Source: Gautieria morchelliformis | Lineage: Eukaryota > Basidiomycota > Agaricomycetes > Gomphales > Gomphaceae | Reading direction: 5' to 3' | NCBI GenBank assembly: GCA_015179125.1 | Contig: WHVA01000016.1 | Coordinates: forward strand, 434,001-498,000 | Length of the DNA: 64,000 nt | In this document: piece after piece, positions 1-64,000 of the stretch | Position numbering within the stretch: position 1 is the stretch's first letter | How the letters are laid out: each line of letters starts with the position of its first letter | Translations under genes and position numbers: made by a program | Notes under the pieces: generated by a model | The model's database searches: none | Told to the model about the DNA's origin: nothing | Seen by the model: the letters and a program-made list of their open reading frames with translations, nothing else

Positions 1-638
1 GACACAAGGCCTAAGATCCACATCTTTACAGTTTTGGTCTTGCGCAGTTGCAAGACACTTTCTTTATTCTCTTATTACAATTCTATTGTTCCTAAGATTA
101 TAAGTATAGCTACCTCATGTCATTCTTCCTCAGTGGTTTGACACATACATTCAAACACTGAGGTAAGATATTAGTTTAGTTCTTGTTATTATCTCTTGCT
201 CACCTGTATGCTACAGTTGAACTTCATACACATGATTATAGTAGTGGTTTGACACCTATGTTCAAACACTAAGTTGAACTTCATACAGTCTATTAATTCT
301 TACAGTATGTACTGTATATCCGTGGTATATAATGTATATACTATGTATACCATACATACTCACTAGCAAATGCCATATGTTATGTATTGATACTGCAGTA
401 TATGGAATATGCACAGTGTGGACACTACTGTTCAGTCTAATAGTACTACTAGTACTTCAAGTTATACTAGTATGAAAATATCAAGAAAACAGATGATCAT
501 TACCAGTGATACTCTACTTGAATACTGGAGCAAACTATTATACTACTAGACTTGGTTATTACTTATCAGCATTAGTACATGCTGCCTCTGTGGTGTTCAA
601 TGTCATGAAGCTCCTCCCAGTCCTGGATAACCCAATCC
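1..638. other. AT-rich left flank without a recognisable gene
   Basis: No open frame of note. It contains two diverged copies of a short motif, AGTGGTTTGACAC followed by TTCAAACACT, near 132-159 and 243-270. Within each copy the two halves are nearly inverted to each other. AGTTGAACTTCATAC also recurs near 217 and 281. If the minus-strand Copia LTR at 639-1148 were the 5' LTR of an element, its internal region would lie here, but no Copia protein can be read. Confidence 0.4.
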
Positions 639-1148
639 TGTGCCAAAGATATGTAGAGGACAGGAATTATAGGCAGTAGGAATGGACTTCTTGCGCAAAA
701 GAATAGACTAGAAAACAATTCACTCTCTCAGTGAATTTAGTTGTCACTGTAAATATATTATACACTACCTAGAAAACAATTCACTACAGAGGATTTCTAG
801 GTTAATAAATCGAAAGAATGCTAGACTAATTTACTTGCCTCTCTCAGTGAATTTAGTTGTCACTGAGAGAGGGGGAAATTGTTTCACTGCGCGTGTACTA
901 CTACCCGGCCCTTTAGCGCCCAAGAGCTCGCGCGTCGAAGTCATTTCAGACTCCGCTGGGTGCAGCCGCTTGTGAAAGTAGGAATAACAAGATGAAATGG
1001 AGAGATAGGGAGTGAGTGGAAAATTTCGAAAATAACCAGAGAAATGGATGCATGATACAAGAACAACATGAGAAGAAATTGAGAAAGCACACAACAAATT
1101 GGATATATTATGCTTGATTTTGGTGCAGGAGCATCAATGCACCCAACA
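639..1148 (-). mobile_element. Copia-type LTR, inverted relative to the one at 60369
   Basis: Read on the minus strand it begins TGTTGGGTGC (1148 downward) and matches the LTR at 60369-60854 over most of its length, including two copies of an inverted-repeat motif around CAGTGA/TCACTG. The outer end at about 639 is placed from a terminal ACA and is approximate. It abuts the Gypsy tail at 1149, so it was probably inserted into that older element. A fossil; whether it is solo or the edge of a decayed element cannot be decided here. Confidence 0.65.
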
Positions 1149-1442
1149 AGATACAGACCACTGCCACCCCCAGAAATCATAGATGGGGAGCAGCACTATG
1201 TGGTCAACAAGATTCTTGACAGCTGCCTCCTATGGTGCCACCTCCGATTCTTGATCAAGTGGGAAGGTTATGGGTACAAGGAAAACTCATGGATTCCTGA
1301 AGATGATGTCCATGCACCAGCCAAGGTATGAAATTGTACCAGACTCGCCTGGGAGCACCCCAGAGGATCAGGTCAATGGCTTCCCAATCAATCATGTCCT
1401 GTGCTTCAAGGACACAACACTCTAGGGGGGCAGGGAGGGTGA
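1149..1442 (+). mobile_element. Gypsy-type fossil: end of pol with chromodomain
   Basis: The frame ending at 1331 contains a chromodomain-like stretch: YVVNKILDS, then LRFLIKWEGYGYKENSWIP. This is typical of the C-terminus of the integrase in chromoviral Ty3/Gypsy elements of fungi, where it guides integration to chromatin. A purine-rich tract (about 1420-1441) precedes the LTR start TGTTATGG at 1443, as expected of a polypurine tract. Only this tail remains; its left side is cut by the Copia LTR. A fossil. Confidence 0.7.
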
Positions 1443-1680
1443 TGTTATGGGAACCCCCTTCCAAGGCTATTCTGACCTTGGCTTCGGACCTGACCCAAGG
1501 AACAGATCCAACCTGAGCACATCCCAAGGACAAAGCTGATTTCCTGAGCTTTTGGCTTGGGCAGCAATCCCACAGTGGTGCCAGGGGTGTATGCAGGGTC
1601 ATGCATATTAAGCTGTTGCTGCAGAGGTTCCAACTTACATCAGGAGTGGAGCGGGCATCCCTGATTTCAATAAAGAGTGT
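1443..1680 (+). mobile_element. Gypsy 3' LTR, partial
   Basis: Starts TGTTATGG directly after the polypurine-like tract, the expected position for the 3' LTR of the Gypsy element whose chromodomain lies just upstream. No clear CA-type end is seen before another LTR-like start at 1681, so the right limit is approximate. Confidence 0.5.
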
Positions 1681-1942
1681 TGTTATGACCATCCACTTCC
1701 AACTTCCAACACTCAGTTCTGCTTCCTTCCAACATTGCGATAATTCCGATAACCCTGCCCCTTGTTATATCCTTTGTTCTTTCGACTCTATTACTCGGAC
1801 CCACCAGACTTGACTCACAGCACAGCAAGCCCATATGTCCATCCCCTCTAGAGTCCCGTTGTTCCATTATGTCAGATATGCTTTCCATCCCCTTGTTCTT
1901 TTGCCATTGTTCTTTACACTACCCTGCTGTCAAGATTGGTTT
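1681..1942 (+). mobile_element. LTR-like fragment, TGTTATGACC family
   Basis: Starts TGTTATGACC, the same start as the LTRs inside the Helitron array (for example 59526 and 10704), and has the same pyrimidine-rich style. The right end is not recognised. Probably nested into or adjoining the Gypsy LTR. Fossil fragment. Confidence 0.35.
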
Positions 1943-2227
1943 TTAGGCATTAATATTGTGTATTAGTGAACACAGCCAATGCCGAATGGCTTGTGCAATG
2001 AAGTATGTAGTTCGGCGAATAGGATGCACAAATAAATGTTTAGAAGGTAAGAGGGCTACCTGAACGGGGTTCACCCTGTCTACAGTCATAGCGAAATAGC
2101 CCGTGATACTTGACGATGTAACGTACAAGGTATCACGGAAAGGTTGCCTAGTAGTGACAATCCTTTTGCTGACAGCACCGATAATAGTATGAAGGCTAGG
2201 TAATGAAGGTGAAGTATGAAAACTCAC
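1943..2227 (-). CDS. unrecognised 94-codon open frame
   Basis: An open frame reading MSFHTSPSLPSLHTIIGAV at its start. I do not recognise it. A GTGAGT followed about 30 nt later by CCTAG near the start could be a very short intron, but that is weak. No neighbour gives context. It may be chance; reported only because nothing else explains this stretch. Confidence 0.12.
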   Translation of the reverse strand: MSFHTSPSLPSLHTIIGAVSKRIVTTRQPFRDTLYVTSSSITGYFAMTVDRVNPVQVALLPSKHLFVHPIRRTTYFIAQAIRHWLCSLIHNINA

Positions 2228-2869
2228 CAGTGGTGCTCAAGTCCTCTTCTGGTCTAAGAGAGTAGTCTATAGAAGAGGGCTCAAGACGATAGTCACAGTG
2301 AGGTCAAGCTTTTTCACAAGATAGACATATGATAATTGAACTGCAGAATATACATGCGAGCATAAGCTACTTATACCGAATGCTCATGTTATCAGCGAAT
2401 GGGAAAGAGGCCGTCATGAGCTGGGGTTGGATAGGGGTGCGCAGTCAGGATACAAATAGATGAAACGTATATGCAATAGAGGAAGAGAGGAGTGCGAACA
2501 TGAAACAACAGAGTGGAGGAGAGAACAAAGGCACCTATGTAAGAAAACACGCCTTGAAACCTGCATACATGTTACCCTGCACGGACTCTTGGTCTGCTGG
2601 GTTGATCCCACACGATATATGGGTAGGACATCCCACGAATGCATTCCGGACATAGGAACACCCAAAGGGGGTTGAATTGGTGGGGTGATGGGGCCAGTGA
2701 TGAACCATCACACCGGGTAAAGGATGTCGATCATGTTTGATGGCATGCCTACTGGCAAATGATGCGAGTAGTGAATGGTCCTTTGGCGACTTTGGCAAAG
2801 AGCAAACATAAAGGTGGAGTGATGAAAGGGAAAATGATGTTACTGGATACAAGAAATAAATGAGTCATG
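2228..2869. other. no recognisable feature
   Basis: Only short overlapping frames on both strands, none with a recognisable motif. Likely decayed mobile-element or intergenic sequence. Confidence 0.4.
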
Positions 2870-3280
2870 ACACCTGCACCCCCTTGTAGTTCTTTTTTCC
2901 CAATTAGTTACTTACTCCATATGTCTATCCAACTTCCGCTTCATCCAGAATTTGCTTAGTACTACCCCATTACCTGTTGTCTCAGCTCTTTGTATAAAAC
3001 CCCCTCATGTATGCTCATTATTCTGCAATCAGATAATCACCTTCAATACGTGATTTCCTTCGCTCTATCTCCTGTTCTTAGCATAGCGAGTTTTGCAAGA
3101 CCTCTGTCTCTCCGCCTCCCACCTTCCAACCCAACTTCCGACCTCTACCTATTTTGATACTTTCCGACTTCCAACTCGTGATCCGAAATACTTGGGATGA
3201 TAGTTCATTGGGGGTGCAACACATAAGTTGAAGCCGTTGTCCTTTCTAGTTCTGGCTTGTGGAAATCTCAATATGTAACA
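2870..3280 (+). mobile_element. LTR fragment (3' part), TGTTATGAC...GTAACA family
   Basis: It matches the 3' half of the solo LTRs at 29073-29796 and relatives: a CACCCCCTTGTAGTTC-like stretch, the TATA-like TTTGTATAAAACCC, GCAATCAGATAATC, CATAAGTTGAAGCCG and the terminal TGTAACA at 3280. The 5' half is missing or too diverged to see. Fossil. Confidence 0.65.
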
Positions 3281-4360
3281 AGCATGAGGTATATAGGTAG
3301 CATGCTGGCAGTGGGGATCCACAGCTTTTTCTCTTTGGATCCTCCTCTCATGATTGGTTTATTCTATGAACTGGCCATCAACATCCAGCAAACAAACATC
3401 CCTGCTGTTGGACCTTCAAACCCTTCGTCAAAGTATTCTTCGCAGTACTCCATTCACATTCACTGATCCCATCATTTCCATCAGGATCTCCATCCGTGGA
3501 GCCATCGTCCATCATAGAACCCATCACCCACTAAACTCCCACTCCATGGAAGACTCACATGCTCATGACGCATTCAGACAGTGGTTGTTGCGGCCTCTGT
3601 GCAGGTTGGGATCGATGGGGCTAGTATTGCCGCAGGACAGGACATTAGGAGTTGCCAAGGCTCAGAATCTCTACTAATCTTTCGGATGCCCCTCTTTCTT
3701 GTTAGAATTAGCTTCACTGAAGTTTTCACTCTATACAGTATGTCTCCCCTTTGTTTGTAACATGACTGTGCATCCTTTGTAATATTCCAAATCATTCAAC
3801 CTCTTTCTCATTCCTCAGTAGCATACATGTATTCTCTATAAAAAGGACCCACCCAGCATGTATTTTCCCCAGTTCAATTATCATATGTCTTGTGCTTTAC
3901 TTTACCCACTTGTGAAACCAACTCTAGAGCTCTACCCTCCCATTGTGCCCCCGTTTGTATCAAGCACAGGAACATCACTTGTGAGTTGACACCACCAATT
4001 CCCTTTACTCCAAATCCTTGGGATCACTCTGAGCCTGTTGGCGAAGGCTTCTAAAGGAGTGCCTTCACCAACGAGGGGATCATCTGTCTTGGATAACCCT
4101 CCCTCATCACTTCATTCAACTTCGCCAAGTGTTGTGAAGGCTTCACTTTGACTGTAGACTTGGGGTTCACATAGTACTAGTAGTAGTCTGGTACTCTTCA
4201 CCAGCTACGTAGTTGATTCGCACAGGAACCTCTTGGTTTGCTGCATTCAGGTGTCTTGAATTCATTGACACCCACTATTAAACCTTAAAAGAACCAATCC
4301 TGACACCTCCTCTGCCAGACTGCATGATTTCTGCTGTTTAGGGAGAGTTGCCCTCACGGT
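3281..4360. other. unrecognised region with a small hairpin
   Basis: No gene recognised. TATAAAAAGG near 3838 looks like a core promoter or another LTR's TATA box. At 4037-4072 two 12-nt arms (GTTGGCGAAGGC and GCCTTCACCAAC, one mismatch) can form a hairpin. The short frames do not resemble known proteins. Confidence 0.35.
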
Positions 4361-5268
4361 CTAGGCTTCTGCTAGCTTGTACCTATACTGTCTCCTTTCA
4401 GCAAAGAGTTTTGGGTGTTCTTGGGCTGCTTATTCTTGGCACTATTATCACTGAAGTGGTATGTCCCTCAGACTTTGTATAAATAGCATAGATTCATTTC
4501 ACTGGATATATTGCATGTCTGTTTTGGACCACTGCAATATCACCAGTTTACTTTAATGCAATGGTCTTGTCAGTACTGAGTAAGGCTTTCTGCTTAGATT
4601 TAACAATAATTCAGGTGTAAGATCTAGTGACCTGCATTTGCCCATTCTGTCTCTGAATACCTTTGACAGTGACTACCATCCAAAGAGTTATTGTGATCCT
4701 TTTTGACACTGGAGTTATGATAGTAACCATTCTGAGCTCAATTGAAACCTTGAAGCTTTGGCAGAAAGATGAAATTTGGGATAAGAAATCACTCATTAGC
4801 CTGGTGATTTACCAAGGTGAGTATACAACATATTATCCCAAATTTCACCTTTCTGCCAAAGTTTCAAGGTTTCAGTTAAGCTCAGAATGGTTACAATCAT
4901 AACTCCAGGGTCAAAAAGGATCACAGTAACACTTTGGATGGTAGCCACTGTCAAAGGTATTCAGAGACAGAATGGGCAAATGCAGGTCACTAGATCATAC
5001 ACCTGAAGAATTTGTTAGTGTTAAATCTAAGCAGAAAGCCTTACTCAGTAATGACAAGACCATTGCATTAAAGTGAACTGGTGATATTGCAGTGGTCCAA
5101 AACAGACATGCACTATATCCAGTGAAATGAATCTATGCTATTTATACAAAGTCTGAGGGACATACCACTTCAGTGATAATAGCGCCAAGAATAAGCAGCC
5201 CAAGAACACCCAAAACTCTTGAATTCTGAAAGGAGATAGCATAGGTGCAAGCTAGCAGAAGGCCTAGA
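4361..5268. repeat. large inverted repeat, arms about 430 bp, 48-bp spacer
   Basis: The left arm 4361-4784 is the reverse complement of 4833-5268 with scattered mismatches (for example GAAATTTGGGATAA against TTATCCCAAATTTC at the centre, and TCTAGGC against GCCTAGA at the edge). Both arms carry a TTTGTATAAATAG TATA-like motif pointing inward, so transcription from either side would give a long hairpin RNA. The spacer itself has AAATCAC/GTGATTT. It could be a foldback element, two head-to-head LTR-like copies, or a hairpin-RNA locus. No protein is encoded. Confidence 0.8.
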
Positions 5269-8200
5269 CAAGTAATTTGTGTCAATAATTCTAATTGAAA
5301 AGTATATGGCATCATCACTCACTCTGTACTCCGATCAGAGATGTGATTTGTGGAATTAAACGGGACACGTATGCATACTAAGCGCTGCGAAGTAGACCGA
5401 GTTGATCGCAAACTCTAGTTCAGGTAAATTCTTCTGCATTGCACTCAGCGTAGTATAAGCGGGTACCCGCCTGATAGTATCTGGATAATAGCCGAGGGGT
5501 CCGTCTGAGCCATGGTGCAAGAAAGAAAAATTGGGATGCAGACGAGGAACTAGGGTTTATGCAGCGATGTGGGGTTGGAACCACGGAAGGTGTCTCTATA
5601 TAAGATTCTGGCCATTGATGCTGCCAGGTCAACGGATATTCACAGCATCCTATATCAGTGCCAAGGCATCACGCAATATGCAAGGCGCATGGGTCGATAG
5701 AACAACATCATATGTAAAAGAATTGAAGCTAGTAATACAATGTAGAAGCATCAGATATAGTTAGCCGCTCGGGCGAGGCTTCGAGTTGTTACTATGATTT
5801 GCCTGGGCGGAATGAACATACATTTAAAACTTGTCATCATGTAAGCACACTTGTTACTCATTGACGACTCACAGTGGCGTGTCAGCGCAGCACCACATGA
5901 AAACCAACTACGACAAGCTCGCTAGTGTATATTAAGATGACGCTTCTCCAGCGTGTCACCTTTGAAGAGGAAGTGAGATGAGATGATATAAGGTATCTAG
6001 CCTGGCCAGCTCAACGCCATCCATGTGGCTGTAATTCTATTGCGATGCTGGGTGATCTCGGCAGAGGTATCAGCTCGTGTCAAGGGTACTACTGTATGGG
6101 GCCATGCGTCGATTCTCACCTTGGCGGCATGGCCTGTACCGCGTGAGAAGAGGTCGTATATGAAGAGATCATCGAATTTCAAGTGGAGCGCCATGACATG
6201 GTATCCGTGATATTGTGCACTCCGCGTATCATCTATGATGGTGATATAGAGCTGTGCACGGTGGCCTAGAAGGTGATCTGCGACGTGCTTGTTTTAACTT
6301 GGCACGTTTTGTTATGGAGACAACGCGACCTAACAAGAATATACAGTATTGGACCTCTGGCATGCTTTTGCGGTCATCCGCTGTCGTGAATCATAATGTC
6401 AGCTCCCTTGGAACACCGGTAACAAGCTAACCTGGTTGGATCCACAGTCAAACAATGTAGGCAACATTACCCAGATACACTTCATCGAATTTCACAGTAT
6501 TTCCTTGCATAGTGTTACCGACCGGATAGTGGTGATTCCGAGCGAATAGAGGTTTCGTCATGTGTGGTCACATCAGAATGTTGGCAAGGGCGAGCGCTAG
6601 ACAAACATGCAAAACGCCGACGCCTGGCTCTATACAAGGAGCAGCATGACACAGACACAAATATATGGACGGCGCTGGTTTCCTTAGGGAGCTCGCGATG
6701 TCACCGGACCACACGAGTGCACCGCACCGCATGATACACGCCTCACACGCGACGCGGAGGCGGAGGCACGTACGGTCGGTAATGCTGGGTCGTGATTTAA
6801 GTATGGGTAAGTGGGCGATGGGGCGATATATGGCAGGACAGAAAGACAGACCGAGACGGACAATACGATAGAGCAGGACGGCAAACCAGCGCGCATGGCA
6901 CGATAGAAACGCGATGCCACATACGACACCACGCCGGTCGACATTGAGATGTAGTTAGTTGGCGGTGCCGCACGTTTACTGGAATAGCATCAAGCGCGGT
7001 GGGAGCCCGCTCCTGTCGAAAGAAGACGTCCAGACAAGACGACCCACCCACCGACATCATGATCAAGATCAGGACCAAAGCTCATCGTCCAGTTCGTGCG
7101 CATGCCAGCGCTTATGGCCCCCCAGGCCTCTTGATTATGCATGGAACTCCCCTAATAAACACCAGATCCTGCACAACAGGACATACGCTTACCCCAGGAC
7201 TTGTGTAGCCGGCAACGACGGAGCCGGTGTTGTGATGGACTGGTGTATGGGTTGCGTGGGGATGTTCAGTAGCGCGCGTGGTGGAGGCGGAGGCGGAGGG
7301 AGCGTATGTCCATCCATGGCGTACACCAGAGGATGGGTTGGGAGGGGGTATTCGTGGTGATACTCTCTCCGTGCCCGTGCGCACGCTGTTCTGCTGGTTG
7401 CTGAGCTATGTGGAGCACCCTTGGCTGGAGGAGGAACAGAAATAAAAACCTAGCCACCCACAAACACCGCAATTCAAGGTCGCCGTCGCGGCGCCAATCC
7501 TCGGGCAGCACGTTCACATTCAATCACCCGTCCCTTCTCAAACCCTTTCCCCCCGAATATATATACTGTATGGCGTCGCCCCTCTCGTGCGCTGCTTCGC
7601 TGTGCGGTATTCGTTCGTACAGCCAACGTGCACTTTTCCACGTGGTGGCTCAGCACAAATCAGCGCTAGGGGGAGACGCGGAGAGAAGGATAGCGAGTGA
7701 TTAACTTGTACTCTCGTGTCCGGTATAACTAACTGATTCTAATCGAATCGTCAGCAGAGGTCAAGATTTTAAAAATTTACAGCTCCACCCGATGCCACCT
7801 GCCCGGATATTGGGCGATACTCATTTGAGCGGAGGACTTACCGTGTCCGGTTTTCCGTTTATCGTATCTCAGAACTGAGACAAAAGCTGACTATATAAGG
7901 GAATATCTAAACCTTCATTCAGTATGTAAGTACAGGGACAGCGTCGCTTGAAGAGGGCAGCGTTGAGTCCACTTGGAATTTTTCTCGAAGGGAAGTCACA
8001 TCAATGCATCATGCATCACTGCCGCTGACGTTCGCTACCAAATAGCTGAGTCAGCTGTGTGCCCTTGCCTCGACTCACAGGTCACCGCGAATCCGTGGAC
8101 CGTGACGCGTGATGCGTGGTGTGAGCCTTACTGGCTTTGAACCGGGAAGACGGTTCCCACTAGAGATTACCATTTCTTCCTACTCTTCAATCACCAGATT

Positions 8201-8485
8201 GGTGAACTGAAACTCTGCAAAACGTGTGTTATACTATATATAGTCTGCCACACATCTGAAGCAGCCTCAGCCTGTGATAAGTACTGCATTGCTAGGCTTG
8301 GTATGCTGGATCCGATTTCCAAGACTCGACTGTGCCTACGAGGCACAGTTACAAATGAAGTATAGTCGGTCTGTAGTACTGTACCAGTAGGGTGAGCCAA
8401 TGGTGCACCATGTTTGGGCGCCACGTTCCAAGCATCGGTTGGAGTCTCCCGTGTCCTCGGAACGAGGTAAGCATTATGTATTATA
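5269..8485. other. unique-looking flank, no confident gene
   Basis: This stretch shares no obvious sequence with the array and is in part GC-rich (about 6000-7700). Frames on both strands are short, and several are low-complexity (glycine- or arginine-rich). Motifs seen are CTATATAAGG near 7891 and TATATATAC near 7559, which could be core promoters. It may be the remnant of host sequence beside the array. Confidence 0.35.
6097..6290 (-). CDS. possible exon of an unrecognised gene
   Basis: An open minus-strand stretch reads with varied, protein-like composition (it includes ITIIDDTRSAQYHGYHV and LKFDDLFIYDLF) and ends near GCCAAG followed by GTGAGA, which could be a splice donor. It has no ATG at its beginning in this stretch. 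I do not recognise the family and could not follow further exons; it may be chance. Confidence 0.15.
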
Positions 8486-8620
8486 CTAGGTGGGTACCCG
8501 CGCTTCGCGCCGGGGTGTAGGTCAAGCGCCTTGGTAAGGTCAAATGCATCAGTAAGGTCAAGTGAATCAGTAAGGTCAAGTGCATTGGGGTAAATAGGAT
8601 CATGCAAAATATATCCCTGA

Positions 8621-8940
8621 TCATATAGTATCATGAATCATGTATGCACCCATGGAACAGCCGAACATGCAGAGCTCTCTCTCGACCTCTGGGATGGGCC
8701 TCCCAGCAACTCTAGACATGAAAGTGGTAATAGTCTTGACTGAATCATCAGAGATTATAAGATTGTGCCTATTGTCATAATCCACAGGTTTCAAAGCTTG
8801 TGCATTGTGAAATAGATCCAATAGTGATCTTGGGGATCCTGAATTTTGACAATGTGGTTATATTGATATGCCAGCTGATCCTCCGGTGACACTCTCACAG
8901 AACCAGAAACAATACCAAAATCAGAAATGAGGGAAGACCC
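8621..8940 (-). pseudogene. coding-like fragment of unknown origin in N1
   Basis: Two adjoining minus-strand frames look protein-coding. One contains ISDFGIVSGSVRVSPEDQ and QYNHIVKIQDPQD. The next, 66 codons at 8621-8821, contains NLIISDDSVKTITTFMSRV and ends HDTI. The frames do not connect as written. The same fragment occurs at 20761-21080 with only a few amino-acid changes. It is absent from the Rep/helicase copies in this window, so it may have been captured from elsewhere. I do not recognise the family. Confidence 0.45.
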
Positions 8941-8954
8941 AAAGTGCAGTTGGA

Positions 8955-9548
8955 TAGCATGTCCTCACACGTAACGTGTCCTCACAGGTAGCGTGTCCCC
9001 ACATGTAACGTGTCCTCACAGGTAGCATGTCCCCACACGTAACATGTCCCCACAGGTAGTGTGTCCCCACAGGTAGTGTGTCCCCACAGGTAGTGTGTCC
9101 CCACAGGTAGCATGTCCCCACACGTAATGTGTCCCCACACGTAACGTGTCCCCACAGGTAGCGTGTCCTCACAGGTAGCATGTCCCCACATGTAATATGT
9201 CCCCACATGTAATGTGTCCCCACAGGTAGCGTGTCCCCACAGGTAGCGTGCCCCCACATGTAACATGTCCCCACAGGTAGCGTGTCCCCACACGTAACGT
9301 GTCCTCACAGGTAGCGTGTCCCCACAGGTAGCATGTCCCCACACGTAACGTGTCCTCACAGGTAGCATGTCCCCACATGTACTGTGTCCCCACAGGTAGC
9401 GTGTCCCCACATGTAACATGTCCCCACCGGTAGCGTGTCCCCACACATAACATGTCCCACACGTAACGTGTCCTCACAGGTAGCATGTCCCCACACGTAA
9501 TGTGTTCCCACAGGTAGCGTGTCCCCACACATAACATGTCCTCACACA
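8955..9548. repeat. 17-bp minisatellite in N1
   Basis: About 35 tandem copies of a 17-bp unit of the type TGTCCCCACAGGTAGCG, with variants in the middle (CACACGTAACG, CACATGTAACA). Because 17 is not a multiple of three and the unit has few stops, long meaningless frames run through it in several phases. Confidence 0.95.
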
Positions 9549-10140
9549 TATCAGGGACATGTATCAGTATCTACTTTGTGACATATATACAATAGCAAAA
9601 GAAACCACATTTAAGCAGCTGTTGTCATTAATTTTAGCAAAGTCAGGATAATTTATTGATATCTACCTTTTGAAAAAATGTCAAAAAAATGTACACTACA
9701 TTTAAGCTGAAGCTGGTACTAAGTTTAGCAAAGTCAGGATAATTCATTGATATCTATATTTATTTTTCAAAAAAAGATAAAAAGAAAACACACTACATTA
9801 AAACAGAAGTTGTTATTAACTTTAGCCAAGTCAGAATAAGTTATTGATATCTATTTGCGAAAAAATATCAAAAAAATGTACAGGATATTTAAGTTGGCAG
9901 TGATTAAGGTTAGCAAGTTAGATTTATTGATATCTATTTGCGAAAAAATATCAAAAAAATGTACAGGATAATTAAGTTGGCAGTGATTAAGGTTAGCAAG
10001 TTAGATTTATTGATATCTATTTGCGAAAAAATATCAAAAAAATGTACAGGATAATTAAGTTGGCTATTAATAAGTTAGGTTTATTGATATGTATTTGCGA
10101 AAAAATATCAAAAAAATATACAGGACATTGAAGCAGAAGC
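9549..10140. repeat. AT-rich tandem repeats, about 83-97 bp period
   Basis: Repeated blocks with the landmarks AAGTCAGGATAATTTATTGA, ATCTATTTGCGAAAAAAT and TTAAGCTGAAGCTG. They resemble the leader of elements A2 and A5 (27820-28120, 58080-58330), so they are probably a leftover of an ancestral Rep/helicase gene leader. Confidence 0.8.
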
Positions 10141-10289
10141 TGGTGTCAATTCACAGCCAGAGAAGCCCAGAGACACCCAGAGACACACACAAAGACACCC
10201 AGAGCCCAGCCAAAGCAATAGTAAGCCCACCAGTACAGCCAGCACACAGGAAGACACCAGTGGGGAGTGCGATGCTGCAGCATCGCTCT

Positions 10290-10297
10290 CTTTATAC
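10290..10297 (-). promoter_or_regulatory. TATA box of N1
   Basis: Minus-strand TATAAAGA about 230 bp inside the 5' terminus, pointing into the element. The matching position in N2 (22481-22490) is conserved. Transcription from it would run through the AT-rich repeats and minisatellite. Confidence 0.45.
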
Positions 10298-10703
10298 TGA
10301 GCGAAGGGTCGTGCACGGACCACCCTCGCGTATGGTCGCGACGAATGTGAACCGGTCACGTGACCTGGGACGCTGCTGCGCAGCGTCAATGGTCTGGCCT
10401 GGGCCAGGGGCCTAGGGCTCGCGGCTGTGCCGCTCGCTCCGCTGACCTAACTTTTATGTAATATTATTTGTAATATTAATTGTCAGCCTCGACGCCCACA
10501 ACCCACCAAGCGCGTTTAACTCTTAGACTAGGTGGATACCCGCGCTTCACGCGGTGGTGCAAGTCAAACGCCTCGGTAAGGTCAAACGCATCAGCAAGGT
10601 CAAACGCCTTGGGTAAATCAAACTTGGGATAAGTCAAACACATTCAGATAAGAAAATTTCATTCAGATAAGTAAAACACATCTTATTGATTGAAGGTAGG
10701 TAA

Positions 10704-11248
10704 TGTTATGACCATGCTGCTTGACCAACTCCGGTACCTCCATGCCTCCTCTGGCTCTATTCCGCAACATCCACACTTTGACCTTTTGATCCCCTTGTTC
10801 CTTACTATTCACATACTTCCCCTTTTGACTCTATTCACCAGCCTTCCCTACTTGACCCTTAGCATAGCAAGTCCAGAGCATCAGGAGATCCATTTGTTCC
10901 ACTATCAATTAGACCCACATTCCCCTTGTTCTTCTGCCTATTGATTGTTCTTAGTTCTACCCAGCACCCCCTTGTAGTTCCTCTTGTTCCGTATTAGTTA
11001 CTTACTCCATTTATCCTAGTTACTTTGCTTGCACCAGAATTGCTTACCTCTATCTTCTGACATGTTGTCTCAGCTCTTTGTATAAAACCCAGTCATGTGT
11101 GCCTCTGTTCTGCAATCAAATAATTGACTTTGATATGTGACTCCCTTTGCACTGTTTCCTGTTCTTACCACAGCAAGTACTTGCAAGGCCTCTGTCTCTC
11201 TGACCTCTGCCTTCCAACTCGATTTCTGATATTCTTGAACCCTTACCT
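10704..11248 (+). mobile_element. LTR fragment inside C1
   Basis: Begins TGTTATGACC after GGTAA (10699-10703) and shows the TATA-like TTTGTATAAAACCC. It matches the complete solo LTR at 59526-60166 but is cut at 11248 by the inner Helitron end. Fossil. Confidence 0.8.
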
Positions 11249-11280
11249 CTAGGTGGATACCCATGCTTCGCAGGGGGGTG
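11249..11280 (-). other. decayed inner Helitron 3' terminus of C1
   Basis: Homologous to the active-looking 3' termini, but the hairpin stem reads CCCATGCTTCGCAGGGG instead of a perfect CCCGCGC/GCGCGGG palindrome. CTAG is kept, followed on the minus strand by A rather than T. Confidence 0.75.
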
Positions 11281-11379
11281 TAGGTCAAACGCATTGGGTA
11301 AATCAAACTTGGGATAAGTAAAACACATCTCATTGCAATTTAAAGTAGCTATAAGCAACATATCAAGATAGGTAATGTC

Positions 11380-12258
11380 TCTACACATGTTTGCATGTGC
11401 CCAAGTATAGTGTGCATAGCATGTCCCCAAGTATAGTGTGCATAGGATGTCCTCCATGCATAGTGTGTCTCCACATGTAGTGTGTCCCCAACTACAGTGT
11501 GCATAGCATGTCCCAGATGCATAGCATGTCCCTGGTTTGTAGCATGTCCCCAAACGTAGCGTGTCCCTAAATTATAGCATGTGTGTCCCCCATGCATAGC
11601 ATGTCCACACATGTAGCATGTCCCTACATGTAGTGTGTGTAGCATCTCCCTCAAGTATAGTGTGCAAAGTGTGTCCCCCATGCATAACATGTCCCCCAAG
11701 TATAGTGTGCATAGCATGTCCTTTGTTTGTAGTGTGTCCCCCAAGTATAGCATGTGTAGAATGTCCCTTGTTTGTAATGTTTTCCCCTGTAGTGTGTCCC
11801 TTGTTTGTACCGTGTCCCCCAAGCATAGTGTGTCCCCACATATAGTGTGCACATCCCCATGCATAACATGCGTGTCTCCACGCATAACATGGGTGTCCCC
11901 AAGCATAGCATGTGTGTCCCCATGGATAGCATGCTTGTCCCCATGGATAGCATGCTTGTCCCCACGGATAGCATGCTTGTCCCCACGGATAACATGCGTG
12001 TCCATGCATAGCATGTGTGTCCCTATGCATAGCCTGTCTGTCCCCAAGGATAGTGTGTCCCCACATGTGACATGCATGTCCCCATGCATAGCATACATGT
12101 CCCCAAGCATAGGGTGCATGTCCCCATGCATAACATGCGTGTCTCCAAGCATAACATGCGTGTCCCCAAGCATAGTGTGCGTGTCTCCACGCATAACATG
12201 CGTGTCCCCATGCATAGTGTGTGTAGCATGCCCCTCAAGTATAGCATGCGTAGCATAT
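11380..12258. repeat. 17-bp minisatellite in C1 (second type)
   Basis: About 50 degenerate copies of units such as TGTCCCCAAGCATAGCG and TGTGTCCCCATGCATAA. Related to, but distinct from, the CACAGGTAGCG type in N1 and N2. Confidence 0.92.
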
Positions 12259-12299
12259 CCCCAAGGGCCTCAAAGTGAAGCAAGCAGAGGCTGTTACTA

Positions 12300-12960
12300 C
12301 TTATTAACTTTTAGCAAACTCAGGGACATGTATCAATATCTATTTTGTGACATATACAGACATAAATAAAATAGTCAAGGAAACCATATTTAAGCAGCTG
12401 CTGTCATTAATTTTTAGCAAAGTCAGGATTACCTATTTTGCGAAAAAATGTCAAGAAAATGTCCAGTACATGTAAGCTGAAGCTGTTATTAATTTTAGCA
12501 AAGTTAGGATTATCTATTTTTCGAAAAATGTCAAAAAAATGCACTGTACATTTAACCTGGAGCTGTTGTCAATTTTCACAAAGTCAGGATAATTTATTGA
12601 TATCTATTTGCGAAAAAATGTCAAAAAAGTACAGTACATTGAAGCAGAAGCTGTGATTAATGCCCAGCCAAAGCCAGAGAAGCCCAGAGACTGACAGAGA
12701 AACCCAGAGCCCAGCCAAAGCCATAGTAAGCCAGCCACCAGTATAGCCAGAGAGGAGTGCCTGGTAAGCAGCTTTACAGTAAATAAAACAATAAAACAAA
12801 CCACATTTAAAAGCAGAATCTATTGTCATTAATTTTAGAGGAAACTTATTGATGTCAATTTTCGAAAAAAACCTGAAAAATATTGATATTAAAACATTTT
12901 TTTCAGCAGTCTTTGGATGTTATTTAAATCTATTTTCGAAAAAAATCACAAAAATATAAT
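12300..12960. repeat. AT-rich repeats of C1
   Basis: Diverged blocks with the landmarks GACATGTATCAATATCTATTTT, AAGTCAGGAT and TTTGCGAAAAAATGTCA, as in N1. No coding potential seen. Confidence 0.7.
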
Positions 12961-13117
12961 ACACATGTGACAATACTATATGATGCAAAAAAAAAAGAAC
13001 CAATAAAATTACCAACACAAATAAAATACATGGCAATGCATTAACAAAAAGATATTACCTACCAATAGATAGCCAGCCTTCCAAAGCAATAGACATCCCA
13101 GCCAGCTAAAGGAGGAG

Positions 13118-13175
13118 ACAGCAGACAAAGCAGACAGCAGACAGCAGACAGCAGACAGCAGACAGAGCAGACAGC
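13118..13175. repeat. CAGACAG microsatellite
   Basis: Tandem 7-bp units (AGACAGC) just inside the 5' region of C1. The same tract, longer and mixed with CACAGAG units, recurs at 31962-32118, 42165-42302 and 45880-45955. Confidence 0.85.
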
Positions 13176-13230
13176 AGAGAGAGGAATCGCCGGTTGGGCA
13201 GGTTCCTGGCGTTCCCTCCTTACCGTTCGG

Positions 13231-13240
13231 CCTTTATACC
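13231..13240 (-). promoter_or_regulatory. TATA box of C1
   Basis: Minus-strand GGTATAAAGG about 270 bp inside the 5' terminus, conserved at 32161-32170, 42351-42360 and 46003-46012. It points into the element. About 170 bp downstream GGTAGGTAATATC (GGTAAGTAATATC in the other composites) looks like a splice donor. Confidence 0.5.
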
Positions 13241-16200
13241 GCGTGCGCGTGTCGTGCACGGACCACGCTCGCATATGCGCGCTCTGGTCACGAACGGGTC
13301 ACGTGACCGCTGCGCAGCGTTCTATGCGTGCGGCTGCGCCGGTCGACACTGACCTAATTTGGAACGCAAACGGTCACGTGACCATGCTGCGCAGCGTTCT
13401 TGGCTCGCGGCTGCGCCACTCGCATCCGATTGGCCAGCTGACTAAGGCTGACCTAAAACCTGACATAAGCTCGACGCCCACAACCCACCGAGCTGTTTTC
13501 ATATAGTGTAACTAGGTGGGTACCCGCGCTTCGCGTGGGGGTGTAGGTCAAACGCATCGGTAAGGTCAAGTGCATTGGGGAAAATAAAAGTAACCAATTT
13601 GCATCAAGTAAAATCAAGTAACACACATAAACCATATGAAGAGAAGTGGATATAAAAAAATCAAGGAGCTCTAAGTAATACATCTTTATATACAATGTTG
13701 GTTGTGTCCAAACCCTCCTCAAGCAAGACCTTCACTCTGTTCCAGTTGGTCCCTCTTGATACACCAACATACAACTGACCATGTCCAAACACTGGATATC
13801 TCAGGTCCAGCCCAACCGTACCCAAAGACTGTCCCTGAGACTTGTTGATAGTCATTGCAAATGCCAAACGCACTGGAAACTGCCTCCTTTGCAGCACAAA
13901 TGGCAACTCTCCCTCTGATGGCTTAATGATGATCCTGGGGATGAAAGCAATATTTCCTGCACATGGACCTGAAATGATCCTAACCTCCAACACTCTAATG
14001 CTTATCCTCACCAACCGCAACCTTGTCCCATTGCATAGTCCTTGCTTCTGATCCAAATTGCGCAACAGCATCAGAGGCACTCCAGGCTTGACTTCCAAGC
14101 GAGCAGGAGGAAGACAGCCCATCTCTATGGAATTCAGATACTCCACAGGATACCGATCTGCATCGTCGGATTCTTCAATGGAATTGGCACAGTGCAAGAC
14201 CTGAGCATCACCTGGAAACTCCCTAAACACCATGGAATTGATCTCATTGACCTCAGTGTTTCTGGCACAGAGGATGGCCCGCTCCAAAAAGTAATTATCC
14301 TGGGCAGGGACTTGATTGCCAATGCCAGGGTATATTTCCTGGATCAGATCTTCAATTCCAGGGCCACACACCATGTGAGGAGGCAGTGAGAACGTATGAT
14401 CTAGTGGGAGATCCTTTCCCTGGCCCACATTCTGCAGCCATTCTGCAAACCTGGCTCTGTCAGGGTCATTTCTCACCCGCATGTTCTCTGTCAGATGGAT
14501 GACCTTCCACAGATATGACTTCTGAAGGGTAGCTCCCACGATATCCTCCTTGGAGCCTTTAGGGACAATTGGGAGAGTCTGCTGAAAGTCACCTCCAAAG
14601 GCGACTGTGATGCCACCAAAGGGTCTGTCAGGCTGGTCAAGGAAATCCCTCAGTGTCCTGTCAATGGCCTCTATGGCATGGCAATGCTGCATTGCAGCCT
14701 CATCCCAGATGAGAAGACTGGCCTGTCTCAGCATGTCAGCCTTGTCAGAGTTCTTTTTGATGGAGGAGAAAGAGCGCTCATGGACAGGAATGGGAATTCC
14801 AAGCATGCTATGAGAGGTTGTACCCTTAGTGAGGATAAGTGCAGCCATTGCAGATGAGGCTACTGCAATCACAATGAGGCTCTCTGCTCTACAGGAGTGG
14901 ATTAGAGTGTTCCATGTGAATGATTTCCCGGCACCACCTGAGCCAGTGACAAAAAACATTTGTCCATCAGGTTTCCCATGAGCATCTCTGGTCAGTGCTG
15001 ACCGTAATATCTGATCATGCGCGGACCTTTGCCCCTCATTCAGCCTGGGAACCTCCTCATCAGCTATGTTCCTCTCTTCAACAGGGTCATAGTCCCTCTG
15101 CTCAGCTATGAACCTGTTTCCAATGAGGGCCTCCCACTCGCCTGCCACCCGAGGCATATCATCAAAGCTGCTCAAGGACATTCCACCCTGCTGGAGGATT
15201 TTTTCCAAGAGAAAGAGGCCAAAATCATAAACCTGATCGTCCTGTGGATCCTGCATACCGTGTCTGATTTGGAGCTGATGTCTGAGATCATCACATATGT
15301 GCTCCCTGAAGCCATCCCATAGTCTGCCAGGACCCGATGGATTGCAATGGCCAAGGATGGTGGCAAAGAGATGTCTGAGCTGAGCACCTGTTTTCATGCC
15401 ACTGGCTTCCTAGAGACACAACCTCAACTCCTGATCATCATCCAGAAGTCCCCTTGCATGACAGGCCTCCTTGTAAGTAGCATATTGTATGCCATCGACT
15501 GACCTAAGCTCCTCAAAGGATCTAGCCCCCTTGACCACTGTGAGGAGAGTGCACACAAAAAATCTCTCTCCTGATTTAGGGTTTGCAAAGTGAAGGCGAC
15601 CGATGCTATAACCTCTTTGGCGTGGTGTCCATACCTTTTCCTCTGATTGCCAGGTAAAATGCTCAGGAACCTCCACATAGAGCAGATCACGTGCTTCAGG
15701 GTAGATATCATTGGCCTCAAAGTAAGCCATGAGCGGTGTCTTTTTTGCCTCAGCCCTTTCCAGGATGTTGTCCACATCCTGGTTGGGATCAAAGATGATT
15801 GTGTGATGGTCCTTTTCATGGACTGGGAGTGCCATGACTGCAGGCACCTGGGTGTGGATTTCCCGCTCCAGCAACCTCCAACAGGCCTCATGAGCACTGA
15901 CATAGCGAGCGTCCAGGTACTGCTTAATTTCATCCTGGGTGCGACCAAACTCCATGGTGGTCCGATCATGGCCCTTGTAGAGATACTTGTGGATATACTT
16001 GATACACCTCACATTGATGGTGAGTTCAGGGTTGATGTGACACCAGAATTTGAGCAAGAGCAGAGCAGAGTATGGCACAACCCATCTGTTGTCCAGCATG
16101 TCACCTCTGACATTGTGCAGCCTTCCATCATTGCGACGACGATATTTTGGAAATCCATCCTCATTCAGACTGGTTTCCTCACAGAATGGCTTTGGGAAGT

Positions 16201-17819
16201 TTTTCTTGCACTTGCCATTTTCCATGCAGGGTGCGTTTGGTTTCATTTCTCCACAGGGACCATGTGTCATCAGCTCACAGACCAACCGGTAGAGGACAGG
16301 ATGAGTCTCTGGATCAGGGAACTCTGCCGAAATCATTGAATCCACCTCATGTGGATGTCTGATCTTGGAACCTCTTTCAAACCAGATAAGAATATGCATG
16401 TGTGGGAGTCCCCTTTTCTGGAATTCAATGGTGTGGACGCGAGCGACAGTTTCCCCAAAAATCTTTTCCTTGACGATCAAGTCAATGAGGTATTTCTTTT
16501 TGAGTACACCCGTGACACCAGGTCAGGACTGTCCTGAGGAGTTTGTCCAGGCAACAATGCATCCAATACCTCCTGCCAGTTGGGATTGGCAGTCATGGTA
16601 ATAAAGAGATCGGCCACACCATGCTTCCTTGAAATGGCCAGAGAGTTCTGCAGGTTTTCCTGCATGTCCCGTGTCCCCCCCTGAAATGTGGCAGGCAGAA
16701 TGGATCTTGTGCCCAAGTTGTTTGGATCTCTGTCATTGTCATTGCGATGAAAGGCATCCATCATCTGGTTATACATCTCAGCACGGAGAGTGTGTTGATT
16801 TGTCCTGATCCACCACAGCCTGCTTTGCTCTGCAGCGGCCCAGGAGTCTACAATGTACTGCTGGAATAATTTGCCAGCACGCAGGAGTGTTGTAGGTTCT
16901 TCTGTTCTCTGGAAGAGACGATAGGAATGGAACTGAATTTGGGTGACACGCCCCCGTCGCTCACGCCCACCTGGTAATTGGCGATAGCGAATACCAGGTT
17001 GCCACCCCAACTCTCCCCTGGGAAAGAGCAAGACATAGTGAAGAGAGGCATAGTTTGGATTCATATCCGATACCCTTCGAAAGCATCCACCTTTGAGCTG
17101 GACAATAACATCCCTAGGTTCAGGGTTGATGCCATCTCCAGGAAGAACCACCGCAATCTCATCCGCAGTAGGGATATTATACCTCCTAGGATCCCTGTGT
17201 TCCCTGTATGTGAGCCTAGCCTGGATCTCACCATTCTGTCCCTGAGCTCTGAGCCTCTCAGCCGCTTGTCTATATATGGGAACATCAGGATTGCATAGGA
17301 GGAGCATTTCCTGCAAGTCTCCCATGATAGTTGGAGACAGACCTGGGTTATGCGCATTCCTCTGTGCCAAAGCCAATGCTGGATCATATATATAAAGTTG
17401 GGCATACTGTATCTGCCTCCCAGGGTTAGGGATGAGAGAGCCATGAATATGATACAGTTCGCCCTGCAGCTTGAGGACATATGGACCACGACCCTCCCGA
17501 AGCAAATTGAGGTCAAAGTCGGCACCCAAGGAAGTGAATGCAAATGCCGCATTATACTGCCTGATGTTCTGGCGAAACTGTTTGGCCTCAGGGTCCTGGC
17601 CCTCTAAGAGCCATCTCAATGGCTGAGGGAGCACTGGCAGCTCTGGAAGCTGCACCTTTCCTTCTAAACAGCAATCGCCAAATCTGGGCCGCCGATTTGA
17701 GGAATTCAGCAGGTGTTCTGCCATCCAGTGTAATGCTCCACAGTCAGGGCAGGGAATAACCATGGGACTCAAATCATGACGCTGCACATCTGCCTCAATT
17801 ATTCTAGAGCGACCAAGTG

Positions 17820-18030
17820 GAATAGGAGGAGGACGTCGCTGAGGATGCAGCCGAGGTACAGGGAGTGGCTGAGGAGGCCGAGGAGGTGCAGGGAGTCGCT
17901 GAAGAGGCTGTGGAGGTGCAGGGAGTGGCTGAGGAGGCTGAGGAGGAGCAGGGAGTGGCTGAGGAGGCTGAGGAGGTGCAGGCAGTCGCTGAAGAGGCCG
18001 CAGAAGTGCAGGGAGTAGCCGAGGCATTGG
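17820..18030 (-). repeat. proline-rich coding repeats (A1)
   Basis: Units of about 27-30 bp encode PPQPLPAPP-like repeats just N-terminal to the zinc-finger-like motif. Equivalent tracts of different lengths occur in the other four copies (for example 36820-37090), so the linker length varies by slippage. Confidence 0.8.
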
Positions 18031-18070
18031 TCTTACTGCATTAGCCTGAGCCCGCAATGCTGCGACCGCT

Positions 18071-18610
18071 GCAGAACCTACTACAGGAGGTCTAGGAGCT
18101 GGTTGTAAAGGTGCCTGCCTGGGTCTTCCCAAGGGCTGTGCTGGGATAGGCTGTATACCAGCAGTGTGAGCATGCAAATCTGCCACCGCTGTAGAGCCTA
18201 CTGCCAAATGTCCAATTCCAGCCGCCTGAGCACGCAACTGAGCAATTGCTGCAGAACCTACTACAGGAGGTCTAGGAGCTGGTTGTAAAGGTGCCTGCCT
18301 GGGTCTTCCCAAGGGCTGTGCTGGGATAGGCTGTATACCAGCAGTGTGAGCATGCAAATCTGCCACCGCTGTAGAGCCTACTGCCAAATGTCCAATTCCA
18401 GCCGCCTGAGCACGCAACTGAGCAATTGCTGCAGAACCTACTACAGGAGGTCTAGGAGCTGGTTGTAAAGGTGCCTGCCTGTGTCTTCCCAAGGGCTGTG
18501 CTGGGATAGGCTGTAACCCAGCAGCATGAGCACACAAATCTGCCACCGCTGTAGAGCCTACTACAGGTTGTCCAATTCCAGCCGCCTGAGCACGCAACTG
18601 AGCAATTGCT
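18071..18610 (-). repeat. three 180-bp (60-aa) direct repeats in the Rep N-terminal region
   Basis: Period of exactly 180 bp (starts at 18071, 18251, 18431), the first two nearly identical. Each encodes alanine-rich text of the type VVGSAAIAQLRAQAAGIG. A4 has about two units (50881-51250) and A3 a single diverged one. In-frame expansion suggests recent tandem duplication within the gene. Confidence 0.9.
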
Positions 18611-19157
18611 GCAGAACCTGCTACAGGAGCTGGCTGTCCAGCGTCAGGCCTATTTCTTATGAGGGGCTGTAATCGTGGGATAGCTGCTAACTGTGCACGA
18701 AGGGCTGCCACCTGCTCTCCAAGACTGGGATCAGGTGGATATGATGGCCCCGCAAGCGTAGGAGGGCGCAATGGAGCTGGCTGTACAGGGTCTGGCCTAT
18801 GTCCTCTCAGGGTCTGGCCTATGTCCTCTCAGGGGCTGCCATGGTGTGATAACTGCTAACTGAGCACGAAGGGCTGCCACCTGCTCTGTAGGACTGGGAT
18901 CAGGAGCAAGTGATGGCCCCGCAGGCATTGGTGGACGTGATGGCCCTGCCACAGGTTGTTGAAAAGGATCGGCTGCACTGCTTCTAGAAGGAGGGTGAGG
19001 GATGGCAAAAGGTGGTGGTGGAGGGGGTGGCTGGTTCTGAGCTCCAATATGCGCTCTCCGACGCGCTCTCCGATGACTGGGTGGTGTCATTACCTCCTGC
19101 CCCTCCCTCGCACTTTGACGCACCTGCTGACGGATGCTCTCTGGGGTAGATGGATCC

Positions 19158-19214
19158 CTGAGAAATGCAGGCATAAGAGTAGAGAGAGAATAAAGATATC
19201 AATATCAGACTTAC
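19158..19214 (-). promoter_or_regulatory. conserved 57-nt intron splitting the start codon (A1)
   Basis: The minus strand reads GCGAT, then GTAAGT at 19214, and TTTCTCAG then GGATCC at 19158. Removing the intron joins AT to G and makes ATG GAT CCA, in frame with the DPSTPE coding sequence. Without splicing, the same ATG is followed at once by TAA, while an in-frame ATG inside the intron gives MPAFLRDP. Donor, acceptor and near-constant length are conserved in all five Rep/helicase copies. Confidence 0.75.
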
Positions 19215-19324
19215 ATCGCAAGCAGAATAAGGCAAACTCAGGGAAAACAGGCTGTGCGGGTATCTCAGACGGATTGCAAAGCCACTGATCCTAATATAAA
19301 TACTGCAAACAGCAGATACAGTTA

Positions 19325-20345
19325 CAAAAACTTACCAGAAAGGGGATAATAGCCAGGTAGGGTATGCAGTAGTGACAGGACAAATGCACTTGAAAAGTGC
19401 CTACAAAATGCCAAAAAAGCAAAGTTATAGCAAATAACAAATAATAAGCATCAAGAAAAGGCAGATACAATACCATAACACTCACCAGAAACAGCCAGGT
19501 AGCAGGTGCAGCAGTGACAGGACAAATGTCACTTGAAAAGTGCCTAAAAAAAGCCAAAAAAGCGAAATTATGGCAAATAAGAAGATAATAAGCATCAAGA
19601 AAAGGCAGGTACAATGCCATAACACTCACCAGAAACAGCCAGGTAGCAAGTGCAGCAGTGACAGAAAGTATGTCACTTGAAAAGTGCCTAAAAAAAGCCA
19701 AAAAAGCGAAATTATGGCAAATAAGAAGATAATAAGCCTCAAGAAAAGGCAGGTACAATAGCATAGCACTCACCAGAAACAGCCAGATAGCAGGTGCAGC
19801 AGTGACAGGACAAATATCACTTGAGCAGTGCCTAAAAAAAGCCAAAAAAGCGAAATTATAGCAAAAAAGAAGATAATAAGCATCAAGAAAAGGCAGGTAC
19901 AATACCATAACACTCACCAGAAACAGCCAGGTAGCAGGTGCAGCAGTGACAGGACAATTGTCACTTGAACAGTGCCTAAAAAAAGCCAAAAAAGCAAAAT
20001 TATGGCAAATAAGAAGATAATAAGCATCAAGAAAAGGCAGGTACAATAGCATAGCACTCACCAGAAACAGCCAGATAGCAGGTGCAGCAGTGACAGGACA
20101 AATATCACTTGAGCAGTGCCTAAAAAAAGCCAAAAAAGCGAAATTATAGCAAAAAAGAAGATAATAAGCATCAAGAAAAGGCAGGTACAATAGCATAGCA
20201 CTCACCAGAAACAGCCAGATAGCAGGTGCAGCAGTGACAGGACAAATATCACTTGAAAAGTCCCTAAAAAAAGCCAAAAAAAGCGAAATTATAAATAACA
20301 AACATAAAAAAAGGCAGGTTCAGTAGCATCAAACTCACCAGAAAG
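19325..20345 (-). repeat. tandem mini-exon/intron leader, 144-bp period (A1)
   Basis: Seven or so 144-bp repeats upstream of the start codon. On the minus strand each contains a splice donor GTGAGTG (plus-strand positions near 19481, 19625, 19769, 19913, 20057, 20201), a pyrimidine-rich TTTTTTTAG acceptor 86 nt later, and a 58-nt segment between acceptor and next donor. The 58-nt segments contain no ATG, whereas the intron parts do. This fits a spliced untranslated leader. A through-running 336-codon frame exists because 144 is divisible by three. Confidence 0.75.
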
Positions 20346-20760
20346 AACCTAGATAGGAAGTTAATAGAAGAGATGCAGGTGGTGGGAGGGATGGGATGGG
20401 ATGGGATGATGGTAGAAGGAGGGCAGAGGGGACCGGCTGCGCAGCGTCTGCCAGGTCACCCAGCGCTGTACTGGCAAGCACCAGAGACCGGTCTGGGCTG
20501 GGCCTGGGCCTAGGGCTCGCGGCTGCGCCACTCGCTCCGCTGACCTAACTTTTACGTAATATTATTTGTAATATTAATTGTCAGCCTCGACGCCCACAAC
20601 CCACCGAGCGCGTTTAACTCTTAGACTAGGTGGGTACCCGCGCTTCGCGCGGGGGTGCAGGTCAAGCGCCTTGGTAAGGTCAAATGCATCAGTAAGGTCA
20701 AGTGAATCAGTAAGGTCAAGTGCATTGGGGTAAATAGGATCATGCAAAATATATCCCTGA

Positions 20761-21080
20761 TCATATAGTATCATGAATCATGTATGCACCCATGGAACAG
20801 CCGAACATGCAGAGCTCTCTCTCAACCTCTGGGATGGGCCTCCCAGCAACTCTAGACATGAAAGTGGTAATAGTCTTGAATGAATCATCAGAGATTATAA
20901 GATTGCGCCTATTGTCATAATCAACAGGTTTCAAAGCTTGTGCATTGTGAAATAGATCCAATAGTGATCTTGGGGATCCTGAATTTTGACAATGTGGTTA
21001 TATTGATATGCCAGCTGATCCTCCGGTGACACTCTCACAGAACCAGAAACAATACCAAAATCAGAAATGGGGGAAGACCC
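20761..21080 (-). pseudogene. coding-like fragment of unknown origin in N2
   Basis: Near-identical to the fragment at 8621-8940. The 66-codon frame differs by only a few residues (for example NRRN for NRHN and DDSF for DDSV). Unrecognised family; its persistence shows N1 and N2 share a recent ancestor. Confidence 0.45.
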
Positions 21081-21092
21081 AAAGTGCAGTTG

Positions 21093-21828
21093 GATAGCAT
21101 GTCCTCACACGTAACGTGTCCTCACAGGTAGCATGTCCACACAGGTAGTGTGTCCGCACAGGTAGCGTGTTCACACAGGTAGCGTGTCCACACAGGTAGC
21201 GTGTCTGCACAGGTAGCATGTCCTCACAGGTAGCGTGTCCTCACAGGCAGCGTGTCCCCACATGTAACGTGTCCTCACAGGTAGCGTGTCCCCACACATA
21301 ACGTGTCCTCACAGGTAGCATGTCCCCACATGTAACGTGTCCCCACAGGTAGCGTGTCCCCACAGGTAGCATGTCCCCACAGGTAGCGTGTCCTCACAGG
21401 TAGCGTGTCCTCACAGGTAGTGTGTCCTCACAGGTAGCATGTCCCCACACATAATGTGTCCCCACCGGTAGTGTGTCCCCACACGTAACATGTCCCCACA
21501 CGTAACATGTCCCCACACGCAACATGTCCCCACACGTAACATGTCCCCACAGGTAGCGTGTCCTCACAGGTAGCGTGTCCTCACAGGTAGCGTGTCCCCA
21601 CACGTAACGTGTCCTCACAGGTAGCATGTCCCACACGTAACGTGTCCCCACAGGTAGTGTGTCCCCACAGGTAGCATGTCCCCACAGGTAGCGTGTCCTC
21701 ACAGGTAGCATGTCCCCACACGTAACATGTCCCCACACATAACATGTCCCACACGTAGCGTGTCCTCACACATAACGTGTCCTCACATGTAATGTGTCCC
21801 CACAGGTAGCGTGTCCTCACACATATAA
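21093..21828. repeat. 17-bp minisatellite in N2
   Basis: About 43 copies of the TGTCCCCACAGGTAGCG type, with a local block of variants reading CACACAGGTAGCGTGTCCA near 21140-21210. Confidence 0.95.
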
Positions 21829-22320
21829 GGGACATGTATCAGTATCTATTTTGTGACATATATAGGCATAAATAAAATAGCAAAAGAAACCACATTTAAG
21901 CAGCCGTTGTCATTAATTTTAGCAAAGCCTGGATAATTTATTGATATCTACCTTTTAAAAAAATGTCAAAAAATGTACAGTACATGTAAACTGAAGCTGG
22001 TATTAATTTTAGCAAAGTCAGGATAATTCATTAATATCTATACTTATTTTTCAACAAAAGATAATAAAAAACACACTACATTAAAACAGAAGTTGTTATT
22101 AACTTGAGCAAAGAAGTTATTGATATCCATTTGCGAAGAAATGTCAAAAAAATGTAAAGGATATTTAAGTTGGCTGTTATTGAGGTTAGCAAGTTGCATT
22201 TATTGATGTCTATTTGCGAAAAATATCAAAAAAATGTACAGGCTAATTAAGTTGGCTATTAATAAGTTAGGTTTATTGATATGTATTTGCGAAAAAATAT
22301 CAAAAAAATATACAGGACAT
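21829..22320. repeat. AT-rich repeats of N2
   Basis: The same blocks as in N1 (AAGTCAGGATAATT, TTTGCGAAAAAATATCA), with fewer units. Confidence 0.75.
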
Positions 22321-22480
22321 TGAAGCAGAAGCTGGTGTCAATTCACAGCCAGAGAAGCCCAGAGACACCCAGAGACACACACAAAGACACCCAGAGCCCA
22401 GCCAAAGCAATAGTAAGCCCACCAGCACAGCCAGAACACAGGAAGACACCAGTGGGGAGGGCGGTTCTGCAGCATCGCTC

Positions 22481-22490
22481 TCTTTATACC
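22481..22490 (-). promoter_or_regulatory. TATA box of N2
   Basis: Minus-strand GGTATAAAGA, the same place as in N1, about 230 bp inside the 5' terminus. Confidence 0.45.
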
Positions 22491-22880
22491 GAGCGAAGGG
22501 TCGTGCACGGACCACCCTCACGTATGGTCGCGACGAACGCGAACCGGTCACGTGACCTGGGACGCTGCTGCGCAGCGTCAATGGTCTGGCCTGGGCCAGG
22601 GCCTAGGGCTCACGGCTGCGCCGCTCGCTCCGCTGACCTAACTTTTACGTAATATTATTTGTAATATTAATTGTCAGCCTCGACGCCCACAACCCACCGA
22701 GAGCGTTTAACTCTTAGACTAGGTGGATACCTGCGCTTCGCGCGGGGGTGCAAGTCAAACGCCTCGGTAAGGTCAAACGCATCAGTAAGTCTAACACATC
22801 GGTAAGTCTAACATATCAGTAAGGTCAAGTGCATTGGGGAAAATCAAAGTAACCAATTTGCATCAAGTAGATATCAGAAA

Positions 22881-25800
22881 TCAAGGAGCTCTAAGCAATA
22901 CATCTTTATATACAATGTTGGTTGTGTTCAAACCCTCCTCAAGCAAGACCTTCACTTTGTTCCAGCTTGTTCCCCTTGAAACACCAACATACAACTGACC
23001 ATGTCCAAACACTGGATATCTCAGGTCCAGCCCAACCGTACCCAAAGACTGTCCCTGAGACTTGTTGATGGTCATTGCAAATGCCACACGCACTGGAAAC
23101 TGTCTCCTCTGCAGCACAAATGGTAATTCTCCCTCTGATGGTGAAATAGTGATCCTGGGGATGAAAGCGGTATTTCCTGCACGTGGACCTGAGATGATCC
23201 TGACCTCCAACACTCTATTCCTCATCCTCACCAACCGCAACCTGGTCCCATTGCATAGTCCTTGCTTCTTATCCAAATTGCGCAACATCATCAGAGGCAC
23301 TCCAGGCTTGACTTCCAAGTGAGCAGGAGGAAGACTGCCCATCTCTATGGAATTCAGATACTCCACAGGATACTGCTCTGCAAAGTCGGTTTCCTTGACA
23401 GAATCTGCACAGTGGAAGACCTGAGCATCACCTGGAAACTGCCTCAACACCATGGAATTGATCTCATTGACCTCAATATTTCGGGACAGAGGATGGCCCG
23501 CTCTAAAAAATAATTGTCCTGGGCAGGGATTGCATTGCCAATGCCAGGGTATATTTCCTGGATCAGCTCTGCAATTCCAGGGCCACAAACCATGTGAGGA
23601 GGGAGTGAGAACATATGATCTAGTGGGAGATCCTTTCCCTGGCCCACATTCTGCAGCCATTCTGCAAACCTGGCTCTGTCAGGGTCATTTCTCACCCGCA
23701 TGTTCTCTGTCAGATGGAGGACCATGATCTTTGGCCACAGATATGACTTCTGAAGGGTAGCTCCCACAATATCCTCCTTGGAGCCTTTGGGGACAATTGG
23801 GAGAGTCTGCTGAAAGTCACCTCCAAAGGCAACCGTGATGCCACCAAAGGGTCTGTCAGGCTGGTCAAGGAAATCCCTCAGTGTCCTGTCAATGGCCTCT
23901 ATGGCATGGCGATGCTGCATTGCAGCCTCATCCCAAATGATGAGCCTGGCCAGTCTCAGCATATCAGCCTGGTCAGAGTTCTTTTTGATGGAGGAGAGAG
24001 AGCGCTCATGGACAGGAATTGGAATTCCAAGCATGCTGTGAGAGGTTGTACCATTAGTGAGGATAAGTGCAGCCATTGCAGATGAGGCTACAGCAAGCAC
24101 AATGAGACTCTCCGCTCTACAGGAGTGGATTAGGGTGTTCTATGTGAATGATTTCCCAGCGCCCCCTGAGCCAATGACCAAAAACATTTGTCCGTTAGGT
24201 TTCCCCTGAGCATCTATGTCCAGTGCCGACCGTAATATCTGATCATGTGCAGACCTTTGCCCCCCATTCAGCTTGGGAACCTCCTCATCAGCCATCTGCC
24301 TCTCTTGAACAGGGTCATAGTCCCTCTGCTCAGCTATGAACCTGTTTCCAATCAGGACCTCCCACTCGCCTACCACCCGAGGCATATCTTTAAAGCTGCT
24401 CAAGGACATTCCATTACGCTGAAGGAGTTTATCCAAGAGAAAGAGGCCAAAATCATAGACCTGATCATCCCGTGGCTCCTGGATATTGTGTCTGGTTTGG
24501 AGCCGATGTCTGAGATCATCACATATGTGCTCCTTGAAGCCGTCCCATAGTCTGTCAGGTTGTGAGGGAATGCAATGACCAAGGATGGTGGCAAAGAGAT
24601 GTCTGAGCTGAGCGCCTGTTTTCATGCCACTGGCTTCCTGGAGACACAACCTCCACTCCTGATCATCCTCCAGAAGTCCCCTGGCAAGACAGGCCTCCTT
24701 GTAAGTAGCACATTGTATGCCATCCACTGTCCTAAGCTCCTCAAAGGATCTGGCCCCCTTGACCACCGTGAGGAGAGTGCGCAAATAAAATCTCTCTCCT
24801 GATTTTGGGCTTGCAAAGTGAAGGCGTCCAATGCTATATCCCCTTTGACGTGGTGTCCATACCCTTTCCTCTTTTTGCCAGGTAAAATGCTCAGGAAAAT
24901 CCACATAGAGCACATCGCGTGCATGAGGGTAGGCAGCATTGGCCTCAAAGTAAGCCATGAGCGCTGTCTTTGACCCCTCGACCCTGTTATGATGGTGAGC
25001 GGATCAGCATCAGGATTGAAAACGACTGATTGCTGGTCTTTTTCATGGACTGGCAGTGCCATGACTGCAGGCACCTGGGTGTGGATTTCCCGCTCCAGCA
25101 ACCTCCAACAGGCCTCATGAGCACTGACATAGCGAGCGTCCAGGTACTTCTTTATCTCATCATGGTTGACACCAAACTCCATCGTGGTCCGATCGTGGCC
25201 CTTGTATAGATACTTGTGGATATACTTGACACACCTCACACTGAAGGTGAATTCAAGGTTGATGTGACACCGGAGTTTGAGCAAGAGCAGAGGAGAGTAT
25301 GGCACAACCCATCTGTTGTCCAGCATGTCACCTCTGACATTGTGCAGCCTTCCATCATTGCGACGACGATATTTTGGATATCCATCTACATTCACAATGG
25401 TCTCCTCACAGAATGGCTTTGGGAAGCCTTTCTTGCACTTGCCATTTTCCATGCAGGGTGCTTTGGATTCATTTGTCCACAGGGACCATGTGTCATCAGC
25501 TCACAGACCAACTGGTAGAGGACAGGATGTGTCTCTGGATCAGGGAACTCTGCTGAAATCATAGAATCCACCTCATGTGGATGTTTGACCTTGGACTCCC
25601 TATCGAACCAGGTAAGCAGGTGCATGTGTGGGAGCCCCCTCTTCTGGAATTCAATAGTGTGAAGCGAGCGACAGTTTCTCCAAAGATCTTGTCCTTGACG
25701 ATCAAGTCAATGAGGTATTTCTTTTTGAGGTGAAACACCCGCGACACCAGGTCAGGTCTGTCCTGAGCAGTTTGTCCAGGGAGCAACTCAGCCACTATCT

Positions 25801-27769
25801 CATCCCACTTTGGATTGGCAGTCATGGTAATAAATAAATCAGGGGGACCCTTCTTTGTTGCAATGGCCAGGGAGTTCTGGCAGTTTTGATTCATGTCCCG
25901 TGTACTTCCTTGAAATGTCGCAGGCAGAATGACTTTTATGCCCAAGCTGTTTGCATCTCCAATGTCATTGTCCAAGCCTCCATATGAATCTACCATCTGG
26001 TTATACTGCTCAGCACGCAGAGTGTGTTGATTGGCCCTGATCCACCTCAGTCTGCTTTGCTCTGCAGCAGCCCAGGAGTCTACAATGTACTGCTGGAACA
26101 ATTTGCCACCACGCAGGAGTGTTGTAGGTTCTCTCGCTCTCTGGAACAGACGATACGCATGGTACTGTATTTGGGTGACCTGTGTCCGTCTGTTTGGATT
26201 GGGATTGGCCTGCCGAGCACGCTCTGGCTCATGATAAGGAATACCTGGTTCCCATCCCAACTCTCCCTTGGGAAAGAGCAAGACATAGTGCAGAGAGGCA
26301 TAGTTTGCATTGGTATCCAATACCCTTCTGAAAGGTCCACCTCTGAGCTGGACAATAATATCCCTAGGTTCAGGGTCGATGCCATCTCCAGGAAGAACGA
26401 CTGCAATCTCATCTGCAGTTGGGACATTATATCTCCTAGGATCCCTGTGTGCCCTGTATGTGAGCCTTGCCTGGATGTCACCATTCTGTTCTTGAGCTCT
26501 GAGCCTCTCAGCTGCTTGTTTATATGTGCGCACATGAGGATTGCATAGCAGGAGCATTTCCTGCAAGTCTCCCATGATAGTTGGAGACAGACGCTCATTA
26601 CGATTTTTTCTCTTTGCCAAAGCCAGTGCAGGATCATATATGTAAAGCTGGGCATACTTTGCATCGTCTTCATTGTCAGGGAGGAGAGAGCCATGGAGAT
26701 GATACAGTTCACCCTGTAGCTTGAGCACATATGGACCACGACCCTCCTGAAGCAAATCTTGGTCAAAGTTGGCCCCCACAGAAGTGAATGCAAACGCAGC
26801 ATTATACTGCCTGATATTCTGGCAAAATCCTTTTGCCTCAGGGTCCTGGCCTTCTAAGAGCTGTTTCAATGGCTGAGGGGGCTCTGGCAGGTCTTCCAGC
26901 TGCACCTTTCCTTCCATACAGCAATCACCAAACCTGGGCCGCACATTTGAGGATTTCTGCAGGCGTTCTGCCATCCAGTGTAATGCTCCACAGTCAGGGC
27001 AGGGGATAACCATGGGACCCAAATCATGATGCTGCACATCTGCCTCAATTATTCTAGAGCGACCAAGTGGAATAGGAGGAGGAGGTCACTGAGGATGCTG
27101 CCGAGATACAGGGAGTGGCTGAGGAGGTGCAGGGAGCAGCTGAGGAGGTGCAGGGAGTGGCTGAGGAGGTGCAGGGAGCGGCTGAGGAGGTGCAGGGAGT
27201 CGCTGAAGAGGCCGCAAAAGCGCAGGGAGTAGCGGAGGCATTGGTCTTATTGCATTGGCCTGAGCACGCAATGCTGCCACTCCTGCAGAACCTACTACAG
27301 GAGGATTAGCTGCCTGTCTACCTCTTCCAATTGCTGCAATATAGCAGACTGCTCAGCAGCCTGAGCACGCAACTGTGCAATTCCTGCAGACCCAACCACA
27401 GGAAGATTGGGAGGTGGCTGTATCGGCTCTGCCTGTATCTTCTCAAGGGCTGTGCTGCTGGGATTGCTGCTAACTGAGCACGAAGGGCCGCCACCTGCTG
27501 TCCAGGACTGGGATCAGGAGGACGTAATGGCCCTGCAACAGGTTGTTGAAAAGGATCAGCCGCATTGTTCTAGGAGGAGGGTGAGGGATGGCAAAAGGAG
27601 GTGGTGGAGGGGGTGGCTGGTTCCGAGCTCTGGCAGCAGCCACAGCAAGGGCACGCGCTCTCCGATCAGTAGGCGACGTCATACGACCCTCCTGCTCCTC
27701 CCTTGCCCTTTCACACTCCTGCTGACGATTTCTCTCTGGAGTAAATGGATCCCTGAGAAATGCAGGCAT
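22881..27769 (-). pseudogene. Helitron Rep/PIF1-like helicase (A2), broken
   Basis: Same domain order as in A1 but a distinct subfamily, recognised by text such as LRQFPGDAQVFHCADSVKE and DNEDDAKYAQ. Walker A is VIGSGGAGKS. Relative to A5 and the other copies there are at least six breaks: a lost T near 23491, a tryptophan-to-stop change just after Walker A near 24141, and single-base or dinucleotide losses near 24988, 25461 and 25664, plus more in the proline-rich N-terminal part (27060-27560). It cannot make a full protein as written. Some losses may be sequencing error. Confidence 0.88.
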
Positions 27770-27809
27770 AAGCTTAGAGGAACAATCAAGCTACCCCACT
27801 TCAACTTAC
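27753..27809 (-). promoter_or_regulatory. conserved 57-nt intron splitting the start codon (A2)
   Basis: GCAAAT then GTAAGT, ending TTTCTCAG then GGATCC; splicing makes ATG GAT. The interior differs from A1 while the length and splice signals are kept. Confidence 0.7.
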
Positions 27810-27819
27810 ATTTGCAAGC

Positions 27820-28120
27820 AGATGCTGTTGTTGTTAATTTTTCTTGGGCAAAAGTCAGGGGAATTTATTAATTTCTAATTAAATAATGTCAGACAGCTCA
27901 CACCAGACCACAGAGGAAATACATACATACCAAGGAAGGGACAGGGAGTTGTTTGTTAGGCAAAGTCAGGGAATTTATTAATTTCTATTTAAAAAAAAAA
28001 ATAAAAAAATGTCAGATGGCTCACACCAGACCACAGAGAAATATATGTACCAAGGAAGGGATGGGAAATTTTTTGATGAAAATATCCAAGTCTTCTTGGC
28101 TATCCAACTGGAATAATTCC
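27820..28120 (-). repeat. short leader repeats of A2
   Basis: Two diverged blocks sharing GCAAAGTCAGGGAATTTATTA, CTCACACCAGACCACAGAG and ACCAAGGAAGG. They are related to the AT-rich repeats of the non-autonomous elements. The minus-strand CCTTGGTAYGTA could be a splice donor, so this may be a shorter version of the mini-exon leader. Confidence 0.5.
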
Positions 28121-28868
28121 AGTAAAAGGTCCTGGTCCTGGTCCTGGGGAGATGTCTTCTTCAGCCACCAGTAGTGCAAGTCAACACTGAAAGAACTGCA
28201 ATGCAATTGTGGCTCCCTCTAAGGCAGCCTGGGATGACTACTGGCTCCTTAGCAGAGAAAAAGCTGCCCCACTGAAGGGTCAACCCCCAATAGTTCACTG
28301 CAGAGACCTCCCTGGGAAGAGATCTTTTGTGTACTACACCTATATAGGCTATCTATTAATTCACTCTCACGCAATTTTTATTCTATCTAGTAGTGGGCAG
28401 AGAGGAGAGGAGAGGAGGTGGTGGTGGAGTGGCGCAAGCGGCTGGCTGCGCAGCGATCTGCCAGCGCAGCGCTGCTTTGAGCGCCTGAGCCGGCAGACCG
28501 GCCTAAACCGCTCGCGGCTGCGCGCGCTCGCACGCTCCAGAACGCTGCGCAGCGCTGGAGCCGGAAGGCGCAACGTGGCGCACCGCTGCGCGCTCGCGCG
28601 CTCCGCTGACAAACTAATGACCAAGCATTGGTCAGTCAGCGCGCCCACAACCCACTGCGCTTTCACCTTTTAACTAGGTGGATACCCGCGCTTCGCCGGG
28701 GGTGCAAGTCAAACACCTGGTAAGGTCAAACGCACCAGCAAGGTCAAACACCTTGGGTAAATCAAACTTGGGATAAGTCAAACACATTCGGATAAGAAAA
28801 TTTCATTCAGATAAGTAAAAGCATCTTATTGATTGAAGTAGCTCTAAGTAACACATCAAGGTAGGTAA

Positions 28869-30155
28869 TGTTATGACCATGCTGCTTGACCAACTCTGGT
28901 ACCTCCATGCCTCCTCTGGCTCAATTCCGCAACGTCCACACTTTGACCTTTTCATCCCCTTGTTCTTTACTATTCACATACTTCCCCTTTTGACTCTATT
29001 CACCGGCCTTCCCTACTTGACCCTTAGCATAGCAAGTCCGGAGCATCAGGAGATCCATTTGTTCACAATCAATGTTATGACTGTTCCGCTCAACCATCTC
29101 CGCCATATCCGCATATCCTCCGCACCACCTCTGCACCGCCTCCGCACCACCTCCGACTCTATTCCATAACATCCGCACCATCTGCAACCCTCTACCTCGA
29201 CCCTTGTGATTTCAGTACCCCTGGCCACCTCCAGATACCGCCCCCGTACTCCACCCTGAACACAGCAAGATACCATTTCCGTAATTCCGTTTCTTCCGAG
29301 CCTATTGTACTTACTCGCCTTGTTCTTTGCCATTGTACTTACCCTACCCTGCACCCCCTTGTCATCCCATTTTCCGCATTAGTTACTTGCCCCGTATTCT
29401 ATCGATTCCTGCACTCTCCAGAATTTGCTTAGTACCATACCATTACCTGTTGCTTCAGCTCTTTGTATAAAACCCCCTCATGTATGTCTCCGTTCCTGCA
29501 ATCAGATAATCAACTTCGATACGTGATTCCCTTCAAACTGTCTCCTGTTCTTAGCACAGCGAGTTTTGCTAGTCTTGTCCCCTTCCGCTCTCGACCCTCT
29601 GTCCTCCGCCTCTTCCGACCTTTGTTCTCCGACCCTCGAACCTCGACTCTCAGTACTCTGTTCCCGACTTCTGCCTTCTCCGATATCCGCAAGTCAATCC
29701 CGAAATACTTAGGATGGTAGTTCATCAGGGCACAACACATAAGTTGAAGCCGTTGTCCTTTCCAGTTCTGACCTCTGGGAATTCCAATACGTAACAATCA
29801 ATTAGACCACATTCCCTTGTTCTTTTGCCTATTGATTGTACTTAGTTCCACCCGGCACCCCCTTGTAGTTCCTCTTGTTCCGTATTAGTTACTTACTCCA
29901 TTTATCCTAGTTACTTTTGCTTGCACTGGAATTGCTTACCTCTACCTTCTGACATGTTGTCTCAGCTCTTTGTATAAAACCCAGTCATGTGTGCCTCTAT
30001 TCTGCAATCAGATAATTGACTTTGATATGTGACTCCCTTTGCACTGTTTCCTATTCTTACCACAGCAAGTACTTGCAAGGCCTCTGTCTCTCTGACCTCT
30101 GCCTTCCAACTCGATTTCTGATATCCAATTTAACTCAATTCTTGACCCCTTACCT
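28869..30155 (+). mobile_element. LTR fragment in C2, interrupted by a solo LTR
   Basis: Starts TGTTATGACC after GGTAA (28864-28868). The solo LTR 29073-29796 is inserted in it; the rest resumes at 29797 and is cut at 30155 by the inner Helitron terminus. Fossil, nested. Confidence 0.82.
29073..29796 (+). mobile_element. solo LTR with 5-bp target duplication
   Basis: Begins TGTTATGACTG and ends ATACGTAACA, flanked by ATCAA at 29068-29072 and 29797-29801. TATA-like TTTGTATAAAACCC inside. The unoccupied site (TATCAATTAGACC) is preserved in C1 near 10903. Probably Gypsy-type by the 5-bp duplication and resemblance to the left-flank LTRs. Confidence 0.85.
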
Positions 30156-30187
30156 CTAGGTGGATACCCATGCTTCACACGGGGGTG
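30156..30187 (-). other. decayed inner Helitron 3' terminus of C2
   Basis: CTAG kept; the stem reads CCCATGCTTCACACGGGGG, so most pairs of the palindrome are lost. Confidence 0.75.
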
Positions 30188-30281
30188 TAGGTCAAACGCA
30201 TTGGGTAAATCAAACTTGGGATAAGTAAAACACATCTCATTGCAATTGAAAGTAGCTATAAGTAACACATCAAGATAGGTA

Positions 30282-31130
30282 ATGTCTCTATGCATGTCTG
30301 CATGTGCCCAAGTATAGTGTGCATAGCCTTGAATATAGCATGCTTATTGTGTCCCTGGTTTGTAACATGCACACATAACATGTCCCCAAGTATAGTGTGC
30401 GTAGCATGTCCTCCATGCATAGTGTGTCTCCACATGTAGCATGTCACCAAGTACAGTGTGCATGGTGTGTCCCACATGCATAGCATGTCCCTGGTTTGTA
30501 GCATGTCCCCAAACATAGTGTGTCCATAAATTATAGCATGTGTGTCCCCCATGCATAGCGTGTCCACATGTGTAGCATCTCCCTACACATAGTGTGTGTA
30601 GCCTCTCCCTCAAGTATAGTGTGCACAGTGTGTCCCCCATGCATAACATGTCCCCCAAGGATAGCACGTATAGAATGTCCTTGTTTTTCCCCATGCATAG
30701 TGTGCGTAGTGTGTCTCTTGTTTGTACCGTGTCCCCCAATCATAGTGTGTCTGTCCCCAAGCATAGTATGTCCCCAAGCATAGTATGTCCCCAAGCATAG
30801 TGTATCCCACCATATAGTGTGCACATCCCCATACATAGTGTGTGTGTGCCCATGCATAGCATGCTTGTCCCATGCATAACATGTGTGTCTCTACGCATAA
30901 CATGCATGTCCCCATGCACAACACGCATGTCTCCATGCCTAATGTGCATGTCTCCACACCTAACATGCATGTCTCCACGCATAACATGCATGTCTTCACG
31001 CCTAACATACATGTCTCCATGCATAACATATGTGTCTCCATGCATAGCGTGCATGTCCCCATGCATAGCGTGCGTGTCCCCATGCATAGTGTGTGTAGCA
31101 TGTCCCAATGGCATGTGTAGCATATCCCAA
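30282..31130. repeat. 17-bp minisatellite in C2
   Basis: About 50 degenerate units of the CCCCAAGCATAGTGTGT and CTCCATGCATAACATGC types. Confidence 0.92.
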
Positions 31131-31179
31131 GGGCCTCAAAGTGAAGCAAGCAGAGGCTGTTACTTATCATTTACTTTTC

Positions 31180-31860
31180 GCAAACTCAGGGACATGTATC
31201 AATATCTATTTTGTGACATATACAGACATAAATAAAATAGTAAAGGAAGCCATATTTAAGCAGCTGCTGTCATTAGTTTTAACAAAGTCAGGATTATCTC
31301 AAAACAAATGTCCAGTACGTTTAAGCTGAAGTTGTTATTAATTTTAGCAAAGTCAAGATTATGTATTTTTTGAAAAATGTCAAAAAAATGCACTGTACAT
31401 TTAAGCTCCAACTGTTGTCAATTTTCATAAAGTCAGGATAATTTATTGACATCTATCTGCGAAAAAATGTCAACAAAGTACAGTACATTGAAGCAGAAGT
31501 TGTTATTAATGCCCAGCCAAAGCCAGAGAAGCCCAGAGACTGACAGAGAAACCCAGAGCCCAGCCAAAGCCATAGTAAGCCAGCCACCAGTATAGCCAGA
31601 GAAGGAGTGCCTGGCAGCTTTACAGTAAATAAAACAACAAAACAAACCACATTTAAAAGCAGAACATATTGCCATTAATTTTAGAAGAAACTTATTGATG
31701 CCTATTTTCGAAAAAAACCTGAAAAATATATGTATCAAAATACATTTTTTCAGCAGTCTTGGGATTTTATTTAAATCTATTTTCGAAAAAAATAACAAAA
31801 ATATAAAGCAAATGTGAATACAATATGATAAAAAAAAAGGAACCAATAAAATTACAAACA
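31180..31860. repeat. AT-rich repeats of C2
   Basis: Blocks with AAGTCAGGATTATCT, TTTTCGAAAAAAACCTGAAAA and related landmarks, as in C1, C3 and C4. Confidence 0.7.
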
Positions 31861-31961
31861 CAAATAAAATAAAATACATTGGAATGCATTAAAAAAGAGA
31901 TATTACTTACCAATAGATAGTCAGCCAACCAAAGCCATAGACAGCCAGCCAGCTAAAGGAG

Positions 31962-32118
31962 GAGACAGCAGACAGAGCAGACAGCAGACAGCACCAGAGC
32001 AGACAGAGCACAGAGCAGACAGCGGACAGAGCACAGAGCAGACAGCGGACAGAGCACAGAGCAGACAGCACAGAGCACAGAGCAGACAGAGCACATAGCA
32101 GACAGCAGACAGAGGAAT
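31962..32118. repeat. CAGACAG/CACAGAG microsatellite
   Basis: Longer version of the tract in C1, with higher-order units of about 27 bp (GCAGACAGCGGACAGAGCACA). Confidence 0.8.
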
Positions 32119-32160
32119 CGCCGGTTGGGCAGGTTCCTGGCGTTATGTCCTTACCGTTCG

Positions 32161-32170
32161 GCCTTTATAC
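32161..32170 (-). promoter_or_regulatory. TATA box of C2
   Basis: Minus-strand GTATAAAGGC, the same position and context as in C1. Confidence 0.5.
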
Positions 32171-32624
32171 CGTGCACGCGTGTCGTGCACGGACCACACT
32201 CGCGTATGCGCGCTCTGGTCGCGAATGGGTCACGTGACCACTGCGCAGCGTTCTCTCGCGGCTGCGCCGCTTGCCGCTGACCTAATTTGGAACGCAAACG
32301 GTCACGTGACCATGCTGCGCAGCGTTCTTGGCTCGCGGCTGCGCCGCTCGCGCGCTCCGCTGACAAACTAATGACCAAGCATTGGTCAGCATTGGTCAGC
32401 GCGCCCACAACCTCCCACCGTGCTACTTTCACCTATAGGAACTAGGTGGGTACCCGCGCTTCACGCGGGGGTGTAGGTCAAGCGCCTCGGTAGGGTCAAA
32501 TGCATCAGTAAGTCTAACATATCAGTAAGGTCAAGTACATTGGGGAAAACCAAAGTAATCAATTTGCATCAAGTAAAATGAAGTCAAACACATAAACCAT
32601 ATCAAGAGAAGTGGATATTAAAAA

Positions 32625-35600
32625 TCAAGGAGCTCTAAGTAATACATCTTTATATACAATGTTGGTTGTGTCCAAACCCTCCTCAAGCAAGACCTTCACT
32701 CTGTTCCAATTGGTCCCTCTTGATACACCAACATACAACTGACCATGTCCAAACACTGGATATCTTAGGTCCAGCCCAACCGTTCCCAAAGACTGTCCCT
32801 GAGACTTGTTGATAGTCATTGCAAATGCCAAACGCACTGGAAACTGCCTCCTTTGCAGCACAAATGGCAACTCTCCCTCTGATGGCTTAATGATGATCCT
32901 GGGGATGAAAGCAATATTGCCTGCACATGGACCTGAGATGATCCTGACCTCCAACACTCTAATGCTTATCCTCACCAACCGCAACCTTGTCCCATTGCAT
33001 AGTCCTTGCTTCTGATCCAAATTGCGTAACAGCATCAGAGGCACTCCAGGCTTGACTTCCAAGCGAGCAGGAGGAAGAGAGCCCTCCTCTATGGAATTCA
33101 GATACTCCACAGGATACCGATCTGCATCGTCGGATTCTTCAATGGAATTTGCGCAGTGCAAGACCTGAGCATCACCTGGAAACTCCCTAAACACCATGGA
33201 ATTGATCTCATTGACCTCAGTGTTTCTGGCACAGAGGATGGCACGCTCCAAAAAGTATTTGTCCTGGGCAGGGACTTGATTGCCAATGCCAGGGTATATT
33301 TCCTGGATCAGATCTTCAATTCCAGGGCCACAAACCATGTGAGGAGGCAGTGAGAACGTATGATCTAGTGGGAGATCCTTTCCCTGGCCCACATTCTGCA
33401 GCCATTCTGCAAACCTGGCTCTGTCAGGGTCATTTCTCACCCGCATGTTCTCTGTCAGATGGAGGACATTGATCTTTGGCCACAGATATGACTTCTGAAG
33501 GGTAGCTCCCACAATATCCTCCTTGGAGCCTTTAGGGACAATTGGGAGAGTCTGCTGAAAGTCACCTCCAAAGGCGACTGTGATGCCACCAAAGGGTCTG
33601 TCAGGCTGGTCAAGGAAATCCCTCAGTGTCCTGTCAATGGCCTCTATGGCATGGCGATGCTGCATTGCAGCCTCATCCCAGATGAGGAGACTGGCCCGTC
33701 TCAGCATGTCAGCCTTGTCAGAGTTCTTTTTGATGGAGGAGAAAGAGCGCTCATGGACAGGAATGGGAATTCCAAGCATGCTATGAGAGGTTGTACCCTT
33801 AGTGAGGATAAGTGCAGCCATTGCAGATGAGGCTACTGCAATCACAATGAGGCTCTCCGCTCTACAGGAGTGGATTAGAGTGTTCCATGTGAATGATTTC
33901 CCGGCGCCACCTGAGCCAGTGACAAAAAACATTTGTCCATCAGGTTTCCCATGAGCATCTCTGGTCAGTGCTGACCGTAATATCTGTCATGCGCAGACCT
34001 TTGCCCCTCATTCAGCTTGGGAACCTCCTCATCAGCCATCTGTCTCTCTTCAACAGGGTCATAGTCCCTCTGCTCAGCTATGAACCTGTTTCCAATGAGG
34101 GCCTCCCACTCGCCTGCCACCCGAGGCATATCATCAAAGCTGCTCAAGGACATTCCACCCTGCTGGAGGATTTTTTCCAAGAGAAAGAGGCCAAAATCAT
34201 AAACCTGATCGTCCTGTGGATCCTGCATACCATGTCTGATTTGGAGCTGATGTCTGAGATCATCACATATGTGCTCCCTGAAGCCATCCCACAGTCTACC
34301 GGGGCCTGATGGATTGCAATGGCCAAGGATGGTGGCAAAGAGATGTCTGAGCTGAGCACCTGTTTTCATGCCACTGGCTTCCTGGAGACACAACCTCAAC
34401 TCCTGATCATCATCCAGAAGTCCCCTTGCACGACAGGCCTCCTTGTAAGTAGCATATTGTATGCCATCCACCGACCTAAGCTCCTCAAAGGATCTAGCCC
34501 CCTTGACCACTGTGAGGAGAGTGCGCACAAAAAACCTCTCTCCTGATCTAGGGTTTGCAAAGTGAAGGCGACCGATGCTATAACCTCCTTGGCGTGGTGT
34601 CCATACCTTTTCCTGTGAGTGCCAGGTAAAATGCTCAGGAAACTCCACATAGAGCAGATCACGTGCTTCAGGGTAGATATCATTGGCCTCAAAGTAAGCC
34701 ATGAGCGGTGTCTTTTTCGCCTCAGCCCTTTCCAGGATGTTGTCCACATCCTGGTCGGGATCAAAGATGATTGTGTGATGGTCCTTTTCATGGACTGGCA
34801 GTGCCATGACTGCAGGCACCTGGGTGTGGATTTCCCGCTCCAGCAACCTCCAACAGGCCTCATGAGCACTGACATAGCGAGCGTCCAGGTACTGCTTAAT
34901 TTCATCCTGGGTGCGACCAAACTCCATGGTGGTCCGATCATGGCCCTTGTAGAGATACTTGTGAATATACTTGATACACCTCACATTGATGGTGAGTTCA
35001 GGGTTGATGTGACACCAGAATTTGAGCAAGAGCAGAGCAGAGTATGGCACAACCCATCTGTTGTCCAGCATGTCACCTCTGACATTGTGCAGCCTTCCAT
35101 CATTGCGACGACAATATTTTGGATATCCATCCTCATTCAGACTGGTTTCCTCACAGAATGGCTTTGGGAAGCCTTTCTTGCACTTGCCATTTTCCATGCA
35201 GGGTGCGTTTGGTTTCATTTGTCCACAGGGACCATGTGTCATCAGCTCACAGACCAACCGGTAGAGGACAGGATGAGTCTCTGGATCAGGGAACTCTGCC
35301 GAAATCATTGAATCCACCTCATGTGGATGTCTGATCTTGGAATCTCGTTCAAACCAGATAAGAATATGCATGTGTGGGAGTCCCCTTTTCTGGAATTCAA
35401 TGGTGTGGACGCGAGCGACGGTCTCCCCAAAAATCTTTTCCTTGACGATCAAGTCAATGAGGTATTTCTTTTTGAGCTGGAACACCCGCGACACCAGGTC
35501 AGGCCTGTCCTGAGGAGATTGCCCGTGCAACAATGCATCCAATACCTCCTGCCAGTTGGGATTGGCAGTCATGGTAATAAAGAGATCTGCCACACCATGC

Positions 35601-37650
35601 TTCCTTGAAATGGCCAGAGAGTTCTGCAGGTTTTGCTGCATGTCCCGTTCCCCCCCTGAAATGTGGCAGGCAGAATGGATCTTGCGCCCAAGTTGTTTGG
35701 ATCTCTGTCATTGTCATTGCGATGAAAGGCATCCATCATCTGGTTATACATCTCAGCACGGAGAGTGTGTTGATTTGTCCTGATCCACCACAGCCTGCTT
35801 TGCTCTGCAGCGGCCCAAGAGTCTACAATGTATTGCTGGAATAATTTGCCAGCGCGCAGGAGTGTTGTAGGTTCTTCTGTTCTCTGGAAGAGACGATAGG
35901 AATGGAACTGAATTTGGGTGACACGCCCACTTCGCTCACGCCCGCCTGGTAATTGGCGATAGCGAATACCAGGTTGCCACCCCAGCTCTCCCCTGGGAAA
36001 GAGCAAGACATAGTGAAGAGAGGCATAGTTTGGATTCATATCGGATACCCTTCGAAAGCGCCCACCTTTGAGCTGGACAATAACATCCCTATGTTCAGGG
36101 ATGATGCCATCTCCAGGAAGAACCACCGCAATCTCATCCGCAGTAGGGATATTATACCTCCTAGGATCCCTGTGTTCCCTGTACGTGAGCCTAGCCCGGA
36201 TCTCACCATTCTGTCCCTGAGCTCTGAGCCTCTCAGCCGCTTGTCTATATATGGGAACATGAGGATTGCATAGGAGGAGCATTTCCTGCAAGTCTCCCAT
36301 GATAGTTGGAGACAGACCTGGGTTACGCGCGTTCCTCTGTGCCAAAGCCAATGCTGGATCATATATATAAAGTTGGGCATACTGTATCGGCCTCCCAGGG
36401 TTAGGGATGAGAGAGCCATGAATATGATACAGTTCGCCCTGCAGCTTGAGGACATATGGACCACGACCCTCCCGAAGCAAATCTAGATCAAACTCGGCTC
36501 CCAAGGAAGTGAATGCAAATGCAGCATTGTACTGCCTGATGTTCTTGCGAAACTGTTTGGCCTCAGGGTCCTGGCCCTCTAAGAGCCGTCTCAATGGCTG
36601 AGGGAGCACTGGCAGCTCTGGAAGCTGCACCTTTCCTTCCATACAGCAATCACCAAATCTGGGCCGCCGATTTGAGGATTTCTGCAGGCGTTCTGCCATC
36701 CAGTGTAATGCTCCACAGTCAGGGCAGGGAATAACCATGGGACCCAGATCATGACGCTGCACATCTGCCTCAATTATTCTAGAGCGACCAAGTGGAACAG
36801 GAGGAGGAGGTCGCTGAGGACGCTGCCGAGGTACAGGGAGTGGCTGAGGAGGCTGAGGAGGTGCAAGGAGTGGCTGAAGAGGCTGTGGAGGTGCAGGGAG
36901 TGGCTGAGGAGGCTGAGGAGGAGCAGGGAGTGGCTGAGGATGCTGAGGAGGTGCAGGCAGTCGCTGAAGAGGCCGCAGAAGTGCAGGGAGTGGCTGAGGA
37001 GGCCGAGGAGGAGCAGGGAGTGGCTGAGGAGGCTGAGGAGGTGCAGGCAGTCGCTGAAGAGGCCACAGAAGTGCAGGGAGTAGCCGAGGCATTGGTCTTA
37101 CTGCATTAGCCTGAGCCCGCAATGCTGCCACTCCTGCAGAACCTACTACAGGAGGAGGAGGAGCTGGTTGTACAGATGCGCGCCTGTGCCTTCCCAAAGG
37201 CTGCAATGCAGCTGCCTGAGCACGCAAGTCTGCAATGGCTGCTGAACCTACTACAGGAGCTGGCTGTACAGGGTCTGGCCTATGTCCTCTCAGGGGCTGC
37301 CATGGTGTGATAACTGCTAACTGAGCACGAAGGGCTGCCACCTGCTCTGTAGGACTGGGATCAGGAGCACGTGATGGTCCCGCAAGCCTTGGAGCAAGTG
37401 ATGGCCTAGCAAGCCTTGGAGGATGTGATGGCCCAGCAACAGGTTGTTGAAAAGGATCAGCTGCATTGCTTCTAGGAGGAGGGTGAGGGATGGCAAAAGG
37501 TGGGGGTGGTGGAGGGAGTGACTGGTCCCGATCTCTGATACGCGCTCTCCGATCAGTGTGTGGTGTCATTAACCGCTGCTCCCTCGCCTGTGCACGCTCC
37601 CGCTGAGGGTTACTCTCTGGAGTAGATGGATCCCTGAGAAATGCAGGCAT
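32625..37650 (-). pseudogene. Helitron Rep/PIF1-like helicase (A3), two breaks
   Basis: The best preserved N-terminal half: a 693-codon frame runs from the MPAFLRDP text through the proline-rich repeats and the PCPDCGALHW motif. A 558-codon frame holds the Rep domain (HMH in GLPHMHILIWF, YIHKYLYKG), and a 435-codon frame holds the helicase (GSGGAGKS, LLIWDEAAM, GGDFQQTLP, YVGVSRGT). Only two frame breaks are seen, a one-base loss near 33985 and a one-base loss beside the C7 run near 35650. Both are small enough to be sequencing errors, so this copy may be nearly functional. Role as in A1. Confidence 0.9.
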
Positions 37651-37690
37651 AAGAGTAGTGAGACAATAAAGCTGCCAATATCAGACTTAC
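37634..37690 (-). promoter_or_regulatory. conserved 57-nt intron splitting the start codon (A3)
   Basis: GTGCAAT then GTAAGT; TTTCTCAG then GGATCC. Splicing makes ATG GAT CCA. Same length as in A1, A2 and A4. Confidence 0.72.
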
Positions 37691-37794
37691 ATTGCACACA
37701 GACCAAGGCAGACTCAGAAGAATTTATTTATTGATTTCTCTTTATCATAGAAACAGAAACAAAATTAACCTAAAAAACAAACATCAATGGCAAG

Positions 37795-38745
37795 GAAAAC
37801 CCACCAGGGGCAGGGATGAGAGCCAGGAATGATGGGGAGGCAGTGAGAGGAGAAACCAGGGCTGAAAGGAAGTCAGCAACTGATCAAAATATTCGAAGAA
37901 AGCACAACAATCAAAAGAAGATAACCAAAAGTGAACATTAATGGAATAAATCACGCACCAGGGGCAGTGATAACAGCCAGGCAAGATGGGGAGGCAGTGA
38001 TAGGAGCAACCTATGTTGAAAAGCAGTCAGAAAATGATTAAAAAAGCGAAAATACCAACAATAAAAAAGAAGATAAAAAAGCGAAAATCAATGGCAAGGA
38101 AAACACACCAGGGGCAGTGATGAGAGCCAGGAAGGATGGGGAGGCAGTGAGAGGGGCAACCTATGCTGAAAAGCAGTCAGAAAATGACTAAAAAAGCGAA
38201 AATAACAACAATAAAAAGAAGATAAAAAAGCGAAAATCAATGGCAAGGAAAACACACCAGGGGCAGTGATGAGAGCCAGGAAGGATGGGGAGGCAGTGAG
38301 AGGGGCAACCTATGCTGAAAAGCAGTCAGAAATGACTAAAAAAGCGAAAATAACAACCATAAAAAAGAAGATAAAAAAGCGAAAATCAATGGCAAGGAAA
38401 ACACACCAGGGGCAGTGATGAGAGCCAGGAAGGATGGGGAGGCAGTGAGAGGAGCAACCTATGCTGAAAAGCAGTCAGAAAATGAATAAAAAAGCGAAAA
38501 TATTAGCAATAAAAAAGAAGATAAAAAAGAAGATAAAAAAGCAACAATCAATGGCAAGGAAAACACACCAGGGGCAGTGATGAGAGCCAGGAAGGATGGG
38601 GAGGCAGTGAGAGGAGCAACCTATGCTGAAAAGCAGTCAGAAAATGAATAAAAAAGCGAAAATATTAGCAATAAAAAAGAAGATAAAAAGAAGATAAAAA
38701 AGCAACAATCAATGGCAAAGAAAACCCACCAGGTGCAGTGATGAG
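37795..38745 (-). repeat. tandem leader repeats, 149-162 bp period (A3)
   Basis: Six or so repeats (starts of ACCAGGGGCAGTGAT near 38107, 38256, 38405, 38567). On the minus strand each has a segment of about 57 nt ending GCCCCTG, then GTGTGTTTTCC or GTGCGTG as donor-like sequence, a T-rich stretch and a TTTTTTAG or TTTTCAG acceptor. The architecture equals that of A1 but the sequence is unrelated. The exon-like segments lack ATG. Confidence 0.65.
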
Positions 38746-39211
38746 AGCCTGGAAGGCACAGACAGAGAAAGCCAGCAAGAGGAGAGAGATAGCCAGTGGC
38801 AGAGAGAGAGAGAGAGAGCCAGCACGCTGCACAGCTGTGTGTTCCTGCGGAGGAACGGCAGACTGCTCGGTCTGAAGCAGCGACCGGTCGCCAGATGTGG
38901 CCAGTTGGGCGCTTGAACCGGTGCTGCTGCGCAGCGTTCTTGGCTCGCGGCTGCGCCGCTCGCGTCCGATTGGCCAGCTGACCAATGCTGACCTAAAACC
39001 TGACATAAGCACCGCCCACAACCACCCACCCCCGCGTTTAACTCTTAGACTAGGTGGATACCCGCGCTTCGCGCGGGGGTGCAAGTCAAATGCCTCGGTA
39101 AGGTCAAACACATCAGCAAGGTCAAAGCCTTGGGGTAAATCAAACTTGGGATAAGTCAAACACATTCGGATAAGAAAATTGCTTTCAGATAAAACACATC
39201 AAGGTAGGTAA

Positions 39212-40517
39212 TGTTATGACCATGCTGCTTGACCAACTCTGGTACCTCCATGCCTCCTCTGGCTCTATTCCGCAATGTCCACACTTTGACCTTTTGATCC
39301 CCTTGTTCTTTACTATTCACATACTTCCCCTTTTGACTCTATTCACCGGCCTTCCCTACTTGACCCTTAGCATAGCAAGTCCGGAGCATCAGGAGGTCCA
39401 TTTGTTCCACTATCAATGTTACGACTGTTCCGCTCAACCATCTCCGCCATATCCGCATATCCTCCGCACCACCTCTGCACCGCCTCTGCACCACCTCCAA
39501 CTCTATTCCGCAACATCTGCACCATCTGCAACCCTCTACCTCGACCCTTGTGATTTCAGTACCCCTGGCCACCTCCAGATACCGGCCCCCGTACTCGACC
39601 CTGAACACAGCAAGATACCATTTCCGTAATTCCGTTTCTTCCGAGGCCTATTTTACATACTCGCCTTGTTCTTTGCCATTGTACTTACCCTACCCTGCAC
39701 CCCCCTTGTCATCCCATTGTTCCGCATTAGTTACTTGCCCTGTATGTCTATCCGATTCCTGCACTCTCCAGAATTTGCTTAGTACCATACCATTGCCTGT
39801 TGCTTCAGCTCTTTGTATAAACCCCCTCATGTATGTCTCCGTTCCTGCAATCAGATAATCAACTTCGATACGTGATTCCCTTCGCACTGTCTCCTGTTCT
39901 TAGCACAGCGAGTTTTTGCTAGTCTTGTCTCCTTCCGCTCCCGACCCTGTGTCCTCCGCCTCTTCCGCCTCTTCTGACCTTTGTTCTCCGACCCTCGAAC
40001 CTCGACTCTCAGTACTCTGTTCCCGACTTCTGCCTTCTCCGATATCTGCAAGTCAATCCCGAAATACTTAGGATGGTAGTTCATCAGGGGTGCAACACAT
40101 AAGTTGAAGCTGTTGTCCCGTCCAGTTCCGACCTCCGGGAATTCCGATACGTAACAATCAATTAGACCCACATTCCCCTTGTTCTTTTGCCTATTGATTG
40201 TTCTTAGTTCTACCCGGCACCCCCTTGTAGTTCCTCTTGTTCCGTATTAGTTACTTACTCCATTTATCCTAGTTACTTTTGCTTGCACTGGAATTGCTTA
40301 CCTCTACCTTCTGACATGTTGTCTCAGCTCTTTGTATAAAACCCAGTCATGTGTACCTCTGTTCTGCAATCAGATAATTGACTTTGATATGTGACTCTCT
40401 TTGCACTGTTTCCTGTTCTTACCACAGCAAGTACTTGCAAGGCCTCTGTCTCTCTGACCTCTGCCTTCCAACTCGATTTCTGATATCCAACTTAACTCGA
40501 TTGTTGAACCCTTACCT
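39212..40517 (+). mobile_element. LTR fragment in C3, interrupted by a solo LTR
   Basis: Starts TGTTATGACC after GGTAA (39207-39211), cut at 40517 by the inner Helitron terminus. Fossil. Confidence 0.82.
39417..40156 (+). mobile_element. solo LTR with 5-bp target duplication
   Basis: Starts TGTTACGACTG and ends ATACGTAACA; ATCAA at 39412-39416 and 40157-40161. Same insertion as in C2 and C4, therefore older than the spread of these three copies. Confidence 0.85.
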
Positions 40518-40549
40518 CTAGGTGGATACCCATGCTTCACACGGGGGTG
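40518..40549 (-). other. decayed inner Helitron 3' terminus of C3
   Basis: Same decayed stem (CCCATGCTTCACACGGGGG) as in C2 and C4. Confidence 0.75.
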
Positions 40550-40644
40550 TAGGTCAAACGCATTGGGTAAATCAAACTTGGGATAAGTAAAACACATCTC
40601 ATTGCAATTGAAAGTAGCTATAAGTAACACATCAAGATAGGTAA

Positions 40645-41292
40645 TGTCTCTACACATATCTGCATGTGCCCAAGTATAGCGTGCATAGCATGTCCTCCAT
40701 GCATAGCCTCGAATATAGCATGCTTATTGTGTCCCTGGCCCACATATAACATGTCCCCAAGTATAGTGTGTGTAGCATGTCCTCCATGCATAGTGTGTCT
40801 CCACATGTTGCATATCCCCAAGTACAGTGTGCATGGCGTGTCCCACATGCATAGCATGTCCCTGGTTTGTAGCATGTCCCCAAACATAGCATGTCCCTCC
40901 GTGTAGTGTGTGTAGCATCCCCCTCAAGTATAGTGTGCAAAGTGTGTCCCCAATGCATAACATGTCCCCCAAGTATAGTGTGCATAGCATGTCCTTTGTT
41001 TGTAGCATGTCCCCCAAGTATAGCATGTGTAGAATGTCCCGTGTTTGTAGTGTATTCCCCTGTAGTGTGTCCCTTGTTTGTACCATGTCCCCCAAGCATA
41101 GTGTGTCCCCACATATAGTGTGCACATCCCCATGCATAGCATGCTTGTCCCCATGCATAACATGTGTGTCTCCACGCATAACATGGGTGTCCCCAAGCAT
41201 AGCGTGTGTGTCCCCATGCATAGCATGCATGTTAGTGTGTGTAGCATGCCCCTCAAGTATAGCATGCATAGCATGTCCCAATGGCATGTGTA
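40645..41292. repeat. 17-bp minisatellite in C3
   Basis: About 38 degenerate units of the CCCCAAGTATAGTGTGC and CCCATGCATAGCATGTC types; shorter than in C1, C2 and C4. Confidence 0.92.
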
Positions 41293-41339
41293 GTATATCC
41301 CCAAGGGCTTCAAAGTGAAGCGAGCAGGGGTTGTTACTT

Positions 41340-42070
41340 ATCATTAACTTTTCGCAAACTCAGGGACATGTATCAATATCTATTTTGTGACATATACAGA
41401 CATAAATAAAATAGTAAAGGAAGCCATATTTAAGCAGCTGCTGTCAATAATTTTAGCAAAGTCAGGATTATCTATTTTTCAAAAAATGTCAAAATAAATG
41501 TTCAGTACATTTAAGCTGAAGTTGTTATTAATTTTAGCAGAGTCAAGATTATCTATTTTTGAAAAATGTCAAAAAAATGCACTGTACATTTAAGCTGACA
41601 ATTTTCACAAAGTCAGGATAATTTATTGACATCTATCTGCGAAAAAATGTCAAAAAAGTACAGTACATTGAAGCAGAGGCTGTTATTAATGCCCAGCCAA
41701 AGCCAGAGAAGCCCTGAGACTGACAGAGAAACCCAGAGCCCAGCCAAAGCCATAGTAAGCCGGCCACCAGTATAGCCAGAGAGGAGTGGCTGGTAAGTGG
41801 CTTTACAGTAAATAAAACAATAAAACAAACCACATTTAAAAGCAGAATCTCATTAATTTTAGAGGGAACTTATTGATGTCTATTTTCGAAAAAAACCTGA
41901 AAAATATTGATATTAAAATACATTTTTTTCAGCAGTCTTTGGAAGGTATTTAAATCTATTTTCAAAAGAAATCACCAAAATATAATACACATGTGACAAT
42001 ACTATGATGAAAAAAAAAAGAACTAATAAAATTACAAACACAAATAAAATAAAATACATTGGAATGCATT
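41340..42070. repeat. AT-rich repeats of C3
   Basis: As in C1, with the same landmark motifs. Confidence 0.7.
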
Positions 42071-42164
42071 AAAAAAGAGATATTACTTACCAATAGATAG
42101 CCAGCCAAGCCAATAGATAGTCAGCCAACCAAAGCCATAGACAGCCAGCCAGCTAAAGGAGGAG

Positions 42165-42302
42165 ACAGCAGACAGAGCTGACAGCAGACAGCACCCAGAT
42201 CAGACAGAGAACAGAGCAGACAGCGGACAGAGCACAGAGCAGACAGCACAGAGCACAGAGCACAGAGCACAGGGCACAGAGCACATAGCGGACAGCAGAC
42301 AG
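42165..42302. repeat. CAGACAG/CACAGAG microsatellite
   Basis: Mixed CAGACAG and CACAGAG units before the TATA region. Confidence 0.8.
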
Positions 42303-42350
42303 AGGAATCACCGGTTGGGCAGGTTCCTGGCGTTATGTCCTTACCGTTCG

Positions 42351-42360
42351 GCCTTTATAC
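42351..42360 (-). promoter_or_regulatory. TATA box of C3
   Basis: Minus-strand GTATAAAGGC, conserved with the other composites. Confidence 0.5.
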
Positions 42361-42753
42361 CGTGCGCGCGTGTCGTGCACGGACCACACTCGCGTATGCG
42401 CGCTCTGGTCGCGAACGGGTCACGTGACCACTGCGCAGCGTTCTCTCGCGGCTGCGCCGCTCGCGCGCTCCGCTGACAAACTAATGACCAAGCATTGGTC
42501 AGCATTTGTCAGCGCGCCCACAACCTCCCACCTAGGCGCTTTCATATAGTGTAACTAGGTGGATACCCGCGCTTCGCGCGGGGGTGCAAGTCAAACGCCT
42601 CGGTAAGGTCAAACGCATCAGCAAGGTCAAACGCCTTGGGTAAATAAAACTTGGGATAAGTCAAACATATTCGGATAAGAAAACTTCTTTCAGATAAGTA
42701 AAACTCATCTTATTGATTGAAAGTAGCTCTAAGTAACACATCAAGGCAGGTAA

Positions 42754-44050
42754 TGTTATGACCATGCTGCTTGACCAACTCTGGTACCTCCATGCCTCCT
42801 CTGGCTCAATTCCGCAACGTCCACACTTTGACCTTTTCATCCCCTTGTTCTTTACTATTCACATACTTCCCCTTTTGACTCTATTCACCGGCCTTCCCTA
42901 CTTGACCCTTAGCATAGCAAGTCCGGAGCATCAGGAGATCCATTTGTTCCACAATCAATGTTATGACTGTTCCGCTCAACCATCTCCGCCATATCCGCAT
43001 ATCCTCCGCACCACCTCTGCACCGCCTCCGCACCACCTCCGACTCTATTCCATAACATCCGCACCATCTGCAACCCTCTACCTCGACCCTTGTGATTTCA
43101 GTACCCCTGGCCACCTCCAGATACCGGCCCCCGTACTCCACCCTGAACACAGCAAGATACCATTTCCGTAATTCCGTTTCTTCCGAGGCCTATTGTACTT
43201 ACTCGCCTTGTTCTTTGCCATTGTACTTACCCTACCCTGCCACCCCCTTGTCATCCCATTGTTCCGCATTAGTTACTTGCCCCGTATGTCTATCCGATTC
43301 CTGCACTCTCCAGAATTTGCTTAGTACCATACCATTACCTGTTGCTTCAGCTCTTTGTATAAAACCCCCTCATGTATGTCTCCGTTCCTGCAATCAGATA
43401 ATCAACTTCGATACGTGATTCCCTTCAAACTGTCTCCTGTTCTTAGCACAGCGAGTTTTGCTAGTCTTGTCCCCTTCCGCTCTCGACCCTCTGTCCTCCG
43501 CCTCTTCCGACCTTTGTTCTCCGACCCTCGAACCTCGACTCTCAGTACTCTGTTCCCGACTTCTGCCTTCTCCGATATCCGCAAGTCAATCCCGAAATAC
43601 TTAGGATGGTAGTTCATCAGGGGCACAACACATAAGTTGAAGCCGTTGTCCTTTCCAGTTCTGACCTCTGGGAATTCCAATACGTAACAATCAATTAGAC
43701 CCACATTCCCCTTGTTCTTTTGCCTATTGATTGTACTTAGTTCCACCCGGCACCCCCTTGTAGTTCCTCTTGTTCCGTATTAGTTACTTACTCCATTTAT
43801 CCTAGTTACTTTTGCTTGCACTGGAATTGCTTACCTCTACCTTCTGACATGTTGTCTCAGCTCTTTGTATAAAACCCAGTCATGTGTGCCTCTATTCTGC
43901 AATCAGATAATTGACTTTGATATGTGACTCCCTTTGCACTGTTTCCTATTCTTACCACAGCAAGTACTTGCAAGGCCTCTGTCTCTCTGACCTCTGCCTT
44001 CCAACTCGATTTCTGATATCCAATTTAACTCAATTCTTGACCCCTTACCT
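42754..44050 (+). mobile_element. LTR fragment in C4, interrupted by a solo LTR
   Basis: Starts TGTTATGACC after GGTAA (42749-42753), cut at 44050 by the inner Helitron terminus. Fossil. Confidence 0.82.
42959..43689 (+). mobile_element. solo LTR with 5-bp target duplication
   Basis: Starts TGTTATGACTG and ends ATACGTAACA; ATCAA at 42954-42958 and 43690-43694. Confidence 0.85.
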
Positions 44051-44082
44051 CTAGGTGGATACCCATGCTTCACACGGGGGTG
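44051..44082 (-). other. decayed inner Helitron 3' terminus of C4
   Basis: Same decayed hairpin as in C2 and C3. Confidence 0.75.
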
Positions 44083-44177
44083 TAGGTCAAACGCATTGGG
44101 TAAATCAAACTTGGGATAAGTAAAACACATCTCATTGCAATTGAAAGTAGCTATAAGTAACACATCAAGATAGGTAA

Positions 44178-45048
44178 TGTCTCTATGCATGTCTGCATGT
44201 GCCCAAGTATAGTGTGCATAGCCTTGAATATAGCATGCTTATTGTGTCCCTGGTTTGTAACATGCACACATAACATGTCCCCAAGTATAGTGTGCGTAGC
44301 ATGTCCTCCATGCATAGTGTGTCTCCACATGTAGCATGTCACCAAGTACAGTGTGCATGGTGTGTCCCACATGCATAGCATGTCCCTGGTTTGTAGCATG
44401 TCCCCAAACATAGTGTGTCCATAAATTATAGCATGTGTGTCCCCCATGCATAGCGTGTCCACATGTGTAGCATCTCCCTACACATAGTGTGTGTAGCCTC
44501 TCCCTCAAGTATAGTGTGCACAGTGTGTCCCCCATGCATAACATGTCCCCCAAGGATAGCACGTATAGAATGTCCCTTGTTTTTCCCCATGCATAGTGTG
44601 CGTAGTGTGTCTCTTGTTTGTACCGTGTCCCCCAATCATAGTGTGTCTGTCCCCAAGCATAGTATGTCCCCAAGCATAGTATGTCCCCAAGCATAGTGTA
44701 TCCCACCATATAGTGTGCACATCCCCATACATAGTGTGTGTGTGCCCATGCATAGCATGCTTGTCCCCATGCATAACATGTGTGTCTCTACGCATAACAT
44801 GCATGTCCCCATGCACAACACGCATGTCTCCACGCCTAATGTGCATGTCTCCACACCTAACATGCATGTCTCCACGCATAACATGCATGTCTTCACGCCT
44901 AACATACATGTCTCCATGCATAACATATGTGTCTCCATGCATAGCGTGCGTGTCCCCATGCATAGCGTGCGTGTCCCCATGCATAGCGTGCGTGTCCCCA
45001 TGCATAGTGTGTGTAGCATGTCCCAATGGCATGTGTAGCATATCCCAA
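44178..45048. repeat. 17-bp minisatellite in C4
   Basis: About 51 units, nearly the same order of variants as in C2 with one or two extra CATAGCGTGCGTGTCCC units near 44940-44995. Confidence 0.92.
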
Positions 45049-45099
45049 GGGCCTCAAAGTGAAGCAAGCAGAGGCTGTTACTTATCATTTACTTTTCGC

Positions 45100-45780
45100 A
45101 AACTCAGGGACATGTATCAATATCTATTTTGTGACATATACAGACATAAATAAAATAGTAAAGGAAGCCATATTTAAGCAGCTGCTGTCATTAGTTTTAA
45201 CAAAGTCAGGATTATCTCAAAACAAATGTCCAGTACGTTTAAGCTGAAGTTGTTATTAATTTTAGCAAAGTCAAGATTATGTATTTTTTGAAAAATGTCA
45301 AAAAAATGCACTGTACATTTAAGCTCCAACTGTTGTCAATTTTCATAAAGTCAGGATAATTTATTGACATCTATCTGCGAAAAAATGTCAACAAAGTACA
45401 GTACATTGAAGCAGAAGTTGTTATTAATGCCCAGCCAAAGCCAGAGAAGCCCAGAGACTGACAGAGAAACCCAGAGCCCAGCCAAAGCCATAGTAAGCCA
45501 GCCACCAGTATAGCCAGAGAAGGAGTGCCTGGCAGCTTTACAGTAAATAAAACAACAAAACAAACCACATTTAAAAGCAGAACATATTGCCATTAATTTT
45601 AGAAGAAACTTATTGATGCCTATTTTCGAAAAAAACCTGAAAAATATATGTATCAAAATACATTTTTTTCAGCAGTCTTGGGATTTTATTTAAATCTATT
45701 TTCGAAAAAAATAACAAAAATATAAAGCAAATGTGAATACAATATGATAAAAAAAAGGAACCAATAAAATTACAAACACA
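45100..45780. repeat. AT-rich repeats of C4
   Basis: Matches C2 almost base for base. Confidence 0.7.
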
Positions 45781-45879
45781 AATAAAATAAAATACATTGG
45801 AATGCATTAAAAAAGAGATATTACTTACCAATAGATAGTCAGCCAACCAAAGCCATAGACAGCCAGCCAGCTAAAGGAG

Positions 45880-45955
45880 GAGACAGCAGACAGAGCACAG
45901 AGCAGACAGCACAGAGCACAGAGCAGACAGAGCATATAGCAGACAGCAGACAGAG
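45880..45955. repeat. CAGACAG/CACAGAG microsatellite
   Basis: Shorter version of the C2 tract; the main length difference between C2 and C4. Confidence 0.8.
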
Positions 45956-46002
45956 GAATCGCCGGTTGGGCAGGTTCCTGGCGTTATGTCCTTACCGTTC
46001 GG

Positions 46003-46012
46003 CCTTTATACC
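46003..46012 (-). promoter_or_regulatory. TATA box of C4
   Basis: Minus-strand GGTATAAAGG, conserved with the other composites. Confidence 0.5.
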
Positions 46013-46434
46013 GTGCGCGCGTGTCGTGCACGGACCACACTCGCGTATGCGCGCTCTGGTCGCGAACGGGTCACGTGACCGCTGCGCAGCGTTCTATGCT
46101 CACGGCTGCGCCGCTCGCCGCTGACCTAATTTGGAACGCAAACGGTCACGTGACCATGCTGCGCAGCGTTCTTGGCTCGCGGCTGCGCCGCTCGCGCGCT
46201 CCGCTGACAAACTAATGACCAAGCATTGGTCAGCATTGGTCAGCGCGCCCACAACCTCCCACCGTGCTACTTTCACCTATAGGAACTAGGTGGGTACCCG
46301 CGCTTCGCGCGGGGGTGTAGGTCAAACGCATCAGTAAGGTCAAGTGCATTGGGGAAAATAAAAGTAACCAATTTGCATCAAGTAAAATCAAGTAACACAC
46401 ATAAACCATATGAAGAGAAGTGGATATAAAAAAA

Positions 46435-49400
46435 TCAAGGAGCTCTAAGTAATACATCTTTATATACAATGTTGGTTGTGTCCAAACCCTCCTCAAGCAA
46501 GACCTTCACTCTGTTCCAGTTGGTCCCTCTTGATACACCAACATACAACTGACCATGTCCAAACACTGGATATCTCAGGTCCAGCCCAACCGTACCCAAA
46601 GACTGTCCCTGAGACTTGTTGATAGTCATTGCAAATGCCAAACGCACTGGAAACTGCCTCCTTTTCAGCACAAATGGCAACTCTCCCTCTGATGGCTTAA
46701 TGATGATCCTGGGGATGAAAGCAATATTTCCTGCACATGGACCTGAGATGATCCTGACCTCCAACACTCTAATGCTTATCCTCACCAACCGCAACCTTGT
46801 CCCATTGCATAGTCCTTGCTTCTGATCCAAATTGCGCAACAGCATCAGAGGCACTCCAGGCTTGACTTCCAAGCGAGCAGGAGGAAGACAGCCCATCTCT
46901 ATGGAATTCAGATACTCCACAGGATACCGATCTGCATCGTCAGATTCTTCAATGGAATTTGCACAGTGCAAGACCTGAGCATCACCTGGAAACTCCCTAA
47001 ACACCATGGAATTGATCTCATTGACCTCAGTGTTTCTGGCACAGAGGATGGCACGCTCCAAAAAGTATTTGTCCTGGGCAGGGACTTGATTGCCAATGCC
47101 AGGGTATATTTCCTGGATCAGATCTTCAATTCCAGGGCCACAAACCATGTGAGGAGGGAGTGAGAACATATGATCTAGTGGGAGATCCTTTCCCTGGCCC
47201 ACATTCTGCAGCCATTCTGCAAACCTGGCTCTGTCAGGGTCATTTCTCACCCGCATGTTCTCTGTCAGATGGAGGACCTTGATCTTTGGCCACAGATATG
47301 ACTTCTGAAGGGTAGCTCCCACGATATCCTCCTTGGAGCCTTTAGGGACAATTGGGAGAGTCTGCTGAAAGTCACCTCCAAAGGCGACTGTGATGCCACC
47401 AAAGGGTCTATCAGGCTGGTCAAGGAAATCCCTCAGTGTCCTGTCAATGGCCTCTATGGCATGGCGATGCTGCATTGCAGCCTCATCCCAGATGAGGAGA
47501 CTGGCCTGTCTCAGCATGTCAGCCTTGTCAGAGTTCTTTTTGATGGAGGAGAAAGAGCGCTCATGGACAGGAATGGGAATTCCAAGCATGCTATGAGAGG
47601 TTGTACCCTTAGTGAGGATAAGTGCAGCCATTGCAGATGAGGCTACTGCAATCACAATGAGGCTCTCCGCTCTACAGGAGTGGATTAGAGTGTTCCATGT
47701 GAATGATTTCCCGGCGCCACCTGAGCCAGTGACAAAAAACATTTGTCCATCAGGTTTCCCATGAGCATCTCTGGTCAGTGCCGACCGTAATATCTGATCA
47801 TGCGCCGACCTTTGCCCCTCATTCAGCTTAGGAACCTCCTCATCAGCCTTTTCCCTCTCTTCAACAGCATCATAGTCCCTTTGCTCAGCTATGAACCTGT
47901 TTCCAATGAGGGCCTCCCACTCGCCTGCCACCCGAGGCATATCATCAAAGCTGCTCAAGGACATTCCACCCTGCTGGAGGATTTTTTCCAAGAGAAAGAG
48001 GCCAAAATCATAAACCTGATCGTCCTGTGGATCCTGAATGCCATGTCTGATTTGGAGCTGATGTCTGAGATCATCACATATGTGCTCCCTGAAGCCATCC
48101 CATAGTCTGCCGGGGCCCGATGGATTGCAATGGCCAAGGATGGTGGCAAAGAGATGTCTGAGCTGAGCACCTGTTTTCATGCCACTGGCTTCCTGGAGAC
48201 ACAACCTCAACTCCTGATCATCATCCAGAAGTCCCCTTGCACGACAGGCCTCCTTGTAAGTAGCATATTGTATGCCATCCACCGACCTAAGCTCCTCAAA
48301 GGATCTAGCCCCCTTGACCACTGTGAGGAGAGTCCGCACAAAAAATCTCTCTCCTGATCTAGGGTTTGCAAAGTGAAGGCGACCGATGCTATAACCTCCT
48401 TGGCGTGGTGTCCATACCTTGTCCTGTGAGTGCCAGGTAAAATGCTCAGGAAACTCCACATAGAGCAGATCACGTGCTTCAGGGTAGATATCATTGGCCT
48501 CAAAGTAAGCCATGAGCGGTGTCTTTTTTGCCTCAGCCCTTTCCAGGATGTTGTCCACATCCTGGTCGGGATCAAAGATGATTGTGTGGTGGTCCTTTTC
48601 ATGGACTGGCAGTGCCATGACTGCAGGCACCTGGGTGTGGATTTCCCGCTCCAGCAACCTCCAACAGGCCTCATGAGCACTGACATAGCGGGCGTCCAGG
48701 TACTGCTTAATTTCATCCTGGGTGCGACCAAACTCCATGGTGGTCCGATCATGGCCCTTGTAGAGATACTTGTGGATATACTTGATACACCTCACATTGA
48801 TGGTGAGTTCAGGGTTGATGTGACACCAGAATTTGAGCAAGAGCAGAGCAGAGTATGGCACAACCCATCTGTTGTCCAGCATGTCACCTCTGACATTGTG
48901 CAGCCTTCCATCATTGCGACGACAATATTTTGGATATCCATCCTCATTCAGACTGGTTTCCTCACAGAATGGCTTTGGGAAGTTTTTCTTGCACTTGCCA
49001 TTTTCCATGCAGGGTGCGTTTGGTTTCATTTGTCCACAGGGACCATGTGTCATCAGCTCACAGACCAACCGGTAGAGGACAGGATGAGTCTCTGGATCAG
49101 GGAACTCTGCCGAAATCATTGAATCCACCTCATGTGGATGTCTGATCTTGGAATCTCGTTCAAACCAGATAAGAATATGCATGTGTGGGAGTCCCCTTTT
49201 CTGGAATTCAATGGTGTGGACGCGAGCGACGGTTTCCCCAAAAATCTTTTCCTTGACGATCAAGTCAATGAGGTATTTCTTTTTGAGCTGGAACACCCGC
49301 GACACCAGGTCAGGCCTGTCCTGAGGAGATTGTCCAGGCAACAATGCATCCAATACCTCCTGCCAGTTGGGATTGGCAGTCATGGTAATAAAGAGATCTG

Positions 49401-51782
49401 CCACACCATGCTTCCTTGAAATGGCCAGAGAGTTCTGCAGGTTTTCCTGCATGTCCCGTGTCCCCCCTGAAATGTGGCAGGCAGAATGGATCTTGCGCCC
49501 AAGTTGTTTGGATCTCTGTCATTGTCATTGCGATGAAAGGCATCCATCATCTGGTTATACATCTCAGCACGGAGAGTGTGTTGATTTGTCCTGATCCACC
49601 ACAGCCTGCTTTGCTCTGCAGCGGCCCAAGAGTCTACAATGTACTGCTGGAATAATTTGCCAGCGCGCAGGAGTGTTGTAGGTTCTTCTGTTCTCTGGAA
49701 GAGACGATAGGAATGGAACTGAATTTGAGTGACACGCCCACTTCGCTCACGCCCGTCTGGTAATTGGCGATAGCGAATACCAGGTTGCCACCCCAACTCT
49801 CCCCTGGGAAAGAGCAAGACATAGTGAAGAGAGGCATAGTTTGGATTCATATCGGATACCCTTTTAAAACGTCCACCTTTGAGCTGGACAATAATATCCC
49901 TAGGTTCAGGGATGATGCCATCTCCAGGAAGAACCACCGCAATCTCATCCGCAGTAGGGATATTATACCTCCTAGGATCCCTGTGTTCCCTGTACGTGAG
50001 CCTAGCCCGGATCTCACCATTCTGTCCCTGAGCTCTGAGCCTCTCGGCCGCTTGTCTATATATGGGAACATGAGGATTGCATAAGAGGAGCATTTCCTGC
50101 AAGTCTCCCATGATAGTTGGAGACAGACCTGGGTTACGGGTGTTCCTCTGTGCCAAAGCCAATGCTGGATCATATATATAAAGTTGGGCATACTGTATCC
50201 GCCTCCCAGGGTTAGGGATGAGAGAGCCATGAATATGATACAGTTCGCCCTGCAGCTTGAGGACATATGGACCACGACCCTCCCGAAGCAAATCTAGATC
50301 AAACTCGGCTCCCAAGGAAGTGAATGCAAATGCAGCATTGTACTGCCTGATGTTCTGGCGAAACTGTTTGGCCTCAGGGTCCTGGCCCTCTAAGAGCCGT
50401 CTCAATGGCTGAGGGAGCACTGGCAGCTCTGGAAGCTGCACCTTTCCTTCCATACAGCAATCACCAAATCTGGGCCGCCGATTTGAGGATCTCTGCAGGC
50501 GTTCTGCCATCCAGTGTAATGCTCCACAGTCAGGGCAGGGAATAACCATGGGACCCAGATCATGACGCTGCACATCTGCCTCAATTATTCTAGAGCGACC
50601 AAGTGGAACAGGAGGAGGAGGTCGCTGAGGACGCTGCCGAGGTACAGGGAGTGGCTGAGGAGGCGAGGAGGTGCAGGAGTGGCTGAAGAGGCTGTGGAGG
50701 TGCAGGGAGTGGCTGAGGAGGCTGAGGAGGAGCAGGGAGTGGCTGAGGAGGCTGGGAGGAGCAGGGAGTGGCTGAGGAGGCTGAGGAGGTGCAGGCAGTC
50801 GCTGAAGAGGCCGCAGAAGTGCAGGGAGTAGCCGAGGCATTGGTCTTACTGCATTAGCCTGAGCCCGCAATGCTGCGACCGCTGCAGAACCTACTACAGG
50901 AGGTCTAGGAGCTGGTTGTAAAGGTGCCTGCCTGGGTCTTCCCAAGGGCTGTGCTGGGATAGGCTGTATACCAGCAGCGTGAGCATGCAAATCTGCCACC
51001 GCTGTAGAGCCTACTGCCAAATGTCCAATTCCAGCCGCCTGAGCACGCAACTGAGCAATTGCTGCAGAACTACTACAGGAGGTCTAGGAGCTGGTTGTAA
51101 AGGTGCCTGCCTGTGTCTTCCCAAGGGCTGTGCTGGGATAGGCTGTAACCCAGCAGCATGAGCACGCAAATCTGCCACCGCTGTAGAGCCTACTACAGGT
51201 TGTCCAATTCCAGCTGCCTGAGCACGCAACTGAGCAATTGCTGCAGAACCTGCTACAGGAGCTGGCTGTCCAGCGTCAGGCCTATTTCTTCTGAGGGGCT
51301 GTAATCGTGGGATAGCTGCTAACTGTGCATGAAGGGCTGCCACCTGCTCTCCAGGACTGGGATCAGGTGGATATGATGGCCCGCAAGCGTAGGAGGGCGC
51401 AATGGAGCTGGCTGTACAGGGTCTGGCCTATGTCCTCTCAGGGGCTGCCATGGTGTGATAACTGCTAACTGAGCACGAAGGGCTGCCACCTGCTCTGTAG
51501 GACTGGGATCAGGAGCAAGTGATGCCCCGCAGGCATTGGTGGACGTGATGGCCCTGCCACAGGTTGTTGAAAAGGATCGGCTGCACTGCTTCTAGAAGGA
51601 GGGTGAGGGATGGCAAAAGGCGGTGGTGGAGGGGGTGGCTGGTTCTGAGCTCCAGTATGTGCTCTCCGACGCGCTCTCCGATGACTGGGTGGTGTCATCA
51701 CCTCCTGCCCCTCCCTCGCACTTTCACGCACCCGCCGACGGTTGCTCTCTGGGGTAGATGGATCCCTGAGAAATGCAGGCAT
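46435..51782 (-). pseudogene. Helitron Rep/PIF1-like helicase (A4), Rep and helicase domains in one long frame
   Basis: The longest frame in the window, 1005 codons (46435-49452), holds the whole Rep and helicase. Rep has HMH at about residues 90-92 and tyrosines at about 225 and 229 in YIHKYLYKG. The PIF1-like helicase has Walker A GSGGAGKS at about 576-583, Walker B LLIWDEAAM at about 652-660, GGDFQQTLP at about 692-700 and YVGVSRGT at about 970-977. The N-terminal part is out of frame because a C7 run near 49465 is C6 here; further single-base losses lie near 50668, 51070, 51382 and 51524. The N-terminal PCPDCGALHW motif lies in the 556-codon frame at 49380-51050. Role as in A1. Confidence 0.92.
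50881..51250 (-). repeat. two 180-bp repeats in the A4 N-terminal region
   Basis: Same 60-aa unit as in A1 but two copies rather than three. Confidence 0.8.
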
Positions 51783-51822
51783 AAGAGTAGAGAGAGAATA
51801 AAGATATCAATATCAGACTTAC
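51766..51822 (-). promoter_or_regulatory. conserved 57-nt intron splitting the start codon (A4)
   Basis: Same donor (GCGAT then GTAAGT) and acceptor (TTTCTCAG then GGATCC) as in A1. Confidence 0.75.
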
Positions 51823-51939
51823 ATCGCAAGCAGAATAAGGCAAACTCAGGGAAAACAGGCTGTGCGGGTATCTCAGACGGATTGCAAAGCCACTGATCCT
51901 AATATAAATACTGCAAACAGCAGATACAGTTACAAAAAC

Positions 51940-52515
51940 TTACCAGAAAGGGGATAATACCCAGGTAGGGTATGCAGTAGTGACAGGACAAATGCACTTG
52001 AAAAGTGCCTACAAAATGCCAAAAAAGCAAAGTTATAGCAAATAACAACATAATAAGCATCAAGAAAAGGCAGATACAATACCATAACACTCACCAGAAA
52101 CAGCCAGGTAGCAGGTGCAGCAGTGACAGGACAAATGTCACTTGAAAAGTCCTAAAAAAGGCCAAAAAAGCGAAATTATAGCAAAAAGAACATAATAAGC
52201 ATCAAGAAAAGGCAGGTACAATAGCATAGCACTCACCAGAAACAGCCAGATAGCAGGTGCAGCAGTGACAGGACAAATATCACTTGAGCAGTGCCTAAAA
52301 AAAGCCAAAAAAGCGAAATTATAGCAAAAAAGAACATAATAAGCATCAAGAAAAGGCAGATACAATAGCATAACACTCACCAGAAACAGCCAGGTAGCAG
52401 GTGCAGCAGTGACAGGACAAATGTCACTTGAAAAGTGCCTAAAAAAGGCCAAAAAAGCGAAATTATAAATAACAACATAAAAAGGCAGTTTCAGTAGCAT
52501 CAAACTCACCAGAAA
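51940..52515 (-). repeat. tandem mini-exon/intron leader of A4
   Basis: Same 144-bp family as in A1, with donors (plus-strand CTCACC or CTTACC) near 51940, 52090, 52230, 52376 and 52507. Fewer units than A1, showing that unit number changes freely. Confidence 0.72.
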
Positions 52516-52943
52516 GAACCTAGATAGGAAGTTAATAGAAGAGATGCAGGTGGTGGGAGGGATGGGATGGGATGGGATGATGGTAGAAGGAGGGCAGAGG
52601 GGACCGGCTGCGCAGCGTCTGCCAGGTCACCAGCGCTGTACCGGCAAGGTCTGCGCTGGGCCTGGGCCTAGGCTCGCGGCTGCGCCGCTCGCTCCGCTGA
52701 CCTAATTATTACGTAAATTATTTGTAATATTATTAGTCAGCCTCGACGCCCACAACCCACTGAGCGCGTTTAACTCTTAGACTAGGTGGATACCCGCGCT
52801 TCGCGCGGGGGTGCAAGTCAAACGCCTCGGCAAGGTCAAACACATCAGTAAGTCTAATGCATCGGTAAGTCTAACATATCAGTAAGGTCAAGTGCATTGG
52901 GGAAAATCAAAGTAATCAATTTGCATCAAGTAGATATCAGAAA

Positions 52944-55900
52944 TCAAGGAGCTCTAAGTAATACATCTTTATATACAATGTTGGTTGTGTTCAAACCCTC
53001 CTCAAGCAAGACCTTCACTTTGTTCCAGCTTGTTCCCCTTGAAACACCAACATACAACTGACCATGTCCAAACACTGGATATCTCAGGTCCAGCCCAACC
53101 GTACCCAAAGACTGTCCCTGAGACTTGTTGATGGTCATTGCAAATGCCACACGCACTGGAAACTGTCTCCTCTGCAGCACAAATGGTAATTCTCCCTCTG
53201 ATGGTGAAATAGTGATCCTGGGGATGAAAGCAGTATTTCCTGCACGTGGACCTGAGATGATCCTGACCTCCAACACTCTATTCCTCATCCTCACCAACCG
53301 CAACCTTGTCCCATTGCATAGTCCTTGCTTCTTATCCAAATTGCGCAACATCATCAGAGGCACTCCAGGCTTGACTTCCAAGTGAGCAGGAGGAAGACTG
53401 CCCATCTCTATGGAATTCAGATACTCCACAGGATACTGCTCTGCAAAGTCGGTTTCCTTGACAGAATCTGCACAGTGGAAGACCTGAGCATCACCTGGAA
53501 ACTGCCTCAACACCATGGAATTGATCTCATTGACCTCAATATTTCTGGGACAGAGGATGGCCCGCTCTAAAAAATAATTGTCCTGGGCAGGGATTGCATT
53601 GCCAATGCCAGGGTATATTTCCTGGATCAGCTCTGCAATTCCAGGGCCACAAACCATGTGAGGAGGGAGTGAGAAGGTATGATCTAGTGGGAGATCCTTT
53701 CCCTGACCCACATTCTGCAGCCATTCTGCAAACCTGGCTCTGTCAGGGTCATTTCTCACCCGCATGTTCTCTGTCAGATGGAGGACCTTGATCCTTGGCC
53801 ACAGATATGACTTCTGAAGGGTAGCTCCCACGATATCCTCCTTGGAGCCTTTGGGGATGATTGGGAGAGTCTGCTGAAAGTCACCTCCAAAGGCAACCGT
53901 GATGCCACCAAAGGGTCTGTCAGGCTGGTCAAGGAAATCCCTCAGTGTCCTGTCAATGGCCTCTATGGCATGGCGATGCTGCATTGCAGCCTCATCCCAA
54001 ATGATGAGCCTGGCCAGTCTCAGCATATCAGCCTGGTCAGAGTTCTTTTTGATGGAGGAGAGAGAGCCCTCATGGACAGGAATTGGAATCCCAAGCATGC
54101 TGTGAGAGGTTGTCCCATTAGTGAGGATAAGTGCAGCCATTGCAGATGAGGCTACAGCAAGCACAATGAGACTCTCCGCTCTACAGGAGTGGATTAGGGT
54201 GTTCCATGTGAATGATTTCCCAGCGCCCCCTGATCCAGTGACGAAAAACATTTGTCCATTAGGTTTCCCCTGAGCATCTATGTCCAGTGCCGACCGTAAT
54301 ATCTGATCATGCGCAGACCTTTGCCCCTCATTCAGCTTGGGAACCTCCTCATCAGCCATCTGCCTCTCTTGAACAGGGTCATAGTCCCTCTGCTCAGCTA
54401 TGAACCTGTTTCCAATCAGGACCTCCCACTCGCCTACCACCCGAGGCATATCTTTAAAGCTGCTCAAGGACATTCCATTACGCTGAAGGAGTTTATCCAA
54501 GAGAAAGAGGCCAAAATCATAGACCTGATCATCCCGTGGCTCCTGGATATTGTGTCTGACTTGGAGCCGATGTCTGAGATCATCACATATGTGCTCCTTG
54601 AAGCGTCCCATAGTCTGTCAGGCTGTGAGGGAATGCAATGACCAAGGATGGTGGCAAAGAGATGTCTGAGCTGAGCACCTGTTTTCATGCCACTGGCTTC
54701 CTGGAGACACAACCTCCACTCCTGATCATCCTCCAGAAGTCCCTGGCAAGACAGGCCTCCTTGTAAGTAGCACATTGTATGCCATCCACCGTCCTAAGCT
54801 CCTCAAAGGATCTGGCCCCCTTGACCACCGTGAGGAGAGTGCGCAAATAAAATCTCTCTCCTGATTTTGGGCTTGCAAAGTGAAGGCGTCCAATGCTATA
54901 TCCCCTTTGACGTGGTGTCCATACCCTTCCTCTTTTTGCCAGGTAAAATGCTCAGGAAATCCACATAGAGCACATCGCGTGCATGAGGGTAGGCAGCATT
55001 GGCCTCAAAGTAAGCCATGAGCGCTGTCTTTGACCCCTCAACCCTGTTCATGATGGTGAGCGGATCAGCATCAGGATTGAAAACGACTGATTGCTGGTCT
55101 TTTTTCATGGACTGGCAGTGCCATGACTGCAGGCACCTGGGTGTGGATTTCCCGCTCAGCAACCTCCAACAGGCCTCATGAGCACTGACATAGCGAGCGT
55201 CCAGGTACTTCTTTATCTCATCATGGTTGACACCAAACTCCATCGTGGTCCGATCGTGGCCCTTGTATAGATACTTGTGGATATACTTGACGCACCTCAC
55301 ACTGAAGGTGAATTCAAGGTTGATGTGACACCGGAGTTTGAGCAAGAGCAGAGCAGAGTATGGCACAACCCATCTGTTGTCCAGCATGTGACCTCTGACA
55401 TTGTGCAGCCTTCCATCATTGCGACGACGATATTTTGGATATCCATCTACATTCACAACGGTCTCCTCACAGAATGGCTTTGGGAAGCCTTTCTTGCACT
55501 TGCCATTTTCCATGCAGGGTGCATCTGGATTCATTTGTCCACAGGGACCATGTGTCATCAGCTCACAGACCAACTGGTAGAGGACAGGATGTGTCTCTGG
55601 ATCAGGGAACTCTGCTGAAATCATAGAATCCACCTCATTGGATGTTTGACCTTGGACTCCCTATCGAACCAGGTAAGCAGGTGCATGTGTGGGAGCCCCC
55701 TCTTCTGGAATTCAATAGTGTGAACGCGAGCGACGGTTTCTCCAAAGATCTTGTCCTTGACGATCAAGTCAATGAGGTATTTCTTTTTGAGGTGAAACAC
55801 CCGCGACACCAGGTCAGGTCTGTCCTGAGCAGTTTGTCCAGGGAGCAACTCGGCCACTATCTCATCCCACTTTGGATTGGCAGTCATGGTAATAAATAAA

Positions 55901-58018
55901 TCAGGGGGACCCTTCTTTGTTGCAATGGCCAGGGAGTTCTGGCAGTTTTGATTCATGTCCCGTGTACTTCCTTGAAATGTCGCAGGCAGAATGACTTTTA
56001 TGCCCAAGCTGTTTGCATCTCCAATGTCATTGTCCAAGCCTCCATATGAATCTACCATTTGGTTATACTGCTCCAGCACGCAGAGTGTGTTGATTGGCCC
56101 TGATCCACCTCAGTCTGCTTTGCTCTGCAGCAGCCCAGGAGTCTACAATGTACTGCTGGAACAATTTGCCACCACGCAGGAGTGTTGTAGGTTCTCTCCT
56201 CTCTGGAACAGACGATACGCATGGTACTGTATTTGGGTGACCTGTGTCCGTCTGTTTGGATTGGGATTGGCCTGCGGAGCACGCTCTGGCTCATGATAAG
56301 GAATACCTGGTTCCATCCCAACTCTCCCTTGGGAAAGAGCAAGACATAGTGCAGAGAGGCATAGTTTGCATTGGTATCCAATACCCTTCTGAAAGTCCAC
56401 CTCTGAGCTGGACAATAATATCCCTAGGTCAGGGTCGATGCCATCTCCAGGAAGAACAACTGCAATCTCATCTGCAGTTGGGACATTATATCTCCTAGGA
56501 TCCCTGTGTGCCCTGTATGTGAGCCTTGCCTGGATGTCACCATTCTGTTCTTGAGCTCTGAGCCTCTCAGCTGCCTTGTTTATATTGCGCACATGAGGAT
56601 TGCATAGCAGGAGCATTTCCTGCAAGTCTCCCATGATAGTTGGAGACAGACGCTCATTACGATTTTTTCTCTTTGCCAAAGCCAGTGCAGGATCATATAT
56701 GTAAAGCTGGGCATACTTTGGATCGTCTTCATTGTCAGGGAGGAGAGAGCCATGGAGATGATACAGTTCACCCTGTAGCTTGAGCACATATGGACCACGA
56801 CCCTCCCGAAGCAAATCTTGGTCAAAGTCGGCCCCCACAGAAGTGAATGCAAACGCAGCATTATACTGCCTGATATTCTGGCGAAATCCTTTTGCCTCAG
56901 GGTCCTGGCCTTCTAAAGCTGTTTCAATGGCTGAGGGGGCTCTGGCAGGTCTTCCAGCTGCACCTTTCCTTCCATACAGCAATCACCAAATCTGGGCCGC
57001 ACATTTGAGATTCTGCAGACGTTCTGCCCTCCAGTGTAATGCTCCACAGTCAGGGCAGGGAATAACCATGGGACCCAGAATCATGACGCTGCACATCTGC
57101 CTCAATTATTCTAGAGCGACCCAGTGGAAGAGGAGGAGGAGGTCGCTGAGGACGCTGCCGAGGACAGGAGCGGCTGAGGAGGTGCAGGAGCCTGAGGAGG
57201 TGCAAGCTGAGGAGGTGCAGGAGGCGGCTGAAGTGCGGAGAGGTGCAGGGAGCGGCTGAGGAGGTGCACGGGAAGTCGGGCTGAGGAGGTTCAGGGAGTG
57301 GCTGGGGAGGCTGGGAGGTGCAGGGAGCAGCTGAGGAGGTGCAGGGAGTCGCTGAAGAGGCCGCAAAAGGCAGGGAGTAGCGGAGCATTGGTCTTATTGC
57401 ATGGCCTGAGCACCAATGCTGCCACTCCTGCAGAACCTACTACAGGAGGATTAGGCGCTGGTTCTACCGCTTCCCAATTGCTGCATATGCAGACTGCTCA
57501 GCAGCCTGAGCACGCAACTGTGCCAATTCCTGCTGAACCAACCACAGGAAGATTGGAAGCGTGGCGTATTAGGCTCCTGCCTGTATCTTCTCAAGGGGCT
57601 GTGGCTGGCTCCTCAGCCTGAGCATCGCAACTGTGCATCCTGCAGAACCACCCAGGAAGATTAGGAGGTGCCTGTATCGGCTCTGCCTGTATCTATCTCA
57701 AGGGCTGTGCTGCTGGATTGCTGCTAAGCTGAGCACGAAGGGCTGCCACCTGCTGTCCAGGACTGGGATCAGCAGGACGTGATGGCCCAGCACAGGTTGT
57801 TGAAAGGATCAGCCACTTGCTTCTAGGAGGAGGGTGAGGGATGGCAAAAGGCGGTGGTGGAGGGGGTGGCTGGTCCTGAGCTCTGGCAGCAGCCAGCAAG
57901 GCACGCGCTCTCCGATCAGTGGGCGAATCATATGACCCTCCTGCTCCTCCCTCGCCCTTTCACGCTCCTGCTGACGATTTCTCTCTGGAGTAGATGGATC
58001 CCTGAGAAATGCAGGCAT
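52944..58018 (-). pseudogene. Helitron Rep/PIF1-like helicase (A5), broken
   Basis: The helicase is intact in a 555-codon frame at 52944-54611 (GSGGAGKS, LIIWDEAAM, GGDFQQTLP, YVGVSRGT). The Rep domain lies in two frames (HMH with GLPHMHLLTWF near 55690; YIHKYLYKG near 55270). Further upstream the frame is broken many times, mostly by one-base losses (for example near 54605, 54744, 54930, 55157, 55640, 56313, 56393 and 56430), with dense indels from 57100 to 57720. Substitutions against A2 are few, so the indel load is out of proportion and may partly reflect sequencing error. Confidence 0.88.
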
Positions 58019-58056
58019 AAGCTTAGAGGAACAATCAAGCTACCAATTCAACTTAC
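58002..58056 (-). promoter_or_regulatory. conserved intron splitting the start codon (A5), 55 nt
   Basis: GCAAAT then GTAAGT; TTTCTCAG then GGATCC. Two nt shorter than in the other four copies, in a stretch with many small losses. Confidence 0.68.
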
Positions 58057-59135
58057 ATTTGCAAGCAGATGCTGTTGTTGTTAATTTTTCTTGGGCAAAG
58101 TCAGGGGAATTATTAATTTCTAATTAAATCAATGTCAGACAGCTCACACCAGACCACAGAGAAATAATACATACCAAGGAAGGGACAGGATTGTTTGTTA
58201 GGCAAAGTCACGGGAATTTATTAATTTCTATTTAAAACAATAAAAATAAATGGAATGTCAGATGGCTCCAGATGGTCCACAGACCACAGAGAAATATATA
58301 TGTACCAAGGAAGGGACAGGGAAATTGTTTGATGAAAATATCCAAGTCTTCTTCGGCTATCCAACTGGAATATTCCAGTAAAAGGTCCTGGTCCTGGTCC
58401 TGGTCGGGAGATGTCTTCTTCAGCCACCAGTAGTGCAAGTCAACACTAAGAGAACTGCAATGCAATTGTGGCTCCCTCTAAGGCAGCCTGGGATGACTAC
58501 CTGGCTCCTTAGCAGAGAAAAAGCTGCCCCACTGAAGAGGTCAACCCCAATAGTTCAATGCAGAGATCTCCCTGGGAAGAGATCTTTTGTGTTCTACACT
58601 ATATAGGCTATCTATTTCACTCTCACGCAATTTTATTCTATCTAGTAGTGGGCAGAGAGGAGAGGAGAGGAGAGGAGGGTGGTGGTGGAGTGCGCAAAGC
58701 GGCTGGCTGCGCAGCGATCTGCCAGCGCAGCGCTGCTTTGAGCACCTGAGCAGACCGGCCTAAACCGCTCGCGGCTGCGCCGCTCGCACGCTCCAGAACG
58801 CTGCGCAGCGCTGGAGCCGGAAGAGTGGCGCAAACCGCTGGTGGGGCTCGCGGCTGCGCCGCTCGCGCGCTCCGCTGACAAACTGATGACCAAGCATTGG
58901 TCAGCATTTGTCAGCGCGCCCACAACCTCCCACCGTGCTGCTTTCACCTATAGGAACTAGGTGGATACCCGCGCTTCGCGCGGGGTGCAAGTCAAACGCC
59001 TCGGTAAGGTCAAACACATCAGCAAAGTCAAACACCTTGGGTAAATCAAACTTGGGATAAGTCAAAGACATTCAGATAAGTAAAATGCATCTTATTGATT
59101 AAAAGTAGCTCTAAGTAACACATTGAGGTAGGTAA

Positions 59136-59344
59136 TGTTATGACCATGCTGCTTGACCAACTCTGGTACCTCTGCACCTCCTCTGACTCTATTCCGCAAT
59201 GTCCACACTTCGACCTTTTGATCTCCTTGTTCTTTCCTATTCACATATTTCCCCTTATGACTCTATTCACCAGCCTTCCTTACTTAACCCTTAACATAGC
59301 AATTCCGGAGCATCAGGAGTTCCATTTTTTCCGCTATCAATTCC
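59136..59344 (+). mobile_element. LTR fragment in C5
   Basis: Starts TGTTATGACC after GGTAA (59131-59135); cut after TATCAATTC by the inner Helitron end. Fossil. Confidence 0.75.
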
Positions 59345-59376
59345 CTGGGTGGGTACCCACACTTCGCATGGGGGTG
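59345..59376 (-). other. decayed inner Helitron 3' terminus of C5
   Basis: CTGG in place of CTAG on the plus strand, and the stem is CCCACACTTCGCATGGGGG. Homologous to the others by the following TGCAAGTCAAATGCATCGG repeats. Confidence 0.7.
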
Positions 59377-59525
59377 CAAGTCAAATGCATCGGTAAGGTC
59401 AAACACATTGGGTGAATCAAACTTGGGATAAGTCAAACACATTCGGATAAGAAAATTTCATTCAGATAAGTAAAACTCTTCTTATTGATTGAAAGTAACT
59501 CTAAATAACACATCAAGGTAGGTAA

Positions 59526-60166
59526 TGTTATGACCATGCTCAACCAACTCCGGTACCCCCACACCTCTGACTCTATTCCACAATGTCTGCACTTCAACCT
59601 TGTGATCCCCTTGTTCTTCACATATTTCCCCTAATGACTCTTTTCACCAGCATTCCATACTTGACCCTCAGCACAGCAAGTCCAGAGCGTCAGGAGTTCC
59701 ATTTGTTCCGCTACCAATTAGACCCTTGGTCTTTTGCCTATTGTTCTTAGTTCTACACTGCACCCCCTTGTAGTTCCTCTTGTTTTGCATTAGGTACTTT
59801 TATTCTAGTTACTTGCACTGGAATTGCTTACCTCTACCTTCTGACATGTTGTCTCAGCTCTTTGTATAAAACCCAGTCATGTGTGCCTCTGTTCAGCAAT
59901 CAGATAATCGACTTTGATATGTCACTCCCTTTGCACTGTCTCCGGTTCTTAGACCTGCAAGGCCTCTGTCTCTCTGACCTCCGTCTTCCAACTTGATTTC
60001 TCATATCCAACTTAACTCAATTCTTGAACCCTTACTACTTCAGTTACAATACTCAACCTCTTCCAACTTCCAATCTCAGATCTCCAAAATACTTAGGATG
60101 ATAGTTGGGGGTGCAACATATAAGTTGGAGCTGCAGTCCTTTTAGATCCAAACCTGATACATAACA
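59526..60166 (+). mobile_element. complete solo LTR, 641 bp
   Basis: Begins TGTTATGACC and ends GATACATAACA, with GGTAA at 59521-59525 and 60167-60171. The unoccupied site (AGGTAATGTCTCTAC) is preserved beside the inner ends in C1-C4. This uninterrupted copy shows the full length of the LTR that is truncated in C1-C4. Confidence 0.85.
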
Positions 60167-60171
60167 GGTAA

Positions 60172-60368
60172 TGACTCTACACATTTCTCCCATGTCTCAT
60201 GTCCCCTACCTCACATGTAGTGTGTCCTTGCCTGTAGTGTGTCATCACACTTTATCTGTCCTCACACGTATTGCATCCTCACATGTGGCATGTCCCCACA
60301 CGTAGTGTGTCCCAAAGCATAGTGTGCGTAGTGTGTCTCCACATGTAGCATGTCTCCATATGTAGTGT
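60172..60368. repeat. 17-bp minisatellite in C5, truncated
   Basis: About 11 diverged units (CACATGTAGTGTGTCC type) ending at the Copia insertion. Confidence 0.85.
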
Positions 60369-60854
60369 TGTTGGGTGCATTTATGCTCCTGCACCAAAAT
60401 CAAGCATAATATATTCAATTTATTGTGTGGTGTTTCAATATTTTCTCATACTGTTCTTGTACCATGCATCCATTTCTCTGCTTATTTTCGAAATTTTCAG
60501 TCACTCTCTATCTCTCCATTTCATTCTGTTATTTCTACTTTCACAGGCGGCTGCACCCAGCGGAGTTTGAAATGACTTCGACGCGCGAGCCCTTGGGCGC
60601 TAAAGGGCCGGGTGCAAGTATATGCCTTCTGAGACAGGATTACACTCCTCTCTCAGTGACAATAAATTCACTGAGAGAGGCGAGTAGTATCTTTCATATT
60701 TACATAGCATGTTGACTGAAAATCATGTAGTATATTGATTCTAGGTATTGTATTAATATATCAGTGACAATAAATTCACTGAGAGAGTATATTTGATTCT
60801 AGCTTTCTAAGAACTCTACCGAACCTTCCCTGCCATAGCCCCTAGTTGCTAACA
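60369..60854 (+). repeat. 5' LTR of the Copia element
   Basis: 486 bp, TGTTGGGTGC to TTGCTAACA. Contains an inverted repeat, CTCTCTCAGTGA/TCACTGAGAGAG, at 60648-60679 and a partial second copy near 60760-60790. Inverted homologue at 639-1148. Confidence 0.8.
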
Positions 60855-63800
60855 AGGGTTATGGGCCCCGCAGACACTTCGCAGAAGCTTTTGGGTGTGG
60901 AGAAGCTTGCAACAGATGGAAGTAATTGGCCTCTGTGGCGAGCTACTCTCACAAGTTATTTTGAGTCCAAAAATCTACTCAGGCATATAGAAGGGAGAGC
61001 CATTCGACCTCCTGATCCTCCAGTCATGCCCCCAGGCCATATTCTCACAGAAGCTGAGGAAACTCAGATGAGAAGGCTGAGGAGAAGCTGGAGAAGTATC
61101 TTGCCAGAGAAGGACAGGCAAAAACCCAAATAATCGTCTCAGTGTCAGAGTCACTAGCTCTGATGCTACAGAAGAGACATACAGCAAAAGAAGTCTGGGA
61201 TGCATTGGTCAATGAGATGACCAAAAAGCCCAAGATGGTCCTCACCAACCTACAGAGACAGCTTCGCAGTATGAGGTGTCCTGAGGATGGAGACTTGAGA
61301 GATCACTTGGACAAGGCCCAAGACCTCTATGCTCGTCTCAATGAGATGGGAGCCAGAATTTCTGAAGGAGAGTTCACCGACATTATCCTTGCATCACTTC
61401 CACCCTCCTATGAGGCAGTTATGAATGCCCTTACCACGTCGCTCGAAGAATGTGGAATGCCCTTAGTGCCTGATGATATTATCAGAGTACTAAAGGCTCA
61501 ATACGACAGGAGAAAGACTCTCAATATTTCACAAGAAGAGCAGGCATTTATTGGTTCATCTACGAAAGGGCAGAAGGGCCGGAAAGACCCGAAGGTGCTT
61601 GCATGCACTAATTGCCACAAGCCTGGACATGCTATAGAGAGTTGCTGGGCTAAAGGAGGTGGTAAAGAAGGCCAGGGGCCACGTCAGAAGAAGAAAGCGA
61701 AAGCCAAAAAGAAGAAGGGCAAAGCCAAGGCGAATGTTGCCGAAGAAGTGTCCTCTGAGGAGGATGAGAGTGGCAGTCCAGCCGCTTTCGCCAACTTCGA
61801 CTGCTCTAATTTGAGTAGTTTATCTCTGGACACTGTTGTTATCCTCGACACTGGAACGACCGCACATATGACCCCTCACAAGAATTTATTGAGGGATTAC
61901 AGTCCATTCTCACAGCCGCGCACAATTCGTGCAGCCAACAAAGGCACTTTTGATGCCTTCGGTTCAGGCTCACTCGTGCTATCTAACAAGGTTGGAGATA
62001 AGACTGTGAACATTACATTGAAGGATACGTTCTACGCCCAAAAATGGCTGTTACCCTGATCTCGATCGGCCGGTGCGATGATGCAGGCTATAACACACAA
62101 ATAGCTGATCAGAAATGCACAATATCCAATCGTAAAGGCAGGATATTGATGCAAGCACCGAAGCTGAATGGCTTATATCGATTTGATTTACAACACACAA
62201 GTGCCGAAGCGCATGTATGCGCATCAGCCATGGAAATACATCAAAAATGGGGCACATTTCACAAAAGTCCCTACAGCACTTGCTCAACCGTGGCATGATA
62301 TTAGGCATTGAATTGAGCTCAAAAGGTGACAAGGTTGTTTGCGATGCGTGCATTCAGGCGAAGATTGCACGTAAATCACTTCCTCAGGAACCCAGAAGCC
62401 GATCATCAAAATTCGGTGACAGAATTTATTCTGATGTCTGGGGACCAGCGAGACACTCCACAATTGACAAGAAATCCTATTATGTGTCTTTCATCGACGA
62501 CTACTCAAGAGAATCGGTTATCTATTTGATGGCAAACAAATCGGAAGCATTTTCAAAATACAAACTCTACGAGGCCTTGATGCTTCGACAGAGGAATAGT
62601 GCACATCAAAGCACTTGTTTCCGACAGAGGGGGCGAATACACAAGCTCAGAATTTGAACAGCATTTAGCCAAGCAAGGCACGAAGCATCGGTTAACCGTG
62701 CACGACACCCCAGAGTCAAATGGTGTTGCTGAACGTTTAAACCGAACTCTAGTTGAAAGAGCTCGTGCCATGCTATTGGAATCAAGTCTTCCTAAGACTC
62801 TATGGGGGCATGCAATTTTGCATGCCAACTATCTTAGGAATCGGACACACACAAGAGCTTTGCCAGACAAAACCCCTTTTGAAATGATCCATCACGAGAA
62901 ACCGAACCTGAAAGACATACACGTGTGGGGAATTGAAGTCTACGTTAAAGTCAAAGAGGGAAACAAACTAGCAGCCCGTGCCAAAAGAGCTCGGTGGATA
63001 GGAATCTCTGGACAGAGCCATGGTCACTGCATCTACTGGCCTGACTCTCAGAAGGTTTCTGTCGAGCGGAATGTTATATTTGACTCAGAGATGAAGGGGG
63101 GCAAAGCTCCAATCATTTCTATTGAAGAGTCACAGCTACCTACGTCCAGAAAAATGGTACAGGCCATCTCGGCGCCAGCACCTATGCCTACGCTTAGTCA
63201 GCGAGAGGCAAAGATCGAGGAAATTGATGATGATGAACCAGAGGAACGTCTGAAAGAGCTGCAACCCAGTCAGACTGTTGATGCAGACCTAAAGAAGCTG
63301 CTCCAACAAGGAGAAGCGAGAGATCCGTCAGCAGCAGGTGCAGCCGGCCCCAAGTGGTCCCGTAACAAGATCTCAAACAAGAGACATGCTGGTGCAGATA
63401 TCACTACACTAGCTTACGAGGACATTGAGGACCATCAAGACAAATTATTCGAACAAGATTTATCCTCTGTCACTGACGGCATCAGTGATTATAACCTTGC
63501 CATCAGTACACTTTCGACCTCCGATCAAAACAAAGATAATGTGCTGCCGGATTTGAATCAGACCGAGCCTAGCAATGCAGATGAAGCCTTAAATGATCCT
63601 ATGTGGAAAGCATCGATGGATAAAGAGTATAAGGTGCTACTCGACAAAGGTGTATGGGAAGTGGTTAAACCACCTCCTGGGGCAAATATTGTCGGAAATA
63701 GATGGGTATTCCTCTGGAAACGCAATCCAGAAGGTGAACCCATCACCCTAGATCGAGGATGGTCGCCCAAGGCTTTACACAAAGTTTTGGAGTCGACTAC

Positions 63801-64000
63801 AATGAAACCTATGCACCTGTTGCTCGGATGACTTCCTTACGGATTATATGTGCCATTGCTGCCAGGAACAACTGGCCTATTCACCAAATGGATGTGGACA
63901 GTGCGTATTTGAATGCTACACTGCCAGAACCTATTTACATGAGACAGCCGTATGGATATGAGACCGGAGACAAAGATGATGTCCTCCTGCTGAAGAAAGC
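60369..64000 (+). mobile_element. Copia (Ty1-type) element, continues past the window
   Basis: 5' LTR 60369-60854, then gag-pol on the plus strand. Parts recognised: gag from ATG 60861; a CCHC zinc knuckle (CTNCHKPGHAIESCW) near 61601-61650; aspartic protease with LDTGTTAHMTPHKN near 61850; integrase zinc region and core (DVWGPARHS, SFIDDYSRE, LVSDRGGEYTSSEF, ESNGVAERLNRTLVE) about 62230-62950; and the start of reverse transcriptase (WVFLWKRNPEGE) about 63590 onward. It is broken in several places. The order protease, integrase, reverse transcriptase marks it as Copia. It interrupts the minisatellite of C5, so it is younger than that Helitron. Confidence 0.9.

Follow-up and report, generated by a model that had tools for sequence, protein, structure and literature searches.

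A start codon probably assembled by splicing in the Rep/helicase gene of Gautieria morchelliformis Helitrons

The stretch of Gautieria morchelliformis DNA analysed here, 64,000 nucleotides long and called the window below, holds five copies of a Rep/helicase (RepHel) gene. In copy 3, the one copy that was scanned for domains, Helitron_like_N (PF14214) is found on two parts of the sequence (E 1.1e-16 and 6.4e-33), with a PIF1-type helicase (PF05970, E 1.3e-63) downstream. The coding parts of this copy are as follows.

35569..37650, minus strand: first part of the copy 3 RepHel frame, listed from an internal ATG and ending in a frameshift; Helitron_like_N begins here
33965..35641, minus strand: second part of the copy 3 RepHel frame; Helitron_like_N continues
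32625..33932, minus strand: PIF1 helicase part of copy 3

At five positions on the minus strand (10527, 20625, 22718, 39049 and 52781), a 3' hairpin with CCTAG adjoins a 5' TCTAAGAGTTAAAC, forming head-to-tail junctions as expected from tandem rolling-circle insertion or from insertion at the end of another element. The junctions show the 5' TC and the 3' hairpin with CTRR; ends were assigned for some copies only, the A copies' own termini (subfamilies are given below) not being located. Domains and junction termini together place these elements in the RepHel Helitron lineage and not among the cut-and-paste transposons. Stops or a frameshift interrupt the downstream frame in each of the five window copies, which are therefore probably not active themselves; elsewhere in the genome, open frames reach up to 1777 aa between stops. 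A single scan of viral_contigs with 558 aa of copy 3 returned no relatives. The proline-rich N-terminal RepHel ORF carries repeats of 30 and ~90 bp (17838-18024, 36813-37089 and 50624-50837) that differ in number between copies, and arrays of a 17-bp unit, TAGCGTGTCCCCACAGG, occupy 8955-9529 (~34 copies) and 21095-21821 (~43 copies).

Where does the protein of such an element begin? All five copies carry AT/GTAAGT...CAG/G GATCC (slashes mark the splice sites), which is to say a candidate intron lying inside the start codon, after its second letter. The pattern ATGTAAGT-N{40,65}-TTTCTCAGGGATCC matches the window five times, always on the minus strand, and on average 0.00 times in 100 dinucleotide shuffles, so an earlier note on this DNA, which had reported the motif in five Rep/helicase copies, was right about every one of them. 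The introns and their internal ATGs lie at these positions.

19158..19214, minus strand: start-codon intron of copy 1 (subfamily B1), 57 nt, GTAAGT..CTCAG; AT of the start codon at 19215-19216, G at 19157
27753..27809, minus strand: start-codon intron of copy 2 (A), 57 nt; AT at 27810-27811
37634..37690, minus strand: start-codon intron of copy 3 (B2), 57 nt; AT at 37691-37692
51766..51822, minus strand: start-codon intron of copy 4 (B1), 57 nt; AT at 51823-51824
58002..58056, minus strand: start-codon intron of copy 5 (A), 55 nt; AT at 58057-58058
19172..19174, minus strand: internal ATG of copy 1 (MPAFLRDP), overlapping CTTAT at 19173-19177, a likely branch point
27767-27769, 37648-37650, 51780-51782 and 58016-58018, minus strand: homologues of this internal ATG in copies 2 to 5

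The figure of 55-57 nt given in the earlier note is correct for the whole intron and wrong as the spacer that follows GTAAGT. Its three readings of the window copies also stand: removal of the intron puts an ATG in frame with the conserved N-terminus (MDPSTPE in four copies, MDPFTPE in copy 2), the unspliced sequence reads ATG TAA at the same place, and the ATG within the intron is in frame and reads MPAFLRDP.

We compared the window with its source genome (122 Mb, 1113 contigs), within which all comparisons of families were made. The window pattern has 157 + 161 = 318 exact-flank matches there, and its reversed control has 0. Among the copies fetched, intron and leader tell apart subfamilies A, B1, B2, B3 and C, the last with the donor GTATGT in place of GTAAGT. 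The final 20 nt of the intron, CTTATGCCTGCATT(T/C)CTCAG, have one variable site among the five A/B/C subfamily sequences (B3 being represented by one copy) and the interior varies more, the interiors of A, B1, B2 and C being clearly alike (for each pair, 0/500 shuffles score as high). Lengths of this intron, the last of the leader, run from 54 to 71 nt across the genome matches listed and from 55 to 65 nt in 45 parsed copies, these being the distinct stretches that fit the pattern, with identical ones counted once. Left unparsed, for a changed exon start (e.g., GGATCCTTCTAC) or a lost signal (AG in L044, AT in L045), were window copy 2 and L001, L004-L006, L010, L017, L020, L022, L044, L045 and L073. 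L017, L020, L022 and L001 form a variant of subfamily A whose exon 2 begins GGATCCTTCTAC and still encodes Asp-Pro-Ser-Thr; because the exon patterns miss this variant, copy counts obtained with them are lower bounds. L010 (G000:C25:191703-194724) has CTCACTAATCTTATGCCTGCATTCTCAG on the acceptor side and no GTAAGT donor upstream, and is perhaps truncated or recombined, and L020 (G000:C151:230009-236073), of subfamily A, has an extra stretch between the donor and acceptor of its first leader intron.

How faithfully are the signals kept? In the 145 rows listed of the 169 counted for A, B and C (rows selected by their flanking sequence and read by eye), the AT of the start is lost in 2, the donor GT in 1, the G after the acceptor in 1 and the internal ATG in 2, and the acceptor AG is kept in all. 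We considered and rejected such conservation within subfamilies as evidence of selection, since most copies of a subfamily are near identical, and it does not separate the models; the comparison with a distant family, described below, does.

The predicted intron resembles those of the host: a short GT..AG intron of typical length with a consensus donor (GTAAGT, GTATGT or, in the distant family, GTGAGT). The gamma-tubulin gene of the same genome, an 83-aa piece of which finds general tubulin matches in PDB, gamma-tubulins first, has introns that we delimited at 48, 55, 53, 64, 130 and 84 nt, the first alone being checked by translation. This evident 48-nt first intron reads GTAAGA..CTGAC..CTAAG, its removal gives GQCGNQIGSAFW, and a short intron with an AAG acceptor, as in the distant family, therefore fits the host.

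A skeptic might say that none of this is an intron at all, and that the signals are there by chance or have hitchhiked in a young repeat family whose RNA is unspliced here. Near identity within subfamilies favors the skeptic insofar as it makes conservation there uninformative, and so does the lack of a processed copy in the genome. A genome search for the exact spliced junction of A, B and C found 0 matches; at two or fewer mismatches there were 226, and among the 100 listed all were the unspliced acceptor or close variants of it, except one unrelated row (C393). For the distant family, the spliced junction returned 86 rows, every one the unspliced acceptor at 1 mismatch. Intronless copies, which we had sought as proof of splicing, were thus found neither for A, B and C nor for the distant family, and splicing has left no genomic trace. 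Helitrons move as DNA, so the intron would not be lost by transposition. What tells against the skeptic is that donors change into other good donors, and that the signals persist in a family whose intron interior has no detectable similarity to those of A, B and C.

That family, which we call D, makes up 11 of the 12 PF14214 matches for which upstream sequence was fetched (the other, L073, is B3). Its layout is AT/GTGAGT...AAG/G GAA CCC TCT ACA CCA GAG, giving MEPSTPE when spliced. AT/GTNNGT...AG/GGARCC has 84 matches in the genome, with GTGAGT in all matches listed, and of the 86 rows mentioned above, which match exon 2 plus the acceptor AAG, 83 are also in this donor set of 84. With B2 (552 residues) and B1 (601 residues), the D protein shares 64% identity across the Rep half; with A, it shares 55% over 479 residues of a part other than that aligned with B1 and B2. 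Stripped of donor and acceptor, the D intron is no more similar to that of A, B1, B2 or C than shuffled sequence is (461, 81, 369 and 90 of 500 shuffles, respectively, score at least as high as the real one). Its lengths in 13 parsed copies are 58, 60, 61, 63 and 65 nt, covering all residues modulo 3.

An internal ATG is present in none of the 13 parsed D introns. At all 10 D loci checked (of the 11 fetched; L069, left out, has the same layout), the unspliced exon-2 frame runs back to a TGA without meeting any ATG, and the spliced frame reads stop-ATVIVK-MEPSTPE (ATIIVK in one), with the in-frame stop 7 codons upstream. With no ATG in the intron and an in-frame TGA, splicing would be the only AUG route to the conserved N-terminus of D. 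Without it no in-frame AUG precedes EPSTPE, and this, together with the persistence of the signals, makes the skeptic's account barely credible.

The same family bears on a second proposal, made in the earlier note: that two N-termini are produced, MDPSTPE from spliced mRNA and MPAFLRDPSTPE from intron-retaining mRNA that starts at the internal ATG. The internal ATG is in frame in 32/32 parsed A, B and C copies (in C, whose donor also holds an ATG, CTTATGCC was what was checked) and missing from 2 of the 145 rows listed. Its conservation there matches that of the remaining 3' end of the intron, in which one of 20 sites varies while the interior varies more. The AT of the internal ATG overlaps CTTAT, which is invariant in the A, B and C introns, with its A 16 nt before the acceptor end. 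Fungal-type branch points follow the consensus CTNAY, which CTTAT fits. As a plausible branch point, it would explain that AT by splicing alone. The context of the internal ATG is poor, with C at -3 and C at +4 in 27/28 parsed A and B copies (in the one remaining copy, of B2, as in subfamily C, an ATG earlier in the intron was met first), and the codon lies 3' of ATG TAA, or in C of ATG TAT GTC TGA. Changes that several copies have in common in this stretch include the nonsynonymous GCA->ACA and CTC->ATC beside one that is synonymous, TTT->TTC in subfamily C. Above all, the internal start is not conserved across families: 32/32 in A, B and C, and 0/13 in D, which has an in-frame stop instead (10/10). 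A second N-terminus is thus improbable and, in view of D, not general. What has been kept over deep divergence would thus be the split start codon, not the internal ATG.

Is the split codon the first AUG that the mature message offers? The leader bears on this. In B1 and B2, the leaders are arrays of about 144-bp and 149-bp units, each of which has ~57 nt resembling an exon, together with a donor-like GTGAGT or GTGTGT and an acceptor-like TTTTTTTAG or CTTTTCAG; in subfamily A, there are two shorter predicted introns. The arrays themselves (19351-20293, 37771-38756 and 51973-52467) are built of units that resemble a complete mini exon plus intron, and the number of units varies between copies. 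The window leaders (type A in copies 2 and 5, B1 in copies 1 and 4, and B2 in copy 3) are laid out as follows.

19215..20625, minus strand: leader of copy 1, from TC 5' terminus to AT, ~144-bp units, eight predicted introns; ATGs, 0 exonic and 13 intronic
20264-20338, 20120-20205, 19976-20061, 19832-19917, 19688-19773, 19544-19629, 19401-19485 and 19303-19335, minus strand: the predicted introns of the copy 1 leader
27810..28346, minus strand: leader of copy 2, from a TATATAG box; predicted introns 27985-28050 and 27875-27930; ATGs, 0 exonic and 2 intronic
37691..39049, minus strand: leader of copy 3, from TC terminus, ~149-bp units; six predicted introns between 37740 and 38568; ATGs, 1 exonic and 4 intronic
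51823..52781, minus strand: leader of copy 4, from TC terminus; five predicted introns between 51911 and 52509; ATGs, 0 exonic and 11 intronic
58057..58605, minus strand: leader of copy 5, from a TATATAG box; predicted introns 58228-58305 and 58120-58174; ATGs, 0 exonic and 1 intronic

Copy 1 has all 13 of its leader ATGs in predicted introns and none in the 788 exonic bases, where 12.9 would be expected. The predicted spliced leaders of copies 1 to 5 contain 0, 0, 1, 0 and 0 ATGs against 12.9, 5.9, 10.8, 9.3 and 6.6 expected when the exonic part is dinucleotide-shuffled (for each copy, no more than 1 in 2000 shuffles was as low), and the introns contain 13, 2, 4, 11 and 1; because tandem units are not independent, these expectations overstate the evidence. 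The single exonic ATG, in copy 3, is at offset 43, counted from the TC terminus, and may precede the start of transcription. Across 28 copies of A, B1 and B2, exonic ATGs number 0, 0 and 9 against 29, 57 and 70 expected, and all nine come from the three of the nine B2 copies (L033, L034 and L040) that lack a rule-placed last intron, the donor of L034 being itself changed.

The introns of the leader were drawn by eye and by rule from their signals, partly after the ATGs had been seen, and we accordingly take the distribution of ATGs as support and not as proof. When the intron mask of copy 1 is shifted along the leader, 57 of 1410 shifts leave no exonic ATG, and these lie from -40 to +10 and, roughly one repeat unit off, from -148 to -139; for copy 4, the count is 48 of 958, and for copy 3 (B2), 238 of 1358 shifts are as low or lower, which is not significant. 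The last predicted B1 leader intron, 19303-19335, is very short (33 nt) and may be wrong, although it contains no ATG and leaves the count unaffected, and among the predicted leader introns of copy 3, one has CAA and another AAG at its end. With nearly all leader ATGs placed in predicted introns, the mature mRNA would most likely have AT/G as its first AUG.

Could AT/G nevertheless not be the start? An upstream coding exon might be joined there, or translation might begin at a downstream Met (MTSP, for example), and the intron would then be an ordinary internal or 5'UTR intron. The leader exons are, after all, predicted; other donor-like sites exist upstream; and a downstream MT(S/P) is common to five of six aligned families. 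Counted without splicing, the in-frame stop before AT/G is 8, 22, 8, 8 and 15 codons upstream in copies 1 to 5, and in the predicted spliced leader 8, 96, 8, 8 and 15, so that copy 2 goes 96 codons without a stop (no ATG occurs between that stop and AT/G). Against this reading, stops lie close upstream in the predicted spliced leaders of 4/5 window copies and at 10/10 D loci, and the predicted leader exons of copies 1, 2, 4 and 5 contain no ATG at all. MxPSTP precedes MTSP in all six families aligned (the alignment was begun at the spliced M, and where similarity starts is not visible from it), and codons 2-7 of A and D differ at third positions only. We consider a start elsewhere very unlikely. 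In most families, the spliced AUG has a good context: 35/35 parsed copies of B, C and D have G or A at -3 and G at +4. Less favorable to a start at AT/G is subfamily A, in which 9/10 parsed copies have C at -3 and G at +4.

Our preferred reading, to which we give a probability of roughly 0.87, is that the start codon of the transposase is assembled by splicing and that translation is thereby tied to splicing. The earlier note had proposed this tie, and here it is inferred from comparative sequence. The split start is well supported by donor substitutions that preserve a working site (GTAAGT, GTATGT in C and GTGAGT in D all fit the 5' splice site), by the same position of the intron in D, by predicted leaders nearly free of ATG and by the good context in most families; under the predicted leader, the splice would yield the first in-frame AUG of the ORF. 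In this scheme, the Rep/helicase gene would have a noncoding leader of several introns, the last of which cuts the start codon after AT. Splicing would join AT to G and so give the mature mRNA its first AUG, which has a strong context in most families and lies in the reading frame of M(D/E)PSTP and of the long RepHel ORF. Were the intron retained, the same AUG would run at once into a stop (UAA or UGA; in subfamily C, UAU GUC UGA), and unspliced leaders would also bring in upstream AUGs from the other introns, so transposase would be made from processed mRNA. Any intron placed after AT with a GTRAGT donor should behave in this way, giving AUG-UAA or AUG-UGA on retention and turning the ORF off. 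Splicing of the start-codon intron is most likely constitutive.

One can imagine more than this. Leader and split start together might amount to a splicing license for transposition, with every upstream AUG hidden in introns by the tandem mini exon/intron units, the last intron completing the AUG and any drop in splicing leaving an AUG-stop that silences the transposase; transposition would then follow the host's splicing efficiency or cell type, and retention in A, B and C could even give a variant N-terminus. We offer this as speculation, and rather doubtful speculation at that.

Why should one care? The reading provides a testable case of a DNA transposon in which the start of a protein appears to depend on splicing and to have been kept so through deep divergence. 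It also has a practical side: gene finders that take the first ATG would call MPAFLRDP in A, B and C (the ORF list did so for copy 3) and would miss the N-terminus of D. And the modular, ATG-poor leader is a natural system for studying the effect of repeated introns on expression.

Split start codons are rare and already known from ordinary genes. Among open-licence PMC papers, searched by titles and the starts of abstracts, we found no report of a transposase that depends on splicing to complete its start codon. In Yarrowia lipolytica, the donors of 42 introns come right after the A, T or G of the start codon, splicing of such introns tends to be more efficient than that of UTR introns, and an upstream start with a stop behind it is present in 383 of 561 5'UTR introns (PMC13309789); those are yeast genes with RNA evidence, and the class mixes introns after A, AT and ATG. 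The minimal uORF AUGUAA in the 5' leader of Arabidopsis NIP5;1 triggers ribosome stalling (PMC11915504). Unspliced A and B Helitron transcripts would likewise carry AUG UAA, but the Helitron AUG-stop would occur only in intron-retaining RNA and follows automatically from AT/GTRAGT. Also comparable are HELPO1.1 and HELPO1.2 of Pleurotus ostreatus, in which RNA-seq showed introns in RepHel, a type of gene often called intronless (PMC4289320). HELPO1 and HELPO2 are likewise fungal RepHel Helitrons; the main text of that paper does not contain the words "start codon", and its passages on these genes describe no tandem exon/intron leader. A likeness for the intron itself is found in cellular genes in which spliceosomal introns disrupt the start codon (Nielsen and Wernersson 2006, PMC1626468), the shared feature being a spliceosomal intron within the ATG. 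The Helitron case, known here from sequence alone, differs in that it concerns a transposon, several subfamilies plus one distant family of it, and hundreds of copies. Start-codon introns and fungal RepHel introns are, in other words, already known, and what is new is that a split start codon has been conserved in a Helitron lineage, together with a leader that is modular and poor in ATGs.
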